Source: Bacteroidaceae bacterium
Lineage (GTDB): Bacteria; Bacteroidota; Bacteroidia; Bacteroidales; Bacteroidaceae
Assembly (NCBI GenBank): GCA_017465905.1
Contig: JAFTVE010000012.1
Coordinates: 29,912-93,911, forward strand
DNA: 64,000 bases
Direction: 5' to 3'
The notes under the pieces were generated by a model. The model was not told where the DNA came from and made no database searches. It was given only the letters and a program-made list of their open reading frames with translations. Every line of letters begins with the position of its first letter. The stretch's first letter is position 1. Below are positions 1 through 64,000 of this stretch, in pieces. The position numbers were made by a program, and so were the translations under genes.

Positions 1-548
1 TCCGACTTCACCAGGCGCGTGCTCTGCTGCTGCCTACGCATGGTCTCATACTTGGCCTTCATCGAGAGGTAGTGGGTCTCTACAGCATCAAACTCCTGAC
101 GTGTCACCGCCTCCTTGGCCAGCAGCTGCTGGTAGCGCTTGTAGTTGCTCTCGGCCAATGCCATATTGGCGCGTATCTCCTCCATGGCAGCGTCCGACAC
201 GGCGATGTTGCTTTCGGTAGTCTGTATCGAGGTTCCTTGAGCCGTGCGGTTGACGAGTGCGTTCTGGTAGCCCGCCTCGGCTTGTGCCACGTGGAGGCGA
301 TATTCGGTGTCCTCGATGATGAGCAGCGTGTCGCCCTTGCGCACGTGGGTGTAGTCGTCGGTGCGCACCTCGGCCACGAAGCCCTGTACCTTGGGTGTGA
401 TGGCTACCATGTGTTGGCGCACCTGTGCATTGTCGGTGAAGGTGGTGCTGCTGAGGTGGATAAACTTGCCGCAAACCCAGATGAGGCCGCAGGCTATGAA
501 GGCAAGGATAAGGGTGTTGCCTATGATCTTCTGTTGTTTCTTGTTCAT
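1..548 (-). CDS. HlyD/EmrA-family efflux adaptor (membrane fusion protein), 3' end outside window
   Basis: Periplasmic adaptor that would link an inner-membrane exporter to the TolC-like channel encoded just upstream. The visible 182 residues start MNKKQQKIIG. One N-terminal membrane segment lies at about residues 11-28. A biotinyl-lipoyl half-motif follows at about 49-85 (ITPKVQGFVAEV, then VRKGDTLLIIED), and an alpha-hairpin coiled coil fills the rest. The order channel, adaptor, then probably an MFS or ABC pump past the window edge matches EmrAB-TolC-type operons. The C-terminal lipoyl half and beta-barrel are not visible. The family is clear; the substrate cannot be told. Confidence 0.9.
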   Translation of the reverse strand, partial: MNKKQQKIIGNTLILAFIACGLIWVCGKFIHLSSTTFTDNAQVRQHMVAITPKVQGFVAEVRTDDYTHVRKGDTLLIIEDTEYRLHVAQAEAGYQNALVNRTAQGTSIQTTESNIAVSDAAMEEIRANMALAESNYKRYQQLLAKEAVTRQEFDAVETHYLSMKAKYETMRRQQQSTRLVKS

Positions 549-579
549 ATTGTTGATGATGTTTGTTCTATTTTTTTCT

Positions 580-745
580 TGTAGTTATAGGGAGTTAAAG
601 GGAGGAGTACTTCTTGGGAGTCAGGAGTTAAAGGGAGTTATCGCTTCGCTCAGGAGATAAAGGCCATTAGCTCTTTCGCGCGTTATAACATTCGGCCTTT
701 ATCTCCCTTTACCTCCTTCTAACTTCCTTTATCTCCTAAATAGCT
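580..745. repeat. Purine/pyrimidine word-repeat spacer with a 13-bp inverted repeat
   Basis: The 216-bp gap between the tolC-like and hlyD-like genes is built of variants of GGAGTTAAAGGGA (from about 590 and 623) and GGAGATAAAGG, followed by their complements (CTTTATCTCC near 697 and 727). Positions 653-665 and 694-706 form a perfect 13-bp inverted repeat (GGAGATAAAGGCC / GGCCTTTATCTCC). No T-run follows it in the direction of transcription, so it is not a normal terminator. Similar word-repeat spacers occur elsewhere in the window. Confidence 0.6.
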
Positions 746-764
746 ATCTCCCGAATAACCTAAT

Positions 765-2078
765 TTACAGCTCTCCGCATACAAAGCGTAGTTTATAGTA
801 GCAGAATGCTTGGTTTGCATGGGCATTCTTGAGCTCCAGCTCGGCAGCGAGCACAGCGTTGGAGGCATCGAGCATATCGGTCAGCAGCGCTAGGTCGTTG
901 TCGTAACGGTTGGCCGTAATGCGATAGTTCTCCCGTGCCAACTCTACGCTCTTGGTGCGTATGGCTACCTCGTTGCAAGCCTCTTGCAGGCGTATGTAAG
1001 CCTCCTCCACGGCATTCGTCAGCTGCTCCTCTACATGGGTAGTCTGGCTGATGCTCTGCAGAGTGCCGAGGCGTGCTGCACGCACCTTGTCGCCATTCTT
1101 GTAGAGTGCGCTCAGGTTGTAGCTGATGCCTACGCCCACAGCCCAGTAGTTGAAGTTCTTGTTGAGCACGGGCACCTCTATGGTGACGGGCCCATCGAGA
1201 TGCTCTTGTGCAAAGAGGACTACGCGGGGCAGCTTGTCGGCTTGTGCCACGCGCTCCTTCAGACGACCCATTTCCACGAGGGTCTCCATCTGCTGCAGGT
1301 CGGGAGAGTTGGTCATTGCCCTGTCTATCACGTCGCCCAGCACCTCCTGCTGCGGTGTCATCTCCGGTATGCAAGGCGCGATGACGATGCTCGCTGCCGA
1401 GTCGCTATCCATGTCGAGCGCTGTGAGCAACTGTCTGTTGTAGATGTCGCAACTGTTGGCGATGCGCTGGCGCTGCAACCTCATGTTCTCCAGCAGCAGC
1501 TCGTAGCGGGTGAGCGCATTTTGTAGCACTATGCCCTGCGCCTGCTTGGCTGCCAGCTGCTCCACCACCTTCTCGGTGAGGCGTATGTTCTCGTCGTACA
1601 CCCCTACCTGGTTTTGTGCCTTGTAGAGGTTGAGGAAGTCGCCAAGCAGACGGAAGTGCACCTGCTGACGGCTCTTCTCATAGTCCAGTTCGCTCATGCG
1701 CTTGCCTTGGCGAGTGAGTGCGATGCCATTGTTTACCGCTCCGCCGGCATAGATCACTTGGTTGACGCTGAGGGCGAAGTTGGCTCCGAAGTGGGGTATC
1801 TCTACCGCCATGCCGTCTGAGAAGTCGCGCTCCCATACATAGCCATTGCCCAGGTAGCTGGCCGATAGTGATACATTGATGTCGGGCAGGCGCGATGCCT
1901 CGGCAGCCTGCAGCTCCTTGTCTGCCGCCTCTACACCGATACGCTTGGCGTGCAGACTCTCTTCGGTGCTGTCGGCGATGGCAAACAGGGCGTCGGGTGT
2001 AAGCTCCCGGATGCTCTGAGCCGCGATGTCGGTGGCCATGGCAAGTGCCAGCATGAAGATAAGATTCTTTCGTTTCAT
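765..2078 (-). CDS. TolC-family outer membrane efflux protein
   Basis: Outer membrane channel of a tripartite exporter, 437 residues, the usual size for the family. A signal peptide is visible (MKRKNLIFMLALAMATDIAAQS). Two OEP-type halves are rich in long amphipathic helices; RQGKRMSELDYEKSRQQV and the region near EEAYIRLQEACNEV are typical of the periplasmic helical barrel. It is the first gene of a minus-strand operon with the hlyD-like gene 216 bp downstream. A full-consensus promoter lies about 310 bp upstream, leaving a long leader. Drug, bile or metabolite export is possible; the sequence does not say which. Confidence 0.92.
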   Translation of the reverse strand: MKRKNLIFMLALAMATDIAAQSIRELTPDALFAIADSTEESLHAKRIGVEAADKELQAAEASRLPDINVSLSASYLGNGYVWERDFSDGMAVEIPHFGANFALSVNQVIYAGGAVNNGIALTRQGKRMSELDYEKSRQQVHFRLLGDFLNLYKAQNQVGVYDENIRLTEKVVEQLAAKQAQGIVLQNALTRYELLLENMRLQRQRIANSCDIYNRQLLTALDMDSDSAASIVIAPCIPEMTPQQEVLGDVIDRAMTNSPDLQQMETLVEMGRLKERVAQADKLPRVVLFAQEHLDGPVTIEVPVLNKNFNYWAVGVGISYNLSALYKNGDKVRAARLGTLQSISQTTHVEEQLTNAVEEAYIRLQEACNEVAIRTKSVELARENYRITANRYDNDLALLTDMLDASNAVLAAELELKNAHANQAFCYYKLRFVCGEL

Positions 2079-2391
2079 ACAATAAAATGGTTATAGTTGT
2101 TGATTGCTTGATATGCATTGCATCATCCCTGCGCTGCTGGGTATACAGCAGCGGTCGATGGCCATGTATCTGTAGCATTTGCTGACAGATACGAGCGCCA
2201 CAGTGGCATACCGCATCACGGCACGTCACTTCGGAGTGTAGGGATAAAGGATATTGTTATAGGAATTTGTTTCTAAGCTTCATCGTTGTACGTTATTAGT
2301 TAATAATGACTAACTTAAAGCTGAAACTGGACTTACGTGCAGACGTTGCACAACGCGTTAATTATACGCTCAAGTAGTGTAAAATCGCCTA

Positions 2392-2423
2392 CAAAATTAG
2401 TGCAAACCGAACGGAAATGCAAA
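2392..2423 (-). promoter_or_regulatory. Primary-sigma promoter inside a repeated intergenic element
   Basis: On the minus strand, TTTG (2423-2420), a 20-nt spacer, then TAATTTTG (2399-2392). This matches the Bacteroides -33 TTTG / -7 TAnnTTTG consensus exactly. The spacer ends CGGTTTGCAC and is nearly identical to the spacers of the promoters at 7146 and 19587. It points toward the tolC-like gene. Confidence 0.7.
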
Positions 2424-2525
2424 TTTTTTTGCGATTTCCTGAGGTGCCGCCTAATTTCTGTCTATGCCCAGCATAGACTAAAATTAGTGGAAGGTGAACG
2501 GAAATGCAATTTTTTTTTGCGATTT
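2393..2525 (-). repeat. Two degenerate tandem copies of a promoter-bearing intergenic repeat
   Basis: Copy A (2393-2437) and copy B (2480-2525) share AAAATTAGTG, GAACGGAAATGCAA and a T-run ending GCGATTT, with differences in between. The copies are separated by AAATTAGGC-like DNA (minus strand) and a perfect 8-bp palindrome, GTCTATGC/GCATAGAC, at 2460-2478. The rest of the 637-bp gap between 2079 and 2715 shows no credible gene. Confidence 0.75.
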
Positions 2526-2679
2526 TACCTGGCGAGAAAGTATGTCGAATGAATAAAGCGTCAACTACTCATTTAAGAAAGTTTAACTTTCTATAATCCG
2601 CAGAGAAATAGTGAATTACGTGCGCTATACAGTGCGTTTTGTAGTCATGCGTAGGGTCACAAGCGAGCGATTTTTTGCT

Positions 2680-2687
2680 TATTTTTG
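2680..2687 (+). promoter_or_regulatory. Likely -7 promoter box (TATTTTTG)
   Basis: TATTTTTG fits the Bacteroidota -7 consensus TAnnTTTG and lies 29 nt before the start codon at 2716. No clear -33 TTTG at the right spacing was seen. Confidence 0.5.
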
Positions 2688-2715
2688 CTATGGAAAAATG
2701 TAAACTTTACTATTT

Positions 2716-3027
2716 ATGTCAAAAGGAGCACAAACAATGATGGCCAAGGCCGAGAGCCTGGCCGAGGGTATGCTGAGAAACCTCAGCAAGGTACAATCTT
2801 TAGGATTCGGCAACGCCGACATCGAGCGCTTGAGAGAGGGTGTGAAGACCCTCGCCGCCACCGACAGCGCTGTGGAAGAGGCTGCAGCTGCACTCTCGGA
2901 GCTGCGCCGCACAAACAATGACACGATGAGCCGCCTCAACGACGATGTGGTGAACATCAAGAAGGCCATCAAGAGCCATTACGATAAGATGGAGTGGCCC
3001 GACTTCGGCATTGCCGACAAGCAGTAA
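2716..3027 (+). CDS. Small conserved-looking protein of unknown function
   Basis: 103 residues, soluble, rich in Ala, Glu and Lys, with no signal peptide or membrane segment. It looks mostly helical, with heptad-like stretches (about residues 25-60, LREGVKTLAATDSAVEEAAAALS, and 70-88). Codon use resembles the flanking housekeeping genes. A strong terminator follows the stop by 24 bp, and a -7 box lies just upstream, so it is probably a real monocistronic gene. I do not recognise a family. Confidence 0.7.
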   Translation: MSKGAQTMMAKAESLAEGMLRNLSKVQSLGFGNADIERLREGVKTLAATDSAVEEAAAALSELRRTNNDTMSRLNDDVVNIKKAIKSHYDKMEWPDFGIADKQ

Positions 3028-3050
3028 TGCCTACCAGCAACGTTAAGGAG

Positions 3051-3082
3051 TTCCCCGAAAACGCCACGGCGCTTTCGGGGAA
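3051..3082 (+). terminator. Intrinsic terminator-like hairpin
   Basis: TTCCCCGAAA (3051-3060) pairs perfectly with TTTCGGGGAA (3073-3082), followed by AT-rich DNA. It ends the transcript of the small gene at 2716. Confidence 0.8.
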
Positions 3083-3182
3083 TATTATTATCATTATCCT
3101 TCGTTGATGCGATATTTTTTCTCATTCGTGCAATGTTTTCCTATTTCTCGTGTATATAAGTATGAGAACCGACACTTACGGG

Positions 3183-3746
3183 ATGGAAAAGGAAACGCAG
3201 ACACTCATACAAGCTCTTTGCAGGCAAGATGGACAGGCACAGCGTCGTGTGCTCCAGCTCTATGGCACGATGGTTTTCAGGCAGGTAGCCCGTATCGTCA
3301 CCTGTCAGGAAGATGCCGAGGAGGTGTATCAGGATGTATTCGTCAAGGTGTTCCGCAACATCCAGTCGTACGACAGCAGGCAAGCCTCGCTCGCCACTTG
3401 GATGAGCCGCATCGCCTACAATGAGTCGCTGAACTTTGTGCGGCGTGCCCCACAACCGGTAATCTATGTTGATGACCGCGATGTAGACCTGGAGAGCATT
3501 CAGGACGAAGCGTCGGCCCAAGTATTCCAACAGCAGGACGAAGCGACGATACAGCTGATAGAGCGCGCTCTCGACTACCTGCCACCCGAGGAACTGGCTC
3601 TCATTACCATGTTCTACTTTGACGACATGAGCCTCAAGGACATTGCCTATACCACCGACTCCACTCCGTCGACCGTGGCTTCGCGACTGAGCCGCACGAG
3701 ACGTAAATTATATAGAATCATTCAATCATTCGACTATGAACAATAA
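3183..3746 (+). CDS. ECF-type RNA polymerase sigma factor
   Basis: Sigma-70 family, ECF group, 187 residues from the Met at 3183. In-frame Met codons at 3150 and 3162 are possible, but this start gives the usual ECF length. Region 2 covers about residues 20-85 (EDAEEVYQDVFVKVFRNI, then the WMSRIAYNESLNFVRR helix). Region 4 with its HTH covers about 125-180 (LPPEELALITMFYFDDMSLK, then TPSTVASRLSRTRRKL). The gene overlaps the next one by 11 nt, which suggests translational coupling to a partner that could be its anti-sigma factor. Its regulon cannot be read from this window. Confidence 0.92.
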   Translation: MEKETQTLIQALCRQDGQAQRRVLQLYGTMVFRQVARIVTCQEDAEEVYQDVFVKVFRNIQSYDSRQASLATWMSRIAYNESLNFVRRAPQPVIYVDDRDVDLESIQDEASAQVFQQQDEATIQLIERALDYLPPEELALITMFYFDDMSLKDIAYTTDSTPSTVASRLSRTRRKLYRIIQSFDYEQ

Positions 3747-4434
3747 CATCCCTGACACTCAGCCTAAGGACGCAGGATTGCGCGAAGCAGTAGCCCGCCG
3801 AGTCCGCAGATGTCCGCAGATGCCTGCCGGCCTCAATGAGCAGCTGATGGAGCGCGTAGAAGAGATGCAGCCCCAACACTCTTCGACCCCGCATCGCTGG
3901 ATGTGGCCGTCAGTTGCCGCTTGCATAGTGGCAGCGCTTATCGTAGGTCACTCTTTGCTTGGCGGCAGTAGTGAGGTTGCACCCACAGCTTCGATGCAGG
4001 GTACTCAGGTAATCTATGCCTCAACCACCGATACCGCCTACAAAAGCCCTGCCTTCGTGGATGAGTTCATCGCAAGGTTGGCGGCCAACTATGGTATAGA
4101 GCAGGAGCCAATGGATAGCGTCTCTGCGCTGGATGCCAATACCGCCAGCTTCACCTACGTTTTTCCCGACAGAAAGAGGATCGATGTCTTCGGTCGTCTG
4201 CTTCAAGTTGCTTGCTGGTACGACAACAATAGTCCCGGCTACCAGCTCCATATATCGCAGACGCAGTTTGTCTTCGAGCTGCAGGATATACGCGAAGGGC
4301 GCAGGTATATGTGGTTTGCCGAGAAGATAGGTGGCAACACCTTTCTCTATGGTGTGAACGCACCATTTGGTGCCACCCTCTCACTTACTGGCTATACAAA
4401 TGCCAAGGCTAATTATTATTATTATACTTTTTAA
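3736..4434 (+). CDS. Membrane protein coupled to the ECF sigma factor, putative anti-sigma factor
   Basis: 232 residues. A cytoplasmic N-terminus of about 54 residues is rich in Arg and Glu. One membrane helix lies at about 55-76 (SVAACIVAALIVGHSLLGG), followed by a periplasmic domain of about 155 residues. That topology, plus the 11-nt overlap with the sigma gene, fits an anti-sigma factor. No zinc-binding HXXXCXXC motif is visible, so it is not a classical ZAS protein. The periplasmic part (VFPDRKRIDVFGRLLQVACWY) is not one I recognise. The role is inferred from context and topology. Confidence 0.65.
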   Translation: MNNNIPDTQPKDAGLREAVARRVRRCPQMPAGLNEQLMERVEEMQPQHSSTPHRWMWPSVAACIVAALIVGHSLLGGSSEVAPTASMQGTQVIYASTTDTAYKSPAFVDEFIARLAANYGIEQEPMDSVSALDANTASFTYVFPDRKRIDVFGRLLQVACWYDNNSPGYQLHISQTQFVFELQDIREGRRYMWFAEKIGGNTFLYGVNAPFGATLSLTGYTNAKANYYYYTF

Positions 4435-4446
4435 TCTATAGTAGTT

Positions 4447-5583
4447 ATGGAAACAAGAACAAACAGAATCGTATTGCTTTGCCTCGTTGCACTGATTGGT
4501 GTTACAGCACAAGCACAAAAGAAAGATGCTAAAGTCCTTGCTAGCAGCAAAGGCGTGTATTTAGTAGGTGCTCCAAATGCGGAATTGGATGAAGAAACAG
4601 GCATGAAAACTGTTGTATGGCACAAAACTGAGGATCGTAACAAACAAACTGAAACCCTTTGGGCTGAAACTGTGCCTACGGCAGAAAATTTTAATGTTAC
4701 TTTGCCCAAATGGATTAAGGACGGATTGACTTCATTGGGTTGGGAACTGACAGAAGAGGGCAAATATACCGTATTGCACTGCTATTTCCAAATGCCGGCA
4801 GACGTATTGAAGAACTTTTGGCTGGCTTCAGATGAGACAGGAATAGTGGATAAGAAAACGGGAATACACTATCGCGCAATCCGGTCTGTACCCGACTGCT
4901 GGGGAAAGTACTTTGCGGTAAAAGCTTCGAAGGGCTCCATGCTCGATTTTCAGATATATTTCCCTAAACTTCCTGTAGAGACAACCGAGATTGCTATCTA
5001 TGGTGTACCCAATTGGCAGATGCGTGGTCGCAACATAAAACTGAAAAGAGCGAAAGAAGGAAATCCTTCATACGATGTCCTCCCAACATTCCATACGCCC
5101 CGACTTGTAAAGGAAGAAGGAAAATACCACAAGGATGACGCCGACACATGGGTAGTCTATACCGATGCTCATTTGATAAAACCAGTAAAAGAGGGTACTA
5201 TGGCACTTTGGCGTACTTCAGAGGCTACTTACTTGGCCTATGCCAAAGAACAAAACTGGATGCGCGAATATTTCGGAGTACATTCAGGTACAGTACTTGT
5301 GGATGAATCAGGCAATAGATACAAGCTCAAGGAACTGGTAGGACTTCCGATTGATCGCAATTTCTGGATGGAAGGCTACTCAGGCGACTATTTTGCACTC
5401 GTGTATGTATTTGAACCATTACCGTTGAATGTAGAGACGATATCATTTATGGAACCTGACGGCGAGCCATTCAAGGCGTGGGGAGCAAACTGGGAAGGTC
5501 AAGCTGCTACGGGCCTCGATGTGGAAGACTTGAGACAAAACCAGTCGTTATTCGAATATAATAAGCGTAAGATTTTCAAATAG
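4447..5583 (+). CDS. Exported protein of unknown function downstream of the sigma / anti-sigma pair
   Basis: 378 residues with a clear signal peptide (cleavage near VTAQAQ, about residue 24). The mature protein has two similar-looking halves rich in Trp, Tyr and charged residues (KFWLASDETG and RNFWMEGYSGDYFALVYVF), suggesting a duplicated beta-rich domain; this is a visual impression only. It starts 12 bp after the putative anti-sigma gene and ends at a terminator, so the three genes form one transcription unit. It could be the sigma factor's target or a sensed envelope component. Codon choice looks more AT-rich than in the neighbours, hinting at separate ancestry. Family not recognised. Confidence 0.75.
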   Translation: METRTNRIVLLCLVALIGVTAQAQKKDAKVLASSKGVYLVGAPNAELDEETGMKTVVWHKTEDRNKQTETLWAETVPTAENFNVTLPKWIKDGLTSLGWELTEEGKYTVLHCYFQMPADVLKNFWLASDETGIVDKKTGIHYRAIRSVPDCWGKYFAVKASKGSMLDFQIYFPKLPVETTEIAIYGVPNWQMRGRNIKLKRAKEGNPSYDVLPTFHTPRLVKEEGKYHKDDADTWVVYTDAHLIKPVKEGTMALWRTSEATYLAYAKEQNWMREYFGVHSGTVLVDESGNRYKLKELVGLPIDRNFWMEGYSGDYFALVYVFEPLPLNVETISFMEPDGEPFKAWGANWEGQAATGLDVEDLRQNQSLFEYNKRKIFK

Positions 5584-5617
5584 AATTTTAAAGTATTAAA
5601 GTTATGGTCAGACCAAT

Positions 5618-5653
5618 CCGCGCCGGGGCTGTGAAGTTCCGGTGTGGTTTTTT
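5618..5653 (+). terminator. Intrinsic terminator
   Basis: CCGCGCCGG (5618-5626) pairs with CCGGTGTGG (5639-5647) through 9 bp including two G-T pairs, followed directly by six T. It ends the sigma operon. Confidence 0.8.
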
Positions 5654-5670
5654 ATCATGATTTTGCGATT

Positions 5671-5690
5671 CATAAACTGTACTTATTTTT
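5671..5690 (+). repeat. Left copy of a 20-bp direct repeat flanking the transposase gene
   Basis: CATAAACTGTACTTATTTTT occurs here and again at 6887-6906, bracketing the transposase gene with about 1.2 kb between copies. Confidence 0.75.
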
Positions 5691-5766
5691 GCTCTATTGC
5701 TCTATTCTGATAGTATTGTAAGAATAATTTACTATCTTCGCAGCAGTAACAATATGCAGGCAAGCG

Positions 5767-6786
5767 ATGGCAAAAGTGCACTGGACACCGGAAGGATGGC
5801 GCTGCGAGAAGCAGAAGGAGCATCTGTATAGGGCTAAATGGATGGACTATCGGTCTCCATCCATCCAACTGCTTACGATGGTGACATCGGAGCGCATGCC
5901 ACTGCTTGGCGAGTTGCGAGGCGAGCAGATAGTCCTCACTACGCTTGGGCATAAAGTAGCGGAAGAAATTGAACGCATACCCTCCTACATAGGAGCATCG
6001 TCAATAGAAATCTACAATTATGTAATCATGCCCGACCACATACACATCCTCTTGCGCATCCATGACAGACTGCCCAAGCATCTGGGCCAGTATGTGCGCT
6101 GGTTCAAGCTGCAGTGCGACGATGCTTGTCGGGCACTCTCGGCTATTCCCGAGAGTAAGGGGCTCTGCCTCTTCGCCAAGGAGTACCACGACCGCATACT
6201 GACAGGGAAGAACCAGCTCGCCCACATGGTGCGATACATCAAGGACAACCCTCGTCGCTTGGCATTGAAGCGTACCCATCGTGACCTGTTTCGTATCAGG
6301 CAGAATGTGACTATTGGCGGTATCCCTTGCGTTACACTGGGCAATATGTTTCTTGCCGACTATCCCCAGCGGCAAGTGCTGCAATGCTCCCGAAGGCTGA
6401 CAAGCGAGCAGATAGCTGCCCGTAAGGAGGAGTGCCTGGCCGAAGCAGCCAATGGCATGGTGTATGTCACCGCAGCCATCTCCGAGGGCGAGAAGCTGAT
6501 CTCCAGGGCACTCCGTGAGGCTGGCTTTCCCATCGTTATCCTTCTTGAACGGGGCTTCCCGTCGCCCGAGAGTCCTCACTACCGCTACTTCAAGCCGCAG
6601 GGAGTCTATTTTGAGGCTTGTGCTGCTGGCAAGCTGCTACTGGTGGAGCCGAGTTCCGCGCTGCTGGAGCGGCAAGATATCGCGGCGCGGGTAATTGCCA
6701 AGACGGGAGATATACCTCGCGACACGCAACGCTATCGGTTTGTGGCCATGAATGTGATTGCTGAGTGCATGTGTGAACTTGCATGA
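5767..6786 (+). CDS. HUH-type REP-associated / IS200-like transposase with extra C-terminal domain
   Basis: 339 residues. The N-terminal ~175 residues form a Y1 transposase of the RAYT type, which cuts and joins single-stranded DNA through a tyrosine. The HUH metal motif is HIH at residues 91-93 (MPDHIHILL), and the candidate catalytic tyrosine is Y157 in RYIKDNP. The remaining ~160 residues are not needed by this family. They look like a Rossmann-type DprA/LOG-like domain (AAISEGEKLISRALREAG, then VILLERGFPSPE, then GVYFEACAAGKLLLVEP). Known RAYTs are about 150-220 residues, so this is a fusion. The gene stands alone, with flanking direct repeats and GC-rich hairpins just past its stop. Confidence 0.88.
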   Translation: MAKVHWTPEGWRCEKQKEHLYRAKWMDYRSPSIQLLTMVTSERMPLLGELRGEQIVLTTLGHKVAEEIERIPSYIGASSIEIYNYVIMPDHIHILLRIHDRLPKHLGQYVRWFKLQCDDACRALSAIPESKGLCLFAKEYHDRILTGKNQLAHMVRYIKDNPRRLALKRTHRDLFRIRQNVTIGGIPCVTLGNMFLADYPQRQVLQCSRRLTSEQIAARKEECLAEAANGMVYVTAAISEGEKLISRALREAGFPIVILLERGFPSPESPHYRYFKPQGVYFEACAAGKLLLVEPSSALLERQDIAARVIAKTGDIPRDTQRYRFVAMNVIAECMCELA

Positions 6787-6838
6787 CTCGGCGGGACAAC
6801 GCCGAGAACCGAACACCCTGTTCACTATAGCGGACAGG
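6787..6838 (+). repeat. Two GC-rich hairpins directly after the transposase stop codon
   Basis: Hairpin 1 starts at the base after the stop: CTCGGCG (6787-6793) with CGCCGAG (6800-6806). Hairpin 2: CCTGTTC (6817-6823) with GGACAGG (6832-6838), one G-T pair. Neither is followed by a T-run. They could be REP-like structures or the right end of the element. The rest of the gap to 7146 holds AAACTGTAC-type repeats and a degenerate copy of the promoter repeat (near 6966-7060), with no credible gene. Confidence 0.65.
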
Positions 6839-6886
6839 ATGTAAGGAGCAAGGCGAAACTCCCCATAAAACTGTACATAAACTATC

Positions 6887-6906
6887 CATAAACTGTACTT
6901 ATTTTT
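6887..6906 (+). repeat. Right copy of the 20-bp direct repeat flanking the transposase
   Basis: Identical to 5671-5690. Partial copies of the AAACTGTAC core also occur just before it (6867-6876) and near 6945. Confidence 0.75.
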
Positions 6907-7145
6907 ACTGTAACTGGCATGTTATGCAGGGAGTTATGCTACTAAAACTGTACATTCCCCTTTCCTTCTGTTTCTTTCGGCTTGCACTAGTTTTATCTTT
7001 GCTTGCTAAGAAGAAATTAGGCTGCGCCTCGGAATGCTTGCGCTTGGCTAGTCCAAGAAATGCTCAAATAAATTTAACTTTATTGAATCTCTGCCTCTCT
7101 CAACAAAGAAAATACAAGCATTTTCTCTGTTTTCGTTCGTTGAGA

Positions 7146-7177
7146 TTTGGCATTTCTCTCGGCTTGCACTAATTTTG
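7146..7177 (+). promoter_or_regulatory. Full-consensus promoter of the S41 protease gene, inside the intergenic repeat
   Basis: TTTG (7146-7149), a 20-nt spacer, then TAATTTTG (7170-7177), 36 nt before the start codon. The spacer ends CTCGGCTTGCAC, matching the elements at 2392 and 19587. Confidence 0.8.
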
Positions 7178-7213
7178 TCAATTCAAACTCATAAATCATA
7201 ACTCACAACTCAA

Positions 7214-8800
7214 ATGAAGCGTTTATTACCTATTATCGCCCTTATGCTTTGCACCGTGGTTGGTGTAGCACAGACCAATAATGCCGATATGGAGCAGGTG
7301 CGCAAGTTGGTGCTTGCCCATAGTGCTATCGCTAACCTCTATGTGGACGAACCCGATGAGGAGAAGGTGGTGGAGGCTGCCATACGTGCCATGCTCAAGG
7401 AGCTGGATCCGCACTCTACGTACCTCACCGCCAAGGAGGTAGAGAAGATGAACGAGCCGTTGCAAGGTAACTTCGAGGGCATAGGCGTGCAGTTCAACAT
7501 GGCCGATGACACGCTCTTCGTCATCCAAACCGTGAGCAAGGGTCCTTCGGAAAAGGTGGGCATACTGCCGGGCGACCGTATCGTGACGGTGAACGACACG
7601 GCTATCGCCGGAGTGAAGATGGCACGCGACGAAATCATGAAACGCCTGCGTGGCCCCAAGGGTTCGGTAGTGGAGCTGGGCATCGTGCGCCGTGGGTATG
7701 ATGAGAAGCTGACCTTCCGCGTGACACGCGACAAGATTCCCGTACACACGCTCGACGCTGCCTATATGATAGCTCCTAAGGTAGGCTACATCAAGATAAG
7801 CAGTTTCGGCGCCACTACACACAAGGAGTTCAGCGATGCACTGGCTACATTGAAGGAGCAGAAGATGCAACACCTCATCCTCGACCTGCAGGGCAACGGA
7901 GGAGGTTACCTGAAGGCTGCCGTGGATATGGCAAGCGACTTCTTGCAGCCTGGCCAGCAGATTGTATACACTGAAGGCAACAGCTCGCCTCGCTCGGAGT
8001 TCAATGCCGAGGGTAAGGGTCAGTTCTGCGAGGGACGCCTCGTGGTGCTCATCGACGAGTATTCGGCTTCGGCCTCGGAGATTGTCACCGGTGCCATACA
8101 GGATTGGGACAGAGGTGTCGTTGTGGGTCGCCGCTCGTTTGGCAAGGGACTCGTGCAACGTCCCATCCCCCTGCCCGACGGTTCGCTCATACGTCTCACG
8201 GTGGCTCGCTACCACACTCCCTCGGGGCGTTGTATACAGAAGCCTTACGGCGAGGACATCGACTACCGCAAGGACCTGGTAGACCGCTTCAACAAGGGCG
8301 AGCTGATGCATGCCGACAGCATACACTTCCCCGACTCTCTCAAGTATCAGACCAAGCAGTTGGCACGCACCGTATATGGCGGCGGTGGCATCATGCCCGA
8401 CTACTTCGTGCCGCTCGATACGCTGACATACACCAAGTATCACCGTGAGCTGACGGCCAAGGGCGTTATCGTGAACACCAACCTTGCTGTCATAGACCGC
8501 TACCGCAAGGACTATGAGAAGCGCTATCCCGACTTCAAGACCTACAACAAGCACTTCGAAGTGGACGACACCATCCTCAGCATCCTGCGTGCCGAGGCCG
8601 ACAAAGCTGGCGTGAAGCACGACGAGGAGCTGTATCAGGCATCGCTGCCCTACATCAAAGTGCAGCTCAAGGCACTCATCGCCCGCGACCTTTGGGACAT
8701 GACGCAGTTCTACGAGGTCTTCAACCACACCGACGAGACGGTGATGAAGGGATTGGAAATCATTCAGTCGAAGGAGTTTGGACTGAGTGGGAAGAGATAA
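7214..8800 (+). CDS. S41-family C-terminal processing peptidase
   Basis: Periplasmic serine protease of the CtpA/Prc type, 528 residues, with a signal peptide (cleavage near VVGVAQT, about residue 20). A PDZ domain lies at about 95-175 (GPSEKVGILPGDRIVTVND). The S41 core has the nucleophile serine in YSASASEIVTGA and the general-base lysine in GRRSFGKGLVQ, so it should be active. The C-terminal ~150 residues extend beyond the core, as in Bacteroidota homologues. A full promoter lies 36 nt upstream and a bidirectional terminator follows. It degrades or processes envelope proteins; no specific target is evident. Confidence 0.95.
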   Translation: MKRLLPIIALMLCTVVGVAQTNNADMEQVRKLVLAHSAIANLYVDEPDEEKVVEAAIRAMLKELDPHSTYLTAKEVEKMNEPLQGNFEGIGVQFNMADDTLFVIQTVSKGPSEKVGILPGDRIVTVNDTAIAGVKMARDEIMKRLRGPKGSVVELGIVRRGYDEKLTFRVTRDKIPVHTLDAAYMIAPKVGYIKISSFGATTHKEFSDALATLKEQKMQHLILDLQGNGGGYLKAAVDMASDFLQPGQQIVYTEGNSSPRSEFNAEGKGQFCEGRLVVLIDEYSASASEIVTGAIQDWDRGVVVGRRSFGKGLVQRPIPLPDGSLIRLTVARYHTPSGRCIQKPYGEDIDYRKDLVDRFNKGELMHADSIHFPDSLKYQTKQLARTVYGGGGIMPDYFVPLDTLTYTKYHRELTAKGVIVNTNLAVIDRYRKDYEKRYPDFKTYNKHFEVDDTILSILRAEADKAGVKHDEELYQASLPYIKVQLKALIARDLWDMTQFYEVFNHTDETVMKGLEIIQSKEFGLSGKR

Positions 8801-8811
8801 GATGAAAAAAG

Positions 8812-8845
8812 AAGAGGGTGTGTTGCAATTTTGACACACCCTCTT
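8812..8845. terminator. Bidirectional terminator between convergent genes
   Basis: AAGAGGGTGTGT (8812-8823) pairs perfectly with ACACACCCTCTT (8834-8845), with A-runs before and T after. It serves the S41 protease gene (+) and the DMT transporter gene (-). Confidence 0.85.
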
Positions 8846-8867
8846 TCATTATGCAGTCTTTGTCGGA

Positions 8868-9758
8868 TTACTTCTTGCTCTTTACTAAATATTCATTGAA
8901 TACGATACCCGCTACAATCAGTGCCAGACCGATGTAGGTGGTGGGTACAATCTGCTCGCCCAATATAGTAGACACGAAGAAGAGCGAGAGGAAGGGCGAG
9001 AGGTAGCACAGCTGGTTGACGAGCGCGGGATTGGTGGTCTTGCGTATGGCCAGTCCGAAGCAGATGAAGGGGATACCCATCTCGAACGCTCCCACATACA
9101 TGCCCGACAGGATGCCCGGCAGGGTGTTAAGGTCGACTCCTACAACCAGAGCACCCAGGCCCAGGTATATGCTACCGAAGAGGAAGCTCATGAAGCAGGC
9201 CACGGTAGCATCGGCACGCTCCTTGTTCTTATTGTTGACCATCCAGTAGATTGCCCACAGGAAGGCACTCATGATACCCAATGCCAGCCCGAAGGGAGGT
9301 ATGTCCATGCTGCCACCCTGCTTACCTCCTGCCGAGATGATGATGAGGCCGCCCAGCGAGATGAGCATGCCGATGTACTTCTTGCCTGGTATGGGCTGCT
9401 TGGTGAATATGGCCAGCAGGATAACCAGTAGTACCGGCCACATGTAGTTGACGGGCTGGGCTATCTGTGCGGGCAGCAGGTCGTATGACTTGAACAGCAC
9501 CAGGTAGTAGGCTACGGGGTTGAGCAGACCGAGCAGGGCAAAGTAGCCCCACATCTTGCGTGAGAGTACCTTCACCTCGCCCCACTTGCGCTGGATGGTG
9601 AGCACGATGGTAAAGATGATGAGTGAGGTGATGCTGGCTACCAACAACATCTCGAAGTGGGTGAGATGGGTGAGTGCGATTTTGAATGCAGTGGCTACGG
9701 TCGACCAGCTGAGCACAGCTGCCATAGCCAAGGCAATGGCTTTGTTATTTTCTTTCAT
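8868..9758 (-). CDS. DMT (EamA) family transporter
   Basis: 296-residue inner membrane protein with about ten hydrophobic segments arranged as two EamA repeats. N-terminal half: AIALAMAAVLSWSTVATAFKI. Second half: GLALGIMSAFLWAIYWMV. Both carry the usual A/S-W-S/A helix start. The family exports or imports small metabolites such as amino acids; the substrate cannot be predicted. The upstream gap has short GGGGTTATTAGGGG word repeats. It stands alone on the minus strand, facing the S41 protease gene across the shared terminator. Confidence 0.9.
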   Translation of the reverse strand: MKENNKAIALAMAAVLSWSTVATAFKIALTHLTHFEMLLVASITSLIIFTIVLTIQRKWGEVKVLSRKMWGYFALLGLLNPVAYYLVLFKSYDLLPAQIAQPVNYMWPVLLVILLAIFTKQPIPGKKYIGMLISLGGLIIISAGGKQGGSMDIPPFGLALGIMSAFLWAIYWMVNNKNKERADATVACFMSFLFGSIYLGLGALVVGVDLNTLPGILSGMYVGAFEMGIPFICFGLAIRKTTNPALVNQLCYLSPFLSLFFVSTILGEQIVPTTYIGLALIVAGIVFNEYLVKSKK

Positions 9759-9831
9759 GTTGGGTTGTTGTTAGGGGTTATTAGGGGCTATTAAGGACTG
9801 TTAGGGGGATGTGGCGCTAAGCTCTCAACCA

Positions 9832-10245
9832 TCAACCTAGCATAGCCAGTGCACGGTTCTCGGCGGCCTCCATGATTTCGCGCTCGCCGGGTCCCTTGTC
9901 GTTGATGCCGCAAAGGTGGAGTATGCCGTGGATGATGGTGCGGTGCAGTTCCTCATCGTATTCGGTGGCAAACTGCTCGCTATTGCTCCGCACGGTGTCG
10001 AGGCTGATGAAGAGGTCGCCACTGATGACGTCGCCCTCGGTGTAGTCGAAGGTGATGATGTCGGTGTAGTAGTCGTGTTGCAGAAACTCGCGGTTGACCT
10101 CGAGGATTCGCTTGTCGTTGCAGAAGATGTAGCTCACGTCGCCCACCTTCTTGCCATAGGTGGCTACTACGGCGCGTACCCATGCGGTGGTCTCGCGCTT
10201 CTTGATGGATGGCATCACGGTGCCTTCGGTGTGGTAGGTAATCAT
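9832..10245 (-). CDS. ybeY: YbeY-type endoribonuclease / rRNA maturation factor
   Basis: 137 residues, normal length. YbeY acts in 16S rRNA 3'-end maturation and 70S quality control. The signature is visible as HGILHLCGINDK near residues 107-118. The first two histidines of the metal site are intact, but the third position of the usual HGxLHLxGYDH is Asp, a variant I recall from other Bacteroidota. The substrate-side motif YYTDIITFDY is present. It is followed on the minus strand by the DMT transporter gene, with short word repeats between. Confidence 0.93.
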   Translation of the reverse strand: MITYHTEGTVMPSIKKRETTAWVRAVVATYGKKVGDVSYIFCNDKRILEVNREFLQHDYYTDIITFDYTEGDVISGDLFISLDTVRSNSEQFATEYDEELHRTIIHGILHLCGINDKGPGEREIMEAAENRALAMLG

Positions 10246-10296
10246 GTTTGGTTAATTCTGAATTTTGAATTATGAATTATGAGTTCTCCGAGAGAA

Positions 10297-11529
10297 CTAT
10301 CCAAAGAATAGGTAACAAATGAATATGGCCGAGAGTATACCGGCAAGGTCGGCCAGAAGGCCGCAGGTGACGGCATGGCGTGTCTTGCGTATGCCCACGC
10401 TGCCGAAGTATACTGCCAGAATATAGAACGTGGTGTCGGTAGCTCCCTGGAAGAGGCAGGCGAGGCGACCTACGAAGGAGTCGGCGCCGTACGTGGTCAT
10501 GGCATCGACCATCAGTCCGCGTGCACCGCTGCCGCTCAGTGGCTTCATCAGCGCGGTGGGCAGAGCACCTACAAACTCGGTGTCGCCACCCAGAGCTGCC
10601 ACACACCAGGCAATGCCGTCGATGAGGAAGTCCATGGCACCCGAAGCGCGGAACACGCCGATAGCCACCAGTATGGCCACCAAGTAGGGGATAATGCGCA
10701 CGGCGGTCTCGAAGCCCTCCTTGGCACCCTCGATGAAGGTGTCGTATACGTTGATCTTCTTACGCATACCCGCTATAATGAAGCTGGTGATGATGCTGAA
10801 GAGGAAGACATTAGCAAAGGTCGATGACACCATGTCCATCTGCTCGCGGGGCATGGCACTGAAGCCCCAGATGATGAGGCCCACCAGCGTGCACAGGGCA
10901 CCGAGGAAGAGCATGAGTGTACGGTTGAACAGGTTGATACGCTGGTACAGACAGGTGACGATGAGGCCCACAATGGTGGAGAAGAAGGTGGCCAAAAGGA
11001 TGGGTACGAACACATCGGTAGGCTGCGCGGCACCCATCTGGGCACGGTATACCATCACGCTGATGGGCACGAGGGTCAAGCCCGAAGTGTTAAGCACAAG
11101 GAACATAATCATCGGGTTGGTTGCCGTGTCTTTCTTGGTGTTCAGTTCCTGCAGTTGCTCCATCGCCTTCAAACCCATGGGCGTGGCTGCATTGTCGAGC
11201 CCCAGCATGTTGGCGGCAAAGTTCATGAAGATGGTACCTGTGACAGGGTGCCCCTTGGGGATGTCGGGGAAGATCTTCGAGAACACCGGTGCCAGCCAGC
11301 GGGCCACCACATTGACCACTCCGCCCTTCTCGCCTATGCGCATGATGCCGAGCCAGAGAGAGAGCACGCCCGTGAGTCCGAGCGAAATCTCAAAAGCCGT
11401 CTTGGCCGATGAGAAGGTAGAGTTCATGATAGCGGGAAACACCTCCACGTCGCCCATGAAGATGAGGCGCACGAGCGCCACCACAAAGGCCACGAGAAAG
11501 AAGGCTATCCAGATATAGTTGAGTACCAT
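10297..11529 (-). CDS. SpmA-SpmB fusion (nucleoside recognition / Gate-domain membrane protein)
   Basis: 410 residues with about ten membrane segments. The N-terminal half resembles SpmA (GDVEVFPAIMNSTFSSAKTA, GTIFMNFAANMLGLDNAATP). The C-terminal half resembles SpmB (ETAVRIIPYLVAILVAIGVF, LMKPLSGSGARGLMVDAM). The two are separate genes in sporulating Firmicutes and fused in many Gram-negatives. The function outside sporulation is unsettled; transport of a small molecule is the usual guess. The gap to ybeY holds AATTCTGAATTTTGAATT word repeats. Confidence 0.9.
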   Translation of the reverse strand: MVLNYIWIAFFLVAFVVALVRLIFMGDVEVFPAIMNSTFSSAKTAFEISLGLTGVLSLWLGIMRIGEKGGVVNVVARWLAPVFSKIFPDIPKGHPVTGTIFMNFAANMLGLDNAATPMGLKAMEQLQELNTKKDTATNPMIMFLVLNTSGLTLVPISVMVYRAQMGAAQPTDVFVPILLATFFSTIVGLIVTCLYQRINLFNRTLMLFLGALCTLVGLIIWGFSAMPREQMDMVSSTFANVFLFSIITSFIIAGMRKKINVYDTFIEGAKEGFETAVRIIPYLVAILVAIGVFRASGAMDFLIDGIAWCVAALGGDTEFVGALPTALMKPLSGSGARGLMVDAMTTYGADSFVGRLACLFQGATDTTFYILAVYFGSVGIRKTRHAVTCGLLADLAGILSAIFICYLFFG

Positions 11530-11565
11530 ATGCGATTAATTGTTGAGGTTGATGATGCGAATGTG

Positions 11566-12900
11566 CTATACTGCCGGTAGGCTGTTGCCATTGATCTTTC
11601 GGTAGAGGTCGAGGGCATATATGTCGGTCATGCCGGAGAGGTAGTCGAGCACAGCCTGCAACTTGCCATAAAGGGTGGGCGCATTGACTGCATATTGCGG
11701 GCTTACACGGTCGGTGAGAAGGCGCGAATACTCCTTTTCGGGGTGGGTGACAGCATCGACCATCAGATCGATTAGCGTATTGATGATACGGAAACCGGCC
11801 AGCTCCACGTCAAGCACGTCGCGCGAACGGTATATCTTCCCAACGGCTACCTCGGAGCAGTGCTTGTAGGCATTGCGGCAGCGTTCGCCAGTATGCTTGA
11901 TGAGGCTTCCCTCGAATGTGCCGGAGAGTATCTCCTCCTCGTGGCGCATGAAGACATCGGCACACTCATCGATGAGGATGCCTATTACCTTGGAACGCAG
12001 ATAGGCGATTTGCTCATTGTGGTCGGTGACCATGCTGAAGGTCTCGTACACACGGGCACGGCGTTCCTCCTCTACGAAGGGCATCATGAGTGAGATGGTC
12101 TCGTCAAGTGTCAGCAACTTCAGCTTGTAGGCATCTTCAATGTCCATCAGCTGGTAACAGATGTCATCGGCAGCCTCTACGAGGTATACAAGGGGATGGC
12201 GGCAATAGCGCAATGGCTCTTCCTCGGCGCTGAAGCGGATAAGGCCCAACTCATCGGCTATGGTGCGGAATGTCTCGGCCTCGGTATGGAAGAAGCCGAA
12301 CTTGGGCTTTCCGCCTGCATAGCATGAGGCATAGGGGTATTTGACGATGGCGGCAAGGGTAGAGTAGGTGAGGGCAAAGCCACCGTTGCGGCGTCCATTG
12401 AACTGGTGGGTGAGCAGACGGAATGCATTGGCATTGCCTTCGAAGTGGATGATGTCGTTCCACTCCGTCTCGCTGAGCTGAGGGTATAGCTCACGTCCCT
12501 TGCCTTCGGAAAAATAAGTCGATATGGCACGCTCTCCCGAATGCCCGAAAGGCGGATTGCCCAGATCGTGGGCCAGGCAGGCTGCTGATACGATGCTGCC
12601 TATCTCCTCTACTCCGGTATGGCACAGCTCGGGATGCTTCTCTGTGAGTGAGCGGGCTACGCGGTTTCCCAGCGAACGGCCAACACAGGCCACCTCTAAG
12701 CTATGGGTGAGCCGATTGTGTACAAAGATACTGCCAGGGAGGGGAAACACCTGAGTCTTGTTCTGTAGCCGGCGGAAAGGGGCCGAGAAGATAAGGCGGT
12801 CGTAGTCGCGCAGAAACTCCGAGCGGGGATCCATTCCCGTGGGATGGGCAGCCTCCATGCCGAGGCGTCGCGCTGATATGAGTTGGTTCCAGTCCATCAT
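11566..12900 (-). CDS. dgt: Deoxyguanosinetriphosphate triphosphohydrolase (HD-domain dNTPase)
   Basis: 444 residues. It hydrolyses dGTP (or other dNTPs) to the nucleoside and triphosphate, controlling nucleotide pools. The HD metal site is visible: the RRLQNKTQVFPL and THSLEVACVG region near 45-70, then ACLAHDLGNPPFGHSGE near 108-125. Length fits the long Dgt branch. Two adjacent Met codons open the frame (12900 and 12897); either may be used. It is transcribed divergently from ftsX, with a -7 box at 12981-12988. Confidence 0.93.
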   Translation of the reverse strand: MMDWNQLISARRLGMEAAHPTGMDPRSEFLRDYDRLIFSAPFRRLQNKTQVFPLPGSIFVHNRLTHSLEVACVGRSLGNRVARSLTEKHPELCHTGVEEIGSIVSAACLAHDLGNPPFGHSGERAISTYFSEGKGRELYPQLSETEWNDIIHFEGNANAFRLLTHQFNGRRNGGFALTYSTLAAIVKYPYASCYAGGKPKFGFFHTEAETFRTIADELGLIRFSAEEEPLRYCRHPLVYLVEAADDICYQLMDIEDAYKLKLLTLDETISLMMPFVEEERRARVYETFSMVTDHNEQIAYLRSKVIGILIDECADVFMRHEEEILSGTFEGSLIKHTGERCRNAYKHCSEVAVGKIYRSRDVLDVELAGFRIINTLIDLMVDAVTHPEKEYSRLLTDRVSPQYAVNAPTLYGKLQAVLDYLSGMTDIYALDLYRKINGNSLPAV

Positions 12901-12980
12901 AGCAATTCTTGTCTTCTGTTATTTCCCGGCATGTGGTATTCCTTGTCGTGGCTGACATGCCGGATTCGGCTTTTCGACCC

Positions 12981-12988
12981 CAAAGTTA
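12981..12988 (-). promoter_or_regulatory. Likely -7 promoter box for dgt
   Basis: Minus-strand TAACTTTG matches TAnnTTTG, 81 nt upstream of the dgt start. No consensus -33 was found. Confidence 0.5.
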
Positions 12989-13130
12989 CATCATTCTGCT
13001 CACAATAGCATGCATTACGCACAAAAAAAAGTTTCCACGGAGGCAGACGGACCTTTCATGCCCATGCGTGGGGAGCTGTGCTTTTCGGTTAAAAGTCCTT
13101 AAACTGTAAGGTTAATTGCCTTTTTTTGAT

Positions 13131-13138
13131 TACTTTTG
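13131..13138 (+). promoter_or_regulatory. Likely -7 promoter box for the ftsX operon
   Basis: TACTTTTG matches TAnnTTTG, 58 nt upstream of the chosen ftsX start. It supports the start at 13197 over any codon near 13116, which would lie upstream of the promoter. Confidence 0.6.
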
Positions 13139-13196
13139 TGCCAAATTTAGGAGAGGTGTGTCCTTTTGCGAAGGGAACGGCCCCTGTACGTCACAT

Positions 13197-14066
13197 ATGA
13201 AACAAAAGAAGAAGAGGCTCATAGATATACAATTCGTGACAGCATGCATCAGCACATCGTTGGTGCTCTTGTTGTTAGGCTTTGTCGTTTTGGTAGTGCT
13301 TTCTGCTAAAAGTCTGTCTACTCATGTGCGCGAGAATTTGGAATTGTCGCTCTTGTTGAATGATAATGTGACAGAGAAAGAGGTGGAGCGCATTGTCAAC
13401 TACGTGAATGCCCAAGAGTACACGAAAGAGACTCACTACATATCCAAAGAGGCTATCCTGGCCGACCAGACAGCCTCGATGGGACTCGACCCTACGGAGT
13501 TTCTGGGCTATAATCCTTATACAGCCTCAATCGAAGTGAAGCTCAAGGCCGACCATGCCAATACGGACAGCATCATGCTGATTAAGAACAAGCTGATGCG
13601 CTATACGCAAATACGTGAGATAGCCTATCCGAGCGAATTGATGGACAATGTGAATGACAACATCCGCAAGATAAGTTTCCTGTTGCTGGTGCTGGCTTTT
13701 GCCCTGTCGATGATTTCGTTTGCCTTGATTAACAACACCATCAAGCTCACCATCTATTCGCAGCGCTTTATCCTGCATACGATGAAGCTGGTGGGAGCCA
13801 GCTGGGCATTCATACGTCGGCCTTTCCTGATACGCAACTTGGGTATTGGTATTGCTTCGGGTGTATTGGCCAATGGTCTCATCGCGGGCAGCATATATCT
13901 GCTGTTGCGTTACGAGCCGCAGATGAGTTATCTGTTTACTTGGCAGACATTGGGGATAGTTGGAGGTTGTGTGATGCTGTTCGGCATACTTATTACAATG
14001 ATATGTGCATATTTCTCCATTAACCGTTTCCTGCGAATGAAGGCAGGAGACCTCTATTATATATAA
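13197..14066 (+). CDS. ftsX: Cell division protein FtsX (permease-like)
   Basis: 289 residues from the Met at 13197. FtsX partners the ATPase FtsE at the division site and regulates peptidoglycan hydrolases. One N-terminal membrane helix (about 15-40), a periplasmic domain (about 45-150, VTEKEVERIVNYVNAQEY) and three C-terminal membrane helices with the FtsX fold (KISFLLLVLAFALSMISFAL, then FLIRNLGIGIASGVLANGL) are visible. The open frame continues upstream to 13116, but that part lies before the promoter. It heads a tight plus-strand run with DUF3098, uppP, truB, queA and folK. FtsE is not in the window. Confidence 0.93.
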   Translation: MKQKKKRLIDIQFVTACISTSLVLLLLGFVVLVVLSAKSLSTHVRENLELSLLLNDNVTEKEVERIVNYVNAQEYTKETHYISKEAILADQTASMGLDPTEFLGYNPYTASIEVKLKADHANTDSIMLIKNKLMRYTQIREIAYPSELMDNVNDNIRKISFLLLVLAFALSMISFALINNTIKLTIYSQRFILHTMKLVGASWAFIRRPFLIRNLGIGIASGVLANGLIAGSIYLLLRYEPQMSYLFTWQTLGIVGGCVMLFGILITMICAYFSINRFLRMKAGDLYYI

Positions 14067-14125
14067 CGTTGACGATAACGTTAACGATAACTGACTATTG
14101 AACGAAAACTCATAAACCAATTGAT

Positions 14126-14365
14126 ATGAAAGAAAAATTAGCACTTGGAAAGACAAACTTTATCCTCATAGCGATAGGTATTGTCATCATTATCGCTGGT
14201 CTGTTGCTGATGACAGGCCCCAGCTCTACAGAAACTCACTTTGAACCGGACATCTTCAGTACACGCCGTATCGTGGTGGCTCCCATCGTGTGCTTTGTGG
14301 GATTCGTATTTATGATATTTGCCATTATGTTCAAGCCAAAGAACAAAAAGCAGGACAACCGATAA
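14126..14365 (+). CDS. DUF3098 small membrane protein
   Basis: 79 residues with two membrane helices (about 12-31, FILIAIGIVIIIAGLLLM, and 51-70, VVAPIVCFVGFVFMIFAIM) joined by a short loop containing FEPDIFSTRRI, a conserved feature of DUF3098. This family sits next to ftsX in many Bacteroidota and is likely tied to cell division or envelope synthesis, but no biochemical role is known to me. It lies between ftsX and uppP with gaps of 59 and 15 bp. Confidence 0.9.
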   Translation: MKEKLALGKTNFILIAIGIVIIIAGLLLMTGPSSTETHFEPDIFSTRRIVVAPIVCFVGFVFMIFAIMFKPKNKKQDNR

Positions 14366-14380
14366 CACCATCTGCATACT

Positions 14381-15226
14381 ATGAATGTATTTGAAACCAT
14401 CGTTATAGCTATCGTTGAGGGACTGACGGAGTTTCTTCCAGTTTCTTCAACAGGGCATATGATTATCGCGCAGAACCTACTGGGTGTTGAGAGCACCGAT
14501 TTCGTTAAGGCGTTCACCTTCATTATCCAGTTTGGTGCTATCCTTTCCGTGTTGGTGCTTTATTGGAAGCGCTTCTTCCAACTCAACCGCACCCCTGTAC
14601 CTGAGGGGACATCCACGGTGAAGCGTTTTCTCCACAAGTATGATTTCTATTGGAAGCTGTTCATAGCCTTCATTCCCGCAGCTGTGTTTGGCCTTCTCTT
14701 CAGCGATGCTATCGATGCCATGCTCGAGCGCGTGGAGGTGGTGGCCGTGACACTCATCCTAGGTGGTATCTTCATGCTGTTCTGCGACCGCATATTCAAC
14801 AAGGGCAGTGAAGATACTGTGGTCACCGAGAAGCGTGCCTTCATGGTGGGTCTTTTCCAATGTATCTCGATGATACCGGGCGTGTCGCGCTCGATGGCTA
14901 CCATCGTGGGAGGTATGGCTCAGCGCATGACACGCAAGGCTGCTGCCGAGTTCTCCTTCTTCCTCGCCGTGCCTACCATGCTTGGTGCAACGGTGTACAA
15001 GGTGTATGACCTCATCAAGGAGGGCGGAATGGAAATCATTACCGACAATATTTCCACCTTGCTGATAGGCAACGTGGTAGCCTTTATCGTTGCTTTGCTT
15101 GCCATCAAGTTCTTCATCAACTTTGTCACCAAATACGGGTTCAAGGCTTTTGGCTGGTACCGTATCGTGGTGGGAGCACTTATTCTTATTCTGCTCTTTA
15201 CGGGGCATAACTTGACTATTGTCTGA
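14381..15226 (+). CDS. uppP: Undecaprenyl-diphosphatase (UppP/BacA)
   Basis: 281-residue membrane enzyme that dephosphorylates undecaprenyl pyrophosphate to recycle the lipid carrier for peptidoglycan and surface glycans. The two active-site segments are clear: [15 protein letters not shown] near residues 11-25 and [13 protein letters not shown] near 165-178. Length and about eight membrane helices are normal. Its stop codon overlaps the truB start (TGATGG), so the two are probably co-translated. Confidence 0.96.
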
Positions 15227-15960
15227 TGGATTTTAAAGCAGGAGAGATTATCTGTATCAACAAGCCCTATACGTGGACCTCGTTTGCTGTGGTGAACAAG
15301 GTGCGTTACCTCCTTTGTCGCAAGATGGGAGTGAAAAAGCTCAAGGTGGGCCACACCGGCACGCTCGACCCTCTGGCAACAGGCGTGATGATACTCTGCA
15401 CGGGTAAGGCCACGAAGCGCATCGAGGAGTTCCAGTATCAGACAAAGGAATATGTGGCTCATATACGACTTGGAGCTACTACCCCCTCATACGATCTGGA
15501 GAAACCCATCGATGCTACCTATCCTACGGAGCATATCACCCGTGAGATGGTAGAGGATACCTTGCGCAGCTTCATCGGCACTATCGAGCAGATACCCCCT
15601 TCGTTCTCGGCCTGCATGGTCGATGGCAAGCGTGCCTACGAATTGGCGCGTAAGGGCGAGGAGGTGCAGTTGAAGGCCAAGACACTTGTCATTGACGAGA
15701 TTGAGTTGCTCGAATGCAACCTGCCCGATATCGCGATACGTGTGGTATGCAGCAAGGGTACTTACATCCGCGCCTTAGCCCGCGACATTGGCGAGGCATT
15801 GCAGAGCGGTGCACATCTTACAGGACTGGAACGCACCCGGGTGGGCGAGACCACCTTGACTGACTGCATGAGTATCGATGCGTTTACCGAGTGGCTGGAG
15901 GGGATAGAATGCTCAGACTCTGCCGAGTCACTGGACAACACAAGCAAGACTAACAAATAA
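15226..15960 (+). CDS. truB: tRNA pseudouridine(55) synthase TruB
   Basis: 244 residues. It converts U55 of the tRNA T-loop to pseudouridine. The catalytic aspartate lies in VGHTGTLDPLATG (about residues 41-53). Other family signatures are KEYVAHIRLGATTPSYD and CSKGTYIRALARDIG. It overlaps the uppP stop by one base and is followed by queA after 9 bp, placing two tRNA-modification genes together. Confidence 0.96.
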   Translation: MDFKAGEIICINKPYTWTSFAVVNKVRYLLCRKMGVKKLKVGHTGTLDPLATGVMILCTGKATKRIEEFQYQTKEYVAHIRLGATTPSYDLEKPIDATYPTEHITREMVEDTLRSFIGTIEQIPPSFSACMVDGKRAYELARKGEEVQLKAKTLVIDEIELLECNLPDIAIRVVCSKGTYIRALARDIGEALQSGAHLTGLERTRVGETTLTDCMSIDAFTEWLEGIECSDSAESLDNTSKTNK

Positions 15961-15969
15961 TGATATAAT

Positions 15970-17022
15970 ATGAAACTTTCTCAATTCAAATTCAAGCTTC
16001 CCGAGGAGCGTATCGCGAAGAAGCCTACTTTTCATCGCGACGACTCAAAGCTGATGGTCGTGCACCGGCAAACGGGAGAGATTGAGCACAAGCTGTTCAA
16101 GGAGGTGCTCGGCTATTTTGACGAAGGCGATGCCTTCCTTTTCAATGACACCCGTGTGTTCCCTGCCCGCCTGTATGGCAATAAGGAGAAGACAGGCGCC
16201 CGCATCGAGGTATTTCTGCTGCGCGAGCTCAACGAGGAGTTCCGTCTATGGGATGTATTGGTAGACCCTGCCCGTAAGATTCGTATCGGCAATAAGCTTT
16301 ACTTCGGCGACGACAATGCGATGGTAGCCGAGGTGATTGACAACACTACCTCACGAGGCCGTACCCTACGTTTCCTCTACGATGGGCCGCATGACGAGTT
16401 CAAGCAGGCACTCTATGCACTCGGTGTGGCGCCACTGCCTTATTATATCGAGCGCGAGGCTACGGAAGAGGATTATGATCGTTTCCAGACCATTTTTGCC
16501 AAGAACGAAGGTGCCGTGACCGCTCCCGCTGCAGGCTTGCACTTCAGTCGCGAACTTATGAAGCGCATGGAGATCAAGGGAGTGGAGGCAGCATATGTCA
16601 CCATGCACCTTGGTCAAGGAAACTTCCGCGAGATTGACGTGGAGGACCTCACCAAACATAAGACTGACTCAGAGCAGATGTTCGTGGAGCGCGAGGCCAC
16701 GGAGATTGTCAACAAGGCAAAGGCCCAGGGACATAAGGTATGTGCTATCGGTACATCCGTAATGCGCATACTTGAGACAGCTGTTGGCGCCGACGGTCAG
16801 CTCAAGGAGTATGAGGGCTGGACCAACAAGTTCATCTTCCCGCCATACGACTTCCGCTTTGCCGATGCCCTCATCACCAACTTCCATATTCCCTACAGCA
16901 CCATGCTGATGGTGACGGCCGCTTATGGAGGCTACGACCTTGTGATGGAGGCCTACGATGTGGCGTTGAAGGGTGACTACCGCTTTGGAGCCTACGGCGA
17001 TGCCATGCTCATTGTAGACTGA
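15970..17022 (+). CDS. queA: S-adenosylmethionine:tRNA ribosyltransferase-isomerase QueA
   Basis: 350 residues. It adds the epoxycyclopentane moiety to 7-deazaguanine in tRNA during queuosine synthesis. Visible signatures are [13 protein letters not shown] near 59-71, [17 protein letters not shown] near 178-194, and the C-terminal [20 protein letters not shown]. Length and motif order are normal. It is part of the ftsX-folK run; no other queuosine gene is in the window. Confidence 0.96.
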
Positions 17023-17042
17023 TAGACTGAATACCAACCGTG

Positions 17043-17498
17043 ATGACTGCATATCTGGGCCTGGGCACCAATCTTGGCGAAGATAAGACGGGTATTCTGA
17101 ACCAGGCAATCGATCATATTGGCGAGCAGGCGGGCCGTGTGCTTGCCTGTTCGTCGTTCATGGAGTCGGAGCCTTGGGGCTTCAGCTCCGACAACAGGTT
17201 TCTCAATGCTGTGGTGGCTATCGACACTGCACTCTCTCCCCACGAGTTGCTTGAGACGACCCAGTCAATCGAGCAGCTGATGGGCCGCACACACAAGACC
17301 GTCGACGGGAACTATACAGACAGGAACATCGACATTGATATCCTGCTATATGGCGATTCTGTCATTGCTACTGCGGAGCTTACCATCCCTCATGCCCATA
17401 TGCTGCAACGCCGGTTTGTCTACATCCCGCTGCTTGAAATAGCTCCTGATGTCATATACCCGACGAATGGGATTCCCTTATCCGAGTTGGTAAGGTGA
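17043..17498 (+). CDS. folK: 2-amino-4-hydroxy-6-hydroxymethyldihydropteridine pyrophosphokinase (HPPK)
   Basis: 151 residues from the ATG at 17043; a GTG one codon earlier is less likely. It transfers pyrophosphate from ATP to the pterin in folate synthesis. The N-terminal LGLGTNLGEDK and the magnesium/ATP motif DRNIDIDILLYG (about residues 98-109), with its paired aspartates, are intact. The pterin-binding EPWGF and the IPHAHMLQRRFVYIPL signature are also visible. It is the last gene of the run and converges on the Rid-family gene 25 bp away. Confidence 0.96.
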   Translation: MTAYLGLGTNLGEDKTGILNQAIDHIGEQAGRVLACSSFMESEPWGFSSDNRFLNAVVAIDTALSPHELLETTQSIEQLMGRTHKTVDGNYTDRNIDIDILLYGDSVIATAELTIPHAHMLQRRFVYIPLLEIAPDVIYPTNGIPLSELVR

Positions 17499-17523
17499 GT
17501 GTGTGAGTTAATTAAAACAGATC

Positions 17524-18651
17524 CTAATACGTTGGAAATTCATCGTTGGCAATGGCCTTGACAGCCATACACTCCATCTCGATGAGCCATCCGGGACGGC
17601 AGACTGGAGCCAGCAGATAGACCTTGGGCGTCGTGGGGAAGCGCTCGTCGTACATCTCCTTGACGACCGTATAGTCGGCCATGTCGCGCAGGTATACAAT
17701 CATGTGCCCCACGTGCTCATATGTACATTCGGCCTCGGCAAGCAGTGTCTCCACATTCTCCCACATGCGCAGGGTCTGTTTGCGCACATCTCCCGGGTGC
17801 ACAATTTCACCCTTGTTGTTGATGCTGGCTGTGCCTGAGATGAATACTTGGCGGCGGTCGCCATAGTCCACGTAGGTGCCACGCTCGAAGCTCACCCCAT
17901 ATTCATACGTGGGGTTCAAGTGTGTGGGTGCATACAGGTAGTGTATCTGTTCGGGTCGTATGCCCTCGATGGTATAGGCGTCAAATTGCACCATCACCTC
18001 GGGGTCGGCATGACGGCCTGCAATGCCTGTGCTGGCGATGAAGTGGGTCTCCGAGGTCAGGTTTTGCGTATGAAACACCTCGTTGCGTGCTTTCACCACA
18101 CCGGCATAGTTGACATCCACGTTCTGTACGAATATCCAGGTGCGGATGCAGTTGTCGGCCAAGCGGCATTCCTGTTCCGAGAGGCGCATGATGTAGTCGT
18201 TGAAGAGCAGCCGCATTTGGTATTCCGACTTGGAGGCTTTGTTCCAATTCGAGCCTGTCCATAAATGACGATATCCATTATGGCTCACCTCATAGTCGCC
18301 ATGAGGCAGCACACGAGTCTGCACTCCTCGCTGCAGGTACACCCACAGGGCAATTTTGGTGCCATCGAGTGGGGGTTGTTCAACGATGGATACCGCACCG
18401 TCGGAGCTTTCGATGAGCATGGCCTGCAGATGTGCCGCCTGGTTGGCAGCATCGCTCAAGAAGAAACGTTTCAGTACGGCCACGGCACCGGGCAACGTTT
18501 CGGAAACGAGCTTCCCATAAGCTGTGAGCAGACTGTCCACCTGCTCGGCATACGTTAGTCGGGGGTTGGTAATACGCAGCATCGCGTGATACTCGGCCAC
18601 ACCGTTCTCCACCTCAAAACTGAATATATCAATCGACGTTTGTTCTTGCAT
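17524..18651 (-). CDS. Rid/YjgF-superfamily protein, long form
   Basis: 375 residues, roughly three times a single Rid domain. The C-terminal ~120 residues have a clear YjgF fold (VFISGTASINNKGEIV, QTLRMWENVETLLAEAECTY, MIVYLRDMADY, PKVYLLAPVCRPGWLIEMECMA). The N-terminal part looks like the first half of the two-domain chorismatase/FkbO-like branch, but I cannot assign chorismatase activity. Single Rid proteins deaminate reactive enamines; this long form may differ. It is a single gene with a likely -7 box at 18677-18684 on the minus strand. Confidence 0.8.
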   Translation of the reverse strand: MQEQTSIDIFSFEVENGVAEYHAMLRITNPRLTYAEQVDSLLTAYGKLVSETLPGAVAVLKRFFLSDAANQAAHLQAMLIESSDGAVSIVEQPPLDGTKIALWVYLQRGVQTRVLPHGDYEVSHNGYRHLWTGSNWNKASKSEYQMRLLFNDYIMRLSEQECRLADNCIRTWIFVQNVDVNYAGVVKARNEVFHTQNLTSETHFIASTGIAGRHADPEVMVQFDAYTIEGIRPEQIHYLYAPTHLNPTYEYGVSFERGTYVDYGDRRQVFISGTASINNKGEIVHPGDVRKQTLRMWENVETLLAEAECTYEHVGHMIVYLRDMADYTVVKEMYDERFPTTPKVYLLAPVCRPGWLIEMECMAVKAIANDEFPTY

Positions 18652-18676
18652 AACCCTGTCTATAGCGTTTATTTGG

Positions 18677-18684
18677 CAAAGATA
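18677..18684 (-). promoter_or_regulatory. Likely -7 promoter box for the Rid-family gene
   Basis: Minus-strand TATCTTTG matches TAnnTTTG, 26 nt upstream of the start codon at 18651. Confidence 0.55.
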
Positions 18685-18812
18685 TATATAATTCGTTGAA
18701 TTGAAAAATTTGCAGCAAAATAACGTGTCTTACTTACGCTACATGAGCACAAGCGAGACCAATGCAGCCCTAGGCCGCGCAATACGCGTATGATAACATT
18801 TGCCATGGCTGT

Positions 18813-18905
18813 TTAGGAGATACAGTTAGCTACGTCGAGGGTGCCAGCGATAGCGGTGAGCACTGCTATTAACACTTTGGGAATCTGTTTTCAGTCGATT
18901 TTCAT
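18813..18905 (-). pseudogene. Smalltalk-like micro-protein gene interrupted by TGA at codon 5
   Basis: Reading the minus strand from the ATG at 18905 gives MKID, a TGA stop, then KQIPKVLIAVLTAIAGTLDV and ANCIS before TAA at 18813. The frame is otherwise open for all 30 codons. The sequence matches the pattern of the Bacteroidales smalltalk proteins, which are about 30 residues, start MKIDWK, and continue with a hydrophobic VLIAVLTAIAGTLGV-type helix. The expected Trp codon TGG at position 5 is TGA, so a single G-to-A change has killed it. No HU or amidase neighbour, often seen with this protein, is recognisable here. Confidence 0.75.
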
Positions 18906-19586
18906 GTTGTTTAGTGTTTAGAGATTAGTGTTTAGTTTTTTGGAAGTTGCAGGAGTGCAGGCAACAGTCCGTTCACTGCTATCCCTTCTTGCTGATTTGT
19001 TGTCTCACGCTCTAAGTTCGTCGCTCGAAGGGGCCAAAGGCAATCTTGCAAATCTCACGAAGCACGCATCGTAAACTCGCGTGTGCTATCTGGCTGAGAA
19101 CACTCGGCTAAGCCGACGAGCGCGGGCGAAGCGACGTGCCTCTGTGAGATTTGTGTGAGCCATAAAATTTATTCTGTGTGAGATGTATTCATAGGACCTA
19201 GTTCTTCGCGTTTTTGATTTCAGCCCCTTCGGGCATCGATCTAAAGGTTCGCGAGATTTGCATGCAAAATACTCCGCGAAAAAAATAGTAAATTATCCAA
19301 TAGTAATTTGTTTTGTGAAGTATTTCTCGATAAATGAATTTGTCAGCAGTAGTACCACCACAGCGCTACGCGAGGGCATCGACAACCGCCCATCGAAGTG
19401 TGCATGCGCCTGTTGCACGTATTGGTACAGCAACACATATCTCTTACGTCCCTGACGACCTGCACTGTCAAGTCATTGGTGAGTGCTGATAGCAGTTTTG
19501 ACCATCGATGTAAGTTGCAAGTCGCTTATGATGAAAGTCTCAGTAATAGAAAAAGTGGATTTTCCCGCCACTTTCGCTCTTTGAAA
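18906..19586. other. Gene-free interval before gyrB
   Basis: No credible coding region was found on either strand. It contains short repeats of AATCTCAC/GTGAGATT (near 19037, 19144 and 19175) and low-complexity TTTAGTGTTTAGAGATTAGTG near 18910-18940. The dead smalltalk-like ORF next to it suggests that this is decayed mobile or prophage DNA. Confidence 0.5.
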
Positions 19587-19618
19587 TTTGCGTTTTCGCT
19601 CGGTTTGCACTATCTTTG
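19587..19618 (+). promoter_or_regulatory. Full-consensus promoter of gyrB, inside the intergenic repeat
   Basis: TTTG (19587-19590), a 20-nt spacer, then TATCTTTG (19611-19618), 61 nt upstream of the gyrB ATG. The spacer ends GCTCGGTTTGCAC, matching the elements at 2392 and 7146. It places transcription start downstream of 19398, so the long upstream extension of the frame is not coding. Confidence 0.8.
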
Positions 19619-19679
19619 TTTTGTTTTAGGCCCTACCCTCAAGGAGGACCATTCAAAGACCGAAAACATAATTGAAAAC

Positions 19680-21647
19680 ATGGACATAAACGAAGAAATC
19701 AAAGCAAACGCAGCGAGCAGCTATTCGGCGGAAAATATCCAAGTACTCGAAGGTCTGGAGGCCGTACGCAAGCGCCCTGCGATGTATATTGGCGACATCT
19801 CAGCCAAGGGTCTACACCACCTGGTATATGAGGTAGTGGACAACTCTATCGACGAGGCATTGGCAGGCTATTGCAGCCACATCGAGGTATATATCAATGA
19901 GGACAACTCCATCACCGTGCAGGACAACGGACGCGGTATCCCCGTAGACTGGCACGAGAAGGAGCAGCGCTCGGCACTCGAGGTTGTAATGACTGTGCTG
20001 CACGCCGGTGGTAAGTTCGACAAAGGCTCATACAAGGTGTCAGGCGGTCTGCATGGTGTAGGTGTATCGTGTGTGAACGCTCTGTCAACCCACATGATGA
20101 CCCAGGTATTCCGTGATGGGAAAATCTATCAGCAGGAGTACTCTTGCGGTAAGCCTCTCTACGCAGTAAAGACCGTAGGCGATGCCGACCGCACCGGTAC
20201 ACGCCAGCAGTTCTGGCCCGACCGCACCATCTTCACCGCACACGAGTACAGCTACGACATCCTGGCCAACCGTATGCGCGAGCTGGCATTCCTCAATGCC
20301 GGTATCACCATCACCCTTACCGACCTTCGCGACAAGGACGAGGAGGGCAACGTACGCACCGAGACATTCCACTCGGAGGAGGGACTGAAAGAGTTTGTCC
20401 GCTATGTAGACTCCTCGCGCGAGCACCTCTTCAACGACATCATCTACCTCAACACCGAGAAGCAGGGTGTGCCCATCGAGGTAGCCATCATGTACAACAC
20501 CTCCTACTCGGAGAACATACACTCCTACGTCAACAACATCAACACCATAGAGGGCGGTACCCACCTTGCAGGTTTCCGCACTGCGCTGACCCGTACACTC
20601 AAGAAGTATGCCGAAGACACCAAGGCACTAGAGAAGGCCAAGGTAGAGATTGCCGGCGAGGACTTCCGAGAGGGTCTCACCGCCGTCATCTCCATCAAGG
20701 TGGCTGAGCCTCAGTTTGAGGGACAGACCAAGACCAAGCTCGGCAACTCCGAGGTGGCAGGTGCCGTACAGCAGGCCGTAGGCGAGACACTCGCCAACTA
20801 CCTTGAGGAGCACCCGAAAGAGGCCAAGATGATTGTAGACAAGGTGGTGCTGGCCGCACAGGCGCGTATCGCAGCCCGCAAGGCACGCGAGAGCGTACAG
20901 CGCAAGAACCCCATGAGCGGTGGCGGACTGCCCGGCAAACTGGCCGACTGCTCCGACAAGGACCCCATGAACTGCGAGCTCTTCATCGTCGAGGGTGACT
21001 CGGCCGGTGGATCGGCCAAGCAGGGTCGATCACGCCTTACACAGGCCATCCTTCCCATCCGCGGTAAGATCTTCAACGTGGAGCGCGTGATGTGGCACAA
21101 GGCCTTCGAGCACGAAGAGGTGAACAACATCATACAGGCCTTGGGCGTACGCTTCGGCCTCAACCCCGAGAACAGCAAGGAGGCTAACTATGAGAAGCTG
21201 CGCTACTACAAGACCATCATCATGACCGATGCCGACGTCGATGGTTCACACATCGACACCCTCTTGATGACCCTCTTCTACCGCTACATGCCCGAGCTCA
21301 TCGAAAACGGACACCTCTTCATCGCCACCCCGCCCCTCTACCTCTGTAGCAAGGGCAAGAACAAACGCTACTGCTACGACGATGCCGACAAGGATCGCTT
21401 CATCGCCGAATTCGGTAACGGCAGCGAGGCAGGCATCACCATCCAGCGCTATAAGGGTCTTGGTGAAATGAACCCCGAGCAGTTGTGGGAGACCACCATG
21501 AACCCAGAGACTCGACTGCTCAAGCAAGTGACCATCGAGAACGCCGCTGCAGCCGACTACGTATTCTCCATGCTCATGGGCGAGGATGTAGGTCCACGTC
21601 GCGAGTTTATCGAGAAGAACGCTACCTATGCCAACATCGACGCATAA
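19680..21647 (+). CDS. gyrB: DNA gyrase subunit B
   Basis: 655 residues from the ATG at 19680, the usual size for the short GyrB form. ATP-dependent supercoiling of DNA with GyrA. The GHKL ATPase motifs are EVVDNSIDEALAG, DNGRGIP and GGLHGVGVSCVNAL. The TOPRIM domain carries EGDSAGGSAKQGR and DADVDGSHIDTLLM, and the C-terminus has QRYKGLGEMNPEQLWETTM. GyrB-type rather than ParE-type features dominate. The frame is open upstream to 19398, but the promoter position excludes that part. A strong terminator follows the stop by 26 bp. Confidence 0.97.
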   Translation: MDINEEIKANAASSYSAENIQVLEGLEAVRKRPAMYIGDISAKGLHHLVYEVVDNSIDEALAGYCSHIEVYINEDNSITVQDNGRGIPVDWHEKEQRSALEVVMTVLHAGGKFDKGSYKVSGGLHGVGVSCVNALSTHMMTQVFRDGKIYQQEYSCGKPLYAVKTVGDADRTGTRQQFWPDRTIFTAHEYSYDILANRMRELAFLNAGITITLTDLRDKDEEGNVRTETFHSEEGLKEFVRYVDSSREHLFNDIIYLNTEKQGVPIEVAIMYNTSYSENIHSYVNNINTIEGGTHLAGFRTALTRTLKKYAEDTKALEKAKVEIAGEDFREGLTAVISIKVAEPQFEGQTKTKLGNSEVAGAVQQAVGETLANYLEEHPKEAKMIVDKVVLAAQARIAARKARESVQRKNPMSGGGLPGKLADCSDKDPMNCELFIVEGDSAGGSAKQGRSRLTQAILPIRGKIFNVERVMWHKAFEHEEVNNIIQALGVRFGLNPENSKEANYEKLRYYKTIIMTDADVDGSHIDTLLMTLFYRYMPELIENGHLFIATPPLYLCSKGKNKRYCYDDADKDRFIAEFGNGSEAGITIQRYKGLGEMNPEQLWETTMNPETRLLKQVTIENAAAADYVFSMLMGEDVGPRREFIEKNATYANIDA

Positions 21648-21649
21648 GG

Positions 21650-22294
21650 CTACACGCTATTAGACATAGACAAAAGAAGAAAGAGGATGTATTCAAAATT
21701 GCAACACGCCCTCTTTCTTCTTATTAACAACTTCTTTATGCTCATTAGATAGAGTGACTGAGCGCGGTTTGATGGCAATCTTTTCCCCTGCAATGCGAGT
21801 TTCTTTGCACGCTCCTCACGTTCTTTAATTAGAAGCTCTTTGAAGCGTTCCAAGAACTCAGTTGTAATCAGCTTAACATCCAACTCTTCTTTACCTACGA
21901 AACGCACTAAAGCATTAACAGCAGTTGTGTAGTTTGGAGCACCCTTTATCTCTGCATTAGCTATCCACTCACGACAGAACTTGAAGAAATCTATTACTTG
22001 CGTTTTTGCCTGTTCGCCATTCAAGTAACTTAGCACATCATCAATTGTGTAGTCGTTCAGCTCAATTTGAAGCTTCGAACACTTCTCTTGATAAGCACGA
22101 ATTAGTGCGTCTACATTCCTTTTGATTGGAGAGTTTGGCTTGATTTTGAAGTCTTTAGTTAAGTCTTTTGGAGTAGCAAACAAACTTGTAGAGATTCTCT
22201 TAAATTTTCTGTTGAGGGTAAATCTCAGCTTTACATTATAAGTTTTGTCACTTCTTTGTTCTTCTCTCTTAATTTCTTCTCTGATTGTTAGCAT
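21650..22294 (-). pseudogene. 3'-truncated tyrosine recombinase (integrase) next to a tRNA gene
   Basis: 214 residues are open. Residues 1-60 look like the arm-binding domain (VKLRFTLNRKFKRISTSLFA) and about 95-185 like the SAM-like core-binding domain (VIDFFKFCREWIANAEIKG, NYTTAVNALVRFVG). The catalytic domain with R-H-R-Y, another ~200 residues in intact Bacteroidales integrases, is missing. The last ~25 codons read through the gyrB terminator on the opposite strand, so the true homology must end near 21735. This is the stump left when an element integrated at the tRNA was deleted up to gyrB. AT-rich codon use differs from gyrB. Confidence 0.85.
21674..21722 (+). terminator. gyrB terminator
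   Basis: AAGAAGAAAGAGG (21674-21686) pairs perfectly with CCTCTTTCTTCTT (21710-21722). It lies inside the 3' end of the open frame of the truncated integrase. Confidence 0.85.
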
Positions 22295-22344
22295 TTTACA
22301 CGCGTTTTTAATTAGGAAACAATTAGGAAACAGAAACGTGTAAA
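22295..22344. repeat. Repeats upstream of the integrase stump, possible recombinase-binding sites
   Basis: TTTACACG (22295-22302) and CGTGTAAA (22337-22344) are an 8-bp inverted repeat. Between them AATTAGGAAAC occurs twice in direct tandem (22310-22320 and 22321-22331). The position, between the int start and the tRNA 3' end, is where arm-type sites of an integrative element would lie. Confidence 0.5.
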
Positions 22345-22405
22345 TATGCTTAAAAACGCAGATTTCTTGGTAGCGTAGACTACCATGAGCGGAAGAAACC
22401 TACAC

Positions 22406-22458
22406 AAAAAGAAAGAAGCTAAACACTTAATTTCTAAATGCTTAGCTTCTCTTTCTTT
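22406..22458 (-). terminator. Terminator of the tRNA gene
   Basis: On the minus strand AAAGAAAGAGAAGCTAA pairs with TTAGCTTCTTTCTTT, apart from a 2-nt bulge, and is followed by TTTTTG. It lies immediately past the tRNA 3' end. Confidence 0.75.
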
Positions 22459-22461
22459 CGG

Positions 22462-22535
22462 TGGGCCATCTAGGGCTTGAACCTAGGACCTCCAGATTAT
22501 GAGTCTGTTGCTCTAACCAACTGAGCTAAAAGCCC
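22462..22535 (-). tRNA. tRNA with CAT anticodon (tRNA-Met, or tRNA-Ile2)
   Basis: 74 nt on the minus strand beginning GGGCTTTTAGCTCAGTTGG. The D-arm is normal. The anticodon loop is CTCATAA with CAT at 22501-22499. The T-arm is CTAGG-TTCAAGC-CCTAG. The acceptor ends ATGGCCC with discriminator A; the next bases are CCG, so CCA is not fully encoded. The acceptor has one U-U and one G-U pair. CAT can mean elongator Met or the lysidine-modified Ile2; I cannot separate the two by eye. An integrase stump lies on its 3' side. Confidence 0.93.
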
Positions 22536-22683
22536 GACACAATGCTGAGGTTGCCCTCAAATTGCAGATGCAAAGGTAAGGGGTTTGTTTGGATTTTACA
22601 AGTGTTTGGCAGAAAAAACATTTAAAATGTCTGAAAATGGACCTTTCGCTGCCGTTGCTCTCGTTTTATTGGATGGTTTGTTG

Positions 22684-22691
22684 TAACTTTG
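22684..22691 (+). promoter_or_regulatory. Likely -7 promoter box for the HAD phosphatase gene
   Basis: TAACTTTG matches TAnnTTTG, 30 nt upstream of the start codon at 22722. Confidence 0.55.
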
Positions 22692-22721
22692 TGCATAACA
22701 ATTGTGAGTCAGGTATAAAGT

Positions 22722-23333
22722 ATGATAAAGAATATTCTATTCGATTGGGGTGGCGTGCTCCTGCATCTCGACAAGCGCCGTTGTGTGGAGCAGTTTGCGG
22801 AATATGGTGTGGAGGTGAGCGATGAACTGACCAATCCTTACGGTCAGCGTACCGACTTGAAGGATTTTGAGCAGGGGCTGATGTCGGTGGAGGAGTTTCA
22901 CGACACGGTGCGCCGCATATATGCGCCTACGCTCACCGATGAGCAGATTGACCATGCGTGGAATGCGCTGATATGTGAGATTCCGACCTATAAGCTCGAC
23001 ATGTTGCTGGGGCTGAAGGAGAGCTACCGTCTGTTTCTGCTGAGCAACACGAATGCCGTGCATTGGGAGGAGGGGCGCAAGCGCTTCGACTACAAGGGCT
23101 ACAAGGCGGAGGATTATTTCGAACAGATATTCCTCTCGCATGAGATACATGAGCTGAAACCTTCGCCCGAGGTTTTCCTCAAGGTGGTGAAGCTGGCCGG
23201 TATCAAACCCGAAGAGACGCTCTTCATCGATGACCTGCAGGTGAGCTGCGATGCTGCTCAGGCATTGGGTTTCCATACCTACTGCCCAAAGGCGAATAGT
23301 GACTGGTGTGATGAATTGAAAATTGAAAGTTGA
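22722..23333 (+). CDS. HAD-superfamily phosphatase
   Basis: 203 residues. The nucleophile motif appears as ILFDWGGVLLHLDKRR at the N-terminus; the second Asp of DxD is Gly-Gly-shifted (DWGGV), as in many YihX-like members. Motif II is LFLLSNTNAVHW and motif III/IV is FLSHEIHELKPSPEVF followed by LFIDD. The cap is small and helical. It is probably a sugar-phosphate or nucleotide phosphatase like YihX; the substrate is unknown. The end of the gene runs into GAAAATTGAAAGTTGAAAATTGAAAG word repeats just before ribF. Confidence 0.9.
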   Translation: MIKNILFDWGGVLLHLDKRRCVEQFAEYGVEVSDELTNPYGQRTDLKDFEQGLMSVEEFHDTVRRIYAPTLTDEQIDHAWNALICEIPTYKLDMLLGLKESYRLFLLSNTNAVHWEEGRKRFDYKGYKAEDYFEQIFLSHEIHELKPSPEVFLKVVKLAGIKPEETLFIDDLQVSCDAAQALGFHTYCPKANSDWCDELKIES

Positions 23334-23353
23334 AAATTGAAAGTCCCGCCCCT

Positions 23354-24313
23354 ATGCATAGTTCTGCTTTTAATTCTCCATTGAAGTGTGTAGCCACGAT
23401 AGGCTCGTTCGATGGGGTGCACCTGGGTCATCGGAGTTTGCTGAGTCAGGTGCGTAGCATTGCCGATGAGCGTGCGCTGAAGGCTGTGGCGGTGACTTTT
23501 GACACGGCACCGAGGAGGGTGCTGCATGGCGTTGGTGATGCTCATCTGTCGGCACTGGATGAACGAATGGCGCTGCTGCGTGGGGCGGGCATGGATGAGG
23601 TGGCGCTGCTCACCTTCACTCGCGAGATGGCACAGCTCACGGCACGGGAATTCATGCAGCAGGTGCTAAGGGAGCAGTTGGGTGTGGCGGTGCTGATTAT
23701 CGGCTATGACCATCGCTTTGGACGAGGACGTATCGAGGGCTTCGATGACTACGTACGCTATGGCAAGGAACTGGGCATCGAGGTGGTGCGTGGCGAGGCT
23801 TGCATGTATGATGGCGAGGCTGTGAGCTCTACCCGGATACGTGGCTGCATAGCCGAGGGGCGTATCGCCGAGGCCAATACCTTGCTTGGCTACCGTTACT
23901 CGCTGATTGGTGAGGTGGTGGACGGCTATAAGGTGGGGCGCAAGATAGGGTTCCCTACGGCCAATCTCCGATTGCACGATGAGCATAAGCTGCTGCCTGC
24001 TGGTGGGGTGTATGCGGTTTATGTTAACTTTGTTGGCAACAATGAAGATAACGTCCAAGCGGACGGGAACAACTCTCAGCCAGAACACGTTGGTATGCTC
24101 AACATCGGGCAACGTCCTACGCTCAATAATGGCGAGGAACGTAGCATCGAGGTGCATATCCTTGACTTCGAGGGCGACCTCTACGGTAAGTCGCTGCAAC
24201 TGGTATTTGTGGAGCGACTGCGCGATGAGCAACCCTTTGAGAGTGTCGACGACCTCATTGCCCAACTCCAGGCTGACAGGGAGAGGGTGAGGCAATTGAC
24301 AATTCACAATTGA
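23354..24313 (+). CDS. ribF: Bifunctional riboflavin kinase / FAD synthetase
   Basis: 319 residues from the ATG at 23354. A TTG-initiated extension back to 23330 would overlap the HAD gene and consists of repeat-derived codons. It makes FMN and then FAD. The N-terminal nucleotidyltransferase has ATIGSFDGVHLGHRSLL and the later SSTRIRGCIAEG. The C-terminal flavokinase has GRKIGFPTANL, GVYAVYV and GMLNIGQRPTLN. The insertion NNEDNVQADGNNSQPEH within the kinase domain is unusual and hydrophilic. AATTCACAATTGACAATT word repeats follow the stop. Confidence 0.95.
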   Translation: MHSSAFNSPLKCVATIGSFDGVHLGHRSLLSQVRSIADERALKAVAVTFDTAPRRVLHGVGDAHLSALDERMALLRGAGMDEVALLTFTREMAQLTAREFMQQVLREQLGVAVLIIGYDHRFGRGRIEGFDDYVRYGKELGIEVVRGEACMYDGEAVSSTRIRGCIAEGRIAEANTLLGYRYSLIGEVVDGYKVGRKIGFPTANLRLHDEHKLLPAGGVYAVYVNFVGNNEDNVQADGNNSQPEHVGMLNIGQRPTLNNGEERSIEVHILDFEGDLYGKSLQLVFVERLRDEQPFESVDDLIAQLQADRERVRQLTIHN

Positions 24314-24358
24314 CAATTGAAAATTCACAATTCACAATTAATAATTCATAATTATATA
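24296..24358 (+). repeat. AATTCACAATT-type word-repeat spacer
   Basis: Successive variants of AATTGACAATTCACAATT and AATTCATAATT fill the gap between ribF and the CPBP protease gene, beginning inside the last ribF codons. Confidence 0.7.
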
Positions 24359-24360
24359 TC

Positions 24361-25113
24361 ATGTGGACAATCGTTAAACTAATACTTTTCTATTTTGCCT
24401 ATCAGTTGGGGTTCACCGCTTTGGTGGCTGCGATATCGCACTTTGTAGTGCCTATAGATGGGATTATGATGACCTCCTTGGCTATGGTCGCCTCCACGCT
24501 GATGATGATGTGGCACCTCGTTCGCTTCAAGTATGTGAGCTTGTCGCATGATAAATACAAAGAGGTGAGCAGGCAGGTGCTGCTCGTGGCTGTGGTGTTT
24601 GTGTTTGCAGCCATGTATGTGCTCAATCTGCTTATTGAGCAGGCCGGCATTCCTAACACGATGGAGGATACCTTCATCGCCATGAGCCGCAACCCCTTCG
24701 GTCTGCTGTCCATCGCTCTGCTGGCTCCTATCCTGGAGGAGATGCTTTTCCGTGGCGCTATCGAGGGGCGTATGCTCCGTATGTTCCGCAATCCGTGGAC
24801 AGCTATCGTCGTGTCGTCGCTCATCTTCGGTGTAGTACACATGAATCCGGCGCAGATACCTTTTGCCTTCCTTCTTGGTATGATGTTTGGTTGGCTCTAC
24901 TACCGCAGCGGCAGTATGCTCCCCGGCATAGTGGGGCACGTGCTCAACAACTCGGTGGCTGCAGCGAACATGATACTCTATGGTAACGCCACGCTGGAGG
25001 AGCAGGTGCAGGACAAGCTCTCCATGTGGCTGTGGGCTGCCGTGGCATTCGCGGTGTTCATCGTGGCTACTGCATGGCTAAACCGCCATCTAAAAAAACA
25101 AGAATCTGTTTGA
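24361..25113 (+). CDS. CPBP-family intramembrane metalloprotease
   Basis: 250 residues with about seven or eight membrane segments. The CPBP (Abi) motifs are LEEMLFRGAIEGRM near residues 122-135 (glutamate pair and arginine), FGVVHMNPAQIPFA near 157-170 (first histidine) and GIVGHVLNNSVAA near 190-202 (second histidine). These make it a likely active type II CAAX-like or Rce1-like protease. Bacterial members act in immunity, peptide maturation or regulated proteolysis; the target here is unknown. It follows ribF after a 47-bp word-repeat spacer. Confidence 0.92.
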   Translation: MWTIVKLILFYFAYQLGFTALVAAISHFVVPIDGIMMTSLAMVASTLMMMWHLVRFKYVSLSHDKYKEVSRQVLLVAVVFVFAAMYVLNLLIEQAGIPNTMEDTFIAMSRNPFGLLSIALLAPILEEMLFRGAIEGRMLRMFRNPWTAIVVSSLIFGVVHMNPAQIPFAFLLGMMFGWLYYRSGSMLPGIVGHVLNNSVAAANMILYGNATLEEQVQDKLSMWLWAAVAFAVFIVATAWLNRHLKKQESV

Positions 25114-25180
25114 AAATATCTCTCGGAGAACTCGAAATAATAAGAAAAACAGGTTCGAAAGTAAAAAAAGTTTGTCCTGT

Positions 25181-25210
25181 TGCAACTTTTTGGGGTGTTC
25201 GTTACGTCTA
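25181..25210 (+). promoter_or_regulatory. Possible ECF-sigma-type promoter
   Basis: TGCAAC (25181-25186), 18 nt, then CGTCTA (25205-25210), 37 nt before the GIN-protein start. The AAC ... CGTC pattern is that of ECF sigma factors rather than the TTTG/TAnnTTTG primary type used elsewhere in the window. Which sigma factor reads it is unknown. Confidence 0.55.
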
Positions 25211-25247
25211 ATGTACAGAAAGCAGAACAACTAAAACGAAACAGATT

Positions 25248-26012
25248 ATGAGAAAGTCATTGATAACAGTATGTATGTGTGCTGGCATGTTGGCAGCAGC
25301 AATGCCTATGGAGGCCTCGACGGTGTGGAGCAGCTATATGAGTGAAGAGCCGAATGCGGCACCTGAGAGAAGCCGCGGCGTGGTGGCACGCATGGACTTG
25401 CCCGAATTCAGCGCTATATACTGTGATGTGGTGGCCAACATTACCATCGAGCAAGGCAATGAATTCTTGATTGAGGCGCGTGGCCCCGAACACCTCGTGC
25501 GTCTCATTGAGCCTGAAGTGAGCAAGAATGGTACGTTGACCGTGAAGTCGACCAAAGAGTATAAGGTGAAGAAAGACAACGGTATCAACATCCGTATCGT
25601 ATCGCCTACCATTGACATGGTATATAATGATTGCGTGGGCAATATCCACTTGAAGGGTACAATCAAGACCAAAATGATGACGGTGACCAACGAGGGCGTG
25701 GGCAATATCACCTTCGATAACCTCCAATGTGAGATTCTCCAGGTAATCAATGAGGGTGTAGGCAATATCGAGTTTACCGGAAAGGTGGCTGAGCGTGCTG
25801 TGTTCAAGTCTGACGGTGTGGGCAATATCAATGCCTATAACCTCGAGACTCCCGACCTCACGGCCGACCTCAATGGCGTAGGTGGCATAGAGTGCTATGT
25901 GACCCAGCGCTTCACCTGCTCGGCAAATGGCGTGGGCAGTATTTATTATAAAGGAGATCCCAAGCAGACGAATATCCAGAACAACGGCATTGGGAAGGTG
26001 CGTCGCAGATAG
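25248..26012 (+). CDS. Exported head-GIN-domain (DUF2807) beta-helix protein
   Basis: 254 residues with a signal peptide (cleavage near PMEAS, about residue 24). The mature part is a DUF2807 / head-GIN domain, expected to fold as a beta-solenoid in the periplasm or at the surface. Seven repeats about 20 residues apart carry the core V-G-N-I: DCVGNIHL, EGVGNITF, EGVGNIEF, DGVGNINA, NGVGGIEC, NGVGSIYY, NGIGKVRR. The N-terminal half (EFSAIYCDVVANITIEQG) is the usual domain start. Its promoter looks like an ECF type, suggesting envelope-stress control. It ends 12 bp from the convergent aroK. Confidence 0.9.
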   Translation: MRKSLITVCMCAGMLAAAMPMEASTVWSSYMSEEPNAAPERSRGVVARMDLPEFSAIYCDVVANITIEQGNEFLIEARGPEHLVRLIEPEVSKNGTLTVKSTKEYKVKKDNGINIRIVSPTIDMVYNDCVGNIHLKGTIKTKMMTVTNEGVGNITFDNLQCEILQVINEGVGNIEFTGKVAERAVFKSDGVGNINAYNLETPDLTADLNGVGGIECYVTQRFTCSANGVGSIYYKGDPKQTNIQNNGIGKVRRR

Positions 26013-26024
26013 CGGGTGGGGGAT

Positions 26025-26549
26025 TTATAGAATCTCTTCTTTGAACCGCTCTACCGATTCGCTTATCTGTTTGACGTTTTCCAGCTGGTTGGCACAGAAG
26101 CTATGTGTGGCGCGGCTGTAGTAGGGAAGGCGGCGGTTCAGTGTCTCGGTGATATAGCTGCGCAGCTCCTCGTCGGTCTTTCCGGCTACCAAGGGGCGCT
26201 GGGTGCGGGCTATGGTGAGGCGGGTGAAGATGACATCCACTGAAGCGTCAAGGAAAACGGTGGTACCCTGTGCATTCATATACTCCATGTTGTCGAAGAA
26301 GCAGGGGGTACCGCCACCAGTAGCAATAATCACATCTTCAAACTCGGCTACCTCGTGCAGCATGTTGCGCTCAATCTGGCGGAATCCCTCTTCGCCTCGT
26401 TCGGCAAAGATTTGTGATACTGTAGCATGATAACGGCTTTCAATATATAGGTCAAGATCTACAAACTGTAGACCAAGGTCCTTGGCAAGCGCCTTTCCTA
26501 AGGTTGTCTTGCCTGCTGCCATGAATCCGACGAGAAGAATACGGGTCAT
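26025..26549 (-). CDS. aroK: Shikimate kinase
   Basis: 174 residues. It phosphorylates shikimate in aromatic amino acid synthesis. The P-loop is GFMAAGKTTLGKALA (about residues 8-22). Shikimate-binding features are DLDLYIESR, FRQIERNML and TGGGTPCF, and the lid arginine lies in TQRPLVAGKT. Its start overlaps the topA stop as ATGA, so it is translationally coupled to topA. Confidence 0.95.
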   Translation of the reverse strand: MTRILLVGFMAAGKTTLGKALAKDLGLQFVDLDLYIESRYHATVSQIFAERGEEGFRQIERNMLHEVAEFEDVIIATGGGTPCFFDNMEYMNAQGTTVFLDASVDVIFTRLTIARTQRPLVAGKTDEELRSYITETLNRRLPYYSRATHSFCANQLENVKQISESVERFKEEIL

Positions 26550-28876
26550 TTCTTTCGTCTGCGTGGGGTGGCTGGCTTGTCGGCCGACTTTTCAATAATC
26601 TCCATGCATGCGGCGAGGTCAAGAGAGGCAGGATCGGTACCTGTCGGTATCTTGTAGTTCTTGCCGTTGGCTGCGATGTAGGGGCCATAGCGTCCGTTGA
26701 GAATCTCTATGTCGGGGTTTTCGGTGAAGGTCTTTATCAGTCGTTGCTGCTCGTACTGACGCTTCTCCTCGAAGAGCTGGATGGCTTCGTCCAGTGTCAC
26801 CTGCATGGGGTCGAACTTGGTGGGCAGGCTTACGTATTGCTTGCCTTGCTGCACGTAGGGACCAAAGCGGCCTACGTTGACCACGATGGGCGCTCCTTCC
26901 CACTCACCGAGGGTGCGTGGCAGGGCAAAGAGTGCGAGGGCCTCGTCCAGGGTGATGGTGTCGAGTGACTGCCCTTTCTGCAGCTGGGCAAAGCGGGGTT
27001 TCTCTTCGTCGGAGGCCATGCCTATCTGCACTACAGGGCCATAACGGCCAATCTTTACGGATACCTGGCGTCCGCTCTGAGGCTCAGTACCGAGTATGCG
27101 TTCACCCACCTTGTGCTCCTGCTTCTCGCTCATCGACTTTTCGATAAGTGGGGAGAAGTCTTTATAGAAGGCAGCAATGACTTCGTCCCAGGGTTTGTCG
27201 CCCTCGGCCACTTCGTCAAATTCCTTCTCGATGTTGGCAGTAAAGTTGTAATCCAATACCTGCGGGAAGTATTGTGTGAGGAAGTCATTGACCACTAATC
27301 CTATATCGGTAGGAACAAGGCGTGCCTTCTCGCTGCCATAGCTCTCTTTGGCTGTCTTGTCGGTTATCTTTCCGGCCTTCAATGTCAGCACATTGATGGT
27401 GCGCTGTTGGCTTGGTTTGTCTTCTTTAACGATATAGTCGCGGTTTTGTATGGTGCTGATGGTGGGCGCATAGGTGGATGGACGTCCTATGCCCAACTCT
27501 TCCAGTTTATGTACGAGCCCGGCTTCATTGTAGCGGAGCGGGTGCTGTGTGTAGCGTTCAGTAGCTTGCACTTCGGTGTATTGCAGCTTCTGTCCCTTGT
27601 GCATAGGGGGCAGCATGGGACCGTCTTGATTGTCGGTCTGCACATCCTCATCGAGCGACTCACGGTAGATACGCAGGAAGCCATCGAAGGTGACCACCTC
27701 GCCAGTAGCAGTGAAGAGGTAGTCTGACCCCGTCATGCTGATGGTGGCTGTGGTCTTGTCGATGAGCGCATCGGCCATCTGTGATGCGAGTGTACGTTTC
27801 CAGATGAGGTCGTAGAGGCGACGCTCGGCTGCAGTGCCTTCGATGGCAGTACGGTCCATATAGGTGGGGCGTATGGCCTCATGTGCCTCTTGGGCTCCTT
27901 TGGCCTTGGTCTTGAAGTTGCGCATCTTATGGTACTGCTCACCTATATTTTCGGTGATGACCTTCTTGCTGGCTCCGAGGCATAGGCTCGAGAGGTTCGT
28001 AGAGTCGGTACGCATATAGGTAATCTGTCCCGATTCGTAGAGTCGCTGCGCGATGGTCATTGTCTGTGATACGGAGAATCCCAGTTTGCGGGCGGCTTCC
28101 TGTTGCAGGGTCGAGGTGGTGAAGGGAGCAGCGGGTGACTTCTTCAGTGGCTTGGTCTGCACCTCTTCGATAGTATATGTAGCATCCTTGCATTGTGCGA
28201 GGAATGCCTCAGCCTGCTCCTTTTTCTTGAAGCGGGTGTTCAGTTCGGCCTTCATCTCTGTGGTGTTACCATCAGCATCAGGAACGAGGAACACGGCCAC
28301 TACGCGGTAGGCTGCTTCGCTCTTGAAGGCCTGTATCTCACGCTCACGCTCTACAATGAGGCGTACGGCTACTGACTGTACACGTCCGGCCGAGAGCGAG
28401 GGCTTCACCTTCTTCCATAGTACGGGCGACAGTTTGAAACCTACGATGCGGTCGAGTACGCGTCGGGCCTGCTGAGCGTTGACAAGGTTGATGTCAATGT
28501 TGCGGGGCGCCTGGATAGCATTGGTAATGGCCGTAGGGGTGATTTCGTGGAAGACGATACGGCGAGTGTTCTCGGCCTTGAGCCCAAGTACCTCGAACAG
28601 GTGCCAGCTGATGGCTTCTCCTTCACGGTCCTCATCGGATGCGAGCCATACGGTCTCGGCCTTGTCGGCTGCTTTGCGAAGTTCCTCCACGACCTTCTTC
28701 TTGTCTGAAGGGATTTCGTAGGTGGGGACGAATGTGCGGGTATCTATGCTGAAGTCTTTCTTCTTCAGGTCGCGTATGTGACCGAAACTTGACATCACTT
28801 TATAGTCTTTTCCTAGGAACTTCTCTATGGTCTTTGCCTTGGCAGGGGACTCTACTATCACCAGATTTTTTTGCAT
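26546..28876 (-). CDS. topA: DNA topoisomerase I (type IA)
   Basis: 776 residues from the ATG at 28876 (MQKNLVIVESPAKAKTIEKFLG is cut here: MQKNLVIVESPAKAKTI). An open extension to 29116 overlaps the next gene and lies upstream of a TACTTTTG promoter box (28906-28913, minus), so it is not coding. Relaxes negative supercoils. The TOPRIM acidic motif is ASDEDREGEAI and the active tyrosine lies in QITYMRTDSTNLS. The C-terminus carries three topo-C repeats (GRYGPVVQIG, GRFGPYVQQG, GRYGPYIAANG) instead of zinc fingers, then a basic tail. Confidence 0.96.
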   Translation of the reverse strand: MQKNLVIVESPAKAKTIEKFLGKDYKVMSSFGHIRDLKKKDFSIDTRTFVPTYEIPSDKKKVVEELRKAADKAETVWLASDEDREGEAISWHLFEVLGLKAENTRRIVFHEITPTAITNAIQAPRNIDINLVNAQQARRVLDRIVGFKLSPVLWKKVKPSLSAGRVQSVAVRLIVEREREIQAFKSEAAYRVVAVFLVPDADGNTTEMKAELNTRFKKKEQAEAFLAQCKDATYTIEEVQTKPLKKSPAAPFTTSTLQQEAARKLGFSVSQTMTIAQRLYESGQITYMRTDSTNLSSLCLGASKKVITENIGEQYHKMRNFKTKAKGAQEAHEAIRPTYMDRTAIEGTAAERRLYDLIWKRTLASQMADALIDKTTATISMTGSDYLFTATGEVVTFDGFLRIYRESLDEDVQTDNQDGPMLPPMHKGQKLQYTEVQATERYTQHPLRYNEAGLVHKLEELGIGRPSTYAPTISTIQNRDYIVKEDKPSQQRTINVLTLKAGKITDKTAKESYGSEKARLVPTDIGLVVNDFLTQYFPQVLDYNFTANIEKEFDEVAEGDKPWDEVIAAFYKDFSPLIEKSMSEKQEHKVGERILGTEPQSGRQVSVKIGRYGPVVQIGMASDEEKPRFAQLQKGQSLDTITLDEALALFALPRTLGEWEGAPIVVNVGRFGPYVQQGKQYVSLPTKFDPMQVTLDEAIQLFEEKRQYEQQRLIKTFTENPDIEILNGRYGPYIAANGKNYKIPTGTDPASLDLAACMEIIEKSADKPATPRRRKK

Positions 28877-28905
28877 AATTTCAGAGCGCTTCAGAAAATT
28901 TGCCG

Positions 28906-28913
28906 CAAAAGTA
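28906..28913 (-). promoter_or_regulatory. Likely -7 promoter box for topA-aroK
   Basis: Minus-strand TACTTTTG matches TAnnTTTG, 29 nt upstream of the topA start. Confidence 0.55.
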
Positions 28914-29084
28914 GACAAAAAAATCCAATCGCTCTTATATAATAGGTATAAAAGTGCTTTTTTTTGGTTAGCAACAGTTAAAAAGGCAAGGATGTAGGCT
29001 ATCCCTGCTGTTTGGGGATAGCTCTCCTTGCTCATGTTTATAGTTGCCTCGCTTACCGTGGTGTGTGGCTCTGCCCGAAGACAA

Positions 29085-30809
29085 TCAGAACTTGTAGGTA
29101 GCTCCAGCCAGGGCATGAATGCCTTGGGCTGAGTAGCTGTTATAGATCTGGTAATGTCGGTTGAGCAGGTTGTGTCCGTCGAGGGTGATGGTCCAATGTT
29201 TGTTCAAGGCATAGCGGAGGCCAAGGCTGAGATCGAAAATGGGAGCCTCGCGGAGTGGATTGTCTGCAACGCCACTTGGCCACTCAAGGGAACTGCCTGG
29301 CATATTGTTGCCATAAGGAATATCGTCCCAGTTGAAGGGGCAAAAGAGGAGGTAGCGGAGGTCTGCAGTGGCAGTGAAGCCATTGAGGATGTGGAGGCTG
29401 GCTCCTGCACGGGTGTCGAGCTGCGGAGCACGTGCCAGAAGGTATCGATAGTCGTTACCTACTATCCAATGGGTATAGGTGCCTTCGGCATAGCAGGTGA
29501 AGAGCTGCTTGTAGTCGTAGCCGAGCTTGCCGCCACCATAAGCAGCCTGAGCATCAGCAGTGGCAAAGCCGGTATAGAGAATATTGTTCTCTACGGCTCC
29601 AGTCTCGAACAGATTGTTCTCCGTGATGCGATAGCCACCATTCAGGTGCAGGTGGAGCCCCTCGGTGAGGCGGACGTTGCCTTCGAGACGGGCATTGATG
29701 AGGGTGTAGGCTGCAGATAGGGGACTCTCGGCATACCAATAGGGAGATAGGGTAGCAAGGGTGCTATATGTAGCAAGCTGGCGGCCACCGTCAAGAGTGA
29801 GGGCAGCAGTGAAGTTGCGTCCTGCATTGTAGCTGAAGCTGCATGCGGGAGATGCCTTGAAGCGCTGGCCAGTCTGACCTGAAAAATCGACGTTGAGGCC
29901 GGCGGTCAGTTGGTAGTGGCCGAAAGTGCCGCGCCATTGGGGAGTAAGGCCCCAATAATTGACATCTTCATGCTTGTTGGGATGGTTATAGGCGAGCATG
30001 TCGCTGTGTATGCCCAGAATGGCTGCATGTTGTTCATTGAAGCGCATACTCAGGGTGGCAGAGGTGCTGAAATGATTCTCTCCATGGCCTTGATGCATGC
30101 CTGCGTATGCTTGCTGGCCTATGTGGCTATAACCGGTAGCTACAACATATTGGAAACGCTCCTTGATGTCCCCCTTGACATAGAAGTGTCCATCAAGATG
30201 AACCGACTGCTGGAGGTCGGTCTCGTATGGGGTGTAGGTGTGTATGGCAGACAAAGATGATGAGGTGAAGTAGTTTAGCCAGTGCTGTCCGAAGTTAAGA
30301 GCTGCGCCAAGCTCAACAGCATCGAGTGTCAGGCGATAGGCGGCATTGGCTGTGGCTTGGTAGAGGTATGAGGACCATTTGTTGTCGTTGCTGGGTGTGG
30401 GCAGCTTGCCGTTCCAGCCCTGCAGGGCAGTGCTGAAGGAGAGAGCATGCCGTTGCCCAAAGTGTAGGTTATAGGCGGCCAGCATATCTGTGTTGTTGTA
30501 GTTGCCATAGCCTAAGTGGAGATAGCCAGGCAGCCCTTTTGCTGTGGTGATAGGCTGTGAGGTTGCCGGCAGTGCACGACGGTCAAACTGCGTGATGGGT
30601 ATACCCTCCTGGGCATATACAATATCGGATTTCTTGATGGAGGGCTCTACCTCACCTGGGATGAACTGATGCTTTGTGGCACCGGATATAATGGGGTTAT
30701 AGGTGCTCTCTACGAGAACCATGCGATTGATTGTGTCGTTGGTGGCTGTCTGTGCCACAGCGCTTGCTGCGATGAGCAGGGCAGGGAGTAGGGTGATATA
30801 TCTTTTCAT
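29085..30809 (-). CDS. Outer membrane beta-barrel protein, TonB-receptor-like, plug-less
   Basis: 574 residues from the Met at 30809 (MKRYITLLPALLIAASAVAQ is a clear signal peptide); in-frame Met codons at 30815 and 30824 are possible. The mature part is a series of amphipathic beta strands ending HALAGATYKF, a typical barrel end with terminal Phe. It resembles the barrel half of TonB-dependent receptors, but I see no plug domain or TonB box. It lies 19 bp after the TPR gene, so they form one operon. A TPR lipid- or envelope-linked protein paired with a barrel is common in Bacteroidota; the role is unknown. Confidence 0.85.
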   Translation of the reverse strand: MKRYITLLPALLIAASAVAQTATNDTINRMVLVESTYNPIISGATKHQFIPGEVEPSIKKSDIVYAQEGIPITQFDRRALPATSQPITTAKGLPGYLHLGYGNYNNTDMLAAYNLHFGQRHALSFSTALQGWNGKLPTPSNDNKWSSYLYQATANAAYRLTLDAVELGAALNFGQHWLNYFTSSSLSAIHTYTPYETDLQQSVHLDGHFYVKGDIKERFQYVVATGYSHIGQQAYAGMHQGHGENHFSTSATLSMRFNEQHAAILGIHSDMLAYNHPNKHEDVNYWGLTPQWRGTFGHYQLTAGLNVDFSGQTGQRFKASPACSFSYNAGRNFTAALTLDGGRQLATYSTLATLSPYWYAESPLSAAYTLINARLEGNVRLTEGLHLHLNGGYRITENNLFETGAVENNILYTGFATADAQAAYGGGKLGYDYKQLFTCYAEGTYTHWIVGNDYRYLLARAPQLDTRAGASLHILNGFTATADLRYLLFCPFNWDDIPYGNNMPGSSLEWPSGVADNPLREAPIFDLSLGLRYALNKHWTITLDGHNLLNRHYQIYNSYSAQGIHALAGATYKF

Positions 30810-30828
30810 TGTCATGATGTGCATAGGG

Positions 30829-33800
30829 TTATTGTTGGGTTTGAGGTTGTTCCAATGCCTTCAGGCGTGTCTCCACCATGGAGGCGATGTCGTCATCGGC
30901 GTGATAGCTCTGCTTGAGCGAGAGCAGGTACTGCTTTGCCTCGATATTCTTCTCCTTCTTTACATATACGTCGGACAGGAGAACGAAGCTGCGTGCAAGC
31001 CAATAGCTGTGGGGGGTACTTACATTGATATAGTCGAGTATCTCCTGCTCGGCCTTGTCGTAGTTCCCTGTATTGTAGTAGAGCTGTGCCAGGAGATACT
31101 TGGCTTCGGCTCCATAGACATTACGTGTGTCACCGGATAGCTGCTTCAGGTCTTCTATGGCTGCATCGTTGCGCTTCTTGTCCAGATAGACCTTGGCGCG
31201 ATAATAGCGCAGCTCGTTGCTTGTCTCCGGTGCCAGCATGCTGTTGGCAAGTACGGCTCCGGTCTCCTTCATGATGACATCTTGGTTGCCAAGTGCTCGG
31301 GCAGAACGCAGACGATGTATCTGTGCATGCAGTTTGGTTGACGGGTTGTCTGTGATATCAATGAGGCTACCATAGGAGGTCATGGCTAATGTGTAGTCCT
31401 TGTGGTTGTAGGCCATGTCGGCAACCATGCGTGTAGCCTCCTCGCAATATTTGCTGTTGCGCTGTCCGGCTACAAATTGTAGATGTTGGCGTGCATCGTC
31501 ATAGTCGTTCTGCTTGTAATGGATGCACCCTAAGTAATACCGTGTGTCGATGACATAGGCTCCATTGGGGAACTGATTGAGGTACTTGGTGAAACCATCG
31601 GTTGCCTGCTTGTCGTTCCCGCGTGTGTAGGCCAGCTCGGCAGCCTTATAGGTGAGGGAGTCGTGCTCATTGACATCTACCTTGACCATGCCTTGAGCCT
31701 GTGAGGCGAATTCAACATAGCTGTCGACCATATTTTCCTCTACATAAAGGGTCTTGAGGTCGCGCATGGCCACATTAGCCTGCTCGCTGCCTGGATAATT
31801 GGTGATTACCGCCTTATAGGCATTGATGGCCTGGCGAATCTGATTGTTCTGATAATAAATCAAAGCTATCTCGTTGCCTGCCTTCGGAGCATATTGGCTG
31901 TGGGGGAAGCGAGTGGTCAGTTGCTCGAATACTTGGATGGCCTGCTCGCCCTTGTCGAGCTGTACATATGCACGTCCCTTCTCGTAAAGGGCATCGTCGA
32001 GATAGTCTGATTGCGGATAATTCTCGATGAGGAAGGTAAGTGTACCAATTTTGTCGGTGTATCGTCCGGATAGACCTTGGGCGAAGCCTTTCTGATAAAC
32101 GGCATAGTCGGCAACTGAAGGCTCCATATTGATGGCTTTTTCGTAGGCGGTCTCTGCGGCGCTGTATTGGCGCGATTGGTAATAGCAGTCGCCAATACGC
32201 ATCTGGGCGTCGGCCAACGTGGTCTTCTCAATGATTCCCTTTGTTGCCGCGCTTGATTGAAGCAGCTGTCCGAAGCGCTTGAAAGCTTCCTGATAGTTCT
32301 TTTGTGCAAATTGCGCATATCCCAAACCATACAGAGCCAACGCATAGGTGCGGCCATTGCGCTCTGTCGTAAGGTTAAGGTATTGGGTGTAGTCCTTGGT
32401 CGCTTGCTTGATGTTGCCACCACGGTAGTTGGCTTCGCCACGCCAGAAGAGGGCATCGGCTCTTGTCTGGCGGTCATAGTCGCCTACTCTCAGCGATTCG
32501 TTGAATCTGGTGATGGCTACGCCCATATTACCGTTGGCGAAAGCTTCGGTTCCTGCTTTATAGAGCAGCTTTTGCTTGGCCTCGAGGATGGTGCTGCTGG
32601 GATGTTGAATCTTGGCAATGGATTGTAGGGCGGCATCATGATTCTTGGTGTGCATGTATGTCTCTACCAGATAGCTGTTTACGCGGTCAGCATATACGGA
32701 TGACGGGAACTCATTGAGGAAGCGCTCCAATACCTTGACAGATTCTCCAAAGCCTGAATAGGCTGTTTCGTGCACGCATACCGTATAGTTATACATGGCA
32801 CGCTCGCGTACCTGTGGGTCGGCGGTCATAGAGGCTGCCTGCTCAAAACAGAGGCGTGCCTTGTTCTTGTCGTCCAGGCTGAGGTATGACAGGCCGGCAT
32901 GCAATTGGGCATTCTGGGTAATGGCATCGTCGCCTTCGCTGACCATAGCAAATATCTCCGGTGCTCGTAGATGCTCCTTTGTGTTGAAGTGGGCCATACC
33001 AAGCTGATAGAGGGTCTCACGCTTGGGAGAGTCTGCAGCAGCCAGATACTCTTCCAGAACGATGGCTGCCTTGAGATAGCGCTGTTGCGCATAGAGAGCC
33101 TCTCCCTGTATGCGTTTCATGTCGAGGGTATATTCGTCTTGCTTATACTCTTCTAAGTATGCTTCGGCTGAGGCTTCGGCTTCGGAGTACTCTTTGGTTG
33201 CAAGGGCTATCTCTGCCAAGTAGTATCGCGATGGGCGATGGAAGGCCTGGGCATCCTTGGTTTGATTGAATCCCTCTTCTGCCTTGTCGTAACGCTTGCC
33301 GATAAAATCGGTGTAGGCTGTATAGAACATTGCCTCTGTATCATAGCGGTCGCTTATCAGGCTCAAGATGCCCAATTGTGCTGAAGCCTCTTCGTAGCGT
33401 TCCTCTTGTATCATTGACAGGGCATAGGCAAGGACAACATCGTCGCGCTCCTTATCATTGAGCATGTCGGGGTCTATCTTGCCCATATCTTGAATGACAG
33501 CGGCGTAGTCTTCTTGGGCATAATGGCTAAGAAGGATCAGTGCCTTCATGCGATTGAGCTCCGGAGTGTCAGGATACTCGTTGATATACTTTGTAATGAT
33601 GCTTGCTGCAGATGCTGCATCCTGATAGTATGCGATGATGGCCAGCATTGCCGCGGTTTCGCGTTGCTGTATGCTGGAGCAGTTGCCTGACTGTACCTCA
33701 CGTAGCAGTTTGGCTGCCATCTCGTAGTTGTGCTCGTCCAAGAAACTGCGTGCCTGCTGTAATTGTAATTCAGGTACATCTGTAAGTGTGTTACTATTGC

Positions 33801-33873
33801 CTACAGTGTAGGTCTCTTGTGCCTGCATGGTCAGCGTCATGCATATCAAAGGTAATATGACGTACTTCTTCAT
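30829..33873 (-). CDS. Large exported tetratricopeptide-repeat protein
   Basis: 1014 residues from the Met at 33873 (MKKYVILPLICMTLTMQAQ, a signal peptide). Almost the entire mature chain is made of TPR motifs, seen as A-xxx-Y/F-xxx-Y-xxA spacing (YDKAEEGFNQ, YSAAETAYEKAI, IRQAINAYKAVITNYP, YDKAEQEILDYI). It is probably a periplasmic scaffold. The open frame reaches 33933, but a TATTTTTG promoter box at 33912-33919 (minus) favours the later start. It is co-transcribed with the barrel protein downstream. Similar TPR proteins assist outer membrane or secretion complexes; no partner is proven here. Confidence 0.9.
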   Translation of the reverse strand: MKKYVILPLICMTLTMQAQETYTVGNSNTLTDVPELQLQQARSFLDEHNYEMAAKLLREVQSGNCSSIQQRETAAMLAIIAYYQDAASAASIITKYINEYPDTPELNRMKALILLSHYAQEDYAAVIQDMGKIDPDMLNDKERDDVVLAYALSMIQEERYEEASAQLGILSLISDRYDTEAMFYTAYTDFIGKRYDKAEEGFNQTKDAQAFHRPSRYYLAEIALATKEYSEAEASAEAYLEEYKQDEYTLDMKRIQGEALYAQQRYLKAAIVLEEYLAAADSPKRETLYQLGMAHFNTKEHLRAPEIFAMVSEGDDAITQNAQLHAGLSYLSLDDKNKARLCFEQAASMTADPQVRERAMYNYTVCVHETAYSGFGESVKVLERFLNEFPSSVYADRVNSYLVETYMHTKNHDAALQSIAKIQHPSSTILEAKQKLLYKAGTEAFANGNMGVAITRFNESLRVGDYDRQTRADALFWRGEANYRGGNIKQATKDYTQYLNLTTERNGRTYALALYGLGYAQFAQKNYQEAFKRFGQLLQSSAATKGIIEKTTLADAQMRIGDCYYQSRQYSAAETAYEKAINMEPSVADYAVYQKGFAQGLSGRYTDKIGTLTFLIENYPQSDYLDDALYEKGRAYVQLDKGEQAIQVFEQLTTRFPHSQYAPKAGNEIALIYYQNNQIRQAINAYKAVITNYPGSEQANVAMRDLKTLYVEENMVDSYVEFASQAQGMVKVDVNEHDSLTYKAAELAYTRGNDKQATDGFTKYLNQFPNGAYVIDTRYYLGCIHYKQNDYDDARQHLQFVAGQRNSKYCEEATRMVADMAYNHKDYTLAMTSYGSLIDITDNPSTKLHAQIHRLRSARALGNQDVIMKETGAVLANSMLAPETSNELRYYRAKVYLDKKRNDAAIEDLKQLSGDTRNVYGAEAKYLLAQLYYNTGNYDKAEQEILDYINVSTPHSYWLARSFVLLSDVYVKKEKNIEAKQYLLSLKQSYHADDDIASMVETRLKALEQPQTQQ

Positions 33874-33911
33874 TTTTGTGGTGTTGTATTCATATATCAT
33901 TATAATAGATG

Positions 33912-33919
33912 CAAAAATA
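33912..33919 (-). promoter_or_regulatory. Likely -7 promoter box for the TPR / barrel operon
   Basis: Minus-strand TATTTTTG matches TAnnTTTG, 39 nt upstream of the chosen TPR start. Confidence 0.5.
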
Positions 33920-33961
33920 CATCTTTTTTTCAATCGGTGGGGTATATTCAGCGTTTTTTGT

Positions 33962-33969
33962 TACTTTTG
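33962..33969 (+). promoter_or_regulatory. Likely -7 promoter box for the methyltransferase-like gene
   Basis: TACTTTTG matches TAnnTTTG, 22 nt upstream of the Met at 33991. It supports that start over the one at 33937. Confidence 0.55.
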
Positions 33970-33990
33970 CCACCAAAGAGCGAAAGAACG

Positions 33991-34653
33991 ATGGTGAACA
34001 ACTGGATACGAAGGAAACGCAATTCTCTTGGATTTGGGGTGCAGAGTCCTAATGACTTCTATTTCGTGCAGAATGTTCTGCGTGAGAAGATGCATTATTA
34101 CGGGTATCGGGACCTGCGCGATTTGCAGAGGTCTATGGCTTCATCAGAAGGCTCTTATCCCGAGGAGATAAACCGTTTGCTGTTTCGTCTGGCCAACTAT
34201 GCTCATCCCGAAGTAATCGTTGAGGTCGGCACAGGCTCGGGACTCTCGGCTTGTGCGATGGCAATAGCGCATTTCCTCGGACGATGCATCACGATAAGTG
34301 AGCGGGGAGGAATAGATGATGTCGTTTCGGCCTTTTCACAGATTGTAGTAGAGGAAGGTGATGAGGTGGACCGTTTCTGTCAGATAGCCAATCGTTTGGA
34401 AACTATAGAAATGTTGCATGTGGCGCATACGGAGCACTATCAAGAGGTGGTGGACTGCGCCCTTAAGCATGTGTGCGATAGTACGTTGTTTGTAATTGAG
34501 GGAATACGCGACAGCAAAGAGAAATTGGAATGGTGGAAGAATCTGCAGGGCTGCAAGCCTGTAAGTGTGAGCTATGATATAGGCAATGTGGGACTACTCT
34601 TTTTCGACAAGCATCGTCATAAAACCGCTTATTGGGTAAATTTGGCAGAATGA
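33991..34653 (+). CDS. Class I SAM-dependent methyltransferase-like protein
   Basis: 220 residues from the Met at 33991; the open frame begins at 33937, before the promoter. Motif I is visible as VIVEVGTGSGLSACAMAIA near residues 78-96. The N-terminus has WIRRKRNSLGFGVQSPNDFYFV, a segment I know from a Bacteroidota methyltransferase-like group. The usual acidic motif II is weak, and the later part (VIEGIRDSKEKLEWW) is plausible for O-methyltransferase-like folds. The substrate is unknown. It is followed after 36 bp by the cobalamin adenosyltransferase gene. Confidence 0.7.
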   Translation: MVNNWIRRKRNSLGFGVQSPNDFYFVQNVLREKMHYYGYRDLRDLQRSMASSEGSYPEEINRLLFRLANYAHPEVIVEVGTGSGLSACAMAIAHFLGRCITISERGGIDDVVSAFSQIVVEEGDEVDRFCQIANRLETIEMLHVAHTEHYQEVVDCALKHVCDSTLFVIEGIRDSKEKLEWWKNLQGCKPVSVSYDIGNVGLLFFDKHRHKTAYWVNLAE

Positions 34654-34688
34654 GTTGTCGGTCTTTTAATGAAATCACTATATATAAT

Positions 34689-35258
34689 ATGACAAAGAGT
34701 AAAATATATACAAGAGGTGGAGATGCCGGTAAAACTTCGCTTATAGGAGGTAGCCGTGTCATGAAATGTCATCAACGACTGGAGGCGTATGGAACTGTTG
34801 ATGAGCTGAGTGCACATCTCGGGCTATTGGCAAGTATGTTGCCGTCATCACTTTCAGGTTCAGACAAAAGCTTAATTCCTTGGATTCAGCGTCGTTTGTT
34901 CGATGTGGGGACACATTTGGCAATGCCTTGTGAGAATGGGGCTATGCCTCCATCTGCAATAAGTAGCGTACAGGTTCAACGGCTGGAACATCTTATTGAT
35001 GAGATTGATGAGCAGCTGCCGTCTCTACGCTCGTTTGTTCTCCCTGGAGGTTCTCAGGCTGCGGCCCAATGTCATGTCTGCCGTACTGTCTGTCGACGTG
35101 CCGAGCGCCTTATCATTGCACTTGCTGAAGAGGTACCCGTGAGTGCCGAATTGTTGTCCTTTGTTAACAGATTGTCAGATTTCCTGTTTGTTTACGCAAG
35201 ATTTATTAATAAAATAGAATGTGTAGATGAAATTTTATGGCAGAATGATGGTGATTGA
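34689..35258 (+). CDS. Cob(I)yrinic acid a,c-diamide adenosyltransferase (PduO type)
   Basis: 189 residues from the ATG at 34689. It transfers the adenosyl group of ATP to cobalamin, supplying coenzyme B12 for enzymes such as methylmalonyl-CoA mutase of the propionate pathway. The PduO-type ATP motif is visible at the N-terminus (KIYTRGGDAGKTSLIGG). The helical bundle carries FVLPGGSQAAAQCHVCRTVCRRAERL and the terminal FVNRLSDFLFVYARF. Length is normal. The GTG-TGA end overlaps the region where the next promoter begins. The CoA-transferase at 49.7 kb would fit the same metabolism. Confidence 0.94.
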   Translation: MTKSKIYTRGGDAGKTSLIGGSRVMKCHQRLEAYGTVDELSAHLGLLASMLPSSLSGSDKSLIPWIQRRLFDVGTHLAMPCENGAMPPSAISSVQVQRLEHLIDEIDEQLPSLRSFVLPGGSQAAAQCHVCRTVCRRAERLIIALAEEVPVSAELLSFVNRLSDFLFVYARFINKIECVDEILWQNDGD

Positions 35259-35270
35259 GGAAAAAAATTA

Positions 35271-35278
35271 TACTTTTG
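35271..35278 (+). promoter_or_regulatory. Likely -7 promoter box for the DUF2795 gene
   Basis: TACTTTTG matches TAnnTTTG, 42 nt upstream of the start at 35321. It excludes the open extension back to 35255. Confidence 0.6.
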
Positions 35279-35307
35279 CACCTCAATTTAAAAAACAAGG
35301 AAATAAT

Positions 35308-35313
35308 AGGAGG
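35308..35313 (+). promoter_or_regulatory. Strong Shine-Dalgarno sequence, rare in this lineage
   Basis: AGGAGG lies 7 nt before the ATG at 35321. Bacteroidota usually lack this motif, and almost no other gene in the window has one. It fixes the start of the DUF2795 gene. Confidence 0.75.
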
Positions 35314-35320
35314 ATATAAC

Positions 35321-35542
35321 ATGTATTGGACACTTGAATTGGCATCAAAACTAGAGGATGCACCATGGCCCGCAACTAAGGAGGAACTGATTGACTACGC
35401 TATTCGTTCAGGGTCTCCGTTGGAAGTGATAGAGAACCTTCAAGAAATAGAGGATGAGGGAGATGTCTACGAAAGCATTGAAGATATCTGGCCTGACTAT
35501 CCTAGCAAGGAGGACTTCTTCTTCGACGAAGAGGAGTATTAA
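35321..35542 (+). CDS. DUF2795 small acidic protein
   Basis: 73 residues. The DUF2795 core runs ASKLEDAPWPATKEELIDYA and then RSGSPLEVIENLQEI, with an acidic tail (YPSKEDFFFDEEEY). It is a widely conserved small cytosolic protein in Bacteroidota, of unknown function. It has its own promoter, an unusually strong Shine-Dalgarno sequence and a terminator, which together suggest high, constitutive expression. Confidence 0.92.
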   Translation: MYWTLELASKLEDAPWPATKEELIDYAIRSGSPLEVIENLQEIEDEGDVYESIEDIWPDYPSKEDFFFDEEEY

Positions 35543-35562
35543 TTATAGGAGAAGCAATAATT

Positions 35563-35607
35563 AAAAAGATGAGAGCAGACGCACAGACGAAGGTTCTCAT
35601 CTTTTTT
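35563..35607 (+). terminator. Intrinsic terminator
   Basis: AAAAAGATGAGA (35563-35574) pairs with TCTCATCTTTTT (35595-35606), followed by T. It separates the DUF2795 gene from the type IX secretion locus. Confidence 0.85.
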
Positions 35608-35705
35608 AGTTCCATATTGCCAAACTATTGAGCAAAAGGCTTGAAAGATTGCCGTTTTGTCATCTGGTACATACTAAATTTTGCGAATTGTCGTTAAAAA
35701 CAGCG

Positions 35706-36644
35706 ATGGCTATCAAAAAAACTATACTGACATGGTGCTTGCTGCTTGCCGCCGTAGCGGCTCAGGCACAGTTTGATACGCACTTTACTCACTATTGGGC
35801 GCTGCAGGGGTACTATAATCCTGCTGTTGCAGGGCTGAGTGGCCGGCTCAATATCTATGGCACCTATGCAATGCAGATGGCCGGCTACACCAATGCACCT
35901 GCTACGATGCTTGTGGGGGCTGATATGGTGCTTCCTACGGAAAAGAAGAATCAGGCGGTGAGCGCTAATCTTTATAATGAATCCATCGGCCTATTTACCA
36001 ATCAACGCCTCTTTGCTGGATACGCTTATCGTTTCGGCCTCTTGGGAGGACGACTGGCCATAGGAGCCAGTGTGGGCTCGTTAGAGCAGAAGTTTGATGG
36101 CTCCAAAGTGGAGGCTGAGGAGGCTGGCGACGATGCCTTCCCCTCATCAGAGGTTGATGGTATGGGGCTTGACCTTACAGCAGGCATGCATTATATACAT
36201 CCTCTCTTCTACGCTGGAATGTCGGTGATGCACGTCACTGCACCTACCATCGAGCTTGGCGAAGCACATGAGATAAAGATAGATCCTACGCTTTATTTCA
36301 GCGGTGGATGCAATATTCAGCTAAAGAATCCGTTATTATCCATACAGCCCTCACTGCAAGTGATGACCGACCTGCAAGCATGGCGGGCCGACCTCACGCT
36401 GCGAGGCACCTACACCTACGACGAGAAGCGCTACTATGCAGGCCTTACCTACAGCCCAATGACCTCGGTGGCCATACTTCTCGGGGGAGAGATCAATAGC
36501 GTGTCGTTTGGCTATGCCTACGAACTGTTTACCTCGGGTGTAGGACTCATCCACGGAAGCCACGACCTCTATGTGGGCTATGTGATGGACTTGGACCTGT
36601 TTAAGAAAGGAAAGAACAAACATAAAAGTATACGTATATTATAA
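35706..36644 (+). CDS. PorP/SprF-family type IX secretion membrane protein
   Basis: 312 residues from the Met at 35706, which gives a clean signal peptide (cleavage near AAQAQ, about residue 21); the frame is open back to 35628. The family signature follows directly: FDTHFTHYWALQGYYNPAVAG. The rest is a beta-barrel. PorP/SprF proteins work with the type IX secretion trans-envelope complex, and this one sits directly upstream of gldK, as in other Bacteroidota. It lacks a terminal Phe but is otherwise normal in size. Confidence 0.92.
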   Translation: MAIKKTILTWCLLLAAVAAQAQFDTHFTHYWALQGYYNPAVAGLSGRLNIYGTYAMQMAGYTNAPATMLVGADMVLPTEKKNQAVSANLYNESIGLFTNQRLFAGYAYRFGLLGGRLAIGASVGSLEQKFDGSKVEAEEAGDDAFPSSEVDGMGLDLTAGMHYIHPLFYAGMSVMHVTAPTIELGEAHEIKIDPTLYFSGGCNIQLKNPLLSIQPSLQVMTDLQAWRADLTLRGTYTYDEKRYYAGLTYSPMTSVAILLGGEINSVSFGYAYELFTSGVGLIHGSHDLYVGYVMDLDLFKKGKNKHKSIRIL

Positions 36645-36649
36645 CTCGT

Positions 36650-38071
36650 ATGAAGACAAAATGGATTATGGGCATAGCCGCAGCGGCACTACTGACCTCT
36701 TGTATGGGGCCGAGCAATGCCTCTATGGCGGCAGGTGGCGAGCTTGTAGGTTCCCGCTCTGCTGCATTCAACGAGCCTGCACCCTTTGGTATGGTGCTCG
36801 TGCCACGCGGTTCGCTCAAGCTTGGAGAAGAGGATACCGATACGCTCTGGGGCTCAAATGCTCCGTATAAAGAGATTTCTGTGGAGTCGTTCTGGATGGA
36901 CGATACCGAGATAACCAATGCCGAGTACCGCCAGTTTGTGCACTGGGTACGCGACTCAATCGTCCGTGAACGCCTTGCCGACCCTGCATACGGTGGCGAC
37001 GAAACCTACAAGATTGAGGAAGACGAGTATGGGGAACCCATCACTCCCTACCTCAATTGGAAGAAACCCATTCCCTGGCGCAAGGCTACAGAGGATCAGC
37101 TTATCGCCATCCAGAGCGTATATAAGCGCAATCCTTACACCGGAGTGCTCGAGCTTGACCCACGACAGATGAACTATCGCTACGAGATAGTGGACTACAC
37201 CCAGGCTGCTCTGCGCAAGAATCAGCTCGATGCAGCAATGCGTGTACGCAATACGGATGTGAAGGTCAACCCCGATGAAGTGGTAATGATATCGAAGGAT
37301 ACTGCCTACATCAACGAAGATGGACAGATTGTACGCGAGACTATTAATCGTCCACTATCAGGTCCTCACGACTTTGTGAACACCTATATCGTGAATATCT
37401 TCCCCGACACCACTTGCTGGGTCAACGATTTCCCTAATGCCAACAACGAGATGTACATGCAGCTCTACTTCAACCACCCCAACTACAATGACTATCCTGT
37501 GGTGGGCGTGAGCTGGGAGCAGGCCAATGCCTTCTGCGCATGGCGTACCGACTACCTCTTGCGTGGTCTCGGTTCACAAGCCAAGTATGTACAGCGCTAT
37601 CGCCTCCCTACAGAGGCTGAGTGGGAATATGCGGCTCGCGGTAAGGAGGGTACACTCTTCCCTTGGATGCAGGATGGCACCAAGAGCGATGAGGGTTGTT
37701 TCTATGCCAACTTCAAGCCCGAGCGCGGCAACTACACCAAGGACGGCAGCCTCATCACCACCAAGGTGGGCTCATACTCGGCCAACAGCCACGGCTTGTT
37801 CGACATGGCGGGCAACGTAGCTGAGTGGACATCGACCGTATACACCGAGGCTGGCGTATTGCAAATGAGCGACATGAACCCCGAGCTCTTCTACAATGCA
37901 GCTAAGGAGGACCCCTATTATATGAAGAAGAAAACCGTGCGCGGCGGTTCATGGAAAGACCCCGAGAAATTTATCCAATCCGTTTCGCGTACCTACGAAT
38001 ATCAGAATGAGACACGCTCCTACATTGGCTTCCGCTGTGTACGCTCCTATGTAGGGACAGCAAGGAAATAA
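36650..38071 (+). CDS. gldK: Type IX secretion lipoprotein GldK/PorK
   Basis: 473 residues. The lipobox is LLTSC, with the lipidated Cys at about residue 18. The body is an FGE-sulfatase / SUMF1-type fold (MVLVPRGSLKLGEED, EVEIT-like WMDDTEITNAEYRQF, RLPTEAEWEYAARGKEG, GLFDMAGNVAEWT, VRGGSWKDP, GFRCVRS), without the oxidase function known of sulfatase activators. GldK forms the periplasmic ring with GldN under the outer membrane. It begins 5 bp after the PorP stop. Confidence 0.95.
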   Translation: MKTKWIMGIAAAALLTSCMGPSNASMAAGGELVGSRSAAFNEPAPFGMVLVPRGSLKLGEEDTDTLWGSNAPYKEISVESFWMDDTEITNAEYRQFVHWVRDSIVRERLADPAYGGDETYKIEEDEYGEPITPYLNWKKPIPWRKATEDQLIAIQSVYKRNPYTGVLELDPRQMNYRYEIVDYTQAALRKNQLDAAMRVRNTDVKVNPDEVVMISKDTAYINEDGQIVRETINRPLSGPHDFVNTYIVNIFPDTTCWVNDFPNANNEMYMQLYFNHPNYNDYPVVGVSWEQANAFCAWRTDYLLRGLGSQAKYVQRYRLPTEAEWEYAARGKEGTLFPWMQDGTKSDEGCFYANFKPERGNYTKDGSLITTKVGSYSANSHGLFDMAGNVAEWTSTVYTEAGVLQMSDMNPELFYNAAKEDPYYMKKKTVRGGSWKDPEKFIQSVSRTYEYQNETRSYIGFRCVRSYVGTARK

Positions 38072-38156
38072 TTAGGAATTTGGAGTTAGGGATTAGGAGT
38101 TCAACAACACTTTAATCGCCCTTAATCCCCTAAAGCTCCCATAATAAAATACCACA

Positions 38157-39050
38157 ATGGAACAGAACAAAAGCATGATTTCCCGCTTCCAGGACTTCTT
38201 GGAGACTCAGAAGGGACAGACCATATTGAACTACCTCTACAGCTGGGGTGCCGCAGTCGTTATCTTGGGTGCCCTCTTCAAGCTCACCCACATCAGCGGC
38301 GCCGACCTGATGCTCTTCATCGGTATGGGTACCGAGGTGCTCACCTTTATCGTCAATGGCTTTGAGCGCCAGTCGAGTTCCAAGAGCGATGAGGCTCCTT
38401 CCACAGCCGGAGGTCCCGTCATCATTGGTGGCGCTCCCGTAGCCGCAGGTGCAGTTGTCAGCAATGCAGTGCCTGTGGCAGCTCCCGTAGCAAGCAGTGC
38501 AGTACCTGTAGGAACCGACGGTGTCGGTTCTACCACAGCAGTTCCCCAATTGGATGCCGATGCCTTGAATGCCATGGCCAACCTCGCGGCAGCCAATGCA
38601 GCTATGGCCGCAGCACAGGGCAATGCTGCTCCCGCAGGAGCCGCCGTTGCTGGCTCTCATGCCGTTGCCGCAACCCAGCCTGTAGTGCCTGTCGTTGATG
38701 GCAAGGTCGATGTTCCCGAGTTGCAACAGGTGACACAAGACTATATCGAGAAGCTGCGCGAGCTCACCGAGTCGTTCCAGCATATCTCCGACCAGTCGTC
38801 GCAGCTTGAGGCCAGTGCCGACGAGGTAGAGCGTCTGAGCCGCAACCTCACCTCCATCAACACCATCTACGAGATGCATCTCAAGAGCCTCGGCTCACAG
38901 ATTGGCAATATCGACCTCGTCAATGAGCAGACACGCCGCATGGCCGAGCAGATTGAGGAACTCAACCATGTATACGACCGCATGCTGCAGTCGATGACCG
39001 TCAATATGAAGGTAGGCCGCAATGCCGACGAACAGAGTAAGGAAGCCTAA
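38157..39050 (+). CDS. gldL: Type IX secretion / gliding motor protein GldL/PorL
   Basis: 297 residues. Two inner-membrane helices lie at about 28-45 and 52-68. The second contains the acidic residue in GMGTEVLTF that corresponds to the proton-pathway Glu of GldL. The long cytoplasmic part includes an Ala/Pro/Val-rich low-complexity linker at about 85-175 and a coiled coil at about 190-290 (LTESFQHISDQSSQLEASAD). With GldM it forms the proton-driven rotary motor. An 85-bp word-repeat spacer (TTAGGGATTAGG) separates it from gldK. Confidence 0.95.
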   Translation: MEQNKSMISRFQDFLETQKGQTILNYLYSWGAAVVILGALFKLTHISGADLMLFIGMGTEVLTFIVNGFERQSSSKSDEAPSTAGGPVIIGGAPVAAGAVVSNAVPVAAPVASSAVPVGTDGVGSTTAVPQLDADALNAMANLAAANAAMAAAQGNAAPAGAAVAGSHAVAATQPVVPVVDGKVDVPELQQVTQDYIEKLRELTESFQHISDQSSQLEASADEVERLSRNLTSINTIYEMHLKSLGSQIGNIDLVNEQTRRMAEQIEELNHVYDRMLQSMTVNMKVGRNADEQSKEA

Positions 39051-39062
39051 CACACACGCACT

Positions 39063-40637
39063 ATGAGCGCAGGAAAGAAAAAGCTGACACCCCGTCAGCG
39101 AATGATCAACTTGATGTACATCGTGCTGATGGCGATGCTTGCCCTCAACGTGTCGTCCGATGTACTCAATGGCTTCACCATCGTTGACTCAGGGCTCATC
39201 CGCAGTACCGATAACGCTACCAAGCAGAACCTTGCGATCTTCCAGGACTTTGAAGCACAGATGGCCAAGAATCCTGAGAAGGTGGGCGAGTGGTATGCCA
39301 AGGCCAAGCGTGTGAAGGAGCTCTCCGACTCGGCCTACAACTATGCCGAGGAGCTCAAGCTACGCATGGTGCGCGAGGCTGACGGCAAGAAGGCCGACGT
39401 GCGCAACATCAGGAACAAGGAGGACCTCGAAGCCGCCAACTTCGTGATGCTGGCACCGGGTACGGGCGAGGGAGGCAGACTCTATGAGGTTATCAACAAC
39501 TACCGCGACCAGGTGGTGAGCATGATTTCCGATACCGTGCAGCAGCGCATCATCAGCGACAACTTTGACACCTCGGTGCCTCAGACCGAGAACTCATTGG
39601 GTAAGAACTGGCAGCAATACAACTTCGAGAATATGCCCGTAGTTGCCGCTGTAACCCTGCTCACCAAGTTCCAGAACGATGTGCGCTATGCCGAGGGCGA
39701 AATCCTCCACGACCTCATCGTCAATATCGATGCCACCGACGTTCGTGTAAATGAACTCAGCGCCTACGTCATCCCCACCTCGCAGAACGTGGTGCGCGGC
39801 AACACCTTCGGTGCCCGTATCATCATGGCTGCTGTGGATACCACTCAGCGCCCCAATATCTATATCAACGACCAGCTCGTAGAGACCGAGAATGGCTGGT
39901 ATGAGGTGCCCTGCAACAGTACGGGCGACTTCACCCTCAACGGATACCTCGAACTCAACGATGGCTCGGGCGAGACCGTACGCCGTGAGTTCTCGCAGAA
40001 ATACACCGTGGTCGACCCCATCGCCACCGTATCGGCCTCGATGATGAACGTGCTCTATGCCGGCTACGACAACCCCATCGCCATCTCTGTGCCGGGCGTA
40101 CCCAGCAACAAGGTGTCGGCCCGCATCGCCAATGGCAATGGTACCCTGCGCCCTGTGGCAGGCGGCTTCATTGCCCATCCTACCAAGGTTGGCTCCGATG
40201 TGGTGATTGCTGTCAGTGCCGAGCAGAACGGGCGTAGCCAGAGCATGGGCGAGTACACCTTCCGTGTGCGCCAGTTGCCCGACCCTACCCCCTTCATCGA
40301 GTATAAGGACGACAAGGGCGTCACCCAGCGTTACCGTGGCGGTGGCACCAAGCTCAGCAAGCAGGCCCTGATGAGTGCCGAGGGCATCATCGCTGCTATC
40401 GACGACGGACTGCTCAACATCGGCTTCCGTGTCATCAGCTTCGAGACCGTGACCTTCGACAACATGGGTAATGCCATGCCCGAGCTCTCCAATGGAGCCA
40501 ACTTCTCGGAGCGTCAGAAGAATACCTTCCGTCGCCTCACCCGTGGCAAGCGCTTCTACATCTCCAGCGTGAAGGCCGTAGGCCCCGACGGTATAGAGCG
40601 CCAGCTGCCCTCAACCCTGGAAGTGATCATCAACTAA
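39063..40637 (+). CDS. gldM: Type IX secretion / gliding motor protein GldM/PorM
   Basis: 524 residues. It starts with a cytoplasmic basic stretch and one membrane helix (about 15-38, MINLMYIVLMAMLALNVSSD); a long periplasmic shaft of stacked domains follows. Family features include LTPRQRMINLMYIVL and the C-terminal domains with FRVRQLPDPTPFI. GldM couples GldL rotation in the inner membrane to the GldK/GldN ring. It begins 12 bp after gldL. Confidence 0.95.
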   Translation: MSAGKKKLTPRQRMINLMYIVLMAMLALNVSSDVLNGFTIVDSGLIRSTDNATKQNLAIFQDFEAQMAKNPEKVGEWYAKAKRVKELSDSAYNYAEELKLRMVREADGKKADVRNIRNKEDLEAANFVMLAPGTGEGGRLYEVINNYRDQVVSMISDTVQQRIISDNFDTSVPQTENSLGKNWQQYNFENMPVVAAVTLLTKFQNDVRYAEGEILHDLIVNIDATDVRVNELSAYVIPTSQNVVRGNTFGARIIMAAVDTTQRPNIYINDQLVETENGWYEVPCNSTGDFTLNGYLELNDGSGETVRREFSQKYTVVDPIATVSASMMNVLYAGYDNPIAISVPGVPSNKVSARIANGNGTLRPVAGGFIAHPTKVGSDVVIAVSAEQNGRSQSMGEYTFRVRQLPDPTPFIEYKDDKGVTQRYRGGGTKLSKQALMSAEGIIAAIDDGLLNIGFRVISFETVTFDNMGNAMPELSNGANFSERQKNTFRRLTRGKRFYISSVKAVGPDGIERQLPSTLEVIIN

Positions 40638-40783
40638 TTTACAATTTGACAATTTACGATTTACTATTTATTGAATAATTGAATTATTTACTAATTTCAC
40701 AACACAGCATGGGTAAATTGTAAAATCGCTAAATTGTAAATCAATTGTAAATAGTAAAATTGTAAATAGTAAATACAGTAGAT
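40638..40783 (+). repeat. AATTGTAAAT-type word-repeat spacer between gldM and gldN
   Basis: 146 bp of AT-rich words. The first part reads TTTACAATTTGACAATTTAC and the last part reads AAATTGTAAATAGTAAAATT with several variants, so the two ends are imperfect inverted copies. It can fold into a long weak hairpin inside the operon. No coding potential. Confidence 0.7.
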
Positions 40784-41890
40784 ATGAAAACGAAATCTCT
40801 CATAGCAATTGCAACCCTGCTCCTCTGTGCACAGGGTGCTGTAGCACAACCCAAGGCACGCCTCAAGGCCCAGGCCGAAGCCGAGAAGAAGAGCGAGACC
40901 ACACTTAGCGAACGTGCCAAGGCACAGTATACGGCTCAGATGCCTGCTCCCACCGATGTGGTGTGGAAGCGTGACATCTATCGCACGCTCGACCTCACCA
41001 AGGAGAAGAATGCCGCCCTCTACTATCCTGTAGAGCCCTTGGGCGACCGTGTCAACCTCTTCACCCATATCATTTATCTTGTAGCGAGTGGTAAGGTTCC
41101 AGCTTACGAATACCGTTCCGATGGCAATGAGCTCTTTACTCCTGATAACAAGTATAAGGTGTTTGATATGCTGGACAAGTTCTATATCTATTATGAAACG
41201 AAGGACAGCACAACCTTTACAATCAATAAGGCCGATATTCCTTCGGGTGAGGTGCTCAGCTACTTTATCAAGGAGAGCTCGTTCTACGATCAGCGTACAG
41301 CTACCTACACTACACGTGTCACCGCCATTTGCCCCGTACTGCACCGTAGTGGCGACTTTGGCAGCGAGGTCACCAAATATCCCATGTTCTGGCTCAACTA
41401 CGACGATGTAAGCCCCTACTTCGGTATGACTCCGCTCATGACCAGCAGCTATAACAATGTGTCGAATATGAGCATCGACGACTATTTCGTGCGCAGCCTT
41501 TACGAGGGCGATATCTACAAGACCTCTAACCTGCAAAACAAGCTTCTTGCCCAATACTGCCCTAACGATACGGCCATGAAGGCTGAGCAGCAGCGTATCG
41601 AGAAAGAACTTGTTACCTTTGAGAATAAGTTGTGGGGCATAGAGGAACCCGATACCACTGCGGTGGTGGCAGAGAAGCCCGGTAAGAAGTCTGTACGCAG
41701 CACAGCCCGTAAGCCTAAAGCCGCTGCCGTCAAGGCTGAAACAACCGACGATAAGGCTGAAGAGCCTGAGGTGAAGGCTGAGAAGACTGAGAAGAAGGCC
41801 TCGGTGCGTACATCTCGCCAACGTACCGCCTCGTCATCCAAGTCGGCTAATAGCGGACAGACCCTCTCGGTGCGCCGTCAACGCCGCTAA
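40784..41890 (+). CDS. gldN: Type IX secretion ring protein GldN/PorN
   Basis: 368 residues with a signal peptide (cleavage near GAVAQP, about residue 22). The conserved core is about 45-285 (DVVWKRDIYRTLDLTKEKNAAL, YPVEPLGDRVNLFTHI). GldN complexes with GldK at the periplasmic face of the outer membrane. The last ~85 residues are a Lys/Ala/Glu-rich tail (KPKAAAVKAETTDDKAE, then SVRTSRQRTASSSK), low complexity and probably disordered. It is separated from gldM by the word-repeat spacer. Confidence 0.95.
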   Translation: MKTKSLIAIATLLLCAQGAVAQPKARLKAQAEAEKKSETTLSERAKAQYTAQMPAPTDVVWKRDIYRTLDLTKEKNAALYYPVEPLGDRVNLFTHIIYLVASGKVPAYEYRSDGNELFTPDNKYKVFDMLDKFYIYYETKDSTTFTINKADIPSGEVLSYFIKESSFYDQRTATYTTRVTAICPVLHRSGDFGSEVTKYPMFWLNYDDVSPYFGMTPLMTSSYNNVSNMSIDDYFVRSLYEGDIYKTSNLQNKLLAQYCPNDTAMKAEQQRIEKELVTFENKLWGIEEPDTTAVVAEKPGKKSVRSTARKPKAAAVKAETTDDKAEEPEVKAEKTEKKASVRTSRQRTASSSKSANSGQTLSVRRQRR

Positions 41891-41938
41891 ATCATTGGTA
41901 CAATATTCCTTAACTAATCTCTGAAAGGGATTCTGCAG

Positions 41939-42541
41939 ATGAAATGCTATAGGTATATAATACTATGTATATTGTTGGCAATAGCATCGTTGCAGAGCGA
42001 GGTGTCGGCCCAAAGCTACAAGACTAAGCAGGTGGCACTGCCCGTGGAGATATATAAAGGTGATACCATCCCCGTTGTGCATCTTCGCGAGGTGTACATC
42101 TATAACCGGCCAAAGTTCAAGAATCGCCGCCAGGAACGCTACTATTGGCGTACGGTACGCGATGTCAAGAAAACGTTGCCCATAGCTCGCGAGGTGCGCG
42201 GTATCATCATCGAGACCTATGAGTATCTGCTTACTTTGCCCGATGAGAAGGCCCGTGAGGCTCATCTGGCTGCCGTGGAGAAAGGCATGATGGCGCAGTA
42301 TACTCCGCAGATGAAGAAGCTTACCTTCAGCCAGGGTAAGATGCTCATCAAGCTCATCGACCGCGAATGTGAGCAGACGGGCTATGAGCTCATTCAAGTG
42401 TTTATGGGAAACTTCAAGGCCGGATTCTACCAAGCCTTTGCCGCCCTCTTCGGTGCCAGCCTCAAGAAGGGCTACTACCCCGATGGCGAGGATGCCGAGA
42501 TAGAAGAGATAATCTTCTGGGTGGAGCAGGGAGTACTCTGA
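41939..42541 (+). CDS. DUF4294 exported protein
   Basis: 200 residues with a signal peptide (cleavage near SEVSAQS, about residue 25). The DUF4294 core includes YKGDTIPVVHLREVYIY near 38-54 and RQERYYWRTVRDVKKTLPIA near 62-81, with FSQGKMLIKLIDRECEQTGYELI later. Family members are secreted or periplasmic Bacteroidota proteins of unknown function. It lies 48 bp after gldN on the same strand, so a link to type IX secretion is possible but only by position. Confidence 0.9.
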   Translation: MKCYRYIILCILLAIASLQSEVSAQSYKTKQVALPVEIYKGDTIPVVHLREVYIYNRPKFKNRRQERYYWRTVRDVKKTLPIAREVRGIIIETYEYLLTLPDEKAREAHLAAVEKGMMAQYTPQMKKLTFSQGKMLIKLIDRECEQTGYELIQVFMGNFKAGFYQAFAALFGASLKKGYYPDGEDAEIEEIIFWVEQGVL

Positions 42542-42579
42542 GCGGCTGTTCGTCTCTTTGATGGGCGCAGGGTAAAAAA

Positions 42580-42599
42580 CTGCCAAGGCCCCTTGGCAG
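42580..42599. terminator. Terminator-like hairpin after the DUF4294 gene
   Basis: CTGCCAAGG (42580-42588) pairs perfectly with CCTTGGCAG (42591-42599). The T-run is on the minus-strand side, so it would terminate better in that direction. It shares the TGCCA(A)GG word with the long inverted repeat further on. Confidence 0.55.
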
Positions 42600-42713
42600 G
42601 AAAGGGTTGTTTGCTGTAGATGGCACTTTATCTCGAATTTTACATTGTTGATATACAATATGTTGTATTTCGCCCCTACGAAATTGTCACTATTTTGTTA
42701 CTAAAAAAGGCAG

Positions 42714-42855
42714 TGTATAGAATTTTTATTTTTGGCCTGGCAGAGTGCAGAGCTACATGGATTTTTGTACACCGGCTTGGCGCGAAGCCTGTACGATTTT
42801 ACACTCCGAACAACTTCAATGCACTCTGCCAGGCCAAAAATAAAAATCCTATATA
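42714..42855. repeat. Long inverted repeat with nested hairpin (cruciform / MITE-like)
   Basis: Positions 42722-42749 and 42820-42847 are a perfect 28-bp inverted repeat, containing GGCCTGGCAGAGTGCA. After one mismatch the pairing continues outward over TGTATAG / CTATATA, giving about 36 bp. In the 70-bp loop a second hairpin, GTACA-CC-GGCTT / AAGCC-TGTAC, spans 42767-42794. CCTATATATAGG at 42848-42859 is a further palindrome. No coding region lies between 42542 and 43362. Confidence 0.85.
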
Positions 42856-43027
42856 TAGGGTTTTCGGGTTTCCGACGCTTCGGATTTCGCCCCAGAGAAT
42901 GCTGGGATGTGTTGAATATCAGAGAATGACGGTTGCTCTTCCCAATTTCCAGTTCTCAATTTTCAATTCTCTTGCCAAGGGGGGCTGGCAGAATTCCATG
43001 GATAGTACTAAGCACTATTTTGCTCGT

Positions 43028-43114
43028 ACTAAGTACAAAATATTTTTTACTTAGTAGAAAATTCATTTACATGCATGCACCGCTCGCGGTACATGCATGT
43101 ACCGAACTTGGTAC
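43028..43114. repeat. Cluster of three hairpins upstream of the ATPase-nuclease gene
   Basis: Hairpin 1: ACTAAGTA (43028-43035) with TACTTAGT (43048-43055). Hairpin 2: ACATGCATGCACCGC (43069-43083) with GCGGTACATGCATGT (43086-43100), 14 of 15 paired around a 2-nt loop. Hairpin 3: GTACC (43099-43103) with GGTAC (43110-43114), sharing two bases with hairpin 2. Confidence 0.8.
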
Positions 43115-43212
43115 AAAAGGATATTTCAATCGGAAGAAATCATAGTGCGTATTCTCTGCTTTATTATGCCTTATAATAACAGGATTTTAATCGGTAATCG
43201 TGCTTATTAATA

Positions 43213-43287
43213 TACATTTCCGAATAGAATGCGCGTAAACAATGTGTATATCTTTCGGAAATCTATATTTTTTAGGTACATTTCCGA
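43213..43287 (+). promoter_or_regulatory. Repeated ATTTCCGA sites, candidate operator upstream of the ATPase gene
   Basis: TACATTTCCGA occurs at 43213-43223 and 43277-43287, and the inverted form TCGGAAAT at 43255-43262. The last copy ends 9 bp before the -33 box of the promoter at 43297, an appropriate place for a regulator. Confidence 0.5.
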
Positions 43288-43296
43288 TGGTTTTGC

Positions 43297-43327
43297 TTTG
43301 ATTCGATGTAGGAATACTTTATCTTTG
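43297..43327 (+). promoter_or_regulatory. Promoter of the ATPase-nuclease gene
   Basis: TTTG (43297-43300), a 19-nt spacer, then TATCTTTG (43320-43327), 35 nt before the Met at 43363. It matches the Bacteroides primary-sigma consensus. Confidence 0.75.
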
Positions 43328-43362
43328 CGTCATCAAAAGTGAAGAGAATAAAAATAGATAGT

Positions 43363-44778
43363 ATGATAGTCGGAAGAAAGGAAGAGAGCGCACGTTTGAA
43401 AGCATTGCTGCAGTCCACCCAGCCGGAGTTTGTGGCTGTATATGGTCGTCGTCGTGTGGGTAAGACGTATCTTATTCGTGAGACATTCAACTACCGTTTT
43501 GCGTTTCAGCATACAGGTATTTACAATGCTTCGCTGCATGAACAGTTGATTGAGTTCCAATCTTCGCTCCGTATGTATGGCCTGAAGCGGCAGTCCCGTC
43601 TTAGGACATGGCGCGAGGCTTTCGAACAATTGCAAGAACTTGTAGCAGCCCTTCCCGATGAAAAGAAAGTGATTTTCATCGACGAGTTGCCTTGGATGGA
43701 TACGGCCAAGAGTGGCTTTGTAAGTGCTTTGGAGCATTTCTGGAATGCTTGGGCTTCGGCACGAAAGGATATAGTGCTGATAGTTTGTGGTAGTGCTACC
43801 TCATGGATTATGGACAAGATTATCCTCAACTATGGTGGGTTACACAATCGGCTGACGGGGCGCATATTGCTTCAGCCCTTTACGCTTGGCGAATGTGAAC
43901 TCTTTGCCCAAGCTCAGCAGTTAACCATGAGTCGTAAGGATATTGTTGAGGCCTACATGGTGATGGGTGGTATACCTTATTACTGGAGTTTTTTGCAACG
44001 CGGTTTGTCATTGGCACAAAATATAGACCGACTGTTTTTCCAACCTACAGGTGAATTATATCTGGAGTTTCAAGCCTTGTATGCTTCTTTGTTCAAAAAT
44101 TCGTCTCTGCATATAGCCATCGTGGAGGCATTGGGCAAAAGCAGAATGGGGCTATTGCGCCAAGATATATTGGATAGTGCAAAAATAATGGATAGTGGCG
44201 CGTTCAGTAAGGCTCTGAATGAATTGGAATACTGTGGCTTCATCCGCAAGTACAATGCCATTGATAAGAAAAGAAAAGAGGCTGTTTACCAGTTGATTGA
44301 TAGCTATACTTTGTTCTACTACCAGTATATCTGCACCAATAAATACAATGACCGTAATTTCTGGTCTTCTACTTTGCTGAGCAATAGACACCATAGCTGG
44401 GCTGGGGTTGCTTTCGAACGTGTATGTTTATTGCATATCCGACAGATAAAACGCGCATTGGGTATTGAAGGAGTACTGACCAATGTGTATTCATGGCAGA
44501 CTAAACCCACCGATGAGTATCCTGGTGCACAGATAGATCTGTTGATAGATAGACAAGATGGTATTATCAACCTATGCGAGGCGAAATTTTCCTCTATGCC
44601 GTATTGTATGACAAAAGAAGATAGTGATGCATTGGTTCGTAAACAAGCAGTCTTTATGCATCACACACGACTTAGCAAAGCTGTACATCCTATTTTGTTA
44701 ACTACTTATCCTCCAATGGAGAACCAAAACTTATATTCCGTGCAAGCAGTGATTACAATGGACGAATTGTTTGGGTAG
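43363..44778 (+). CDS. AAA-family ATPase (ATPase_2) with C-terminal DUF234 nuclease-like domain
   Basis: 471 residues from the ATG at 43363; an in-frame GTG at 43339 is only 12 nt past the promoter -7 box. Walker A is GRRRVGKT (residues 28-35) and Walker B VIFIDELPWMD (103-113). A winged-helix segment is likely in the middle (LRQDILDSAKIMDSGAFSKA). The C-terminus carries a PD-(D/E)XK-type pattern (GAQIDLLIDR, then INLCEAKFSS), as in the DUF234 ATPases shared by archaea and bacteria. The family function is unclear; a defence or mobile-element role is often suspected. It is isolated, with highly structured upstream DNA, consistent with an accessory gene. Confidence 0.88.
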   Translation: MIVGRKEESARLKALLQSTQPEFVAVYGRRRVGKTYLIRETFNYRFAFQHTGIYNASLHEQLIEFQSSLRMYGLKRQSRLRTWREAFEQLQELVAALPDEKKVIFIDELPWMDTAKSGFVSALEHFWNAWASARKDIVLIVCGSATSWIMDKIILNYGGLHNRLTGRILLQPFTLGECELFAQAQQLTMSRKDIVEAYMVMGGIPYYWSFLQRGLSLAQNIDRLFFQPTGELYLEFQALYASLFKNSSLHIAIVEALGKSRMGLLRQDILDSAKIMDSGAFSKALNELEYCGFIRKYNAIDKKRKEAVYQLIDSYTLFYYQYICTNKYNDRNFWSSTLLSNRHHSWAGVAFERVCLLHIRQIKRALGIEGVLTNVYSWQTKPTDEYPGAQIDLLIDRQDGIINLCEAKFSSMPYCMTKEDSDALVRKQAVFMHHTRLSKAVHPILLTTYPPMENQNLYSVQAVITMDELFG

Positions 44779-44961
44779 AAAAAGATTCACGTTCCTGCGG
44801 ATGTGACTTCGCAGACCTCGGCTGTGCTCGTCGCAAGAATTCAAACAAGTTTGAATCTTACTCGCTGGCACGAGGTTTCCCCATCCGCTGACTGCGAGTA
44901 TGAGCATCTCCAGATGCGACAAGCGAATTCTTTCTGTCGGGATTATTCCTACAATAGAAAA

Positions 44962-44987
44962 ACGGGGGATGAATGAACATCCCCCGT
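44962..44987 (-). terminator. Terminator of the receptor transcript
   Basis: ACGGGGGATG (44962-44971) pairs with CATCCCCCGT (44978-44987); on the minus strand it is followed by TTTTCT. It sits just past the stop of the methyltransferase remnant. The interval 44779-44961 holds no credible gene. Confidence 0.8.
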
Positions 44988-45000
44988 GACGGCATAATAC

Positions 45001-45198
45001 CTATCTCCTCCGTAGAATACAGTGGTATGAGGTAGTGAAATAATCCCTTATGTAAGGTACGCCTGCTATACCTTTCCATAATATACGAGGCTTAATCCCG
45101 AATTTTGCTTCATAATGCGGATTTATGAAATATAGCCGCTGCTTAATTACTTTATAGCCCGTCTTGTGGCATAGTTTCTCAAATCCCTGTATTGTCAT
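45001..45198 (-). pseudogene. C-terminal remnant of a SAM-dependent methyltransferase
   Basis: 65 residues. GFEKLCHKTGYKVIKQRLYF, INPHYEAKFGIKPR, then VPYIRDYFTTSYHCILRR matches the C-terminal end I associate with a group of Bacteroidota class I methyltransferases. The SAM-binding fold before it is absent. Its ATG overlaps the stop of the receptor gene as ATGA, which could be a real coupled start or an accident of a deletion joining the two genes. The remnant view is more likely because the domain is incomplete. Confidence 0.6.
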
Positions 45199-47294
45199 TG
45201 AGGCTTTTGAGGCTTGTTGAATTTTCCCAAGCCGGTATTGTCGCTCGATTCATTTATCAGCTTGCTGTCGTGCCTTCTTGCTCGCCCCACAGAGAAGGTA
45301 TAGGTCGCAGTTATGCGTGTCAAATGATGAAGTGGTCGCCAATCCTTGTTTTTATAATATCTGAAATCGGGCAGTTCCGCAATGGTGTAATCATTATGTC
45401 CAGAATAGTTATATTGGGCTCCGAAGGACCAGTCCTTCCATTTGTACTGGAACACAGCGGCATACTGCAGGCTTCCGCGAGTAAGAAGGTCTCCGTCATA
45501 TTCCTTGGTGGGTGAGTTGATGGCAAGGATTAGTGACATGTTGTTATATGATGTAGTAACACGACCTCCGATACGCATGTAGTTGAAGCGCACGTGCTGG
45601 GATGATGTTTGAAAATTAGAAAAATAATATTCCCAATATGGGGATATTGACAGCCATTTCAGTGGTGACCATGTAGCGTATAGAAATACTTGACCGCTGA
45701 ATACATTACCAATGTGATTGGGTTGGAGAAATACTTTATCATCGTTTTTTACAATAGTAGTTGCAATCTGATTGTAAGCATAATATGGGACAGCGACTAA
45801 ATTGATTATATTCTTCCCATCAGGTGCAAAGTAGCACAAAGCCAACTTTGCTGTGTTTACCCAATAAGGCTTCAGCTTAGGATTTCCTATCGAGATTGTC
45901 CACGGATCAAGGTTTGTAACAGCCTCAGTTAAGTCTCCGAGAGAGGCGGCACGTTGGCTAGCCATGAGAGTCAATTGCACGGAAGTTCCCTTCAGTTTGT
46001 CCTTCCCCCACCAATCGGCATATAGCCTGATATAGGGAAGCGCAGATGTGTAGGCTGTTGAAAGGCTCGTTTGTCGTATGATGCTTATGCCCATATAGGG
46101 GGTTATCCATCCAGGCCCCCAGTCCCATGAGCCCCCAGCTGTAAGCATGCCTGCATGTGAGCTGGGCGTATACTCTGAAGCTGCCGACTGTTGGTACAGT
46201 TGCTTGTATTCGTAGCGCGAGCCAAGGCCTAACGAACCGCCCCAAAGAGGAGAATTGAACATGGCATTTGTGATAAACGAATAGGAGTCGTTTTTCACTT
46301 CTGTTTGATAATCGTTACTATTCCCTATATTTTCGGTGCCCTCTGGGAACTCTGTTGTATAGGTTGAGTTTGATTGGCTTTCGCCCAAGGAGTTTACCAC
46401 ATTAATGGCAAACATGCGACCCAGTTTCATCTGGTATCTGTAATACAAGTCAAGGGTAGCTATCAGGGACTGACTCTTGAGTTGATTGAAGTTGTGCCCT
46501 TGAGTTGTCTCATCGCCACGTACGATAGTACTGTTTCTGGAATCCTCTTCCTTGCCAGGATCCATAATTGAATACAACTTGGCATTGAAGAGGTGCTTGC
46601 CCTGGAAACGCTGATATGATGTATAAAGATTGTGATGCTCACCGCCATAATAACCACTTCCGCAGTATTGGGAACGATGTGTGGGGCTATAGGTAAAATC
46701 GGTCTGACTACTGATGTCCTTAATGTTACGATAATCTATGAAGTAGCCCAGCTTGACTTGATTGAGTGAGTCGGCATAGGTCAAATCAATCTGGTTAGTG
46801 CCGAATCCTGTATTTACAGCATTGGATGTGTTGATATATCCACTATACTGTCTGTCGTGACGTTTCTTCACGATGACATTTACGACCGGCCCCATAGTGA
46901 AGACCATATATTGTGGAGGGGCTACAGCATAATATTCAATGTGCTTTATGTCATCTCCTTTGTATCCTCGCAAGTCGATAGCCGTAGACGGCACTCCATT
47001 GATGAGGATAAACACCTCTTGCCTGTCCCATGAAAGAAGTTTGGTGTCATTGAGAGAGGTCTGGAATAGAATCAGAGAAGATGTGGCATCCAATGCATTA
47101 GTTCCAAACTCCTTGTTCTCTTTTGATAGATAGAGCACATCATGATTGCCCTTGTGGACGATTCGGTCAGCCTCGATAACGATATCTTCCAATACATGCA
47201 TTCGGGCTGTGTCAGTAGCCTCTTGACCGTAACAAAATACAGGTAGAATTAGAAAATATATAATAGTTTCTACTAAATTATTTGTTTTTTTCAT
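45195..47294 (-). CDS. TonB-dependent-receptor-like outer membrane protein
   Basis: 699 residues. The signal peptide is MKKTNNLVETIIYFLILPVF with cleavage near CYGQE. A plug-like domain lies at about 30-150 (VLEDIVIEADRIVHKGNHDV, EVFILINGVPSTAIDL, DDIKHIEYYAVAPPQY, and VVNVIVKKR). A beta-barrel of aromatic-rich strands follows to about residue 670. After the last strand (ATYTFSVGRA) there is a charged tail of about 27 residues. No carboxypeptidase-like repeat or TonB box is obvious. Its start lies within the last codons of the broken DUF3244-like gene, so the two were one operon. Codon use is more AT-rich than in the housekeeping regions. Confidence 0.88.
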   Translation of the reverse strand: MKKTNNLVETIIYFLILPVFCYGQEATDTARMHVLEDIVIEADRIVHKGNHDVLYLSKENKEFGTNALDATSSLILFQTSLNDTKLLSWDRQEVFILINGVPSTAIDLRGYKGDDIKHIEYYAVAPPQYMVFTMGPVVNVIVKKRHDRQYSGYINTSNAVNTGFGTNQIDLTYADSLNQVKLGYFIDYRNIKDISSQTDFTYSPTHRSQYCGSGYYGGEHHNLYTSYQRFQGKHLFNAKLYSIMDPGKEEDSRNSTIVRGDETTQGHNFNQLKSQSLIATLDLYYRYQMKLGRMFAINVVNSLGESQSNSTYTTEFPEGTENIGNSNDYQTEVKNDSYSFITNAMFNSPLWGGSLGLGSRYEYKQLYQQSAASEYTPSSHAGMLTAGGSWDWGPGWITPYMGISIIRQTSLSTAYTSALPYIRLYADWWGKDKLKGTSVQLTLMASQRAASLGDLTEAVTNLDPWTISIGNPKLKPYWVNTAKLALCYFAPDGKNIINLVAVPYYAYNQIATTIVKNDDKVFLQPNHIGNVFSGQVFLYATWSPLKWLSISPYWEYYFSNFQTSSQHVRFNYMRIGGRVTTSYNNMSLILAINSPTKEYDGDLLTRGSLQYAAVFQYKWKDWSFGAQYNYSGHNDYTIAELPDFRYYKNKDWRPLHHLTRITATYTFSVGRARRHDSKLINESSDNTGLGKFNKPQKPQ

Positions 47295-47580
47295 TGTCGA
47301 ATAGATGCTTTAAGTAGTCTACTACCTCACCATCCGCGTTGACAAGCGAAATAGTAGCATTTCCTATATTGTGTAAGAGTACTTCAACTTCTGCGATATT
47401 AGAGTAAAAGATGGCCTCAATGATAGGAATATCGATGCTTCATTCATATTCATTACTCGAGGTGTTGGTAATATCCATTTCGATTCTTGTTGGACCAGAG
47501 GAATTCTTGTCTTCAGCGGTTGCTGTGCTGCTAATATTGGCAGTCATAAGTAGCATCATTGTTGCAATAATTTTTTTCAT
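47278..47580 (-). pseudogene. DUF3244-like small secreted protein with one in-frame TGA
   Basis: From the ATG at 47580 the minus strand reads MKKIIATMMLLMTANISSTA (signal peptide) and continues to SSNEYE, then TGA at codon 47, then SIDIPIIEAIFYSNIAEVEV, LLHNIGNATISLVNADGEVV and a tail to TAA at 47278. The frame is open for all 100 codons except that TGA. The second half has the beta pattern of DUF3244 (GNATISLVNADGEVV). A single nonsense change, a sequencing error or recoding would explain it. It precedes the receptor gene directly and has a TAACTTTG box upstream. Confidence 0.8.
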
Positions 47581-47611
47581 ATCTTATGATATTTATAATG
47601 GTTTAATAATG

Positions 47612-47619
47612 CAAAGTTA
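47612..47619 (-). promoter_or_regulatory. Likely -7 promoter box for the DUF3244-like / receptor operon
   Basis: Minus-strand TAACTTTG matches TAnnTTTG, 32 nt upstream of the ATG at 47580. Confidence 0.6.
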
Positions 47620-47801
47620 TCCGTATAAAGTTTCATCGCCAAGTTAATAGTTTAATATTTTTACAGAAATAAACAGTCTTTTATTTCTGATATTCAACTA
47701 TATATAAATATGTAAAATAAATAGTTTTAGAACAGTTCCATGAAAAGTTTAATATAGATATTGAAGAGGAGGTGGGACTATTGTGTAATGGCACAAAAAT
47801 C

Positions 47802-47842
47802 GGGGAAGACATAGGCTTACGATGAAAGCTAATGTCTTCCCC
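47802..47842 (-). terminator. Terminator of the TPR-HTH regulator gene
   Basis: GGGGAAGACAT (47802-47812) pairs perfectly with ATGTCTTCCCC (47832-47842); the minus strand continues into GATTTTTG. It lies 35 bp past the regulator stop. The rest of 47620-47801 is AT-rich with no gene. Confidence 0.85.
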
Positions 47843-47876
47843 AACACAATAAATCAGTTGGAGCTTGATGATATCC

Positions 47877-49532
47877 TTATTCAGAAGATAGCTCTTTCAT
47901 CAACTGACGGAGATAAATGCCTAAATTGGTATCATGTTCGCTGATGCCAAGTTTTTCGCGGATGATGCTACTCTGGTTGTAGTGGCTTCTCAGTTTGATG
48001 TAGGTTCCAATTTCTTTTCCTTTCAGCCCTAAGGCATAGAGACAGCAATAATTGATTTCCCACTCATTCAACCCTCTTTCGTTTAAGTAGTGGATAAATC
48101 TAGGATGACTACCAGTGAATGATAGACGATTGGAGTTTATGAATGATTCTCTGTCTGTCACAAGTTTCTTGATTTCCTCATTGATAGTATAATCGTGCTC
48201 TTCTTTGGACTTAATATACGTTGCGAAGAAGCTGTTCAGTAATGCTAAGCGCTCCGATAGAATTTGTTGGCTCGTTTCGCTTAGTTTATGGCGTTCGGAA
48301 AGAAGTCGAGAGAGACTATCACGCTCTTCTTCCATTTGTAAGTATTGTAAGCGATAATATTCTTTTTCAGCTTCCAAATGCTCCTTTTGTTTGGTTCTTT
48401 CAATCAGGTGCATACGTATTCCTAGACATAGCGACAGTAGGACGAGGACGCTGATGAGTGACAATAGGATGATTATTCTAGCTTTTTCTTGTTCCTTGAT
48501 TGACCGCAATTCGGATTTATGGTATTCCTCCATGAACAGAGTCGTCTGGCTATATGCTGCTAAATCAATGGAGTCTGTTAGACTTGAATAGTGCAGATAG
48601 GATTCCAAGGCCTTATCGGGTTGATTGTTCTCTTTGTGAATTTTGGAGATGAGGGCGTAATATCGGATATCTTGCTTGATATTAGAGCCTATTTGATAAT
48701 TCTGAATGTAGGTATATGCAGTTGCGAAATCGTTGAGAAGTGTATATGCGTTGGCAATGGAAATCCAATCCAATTTATCTTCTGGTATCATTGTAAGATA
48801 TTGGTTTAGCAGGGGAGTGATAGCTTCTATCTTGTTGTTTGTCACGACATAATTCAGTAGCGTTTTATAAAACTCGTTTTTCCTGATTAAACTTATCGAA
48901 TCAAAGATTTGTTCACATAGTTCAATATACTTCGCTGCGTTTTCCTCATCTTGGACGATATTATAACCATTTATAATATGAATAAGACAGTTGGCATAAC
49001 TGTTCCGTAAACCTACTTCTTTGAAAAGCTCTGCGGCTTTTTTGTTTTCCTCAATGTAGTTGTCCCATTTATATAGCGTATTATATATATTGCCTTGTGC
49101 AAAGTGTACTCGGGCTTTGGTCAATATGTCTTTGGAATCTTTTCCCTCATTCAGCGCCTTGCTGAAGCGAATTATCGCTGAGGCGTTGTCGCCTAAATTT
49201 GTGTAGATGCGTCCCTGATAGTAATAGGTGCGCAACTTGTCCGTAGCCGTGCCGTGTCTCTGGTAATAGTCGATGGCAGGTTGCAGTACCTCGAAATCAG
49301 TGCGGTCGATATAGTTCTTGTCCATCGCCATTGACAGCAGCAGGGCATACTTCGCTTTCTCCTCCATTCCAAACAACTCATCCTTGTCCATTCTTTGTAG
49401 GACGGTCAACGCACTATCTGGCCTCTCCTCAATATATGACTCAACCTGCGCCAGCGTCTCCCAATGCACCGAGTGATGGCTGCACGCCACCATGCAGAGC
49501 ACCATGGCAAGAATCGCGATATAGTATCTCAT
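47877..49532 (-). CDS. Membrane-spanning TPR regulator with C-terminal LuxR-like HTH
   Basis: 551 residues from the Met at 49532 (MRYYIAILAMVLCMVACS), a lipoprotein-like signal with Cys at about 17; the frame is open to 49571. Residues ~20-340 are TPR-like helices (YYQGRIYTNLGDNASAIIRF). A membrane helix lies at about 353-372 (IILLSLISVLVLLSLCLG), then a coiled coil (about 375-425). The end (about 475-530, GLNEWEINYCCLYALGLKGKEIG, cut here to GLNEWEINYCCLYALG) resembles a LuxR-type HTH. The architecture is a periplasmic TPR sensor joined to a cytoplasmic DNA-binding end. The neighbours are a small secreted protein and an outer membrane receptor. The target and signal are unknown. Confidence 0.85.
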   Translation of the reverse strand: MRYYIAILAMVLCMVACSHHSVHWETLAQVESYIEERPDSALTVLQRMDKDELFGMEEKAKYALLLSMAMDKNYIDRTDFEVLQPAIDYYQRHGTATDKLRTYYYQGRIYTNLGDNASAIIRFSKALNEGKDSKDILTKARVHFAQGNIYNTLYKWDNYIEENKKAAELFKEVGLRNSYANCLIHIINGYNIVQDEENAAKYIELCEQIFDSISLIRKNEFYKTLLNYVVTNNKIEAITPLLNQYLTMIPEDKLDWISIANAYTLLNDFATAYTYIQNYQIGSNIKQDIRYYALISKIHKENNQPDKALESYLHYSSLTDSIDLAAYSQTTLFMEEYHKSELRSIKEQEKARIIILLSLISVLVLLSLCLGIRMHLIERTKQKEHLEAEKEYYRLQYLQMEEERDSLSRLLSERHKLSETSQQILSERLALLNSFFATYIKSKEEHDYTINEEIKKLVTDRESFINSNRLSFTGSHPRFIHYLNERGLNEWEINYCCLYALGLKGKEIGTYIKLRSHYNQSSIIREKLGISEHDTNLGIYLRQLMKELSSE

Positions 49533-49608
49533 AGGAATGTAGCTCTTAATCATTGCTGCGAAGATATACATAAATCACGATACGGCAAAATAAGAAGATA
49601 AAAAAGCA

Positions 49609-49663
49609 AGAGACCATTTTCACATCGTCCCCAGGCGGTGGGAATCGTAAAAATGGTCTCTTA
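49609..49663 (-). terminator. Terminator of the CoA-transferase gene
   Basis: AAGAGACCATTTT (49609-49621) pairs perfectly with AAAATGGTCTCTT (49651-49663) over 13 bp; the minus strand continues into GCTTTTTTATC. Confidence 0.8.
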
Positions 49664-49730
49664 AGACTTAGAATCTGTTCAGCTAAACTCGAAATAGTTT
49701 TTAAAACAGATTTTTATCACAGCTGTGCTA

Positions 49731-51212
49731 TCACCACTCTGTCAGGCGCATATCCCCTTTGGTCTGCAGGGCGTCGTGCATGGCAAGGGCAGCACGTACG
49801 TTGTGGCAGGTATGGCCCTTTGAGGAGAGGTGCAGGTAGTCCCAGAGGAGTTGGCGATAGTCGGGGTGTGCACAGTTCTCGATAATGGCTTTGGCACGCT
49901 CCATGGGGCTCTTGCCTCGAAGGTCGGCAATACCCTGCTCGGTAATCATGATGTTCACGCTGTGCTCATTGTGGTCGACGTGCGATACCATAGGAACGAT
50001 GGCACTGATCTTGCCCTCCTTGGCTACTGAGGGACATGAGAAGATGGAGATGTAGGCGTTGCGGGTAAAGTCGCCGGAGCCACCGATACCATTCATCATC
50101 TTGGTGCCACATACATGGGTAGAGTTTACGTTACCGTAGATGTCGGCCTCGAGCGCAGTGTTCATAGAAATCAAGCCTAAGCGACGTGCTACCTCGGGGT
50201 TGTTTGAAATCTCTGAGGGGCGAAGCACGAGCTTCTCCTTGAAGAAGTCGATGTCATCGTAGATGCTCTGGAGACAGTCGTTGCTGACGCTGAGCGAGCA
50301 GGTGCTACCAAACTTGCAGCGGCCCGAGCGAATGAGGTCGATAACTGAATCCTGAATCACCTCGGTATACATCTCAAAGGCAGGTACGGTAGCGTCGGCA
50401 CCAAGAGCACCGAGCACAGCATTGGCCACGTTGCCCACACCGCTCTGCAGGGGCAGGAAGGTGGAGGGGATGATGCCGCGCTTCATGTCACCAATGAGGA
50501 ACTGGGCTACATTGTGCCCGATTTGCATGGTGATAGGGTCGGCATCGGTGAAGGGGCGTGCCTCGTCGGGGCGGTTTACCTCCACGATACCTACAATCTT
50601 GGCAGGGTCGACCTGTACATAGGGTGTACCGATACGATCAGAAGCCTTGTAGATGGGAATCTCGCGGCGCAAGGGAGGATCGGCAGGCTCATAAATGTCG
50701 TGCAATCCCTTGGGGGCAGTGCCGTAGGCGCTGTTGAGCTCGATGATGACCTTGTCGGCCAGGCGGGCTACTGTGGGGGCGATACCTACACCGGCAGTCA
50801 GGTAAACCTTGCCGTCGGGGGTCACGTCACAAGCCTCAAGGATGGCAACGTCGACCTTGCCCATGAATCCGTAGCGCACCTCCTGTGCCATCTGTGAGAG
50901 ATGGATGTCGTTGTAGGCGATCTCGCCGGCATTGACAGCCTTGCGGAAGTCGCCGTTAGTGGTATAGGGGGCACGATAGCGCAGTGCCTTGGCGCGAGTG
51001 AGCGCACCGTCGCATGAGTCACCCGTTGAGGCGCCTGTGAAGAGTCCTATCTGGAAGGGACGGCCTGCGGCATGCTCTGCTTCGGCAATGCGTGCAATCT
51101 CTGATGTTACGGTTTTGGGTGTTCCGGCGGGAGTAAATCCGCCCAACCCTACATTGTAGCCATGCTTGACGTGGCTTGCAGCTTCAGCTGCGCTGATGAT
51201 TTTGAAACTCAT
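49731..51212 (-). CDS. Acetyl-CoA hydrolase/transferase family protein (succinate-type CoA-transferase)
   Basis: 493 residues from the Met at 51212 (MSFKIISAAEAASHV); the frame is open to 51260. It moves CoA between acetate, succinate and related acids, for example forming acetate from acetyl-CoA while activating succinate. Family features are VGLGGFTPAGTPK near the N-terminus, GVGNVANAVLGALG in the middle and HVCGTKMMNGIGGSGDFTRNA with the CoA-binding GGSGDF. Length is normal for succinyl-CoA:acetate CoA-transferases, fitting a succinate- or propionate-forming anaerobe. It is preceded on the same strand by a short membrane-anchored protein 44 bp upstream. Confidence 0.93.
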   Translation of the reverse strand: MSFKIISAAEAASHVKHGYNVGLGGFTPAGTPKTVTSEIARIAEAEHAAGRPFQIGLFTGASTGDSCDGALTRAKALRYRAPYTTNGDFRKAVNAGEIAYNDIHLSQMAQEVRYGFMGKVDVAILEACDVTPDGKVYLTAGVGIAPTVARLADKVIIELNSAYGTAPKGLHDIYEPADPPLRREIPIYKASDRIGTPYVQVDPAKIVGIVEVNRPDEARPFTDADPITMQIGHNVAQFLIGDMKRGIIPSTFLPLQSGVGNVANAVLGALGADATVPAFEMYTEVIQDSVIDLIRSGRCKFGSTCSLSVSNDCLQSIYDDIDFFKEKLVLRPSEISNNPEVARRLGLISMNTALEADIYGNVNSTHVCGTKMMNGIGGSGDFTRNAYISIFSCPSVAKEGKISAIVPMVSHVDHNEHSVNIMITEQGIADLRGKSPMERAKAIIENCAHPDYRQLLWDYLHLSSKGHTCHNVRAALAMHDALQTKGDMRLTEW

Positions 51213-51256
51213 AGTTGTATGTTGTATTTTCAGTGTGTTTATGCATTCTGTTCTTC

Positions 51257-51643
51257 TCAATCGTATTTGCGATTAAAGATTTCTGCGTATATGAAGGCTC
51301 GGCGTGCCTCCTGGGGAGTACGCAGATGGATGTCATCGTCTTGTGCCTCCTTTTGTGGCGCTTCCTCTTTGGTGGGTGTCACCTTTTTCTCGACCTTCTT
51401 TTCCACCACGATGGGAATCTCTTCTACGGGCACTACAGGCTGAGGCGTAAGGCTCTCCTCTATGTCATAGTCTGTGTCATAGTCCATGTCATCTTCCACC
51501 TCGTCAACCTCCATGCCTGGTATTGACGGCATAGGAGCCTGCCCAGGTTTGTTGGCTTCAAACTCGCTAAAGGATTTCTTGAAGTAGGAGCTTGCAACCT
51601 TTAAGACTGCATAGACGATGACTAATACTACAAGTGATGACAT
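51257..51643 (-). CDS. Small membrane-anchored acidic protein, function unknown
   Basis: 128 residues. One N-terminal membrane helix (about 3-20, SLVVLVIVYAVLKVASSYF), then an acidic, proline-rich middle (VDEVEDDMDYDTDYDIEE) and a Lys/Glu/Val stretch. The last ~24 residues (DIHLRTPQEARRAFIYAEIF) look like a conserved short motif, so the protein is probably real and is perhaps an adaptor tethered to the inner membrane. It is transcribed with the CoA-transferase gene. I do not recognise the family. Confidence 0.7.
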   Translation of the reverse strand: MSSLVVLVIVYAVLKVASSYFKKSFSEFEANKPGQAPMPSIPGMEVDEVEDDMDYDTDYDIEESLTPQPVVPVEEIPIVVEKKVEKKVTPTKEEAPQKEAQDDDIHLRTPQEARRAFIYAEIFNRKYD

Positions 51644-51750
51644 ATGCGCACTATATTTTATTGATAACTCACGGCAAAGTTACGGAATAATACCTTATTT
51701 GTACCACATTTGTTCATTTTTTTTGTTGATGGCCATTCTATGCCAGCAAA

Positions 51751-52851
51751 CTACACCAACAGGCGCTTGATCCACTTGCCGACAGGCTGCTCGAACCATC
51801 GGTACGAAGCGCCGCTGATGATGATTGTCATCGCGAGAAGTAACAGTATGGCGATGTAGGGTGATAGGGTAAACTGGAGGTGGCGCTCTGCCTCTGTGAA
51901 GAGGCGGAACAGCAGATGGTGGATGAGGTAGAATCCGAAACTAATCTCTCCGCCCCATACCAAAGGACGTGATGAGAGGATGCGGGAGAGGATACCTCCC
52001 TGTTGGGCAAACGTGAAGATGACCAAGGCTACGGGAAGCCAATAGTAGCATGAGTAGCGGTATACCTGGGGCACGTGTATCGAGAACAGGTAGAACCCGA
52101 TAAACAAGGCTACGGCGGCTGCCTCCTTCAATGTCGCCATGCGGAACGATGAGGCTGCAGGCGCTGTGTCTGTTGCCTTGCGCCATTGTGCAGAGTCTGA
52201 TGACTTGAAGATGACATACACCACCATGCCCAGCAGGAAGTCGGGGAATCGGGCCAGTGGGTTGACGTACCAGATGTTCTTCATCATCTCGGCGGGCGTG
52301 AACCACATGCCTCCGATGACAAGAACCGTGCATAGGGCAAAGAGGCTATAAAGTTGGCGCGGACGGTGCAGCAGGGGCACTATCAGCGGGAAGAGGATGT
52401 AGAACAACTGCTCGCAGCAAAGACTCCACGAGGGGCTGTTGAAGGAGAAGTAGTACTCTCCGTCGGGGATGTAGCCCTGGCATAACAGCAGGTTCGGGAC
52501 GAAGTGCCTTGCCCAGTCGCCCCATCCGTTTGCCAAGGTATAGGTGCCAATGGCGGCAGCGATGAAGAGCATCAGCCAATGGAGCGGATAGATGCGGGCA
52601 ATGCGTGCTACCCAGAACTTGCGTCGGGCCATTGCCAAAGCTGGCTTGCCAACTTCTGCCGCGCTGAAACGGCTATCGTAGCTGTATGAGATGATGAATC
52701 CGCTCAGGACAAAGAAGAAGCTTACTCCCACGTACCCCTCTGTGAGTAGCGGTATGTCAAATGTGCTGCTCACGATGTTGCAGTGCGAGGCAAACACCAT
52801 GAGGGCGAACACCAATCGTAGGGAAGTGAGCGGACGTATCATGTATCTCAA
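51751..52851 (-). CDS. Acyltransferase family 3 membrane protein
   Basis: 366 residues with about ten membrane helices. Family features are RPLTSLRLVFALMVFASHCN at the N-terminus (with the conserved His) and GYVGVSFFFVLSGFIISYSY. These enzymes O-acetylate or succinylate surface glycans, LPS or peptidoglycan. Met codons at 52851 and 52842 are both possible starts. It is divergent from the glycosyltransferase pair, so a shared role in surface glycan decoration is plausible but only by location. A TACCTTTG box lies at 52867-52874 (minus). Confidence 0.92.
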   Translation of the reverse strand: MRYMIRPLTSLRLVFALMVFASHCNIVSSTFDIPLLTEGYVGVSFFFVLSGFIISYSYDSRFSAAEVGKPALAMARRKFWVARIARIYPLHWLMLFIAAAIGTYTLANGWGDWARHFVPNLLLCQGYIPDGEYYFSFNSPSWSLCCEQLFYILFPLIVPLLHRPRQLYSLFALCTVLVIGGMWFTPAEMMKNIWYVNPLARFPDFLLGMVVYVIFKSSDSAQWRKATDTAPAASSFRMATLKEAAAVALFIGFYLFSIHVPQVYRYSCYYWLPVALVIFTFAQQGGILSRILSSRPLVWGGEISFGFYLIHHLLFRLFTEAERHLQFTLSPYIAILLLLAMTIIISGASYRWFEQPVGKWIKRLLV

Positions 52852-52866
52852 GCTGTGACTCTATTG

Positions 52867-52874
52867 CAAAGGTA
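52867..52874 (-). promoter_or_regulatory. Likely -7 promoter box for the acyltransferase gene
   Basis: Minus-strand TACCTTTG matches TAnnTTTG, 16-25 nt upstream of the possible start codons. Confidence 0.45.
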
Positions 52875-52908
52875 CTATAAATAAGCCAAAAAGCGAAGCG
52901 TAATGCAA

Positions 52909-52936
52909 AAAAGAGGAACTTCGCAGCCCCTCTTTT
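52909..52936 (+). terminator. Hairpin with terminator-like arms before a short ORF
   Basis: AAAAGAGG (52909-52916) pairs with CCTCTTTT (52929-52936). It stands in front of a 21-codon ORF in the 373-bp gap between the acyltransferase and glycosyltransferase genes. No gene ends here on the plus strand, so it may be an attenuator. Confidence 0.5.
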
Positions 52937-52958
52937 CCATTTAACCTAAACCTTAACT

Positions 52959-53024
52959 ATGAAAAAATCTAATGTTTGGGACAAATTTGAGCATTTTTTT
53001 CTTAACGACAAAGAAAAAACGTGA
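52959..53024 (+). CDS. Possible 21-residue leader peptide
   Basis: ATG at 52959 opens MKKSNVWDKFEHFFLNDKEK-T before TGA. The upstream AACCTAAACCTTAACT resembles Bacteroidota gene starts, and the Lys-Lys opening is typical. A hairpin lies just before it, and an A/T-rich stretch with T-runs follows. It is too short to judge by codon use; it could be a leader peptide for the glycosyltransferase genes or chance. Confidence 0.35.
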   Translation: MKKSNVWDKFEHFFLNDKEKT

Positions 53025-53116
53025 AAAAATGCGAAAAATTTTTACATTTCCCTTTTTAGCACCTTACATGGCAATGAAAACGGCTGTTTTTAGCTGCTTT
53101 TTTCATATATTCTTGG

Positions 53117-53124
53117 TATCTTTG
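53117..53124 (+). promoter_or_regulatory. Upstream -7-like box (TATCTTTG) before the glycosyltransferases
   Basis: TATCTTTG followed by GAGGTAAA. A second, similar copy (TATCTTTG followed by CGGTAAAG) occurs at 53201-53208, 84 bp downstream. Confidence 0.45.
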
Positions 53125-53200
53125 AGGTAAACCTCGAAGATATTTTCACTCGCTGTGAAAAATATTGAAGTGAACTTCATATTTCTCGCTCGTTTCTTCG

Positions 53201-53208
53201 TATCTTTG
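53201..53208 (+). promoter_or_regulatory. Likely -7 promoter box for the glycosyltransferase operon
   Basis: TATCTTTG matches TAnnTTTG, 16 nt upstream of the start at 53225, which would give a very short leader. Confidence 0.5.
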
Positions 53209-53224
53209 CGGTAAAGATAGTGCG

Positions 53225-54379
53225 ATGGAGAAAAAGAAACGAATCATTATTGTCGGGCCGGCATGGCCGTACCGAGGGGGCATTGCTGATTTCAATGAGC
53301 GCTTGGCCAAGGAGTTCCAGCGCGAGGGACATGAGGTCAGCATATATACATTCACATTGCAATACCCGAGTTTCCTGTTTCCTGGGAAAACACAGTACTC
53401 GAGTTCTCCTGCTCCGGAGGACCTGCATATCGAGCGCCGTGTCAACTCGGTGAACCCGCTGAACTGGCTTCGTGTGGGGCGCCTAATCCGTCGCCAGCAT
53501 CCCGACTTGGTGATGATACGCTTCTGGCTGCCTTTCCTGGCTCCCTGCCTGGGTACGATAGCCAGAGTAATCCGTCGCGGCCGTAAGGGACGGGACATCA
53601 AGGTGGTGGCCCTACTCGATAATGTAGTGCCACACGAGCACCGTATCGGCGACCGCCCCTTTGCACGCTATATGATCAATTCTGTTGGTGGCTATGTGGC
53701 CATGTCGGAGTCTGTGCTGAATGATGCCCGTAGCTTCGACCGCAAGGGTAAACCCTTTGTGCTGACTCCACACCCGCTGTACGACAACTTCGGTGCAAAG
53801 GTTCAGCGAACCGAAGCCATTGAGCATCTCGGGCTCGACAGCGACTACCGCTATATCCTTTTCTTCGGGCTTATCCGTGACTATAAGGGGCTCGACCTCT
53901 TGCTGCAGGCATTTGCCGATACTCGTCTGCGGGGCAAGAAGGTGAAGCTCATCGTTGCGGGCGAGTTCTACGGCAATGCCGAACGCTACGAAGAGCTTGA
54001 GCGTAGCTTGAACCTTGCGGAGCATATCGTATGGCGCAAGGAGTTCATCCCAGCCGACCAGGTGCGCTATTTCTTTGCCGCTGCCGACCTCGTGGCCCAG
54101 CCCTACAAGAGTGCCACGCAGAGTGGCATCACGCAGATTGCCTATCATTTCGAGCGTCCTATGCTGGTGACCGATGTGGGCGGACTTGCCGAGATTGTGC
54201 CCCACGGACGCGTAGGATATGTGGTGCGTCCTGAGGCTACCGACATTGCCGATGCATTGGTCGATTTCGTTGACAATCACCATGCCGAGGACTACAGCCA
54301 GGGTATTCTTGAGGAGAAGTCGAAATATGCTTGGAGCAATATGACAGCTGCTCACTTCTCCGTGGCCGACCGAGTGTAA
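53225..54379 (+). CDS. GT-B fold glycosyltransferase (family 1/4 type)
   Basis: 384 residues. The N-terminal Rossmann half begins RIIIVGPAWPYRGGIADFNE with the usual donor-side Gly-Gly loop. The C-terminal half has ILFFGLIRDYKGLDLLLQAF and the donor-binding region SATQSGITQIAYHFERPML, then TDVGGLAEIV. No membrane segments. It transfers a sugar from a nucleotide donor, probably to a surface polysaccharide; donor and acceptor are unknown. It is followed after 39 bp by a second glycosyltransferase on the same strand. Confidence 0.92.
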   Translation: MEKKKRIIIVGPAWPYRGGIADFNERLAKEFQREGHEVSIYTFTLQYPSFLFPGKTQYSSSPAPEDLHIERRVNSVNPLNWLRVGRLIRRQHPDLVMIRFWLPFLAPCLGTIARVIRRGRKGRDIKVVALLDNVVPHEHRIGDRPFARYMINSVGGYVAMSESVLNDARSFDRKGKPFVLTPHPLYDNFGAKVQRTEAIEHLGLDSDYRYILFFGLIRDYKGLDLLLQAFADTRLRGKKVKLIVAGEFYGNAERYEELERSLNLAEHIVWRKEFIPADQVRYFFAAADLVAQPYKSATQSGITQIAYHFERPMLVTDVGGLAEIVPHGRVGYVVRPEATDIADALVDFVDNHHAEDYSQGILEEKSKYAWSNMTAAHFSVADRV

Positions 54380-54418
54380 CTGATCTCTCATCTCCATCAA
54401 TCATAAAGGATTACAGAA

Positions 54419-55684
54419 GTGCGAGTACTTATCATCAATACAACAGAGCGCCAGGGTGGACCTGCCATTGCTGCTTTTCGCCTCACCGAGGCCCTGAAGA
54501 ACAATGGCATCAAGGCCAAGATGTTGGTGCGCCGTAAGAGTACCGACCGCGTGACCACTGTGCAGGCCGAGCGTAAGTTTACCGACCGTCTGTCGGTGCT
54601 GTGGGAGCGTCTGTCGGTAGCTTTGCATACGCATCTGAGGCGCAATCGCACCTATGCCATTGACTTGGGTCGCTCGGGAAGCGACATCACCGAGTTGCCC
54701 GAGTTTCGCCAGGCCGATGTCATCCACCTTCATTGGATCAATGGGGGAATGCTCTCTCTGCAGTCGGTGGAGAAGATTCTTGCTTCGGGCAAACCCATCG
54801 TGTGGACGCTGCATGATATGTGGCCCTTCACGGGCGTATGCCACTATGCACACGACTGCGACCACTACACCGAGCATTGCCACGACTGTCCGCAGATGAG
54901 CAGCCGCAAGCATCATGACGTTGCTTTCCGCACGTTTACCCGCAAGGCCGAGCTGCTTGACGGGGCCGACATCCAGTTTGTGGCTTGCAGCCACTGGCTT
55001 GGCAATATGGCTACCAACAGCCGCCTTCTTCATGGACGCAAGATTACCTGCATACCTAATCCCATCAATACGAACCTCTTCTGCCCACGTCCCAAGCACC
55101 CTGCCCGCATAGCATTGGGACTGCCCACAGATAAGCGCCTCATCCTCTTCAGCTCGCATCGCCTGACCGATGAGCGCAAGGGATTGCACTACCTGAAGGA
55201 GGCTGCCATACTCCTGGCTGCCGAGCATCCCGAGTGGAAGGAGCGCTTGGGCATCGTGCTCCTGGGCAAGAATATGGAGCCATCGGCCTATGCCGACATA
55301 CCCTTTGCCGTATACCCGCTCAGCTACGTGTCCGACGAGAAGCGCCTCGTCGAGGTGTACAATGCCGTGGACCTCTTTGCTGTACCCTCGCTGCAGGACA
55401 ATCTGCCCAATACGGTAGTTGAGGCTATGGCATGTGGTGTGCCCTGCATTGGCTTCAATGTGGGTGGCATTCCCGAGATGATCGACCATCTGCACAATGG
55501 CTATGTGGCCGAGTACAAAAACGTGGCCGATCTCGCTGGCGGTATCCATTGGCTGCTCACCGAGGGCGAGTACGACATCCTCAGCCGCGAGGCAGCACGC
55601 AAGGCTGCCAATACCTATGGCGAGGGTAGCGTGGCCATGAAATACATTGGCATCTATAACCGTATTACTGGACGAAACCAATAG
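54419..55684 (+). CDS. GT4-family glycosyltransferase (GTG start)
   Basis: 421 residues starting at a GTG (MRVLIINTTERQGGPAIAAF), the natural N-terminus for this family. Acceptor-side features are DVIHLHWINGGMLSLQ and LHDMWPFTGVCHYAHDCDHY, with several Cys residues in the latter region (CHYAHDC, CHDCPQ) that may bind metal. The C-terminal donor site has the E-x7-E arrangement in VVEAMACGVPCIGFNVGGIP and then E. It probably adds a sugar to the same glycan as the preceding enzyme. The aminopeptidase P gene starts 28 bp later. Confidence 0.93.
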   Translation: MRVLIINTTERQGGPAIAAFRLTEALKNNGIKAKMLVRRKSTDRVTTVQAERKFTDRLSVLWERLSVALHTHLRRNRTYAIDLGRSGSDITELPEFRQADVIHLHWINGGMLSLQSVEKILASGKPIVWTLHDMWPFTGVCHYAHDCDHYTEHCHDCPQMSSRKHHDVAFRTFTRKAELLDGADIQFVACSHWLGNMATNSRLLHGRKITCIPNPINTNLFCPRPKHPARIALGLPTDKRLILFSSHRLTDERKGLHYLKEAAILLAAEHPEWKERLGIVLLGKNMEPSAYADIPFAVYPLSYVSDEKRLVEVYNAVDLFAVPSLQDNLPNTVVEAMACGVPCIGFNVGGIPEMIDHLHNGYVAEYKNVADLAGGIHWLLTEGEYDILSREAARKAANTYGEGSVAMKYIGIYNRITGRNQ

Positions 55685-55712
55685 AACTATTCACCATAAA
55701 AAACGAACTATC

Positions 55713-57098
55713 ATGTTTGCAAAAGAAACCTACATCCGCCGCCGCCAACAGCTTAAGGATACGCTGAAGAGCGGTCTGTTGCTTTTCCTTGGCAACGATG
55801 AGTGTGGCATGAACTATGCCGACAATACCTATCACTTCCGTCAGGACTCCACGTTCCTCTACTTCTTCGGCTCTGACTATGCCGGATTGGCTGCTGTCAT
55901 CGATATTGACGAGGACCGCGAGATTATCTTCGGCAATGAGCTCACCATTGACGACATCGTGTGGATGGGTACACAGCCCACCATCAGCGAAAAGAGCGAG
56001 CGCGTGGGCATCCGCGAGACCCTGCCTATGGGAGAGCTGAAGAGTTATCTTGAGCGTGCTGCCGCCAAGGCTCAGACTATCCATTACCTCCCTCCCTATC
56101 GTGGCGACCACAAGCTGTGGCTGCAGGAACTCCTTGGCCTTGCTCCTGCCGAGATTGCCGCTAAGTCATCGGTGCCCTTCATCCGTGCCGTCGTAGACCA
56201 GCGCAATTATAAGAGTGCCGAGGAGATTGCCCAGATTGAGGAGGCTGTGAATACCAGCGTCGAGATGCACGTGACAGCCATGCGCATGGCTCGTCCGGGC
56301 ATCAAGGAGAGCGAGATTGCCGCTGCTGTCACCGAGGTGGCCATGCGCGGCGGAGGCAACCTCTCATTCCCCGTCATTGCCACTATCAATGGCCAGACAT
56401 TGCATAACCACTGCCACAGCAACGTGCTGCACGAGGGCCAGCTCTTCCTGCTCGATGCCGGTGCCGAGAATGCCATGCACTATGCCGGCGATCTCACCTC
56501 TACCATGCCCGTGAGCGGACGCTTCACCGAGCAGCAGCGCACGGTCTTCGACATCAACCACCGTGCCTATACGGCTGCAGTCAACGCCTTGCGCCCCGGT
56601 GTTGCCTTCCGCGACGTACACCTCACTGCCATGACGGAGATTTGCCGTGGCATGAAGGAGCTGGGTCTCATGAAGGGCGATCCTGCCGAGGCTGCCAACA
56701 TCGGTGCTTATGCCCTCTTCATGCCTTGCGGCCTCGGCCACATGATGGGTCTCGACGTACACGATATGGAGAACCTTGGCGAGGTTTACGTCGGCTACAA
56801 CGGCCAGCCCAAGAGCACGCAGTTTGGCTTCAAGTCGCTCCGCCTGGCTCGTCCTTTGGAGCCTGGCTTCGTCTTCACCGTCGAGCCTGGTATCTACTTC
56901 ATCCCCGAGCTCATCGACAAGTGGCGTGCCGAGAATATGTATACCGATTTCATCTGCTACGACAAGCTCGATGCTTGGAAGGGCTTCGGTGGTATCCGCA
57001 ACGAGGAGGACTACCTCATCACCGAGGATGGTGCCCGTCGTCTTGGCAATCACAAGCCCAGCAGTGCCGATGAGATTGAGGCCGAGTGCAATCGTTAA
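55713..57098 (+). CDS. pepP: Xaa-Pro aminopeptidase (aminopeptidase P, M24B)
   Basis: 461 residues from the Met at 55713 (MFAKETYIRRRQQL); the frame is open to 55647, but that overlaps the glycosyltransferase end. It removes N-terminal residues preceding proline. The N-terminal AMP_N domain (about 1-140) has NDECGMNYADNTYHFRQDS. The pita-bread domain has the five metal ligands in LLDAGAEN, GDLTSTMPV, GLGHMMGLDVHD, TVEPGIYF and GGIRNEEDYL. It is cytosolic, and a terminator follows. Confidence 0.95.
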   Translation: MFAKETYIRRRQQLKDTLKSGLLLFLGNDECGMNYADNTYHFRQDSTFLYFFGSDYAGLAAVIDIDEDREIIFGNELTIDDIVWMGTQPTISEKSERVGIRETLPMGELKSYLERAAAKAQTIHYLPPYRGDHKLWLQELLGLAPAEIAAKSSVPFIRAVVDQRNYKSAEEIAQIEEAVNTSVEMHVTAMRMARPGIKESEIAAAVTEVAMRGGGNLSFPVIATINGQTLHNHCHSNVLHEGQLFLLDAGAENAMHYAGDLTSTMPVSGRFTEQQRTVFDINHRAYTAAVNALRPGVAFRDVHLTAMTEICRGMKELGLMKGDPAEAANIGAYALFMPCGLGHMMGLDVHDMENLGEVYVGYNGQPKSTQFGFKSLRLARPLEPGFVFTVEPGIYFIPELIDKWRAENMYTDFICYDKLDAWKGFGGIRNEEDYLITEDGARRLGNHKPSSADEIEAECNR

Positions 57099-57129
57099 GC
57101 CCCTGGCTGTATAGGCCGTAAAGAAAAAG

Positions 57130-57166
57130 CAGGAGGGTGTGTCGGAATTCCCGGCACACCCTCCTG
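57130..57166. terminator. Bidirectional terminator between convergent genes
   Basis: CAGGAGGGTGTG (57130-57141) pairs perfectly with CACACCCTCCTG (57155-57166); a T-run follows (TACATTTTT). It is shared by pepP (+) and the pectinesterase gene (-). Confidence 0.85.
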
Positions 57167-57182
57167 TACATTTTTAGTTCTA

Positions 57183-60100
57183 TCACTTCACGACCTTCTC
57201 CACCCGTGTTGTGCCGTCGCTGTAGGTGGAGCGCACAATGTTGAGTCCCCTCTGTAGCGCATCTACGGCTACCCCTGCAGCGTTGTAGACGACTGTTGAG
57301 GCCAGCTGCCCGTGGTTTTCGGGAGTCTCCACCGAGGTCTTGGTTACCTCGGTCGACGGCATGCCCAGTCCGCCCATCTCGTTGGCTGCGCGTATGCTGT
57401 AGCGGTCGCTGTCGTTGGCATCGGCAGGTATGGTGTAGGAGTTGTCGTTGGTGAATGCTACAACCTTGCCGTTCTTGCAGATGGCATAGCACAGCACATA
57501 GTCCGATGCTGGCCAGCTGATGACGCCGTCGGCTACGCCGATGGCCGGTGCTGCAGCCTGCTCGGTGAGGAGCTGTGGCTGCCAGCTGTCGTTGCCTGCC
57601 AGCACGTTGGCGATGGTGTAGGCTGCTGCCTCCTCGGCGGTGAGTACGGGGTTGTAGGTCACCTCGGTCGACTCGAAGGTGGTGCGGCGCTTGCTGCAGT
57701 CGATGGGTGTGCCGTTCTCTGTGCGGCTGTTATACTCGGCAAAGAGTGCAGGCACCACGCTCATCTCGGTCCATCCCCCTGCCGAGGGGATTACCTTCAT
57801 GGTGGTGTTGATCCATACGCAGCGCGGTGTGCCCTGCCAGGGGCGTCCCAGCGAGTAGTCGCCATCGGTGATGGGGTGTCCGTCGATGATGCATTCGTTG
57901 AACACGTAGCCCCATTGGGTTGCCGTGGCGGGTGCGGTGATGCAGTTGCCGCCACGCTCCTCGAGGTAGAGCGTTGTGCCCTGGAAGAAGACGTCGCCGC
58001 CGCCGCAGATGAAGTCCACCGTGCCGTGTACCTCTCCGCCCTCGTAGTAGGTGCGTGCGCTGTTGTTATTGGTGTAGTAGGTGTCTTGGTGCGACAGCTG
58101 GCGCACATTCTTGAACACATTCTTGTCGCCCTTGTCCTGAATGGCCACGGCGCGTCCCGTGCTGCCCTTGTAGTCGTAGGCGTTCTTTATCGTGAGGTCC
58201 TGCATGTATATGTTGTCGCCCTTGAGCAGCAATGTGGCCGACACCCCGATGCCCTCCTGCGGTGCCAGGTTGCGGATGACGGTACCCTCCATGCTCTCTC
58301 CTATGAGCGATACGGCCTCCGGCACTGGGGTGAGGCAGGCGCTGCCCAGGTCGTAGAGTCCATCGTGTAGGAATATGCGGAAGCGTTGCTTCCCGTCGGC
58401 ACGCTTGAGGGCTGCCAGCAGCTCGTCGGCGGTGCTCACCACGGCATCATACATGCCCGGGTTCACGGTCGGTGGTGCCAGCGTGGTGAAGCTGATGCTG
58501 ATGGCCTCGCCGAGCGCGTTGTCCGTGAGGTCGGCAATGCTGCCGGGCTCCACCTTGAAGGTGTAGGGTGTGGCGTAGTCGAGTCCCAGATAGGCGTATG
58601 TGACGGTCGAGCCAGTCACCGTGCCTGTCACCTCACGGTTGCCGATGGTGGCTTTGGGGTTTATGAGTTTCACCTTCTCGTCAAACTGCAACACCACCTT
58701 GCCCGTAGCCGAGGCTCCTGTGGCACCGTCGGTGGGGATGGTGGAGAGCAGGCGCGGTGCCATGCCGTCGTTCACCAGCTCCTTGTCGCCCAGGATATAG
58801 ATGTCGGCGATGGTTGTGCCGTCCTTGTTGTCCTGGTCGGTGCCGTCCACCTCTGATGTGTAGTCGGGGATGAATCGTATGTATACGGTGGGTTGGTTGT
58901 TGGCCTCTTCGCCCAGTGTGCCCTTGATGTCGTAGGGGGTCTTGGCTGCCGTCATCGTCACCTCCCCGGCCACGGTCCACTGCTTGCCGTCGAGCGAGTA
59001 CTCGATGCGCTGTGTGCGGTGAGCCTTGTAGTTGTAGAGCATGCGTGCCTGCACGCGGATGTTCTTGAATTCGGTCGCGTTGATTCGTGTCTCGAAGTAG
59101 TATTCGCCGAACGCCTTCCAGTTGACGGCAGCGCCAACTAGTGACTCGTATCCTCCGGCATACTCGGCCGATTTGTCGAGCCATCCCTGAGTCTGTCCGG
59201 CAGCGTTGGTGAGATACAGTGTCGTCGTCTCATTGTCGATGTTCGATGCGAAGTCGGCCGGGCGTCCATTGGCACCGCTGCGCACGAAGTCCCATCCCAC
59301 GATGTAGTCGATGGCACTGTAGCATGCCGTGTAGGCCTGGTCCTCGTCCATGGTGACGGAGAGCGTAGGGCTGGTGTCGCCCGTGTCCCAGTGGGTGAAG
59401 GTGAGTATGGGGTTCGAGGCCGCTGCGAGAGTCACCTGCGTGCCTGCCTCGTACATCTGCCGTCCGTCGATGAGCGTTGCTGCGGGTGTGGGTGCCACCA
59501 TGTAGTCGTTGGCGCCGCCCTCGGTTGTGAGCACCAGCTCATAGGTGTCCACCTTCACGAAGTTGGCTGTCAGCACCTCGTTGGCCACGATGGTGTAGCG
59601 CAGCGCACTCTCCGTGCCCACCACCTCGCCGGCAGCGTTGGTCCAGCAGGCGAAGTTGTAGCCGAAGTTGTCGATAGCCACGAGGCTCACCTCGCTGCCC
59701 ACGTCGTAGCTTTCGCTCACGGGGTCCACCTTGATGCTTCCTGCCTCTGGTGCTGGTGCCACGGCTGTGCCCAATGTAGCCTGCTCGGCCGTGATCTCCA
59801 CCTGTGCATACACCTCGAGTTCAAACATGTAGGCGTTCTGTGCATCGGCGAGGTTCCACCAGCGGAACTGCACGTTCTCCTCATTCACGTCGCATTCCAC
59901 CCACATGCCAGTGGCAGGGTCGGCCACCTTGTCGCTCAGGGTCACCCAGTCGGCATCGTTCGCCCCTTTCTTTTGCAGTCCCCATCCGCGCTTGCTGCCT
60001 GTGGCTCCGTGGAAGTAGCGTATCTTGGTCACGTTGGCAAACGCGCTTGTCGTGATGGTGCCCTCTGCATTCTTCTCGGCCATGAGGAATCCTGTGAGGT

Positions 60101-60341
60101 CGCCAAACTTGCCCGTGTTCTGTCCCGAGGGTTTGCAGCTTGTACCCACGAGCGTGAAGGTGATGTTCTCGTTGCTGAAGTTGGTGGCGATGTCGAGAGT
60201 CCCGCCGCTGGAGCCTACGGTGCTCCAGTCCGTGAAGTCGGTGTCGATGACCATGCGCTCCTGTATGTCGGCCATTGTCGGCAGAGCCGTCCATGCACAT
60301 AGCAGTGTCAGTACGCAGATAAGCAGATTTCTTGTTTTCAT
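57183..60341 (-). CDS. Secreted multidomain pectinesterase (CE8) with type IX sorting-like C-terminus
   Basis: 1052 residues. Signal peptide near residues 1-24 (LTLLCAWTALPTMAD). Domains in order: a beta-sandwich (about 30-185), two InlB-B-like repeats (about 205-345, SYDVGSEVSLVAIDNFGYNF; TQVTLAAASNPILTFTHWD), a second beta-sandwich (about 345-540), a Big_5 Ig-like domain (about 545-640, LLSTIPTDGATGASATGKVV), then the CE8 beta-helix (about 650-960). Catalytic features are QLSHQDTYY, GTVDFICGGGDVFFQG and SLGRPWQG. The last ~40 residues (VYNAAGVAVDALQRGLNIV, ending VEKVVK) fit a type A CTD. It removes methyl esters from pectin outside the cell. Confidence 0.92.
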   Translation of the reverse strand: MKTRNLLICVLTLLCAWTALPTMADIQERMVIDTDFTDWSTVGSSGGTLDIATNFSNENITFTLVGTSCKPSGQNTGKFGDLTGFLMAEKNAEGTITTSAFANVTKIRYFHGATGSKRGWGLQKKGANDADWVTLSDKVADPATGMWVECDVNEENVQFRWWNLADAQNAYMFELEVYAQVEITAEQATLGTAVAPAPEAGSIKVDPVSESYDVGSEVSLVAIDNFGYNFACWTNAAGEVVGTESALRYTIVANEVLTANFVKVDTYELVLTTEGGANDYMVAPTPAATLIDGRQMYEAGTQVTLAAASNPILTFTHWDTGDTSPTLSVTMDEDQAYTACYSAIDYIVGWDFVRSGANGRPADFASNIDNETTTLYLTNAAGQTQGWLDKSAEYAGGYESLVGAAVNWKAFGEYYFETRINATEFKNIRVQARMLYNYKAHRTQRIEYSLDGKQWTVAGEVTMTAAKTPYDIKGTLGEEANNQPTVYIRFIPDYTSEVDGTDQDNKDGTTIADIYILGDKELVNDGMAPRLLSTIPTDGATGASATGKVVLQFDEKVKLINPKATIGNREVTGTVTGSTVTYAYLGLDYATPYTFKVEPGSIADLTDNALGEAISISFTTLAPPTVNPGMYDAVVSTADELLAALKRADGKQRFRIFLHDGLYDLGSACLTPVPEAVSLIGESMEGTVIRNLAPQEGIGVSATLLLKGDNIYMQDLTIKNAYDYKGSTGRAVAIQDKGDKNVFKNVRQLSHQDTYYTNNNSARTYYEGGEVHGTVDFICGGGDVFFQGTTLYLEERGGNCITAPATATQWGYVFNECIIDGHPITDGDYSLGRPWQGTPRCVWINTTMKVIPSAGGWTEMSVVPALFAEYNSRTENGTPIDCSKRRTTFESTEVTYNPVLTAEEAAAYTIANVLAGNDSWQPQLLTEQAAAPAIGVADGVISWPASDYVLCYAICKNGKVVAFTNDNSYTIPADANDSDRYSIRAANEMGGLGMPSTEVTKTSVETPENHGQLASTVVYNAAGVAVDALQRGLNIVRSTYSDGTTRVEKVVK

Positions 60342-60373
60342 ATCGATAGATTTTTGTCGTTTGTCGGATTGTG

Positions 60374-60381
60374 CAAAGATA
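60374..60381 (-). promoter_or_regulatory. Likely -7 promoter box for the pectinesterase gene
   Basis: Minus-strand TATCTTTG matches TAnnTTTG, 32 nt upstream of the start codon at 60341. Confidence 0.6.
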
Positions 60382-60492
60382 GTAAGAAACGAGCGAATAA
60401 AAAGGGCTACAAGAAGAAAAAGCTTGCTTTTATTTCTCGCAGTGCTATTTTATTTTCAAGCAAAGTCCAGTACTTCCCTATCATCACAATGG

Positions 60493-60549
60493 CATGTACT
60501 AAATAAGTTGACATAACTTTTTTTGTTGTGTCAACTTATTTAGTACATG
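60493..60549. repeat. Perfect 21-bp inverted repeat between the GH2 and pectinesterase genes
   Basis: CATGTACTAAATAAGTTGACA (60493-60513; 21 bases, core TACTAAATAAGTTGAC) pairs perfectly with 60529-60549 around a 15-nt T-rich loop. It lies 146 bp past the GH2 stop and lacks a T-run after it on the minus strand, so it is not a normal terminator. No gene is seen in 60342-60694. Confidence 0.8.
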
Positions 60550-60694
60550 TCAACGTCTTTGCTCGGGTAAATGCTAGGAACCTTGGCATAGTCTATCCAA
60601 GTAGCAATGCTATAATTCCTTGTATGTAGTTTTTCCACTATGCCACATTTTTTGTAATGAATGTCTTGTGTTGTCTAATCCTTATGCGAAGCAA

Positions 60695-62743
60695 TCATTT
60701 ACCTACGTCAACGGTTATATCCTTTCCCTCCATTCCTTCGGGGAATACAGTGAGGCGGATGGTGCCAATGGCGTTGAAAGGGCGGATGACTACCATTGCG
60801 CTGCCTTGGTGGGTGCGCAACGTCTGAAGCGAAGGTGTCAGGCCTTCACTATTACCTGCCGCTACGATGAGGCCAGGGCCACGAATATGTACTGTAAGAG
60901 GCACCTCGACATCGGGAAGAAGATTGTCATTGATACCCTGTACCTCTATCCTCACAAAGCAGAGTTCACCATTGGCTGCGGTTGTTTTCTTTCGGTCAAC
61001 GCTCAGGAATAGGTGATCGGGCTCGCTATCGGTGAACAGACGCGATGTATATATAAAGCGCCCATAGAGTTTTATCTTCGACCTTGCTTTCTTGGGTTGC
61101 CACAATCTGTATGTGTTAAAGTTCGTAGTGGCATGTATCACTCCCGGGACATAGGGGATATAATATGTCGCCTGATGCGTCTGCTTGTCGGGTTTGGCAT
61201 TGCCCACAAACCTACCGTTGAGATAGAGGTGCACCCATTCGTTGTCGCTATATACGGTGACCTTCATTGTATCGCCCTCGTAGCCAGGCCATGCCCACCG
61301 CTGCTCTTCGGGCAGCCATACGAGGGTGTCGGTCTGTGTGGTATCTGGAGCCGACACGTTCATCGTGATGGGGATAGCCAGGCGTTTGGTGTCCAGCGAG
61401 TACCCAAGAGCTGTTCTGCAGCCTACAGGGTTGCGCTCTCTGCTCCACGGATAGTCCTGCAGCATATCGGTCACTGCTATGGGACGGCTCTTGTCCACGG
61501 CTTCCACCGCAGGCATCTCGAGCAGCGAATCATTGATGCACCACATCACAATGGAGGGGTGATTGCGGAAGCGCCGGATATTGTCGACGGTAGCCTGCTC
61601 GCTCCACTCCTCATCGGGGCGTATGGGGCTGAACGCATCGACGAGCACCATGACACCCAAGGTGTCGCATGCCGTAAGGAAATGCTCAGAGAGCAGTCCC
61701 ATGGGGCAACGCACGGAGGTGTATCCGTAGAACTGCATATGCTCCACGAGCAGCGACTCGGCACGGCGGAATGCCGTATAGCCTGTCAGACGATTGTTGT
61801 AGTCCAGCATGACCCCTTGTATGGGCGACGACTCGTCATTGCACACCAGTCCCATATAGGGCGTATACTCTATGGTGCTGATGCCAAAGGGTATCTCCAG
61901 CGTGTCGGTCGTGTTATCTGTTGTCTGCAGCCGTAGGCTTGCCTTATACATGGCAGGGATGTCGTAAGACCAGTTCTGGACTTTATCAACAACGATATTG
62001 GCTTCAAGCACGGCACTGTCCTTGAGGTGTACTGGGTAGAGTTTGTTAAAAACCTCCTTCCCATCGGGGTTGGTAACGACCACCTCCATGTTTCCATCAG
62101 TAGCTGCACCGGCATTCCTGACCATTGCCGACAGGCTCATGTCCGCATGCCATCGGCCTCGGCGCATATATACGCGCTTGGTCTGTATTTGAGTGTTCCA
62201 ATCATCGAAATGGATGCGGCTCTTCTTCAGCAACCATGTGTCATGGGTGATACCTGCCCCACGATAGTCACCAACGTCCCACGGCATACTGCTGACACGC
62301 ACTGCAACCGTATTGTTCTCCCATGGAGCATACAGATAGGGGGTGACATTTATCCGAATCGGCAGGTAACTGCACGAGCTGCGGTATACCGAGCATCCGT
62401 TAACCCATATCTCGGCTTGCCCGTGTATGCGTTCGAAGTATAGGAACACCTCCTTCTCGGCCTCTTCCGGCCGTATGGTGAAGGTCTTGCGATACCATCC
62501 CACCGTATCGGCTTGTGTGTCTATGGTGTCCAGCGAATCGGGTATCATGCGCCAATCATGCGGTAGGTCTACCATGTGCCAACGCTCATCAGAAAAGTCG
62601 GTCTGCATGGCACAAGCTGCATCGCCCCGATGAAAACGCCATGCATCGTTGAACAGCATCTGCCGCTCATCGGCAAAGGTGTGCATGCCGAGCAGCAGCA
62701 ACGCCAGCAATATGATATGTCGCATCCGTCCGTGTTGCATCAT
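60695..62743 (-). CDS. GH2-family (beta-galactosidase-like) protein lacking expected catalytic residues
   Basis: 682 residues; typical GH2 beta-galactosidases have 800-1100. The first Met (62743) overlaps the stop of the upstream gene as ATGA; a signal peptide follows (MRHIILLALLLLGMHTFAD). The sugar-binding jelly roll (WRFHRGDAACA to TWLLKKS), the Ig-like domain and part of the TIM barrel are clear. The acid/base region, normally RNHPSIxMWSxGNE, reads RNHPSIVMWCINDS, so the Glu is missing. The barrel then jumps to a DUF4982-like segment (EWVHLYLNGRFVGNA) without a nucleophile-Glu region. It may be an inactive carbohydrate-binding homologue. Confidence 0.85.
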   Translation of the reverse strand: MMQHGRMRHIILLALLLLGMHTFADERQMLFNDAWRFHRGDAACAMQTDFSDERWHMVDLPHDWRMIPDSLDTIDTQADTVGWYRKTFTIRPEEAEKEVFLYFERIHGQAEIWVNGCSVYRSSCSYLPIRINVTPYLYAPWENNTVAVRVSSMPWDVGDYRGAGITHDTWLLKKSRIHFDDWNTQIQTKRVYMRRGRWHADMSLSAMVRNAGAATDGNMEVVVTNPDGKEVFNKLYPVHLKDSAVLEANIVVDKVQNWSYDIPAMYKASLRLQTTDNTTDTLEIPFGISTIEYTPYMGLVCNDESSPIQGVMLDYNNRLTGYTAFRRAESLLVEHMQFYGYTSVRCPMGLLSEHFLTACDTLGVMVLVDAFSPIRPDEEWSEQATVDNIRRFRNHPSIVMWCINDSLLEMPAVEAVDKSRPIAVTDMLQDYPWSRERNPVGCRTALGYSLDTKRLAIPITMNVSAPDTTQTDTLVWLPEEQRWAWPGYEGDTMKVTVYSDNEWVHLYLNGRFVGNAKPDKQTHQATYYIPYVPGVIHATTNFNTYRLWQPKKARSKIKLYGRFIYTSRLFTDSEPDHLFLSVDRKKTTAANGELCFVRIEVQGINDNLLPDVEVPLTVHIRGPGLIVAAGNSEGLTPSLQTLRTHQGSAMVVIRPFNAIGTIRLTVFPEGMEGKDITVDVGK

Positions 62744-64000
62744 TCCTGAGAGATTGCTACACTGCTATCCGTCATGCCCTCTACGCTAACTGTGAGTGAG
62801 TGCGAGTAGCTGTTGTTGTAGAATTTCACATCGACAATGCCCAGGCGATTGGTCTTCACTTCGGGATTCCAGTAGATGGTGCGGCGATAGTCGACATCGC
62901 CCTCGATGGGGCCGTTGGGATATTCGGGTGTGTAGAACTCCACCTTGGGAGAATAGCCGGCAAAGATGGTTTGGCGGGTGTTCTTATTTAATGATATGCG
63001 ACTTATGCGGCCAGGAATTAGGTGTATCTCTACTACGTACATACCGGCAGGATGCAGGTAGTCTTTATCATAGTTTTGCACATACCGAAAATCCAGCACA
63101 CTGAAATTCTGGGCAATCTCCTCATTCGACATATAGCTGTGTGGACTGTCATAGACTATGATGCTCTTGACATTGGCGATGTCTATGTCATATCCTGGCG
63201 GACTTGATGGCTCTGTGACATTATTGTTGCCCTCTTTGAGTAACCAGAAAGTACGGTGTTCATTGATAAGAGTCTGGCGCATCATCCATCGGTAGTACTG
63301 TGAACGCATACCCTTTAAGTCATCGACAAAAAGAAAAGGATCTTCCATTTCTGTCATTAGTCCCAACATATTCGTTCCTTGTTCCTTCGCTTTGGCATGA
63401 GTCTCCTCGGCTCCATCCTTCTTCTCCTTTTCCATCACGGCATTTCCTTTTTGAGCTCCTGTACTTTCTCGCTCAGCCAAGAACTGTTCGAAGGATTCTC
63501 CCGTGGAATAGGTTATCTCATACCCCTTATCCACCAGATAGTCGGCTACGGTATAGGTATATTCTCCCTTGTCGGTCATCAGCTCGGCATCCTTCGCCAC
63601 GTTGAAGGCCTGAAAGGTACAGTAGTCGATATAGCGACGGCGACCCTCCACTTCCACGTTGTCGAGCACGATGGTCTTGTCGCCCAGATAGTCTTTCTTC
63701 ACCTCGTTCACCCATGGGGCATACATCGTGCTGTCAAGACGATGTTGCAGGTACAGTTCGCCTGTCTCGTAGGCCAGCACATCGGGAGCCGTGGCACGCT
63801 CCAGACGCATACGGGCCACTACGGGCTTGTCCTCCTGATAGGTCTGCAGATTGAGGTCCCACTCGCCCTCGAAGTCCTGCAGATTGGTGCTCCAGTAGCC
63901 ACGTTCGTCGGTGACTACTGTTGCTTTCTGTGTCAGCATGCGGTTAGGGGAGTATAGCTTTATTCTCACCTCTACTCCCTCCATAGGCTCATCCTTGCGC
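62740..64000 (-). CDS. Large surface-type protein, N-terminal part outside window
   Basis: At least 420 residues are visible; the reading frame is still open at the window edge, so the true start lies beyond it. The first visible part reads as a beta-sandwich repeat (KATVVTDERGYWSTNLQDFEG), like carboxypeptidase-regulatory or MG domains. A central insert of about 25 residues is Lys/Glu-rich (EKEKKDGAEETHAKAKEQG). The end has the pattern YWNPEVKTNRLGIVDVKFYN, which I associate with large Bacteroidota surface proteins of the macroglobulin / TonB-associated type. Its stop overlaps the GH2 start (ATGA), so the two are co-translated. Exact family uncertain. Confidence 0.75.
   Translation of the reverse strand, partial: RKDEPMEGVEVRIKLYSPNRMLTQKATVVTDERGYWSTNLQDFEGEWDLNLQTYQEDKPVVARMRLERATAPDVLAYETGELYLQHRLDSTMYAPWVNEVKKDYLGDKTIVLDNVEVEGRRRYIDYCTFQAFNVAKDAELMTDKGEYTYTVADYLVDKGYEITYSTGESFEQFLAERESTGAQKGNAVMEKEKKDGAEETHAKAKEQGTNMLGLMTEMEDPFLFVDDLKGMRSQYYRWMMRQTLINEHRTFWLLKEGNNNVTEPSSPPGYDIDIANVKSIIVYDSPHSYMSNEEIAQNFSVLDFRYVQNYDKDYLHPAGMYVVEIHLIPGRISRISLNKNTRQTIFAGYSPKVEFYTPEYPNGPIEGDVDYRRTIYWNPEVKTNRLGIVDVKFYNNSYSHSLTVSVEGMTDSSVAISQE

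What the first reader, a model, noticed from the sequence alone, without database searches (positions are those of the whole stretch)
45195..49532. Possible trans-envelope sensing module: membrane TPR-HTH regulator, secreted small protein and outer membrane receptor
The regulator has a periplasmic TPR region, one membrane helix, a coiled coil and a LuxR-like end, so it could carry a signal directly from periplasm to DNA without a kinase. Next to it are a small exported protein and a plug-containing outer membrane receptor in one operon. The lipoprotein-like N-terminus together with an internal membrane helix would tether it at two points. I know of no described mechanism for such a trio; the function is inferred from architecture and location.
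Basis: inference. Interest (0 to 1): 0.7.

Follow-up and report, generated by a model that had tools for sequence, protein, structure and literature searches.

The report
Membrane switch controlling neighbouring envelope genes
A gut bacterium carries a membrane-spanning protein that probably senses something outside the inner membrane and directly switches on the envelope genes beside it; relatives of this switch often sit beside genes for secreted modified peptides, though in this copy one of the controlled genes is broken.

Summary
The three genes are real, but the reading changes. The regulator (47877-49532, -) is open throughout: lipobox, TPR region, one membrane helix and a C-terminal NarL/LuxR-type HTH, supported at family-profile level. 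The small exported gene (47281-47580) is a DUF3244 homologue broken by an in-frame TGA and lacking its C-terminal third. The barrel (45195-47294) is TonB-receptor-like, 58% identical to one beside an ECF sigma/FecR pair and 29% to one in a RiPP cassette. A hairpin terminator and a Bacteroidota promoter suggest that the regulator is transcribed apart from the other two.

The larger result is a family rule. Small DUF3244 genes lie next to such a regulator in 60 of 64 evaluable loci (23 of 24, then 37 of 40 held out). Upstream of many target promoters are tandem direct repeats at fixed spacing. The window's version occurs, at up to 1 mismatch, twice in its 2.84-Mb genome, each time just behind a regulator of this subfamily.

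Best reading: a dedicated membrane one-component activator with one local target operon. Cargo varies and sometimes is a RiPP cassette. The signal is unknown.

The parts
47877..49532 (-). Membrane-anchored TPR-TM-HTH regulator, 551 aa (ORF also open from 49571)
   Evidence: full-length but far below-cutoff homology to NF053779 BT3442 family
49482..49532 (-). Lipoprotein-type signal peptide, MVAC with Cys17
   Evidence: Cys17 invariant in 10 aligned sequences, window's included; lipobox-like motif in 39 of 66 family regulators by a loose pattern
48543..49235 (-). TPR region (approximate limits)
   Evidence: Pfam TPR matches below cutoff; profile matches to solved TPR proteins including Rap phosphatases
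48417..48476 (-). Single membrane helix, residues 353-372
   Evidence: Kyte-Doolittle 19-residue mean 2.97; internal helix above threshold in 63 of 66 family regulators
47943..48071 (-). C-terminal NarL/LuxR-type HTH (approximate limits)
   Evidence: profile of 46 C-termini against PDB: 7ve4 (DNA-binding response regulator) E 1.1e-4, VraR 2rnj 1.9e-4, EvgA 2.9e-4, DesR 3.0e-4, NarL 1.4e-3; single-sequence Pfam scan of the window member: none
47799..47845 (-). Terminator-like hairpin running into GATTTTT, after the regulator
   Evidence: -27.4 kcal/mol, z -6.1, 0 of 200 shuffles as good; not in the list of the pattern scan, which allows loops of 3-8 only
47612..47655 (-). Predicted operator and promoter: TTAAACTAT-N11-TGAAACTTT-N7-TAACTTTG (-7 box)
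   Evidence: with up to 1 mismatch 2 sites in the genome, both behind a subfamily regulator; reversed-pattern control 0
47281..47580 (-). Broken DUF3244-like exported-protein gene: signal peptide present, in-frame TGA at 47440-47442, C-terminal third missing
   Evidence: 38-41% identity to L019, L018, L009 over 91-99 columns, E down to 6e-16
45195..47294 (-). TonB-receptor-like outer membrane barrel with plug-like N-terminal region, 699 aa, no CarboxypepD_reg domain found
   Evidence: 58% over 675 aa to L159 barrel, 29% over 672 aa to L160 barrel; PF14905 in both; profile with 3 relatives hits the colicin I receptor, plug end, E 4e-4

Best explanation
The regulator is a dedicated transmembrane one-component transcription activator. 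Its lipid-anchored periplasmic TPR region senses a periplasmic state (inferred), one helix crosses the inner membrane, and a C-terminal NarL/LuxR-type HTH binds two direct repeats 20 bp apart that end just upstream of the -7 box of the neighbouring promoter, about where RNA polymerase would read -33 (sites shown, binding inferred). The target operon begins with a small exported Ig-like DUF3244 protein and continues with envelope or secretion cargo; in some relatives this is a RiPP cassette (GG-leader peptide, radical SAM maturase, outer membrane barrel, peptidase-containing exporter). The near-obligate pairing makes the DUF3244 protein most likely the periplasmic sensing partner or feedback subunit of its regulator (inferred). 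In the window the promoter, regulator and barrel remain, but the DUF3244 gene is damaged and no maturase or leader-type peptide was found, so this copy is a trimmed, perhaps recently decayed, version.
For: Regulator-DUF3244 adjacency: 23 of 24 evaluable loci (26 fetched) and 37 of 40 held-out loci, against roughly 2-4% expected from regulator density (an estimate). HTH profile. Operator: repeats at the preset spacing, at least 7 of 8 bases, in 13 of 36 held-out loci against 9 of 133 control upstream regions, Fisher p 3e-5; first set 11 of 29 against 9 of 88 at p<=0.05. Window-type operator with up to 1 mismatch: only behind subfamily regulators in the loci scanned; 2 sites in the own genome, both behind such regulators; 4 sites in 20 other genomes, 3 of them behind such regulators. 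Terminator and -7 box. Radical SAM cargo: L009, L018, L051, 4 of 26 and 7 of 40 loci of the two wider sets.
Against: No binding, expression or topology data. The window's HTH alone matches no Pfam model, and unrelated chains (14-3-3, borealin, a decarboxylase at 0.009) also appear lower in the profile's PDB list. The window's two repeats differ at 2 of 9 positions and are not significant on their own (p 0.30). Twenty-three of 36 held-out loci lack repeats of at least 7 of 8 at the preset geometry; by rank test the hold-out geometry score is only p 0.011. Nine subfamily loci (L020, L021, L023, L024, L025, L028, L046, L049, L050) lack the window-type operator; L049 has a similar HTH end all the same. 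Covariation of HTH with operator is weak (partial rank correlation 0.12, Mantel p 0.002). Many loci are related, so counts are not independent. Activation rather than repression is inferred from position only.
Confidence: 0.66

Rival explanations
1. Decayed locus: the window copy is non-functional debris. The DUF3244 gene was broken when a barrel gene from another kind of locus was joined behind the promoter, and the regulator has lost its partner.
For: In-frame TGA and lost C-terminus of the DUF3244 gene. The closest barrel found (58%) lies in an ECF sigma/FecR locus, not a DUF3244 locus. A methyltransferase-like remnant overlaps the barrel's end.
Against: Regulator and barrel are full-length and open. 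The promoter and operator are kept. The DUF3244 remnant still shows codon-position bias (48, 35, 70 differences by position against L019; 47, 38, 54 against L009), so any decay may be recent.
Confidence: 0.35
2. The repeats are bound by another factor, and the TPR protein is an envelope scaffold whose degenerate HTH no longer binds DNA.
For: HTH not detectable in the window's single sequence and in few of 46 members; weak HTH-operator covariation; L049 lacks the operator despite a similar HTH end.
Against: Profile match to NarL-type HTH. The window-type operator lies behind regulators of one subfamily in 2 of 2 own-genome sites and 3 of 4 sites in 20 other genomes.
Confidence: 0.15
3. Substrate-uptake control: the regulator senses a ligand brought in by the barrel, like a nutrient receptor with its own sensor, without a peptide signal.
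For: A TonB-receptor-like barrel is the downstream gene in the window. Its 58% relative sits with an ECF sigma/FecR pair, a known receptor-coupled control scheme (recalled).
Against: No SusD-like or hydrolase match to a carbohydrate enzyme among the 7 proteins of the neighbourhood that were scanned. Barrels occur in a minority of regulator-DUF3244 loci. A 29% relative sits between a radical SAM protein and a C39 exporter.
Confidence: 0.2

Closest known systems
BT_3442 / BT_3441 of Bacteroides thetaiotaomicron (NCBIfam NF053779; in PMC2954219, passages read, a TPR protein and a homologue of the Ig-fold protein 3d33 beside a MACPF cluster)
   Same: Full-length homology of the regulator (E 7e-23, profile positions 4-551 of 563); 3d33 matches the DUF3244 profile; the same gene pair
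   Different: Score 81 against a cutoff of 940, so not the same equivalog; other cargo; no function of the pair tested in the passages read
RRNPP peptide sensors (Rap, PlcR, ComR; partly recalled)
   Same: TPR region matches RapF, RapJ and RapH chains (E 2e-7 to 2e-4); an HTH; often an adjacent exported small product
   Different: Here TPR is N-terminal and predicted periplasmic, HTH C-terminal and of NarL type, and the protein is membrane-bound; other TPR proteins score better than Rap
Membrane-bound one-component regulators such as ToxR/CadC and SusR (recalled)
   Same: Sensor outside, single membrane helix, DNA-binding domain inside, no kinase
   Different: TPR sensor, lipobox, NarL-type HTH at the C-terminus, DUF3244 partner
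TPR genes in Bacteroidales RiPP clusters BGC2 and BGC9 (PMC10352776, passages and section 13 read) and TPR/PF14905 genes in graspetide loci (PMC8939145, passages read)
   Same: The same association of TPR proteins and outer membrane barrels with peptide-maturation loci; the first paper already mentions regulation after pheromone binding as a role of TPR domains
   Different: In what I read, neither the membrane-HTH architecture, the DUF3244 pairing nor an operator is described

Membership tests
NarL/LuxR-type HTH regulators | C-terminal HTH with the GLxxKEI...KLG pattern | tested here: met
   Profile of 46 C-termini, best 1.1e-4 to a DNA-binding response regulator, VraR 1.9e-4; single sequence alone below detection. 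Sequence-profile level only
NF053779 BT3442 family | Score at or above the curated cutoff 940 | tested here: not met
   81 bits, full-length alignment
DUF3244 (PF11589), window gene | Intact domain above gathering score | tested here: not met
   Neither half of the window gene hits; homologue L009 E 6e-4, below cutoff; homology by BLAST and phmmer
OMP_b-brl_3 (PF14905), window barrel | Match above gathering score | tested here: not met
   No hit; 58% relative L159 scores 43 bits against cutoff 27
TonB-dependent receptor | Plug, 22-strand barrel and TonB box | tested here: inconclusive
RiPP biosynthetic cassette | Precursor peptide and maturase in the locus | tested here: not met
   No KGG-type ORF in window 42000-52000 by pattern; no Radical_SAM match in the 7 neighbouring proteins scanned. 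A maturase plus leader-type peptide are present in relatives L009, L051, L087, L090, L144, L160
RRNPP quorum sensing | Cytoplasmic TPR receptor with N-terminal HTH and a short propeptide gene | tested here: not met
   Membrane helix between TPR and a C-terminal HTH
FecIR-type trans-envelope signalling | ECF sigma, FecR-type anti-sigma, receptor with N-terminal signalling domain | tested here: not met
   No sigma or FecR match in the 7 neighbouring proteins scanned; both lie beside the 58% relative in L159
Transmembrane one-component regulators | Sensor in periplasm, DNA-binding domain in cytoplasm of one protein | not testable with these tools
   Inferred from lipobox and hydrophobicity only

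The most novel reading that the evidence does not exclude
A Gram-negative, periplasmic counterpart of RRNPP signalling: each paralogous regulator uses its lipid-anchored TPR groove to read its own operon's exported product (the DUF3244 protein, or a modified peptide held by it), giving a set of private, self-sensing switches for secreted peptide and toxin-like cargo in Bacteroidales, each with its own direct-repeat operator.
Probability: 0.22. Interest if true: 0.85.

Novelty: new variant of a known kind. Interest (0 to 1): 0.6.

Why it matters
Gut Bacteroidales carry many unassigned TPR regulators (10 in this genome by BLAST) and DUF3244 proteins with solved structures; I found no paper giving a function for the pair. 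A rule that ties the two together, with a predicted binding site, makes both testable and points to how some peptide-maturation clusters in this order may be switched on, which bears on finding their products.

Tried and rejected
Trio as an obligate unit: rejected. A barrel is within about 6 kb downstream in 8 of 17 inspectable loci of the window's regulator subfamily (window, L009, L018, L022, L024, L046, L050, L051; L022 by a CarboxypepD_reg domain only; counted by eye with Pfam). Of the subfamily loci found, those that end near the regulator (L019, L026, L027, L043, L045, L047) were left out and the copies L042 and L044 counted once with L022 and L020; L025 and L028 are near copies but counted apart; L023 holds only about 2 kb downstream. 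In the two wider sets: 3 of 26 (L087, L090, L104, all used to build the model; L090 by CarboxypepD_reg only in Pfam; a 73-aa edge match in L093 not counted; three loci hold under 400 nt downstream) and at least 5 of 40 (L129, L138, L144, L148, L150; a partial match in L124 and the CarboxypepD_reg protein of L131 not counted; L138 lacks the regulator). In the own genome 3 of 10 regulators, or 4 with the window's, have one close by (about 0.6 expected; p 0.016 and 0.0016; 16 barrels merged by hand).

Small protein as an intact secreted ligand in the window: rejected because of the in-frame stop and missing end. That the 46-residue stub is itself a secreted peptide is not excluded but has no support.

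Sigma-70 promoter scan: uninformative (9 found, 13.4 expected). Exact operator pattern TGAAACTWT twice: no site in the own genome, because the window's first repeat differs; the degenerate pattern was used afterwards. DUF3244 search across the order: mostly C-terminal domains of large proteins, so not used as the hold-out; I used further genomes of the same family instead. DUF3244 inside long proteins (11 loci): 6 also have a regulator beside them, one of these unclear (L109).

N-terminal extension of the L159 barrel as an STN signalling domain: not shown (no relevant PDB relative, FecR_C at E 0.07). PHROGs: nothing useful.

The free-spacing test on the same loci does not depend on this range (9 of 36 against 5 of 133 at p<=0.05).
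Full report
WHAT IS THERE. The regulator ORF runs 47877-49571 on the minus strand; the start at 49532 (MRYYIAILAMVLCMVACS) matches the starts of several homologues. Ten aligned sequences, the window's included, keep Cys17 of the lipobox-like signal. The region around residues 86-320 matches solved TPR proteins, among them engineered TPRs, G-protein-signaling modulator 2, alpha-SNAP and Rap phosphatases. One strong hydrophobic helix lies at residues 353-372. No Pfam model matches the window's own C-terminus, but a profile of 46 family C-termini finds NarL/LuxR-type DNA-binding domains first: 7ve4 1.1e-4, VraR 1.9e-4, EvgA 2.9e-4, DesR 3.0e-4, NarL 1.4e-3; unrelated chains appear lower, from 0.009 on.

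THE SMALL GENE IS BROKEN. At 47281-47580 an exported-protein frame (MKKIIATMMLLMTANIS...) is interrupted by an in-frame TGA at 47440-47442. It is homologous to small proteins beside related regulators (L019 39%, L018 38%, L009 41%; E 6e-16 to 1e-11), but homology stops at about 47316, so the final third of the domain is absent. Uninterrupted genes exist at the equivalent place in L009, L018, L019, L022 and L048. L009 and L048 match PF11589 (DUF3244; L009 below the cutoff, L048 above), L018 does not. A 15-member family profile hits solved DUF3244 chains 3sd2, 3d33 and 4g5a. Codon-position differences of 48, 35 and 70 against L019 (47, 38, 54 against L009; 44, 31, 63 against L018) hint that the frame was under coding constraint until recently. 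This is one draft assembly (54 contigs, 79.7% complete), so an assembly error is not excluded.

THE BARREL. The 699-aa product at 45195-47294 has a signal-peptide-like start but no Pfam or NCBIfam match. Within 251 family genomes, 5 including its own have a match at E<=1e-20. The best, in a genome of the same genus, is 58% identical over 675 aa and is encoded directly after an ECF sigma factor and a FecR_C protein. The next is 29% identical over 672 aa and sits between a radical SAM protein and a C39-peptidase ABC exporter, behind a KGG-leader peptide ORF. So the window's barrel belongs to a group used both in a sigma/anti-sigma locus and in a peptide locus.

TRANSCRIPTION UNITS. After the regulator's stop, 47799-47845 folds into a strong hairpin running into GATTTTT (z -6.1). 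The small gene has a Bacteroidota-type -7 box, TAACTTTG, at -39 (consensus recalled). Regulator and target genes are therefore most likely separate units.

THE PAIR IS A FAMILY RULE. A PF11589 search of 61 family genomes gave 40 matches in 23 genomes. I fetched the 37 outside the own genome. Of the 26 with a short frame (under 200 aa), 24 could be judged; 23 have a TPR-TM-HTH regulator adjacent, two of them divergently placed and one in pieces. I then noted predictions (written in the same turn as the search, before its answer) and took the first 40 eligible loci, in listed order, from family genomes beyond those 61; two near contig ends were skipped. Two of these genomes, G072 and G244, had already given other loci. 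Thirty-seven of 40 have the regulator adjacent, five divergently. From regulator density one expects about 2-4% (an estimate; related loci are not independent). In the own genome the three DUF3244 genes over the cut-off, plus the one on C51, follow such a regulator.

CARGO. What follows DUF3244 varies. Radical SAM proteins by Pfam occur in L009, L018, L051, L087, L090 and L104; leader-type peptide ORFs were seen in L009, L018, L051, L087 and L090, not in L104. PF14905 barrels follow in L009, L018, L051, L087 and L104; the L090 barrel shows only a CarboxypepD_reg domain. By a model built from those six, a same-strand radical SAM protein lies downstream in 4 of 26 loci of the first set (L087, L090, L104, L106) and in 7 of 40 held-out loci (L120, L121, L123, L129, L138, L142, L144; L138 lacks the regulator). 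In 10 held-out loci searched by pattern, GG-type leader peptides were found in 4 (L121, L128, L142, L144). PCAT-like exporters there were recognised by eye; only that of L160 was scanned. Other loci carry secreted proteins, GLPGLI-like genes or nothing obvious. BT_3442/BT_3441 of B. thetaiotaomicron show the same pair beside a MACPF cluster (PMC2954219, passages). Whether RiPP genes are enriched against a genomic background was not tested.

THE OPERATOR. Upstream of the DUF3244 promoter many loci have direct repeats. In the first 29 loci, 11 have a best repeat at p<=0.05 against shuffles, versus 9 of 88 control upstream regions. Two layouts recur: spacing about 11 (or 21), second copy starting about 39-43 nt before the -7 box, with different core sequences in different groups; and, in the window's subfamily, spacing 20 with the second copy starting 15-17 nt before it. 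The latter reads TGAAANWWT-N11-TGAAANWWT-N7-TAnnTTTR in the window (one mismatch), L009, L018, L019, L022 (same as L042), L041 and L048, and with N12 and one mismatch in L051. No site with up to one mismatch turned up elsewhere in the window or in about 1.03 Mb of other loci; the short search loci that overlap the subfamily loci (L001, L002, L030-L040) were left out. Genome-wide the window genome has two such sites with up to one mismatch, the window's and the C51 paralogue's, each just behind its regulator, and one further site at two mismatches on C2; the reversed-pattern control gives 0. In 20 other genomes there are four, three behind subfamily regulators and one elsewhere. G101, G144, G208 and G328 have a subfamily regulator but no site. 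Members with a different HTH end (L020, L021, L023, L046, L050) lack it, but so does L049, whose end is similar. Across 59 loci, HTH and operator similarity covary only weakly (partial rank correlation 0.12, p 0.002).

HOW IT PROBABLY WORKS. Shown: architecture by sequence, pairing, promoter layout, operator distribution. Inferred: that the HTH binds the repeats; that it activates, because the second repeat lies where a -33 element would be; that the TPR region is periplasmic; that the DUF3244 protein is a sensing partner. In the window the pair is broken on the DUF3244 side, so the switch may be stuck, or may be read by another DUF3244 protein of the cell.

WHAT IS KNOWN. Searches of the paper library for BT3442, DUF3244, TPR regulators of Bacteroides/Bacteroidetes and Bacteroidales RiPPs listed no paper that I recognised as describing the regulator-DUF3244 pair or its operator; most listed papers were seen as listings only. 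One paper notes TPR genes in Bacteroidales RiPP clusters (PMC10352776, passages and section 13), another TPR genes and PF14905 barrels in graspetide loci (PMC8939145, passages). Subscription journals and bioRxiv are not covered. The module is best called a new variant of the transmembrane one-component regulator.

Noticed in passing
window 45001-45198 (-): 65-aa frame overlapping the barrel's 3' end, about 70% DNA identity over 118 bases to the end of a methyltransferase-like gene (by eye) in L016: looks like a gene remnant.
   Followed up: partly
window 43339-44778 (+): AAA ATPase of the ATPase_2 (PF01637) type next to the locus.
   Followed up: no
L159 6417-9908 (-): ECF sigma factor, FecR_C protein and a barrel 58% identical to the window's, with an N-terminal extension that may be a signalling domain.
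   Followed up: partly
L160 6161-12739 (+): KGG-leader peptide, radical SAM, barrel, C39-ABC exporter and a further short gene (membrane-fusion-like by eye), with no regulator match in the 18 kb held.
   Followed up: partly
L101 6189-10616: A regulator gene in two pieces, apparently split by an IS21-like element (istA/istB-like ORFs by eye), still beside its DUF3244 gene.
   Followed up: no
L125, L130, L133: Two regulators in tandem with a DUF3244 gene and a 156-aa gene between them, conserved in three genomes.
   Followed up: no
L023, L045, L046: Subfamily regulators share GGAAAACTTTT before a -7-like box downstream of the regulator, possibly their own operator version (by eye).
   Followed up: no
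L022 9923-11636 / L042: Subfamily regulator split into two frames (505 and 92 aa) by an apparent frameshift although operator, DUF3244 and barrel-like genes are present.
   Followed up: no
L106 3472-6819 (+): 1115-aa frame with a strong radical SAM model match downstream of a DUF3244 gene; possibly a fused or very long maturase.
   Followed up: no
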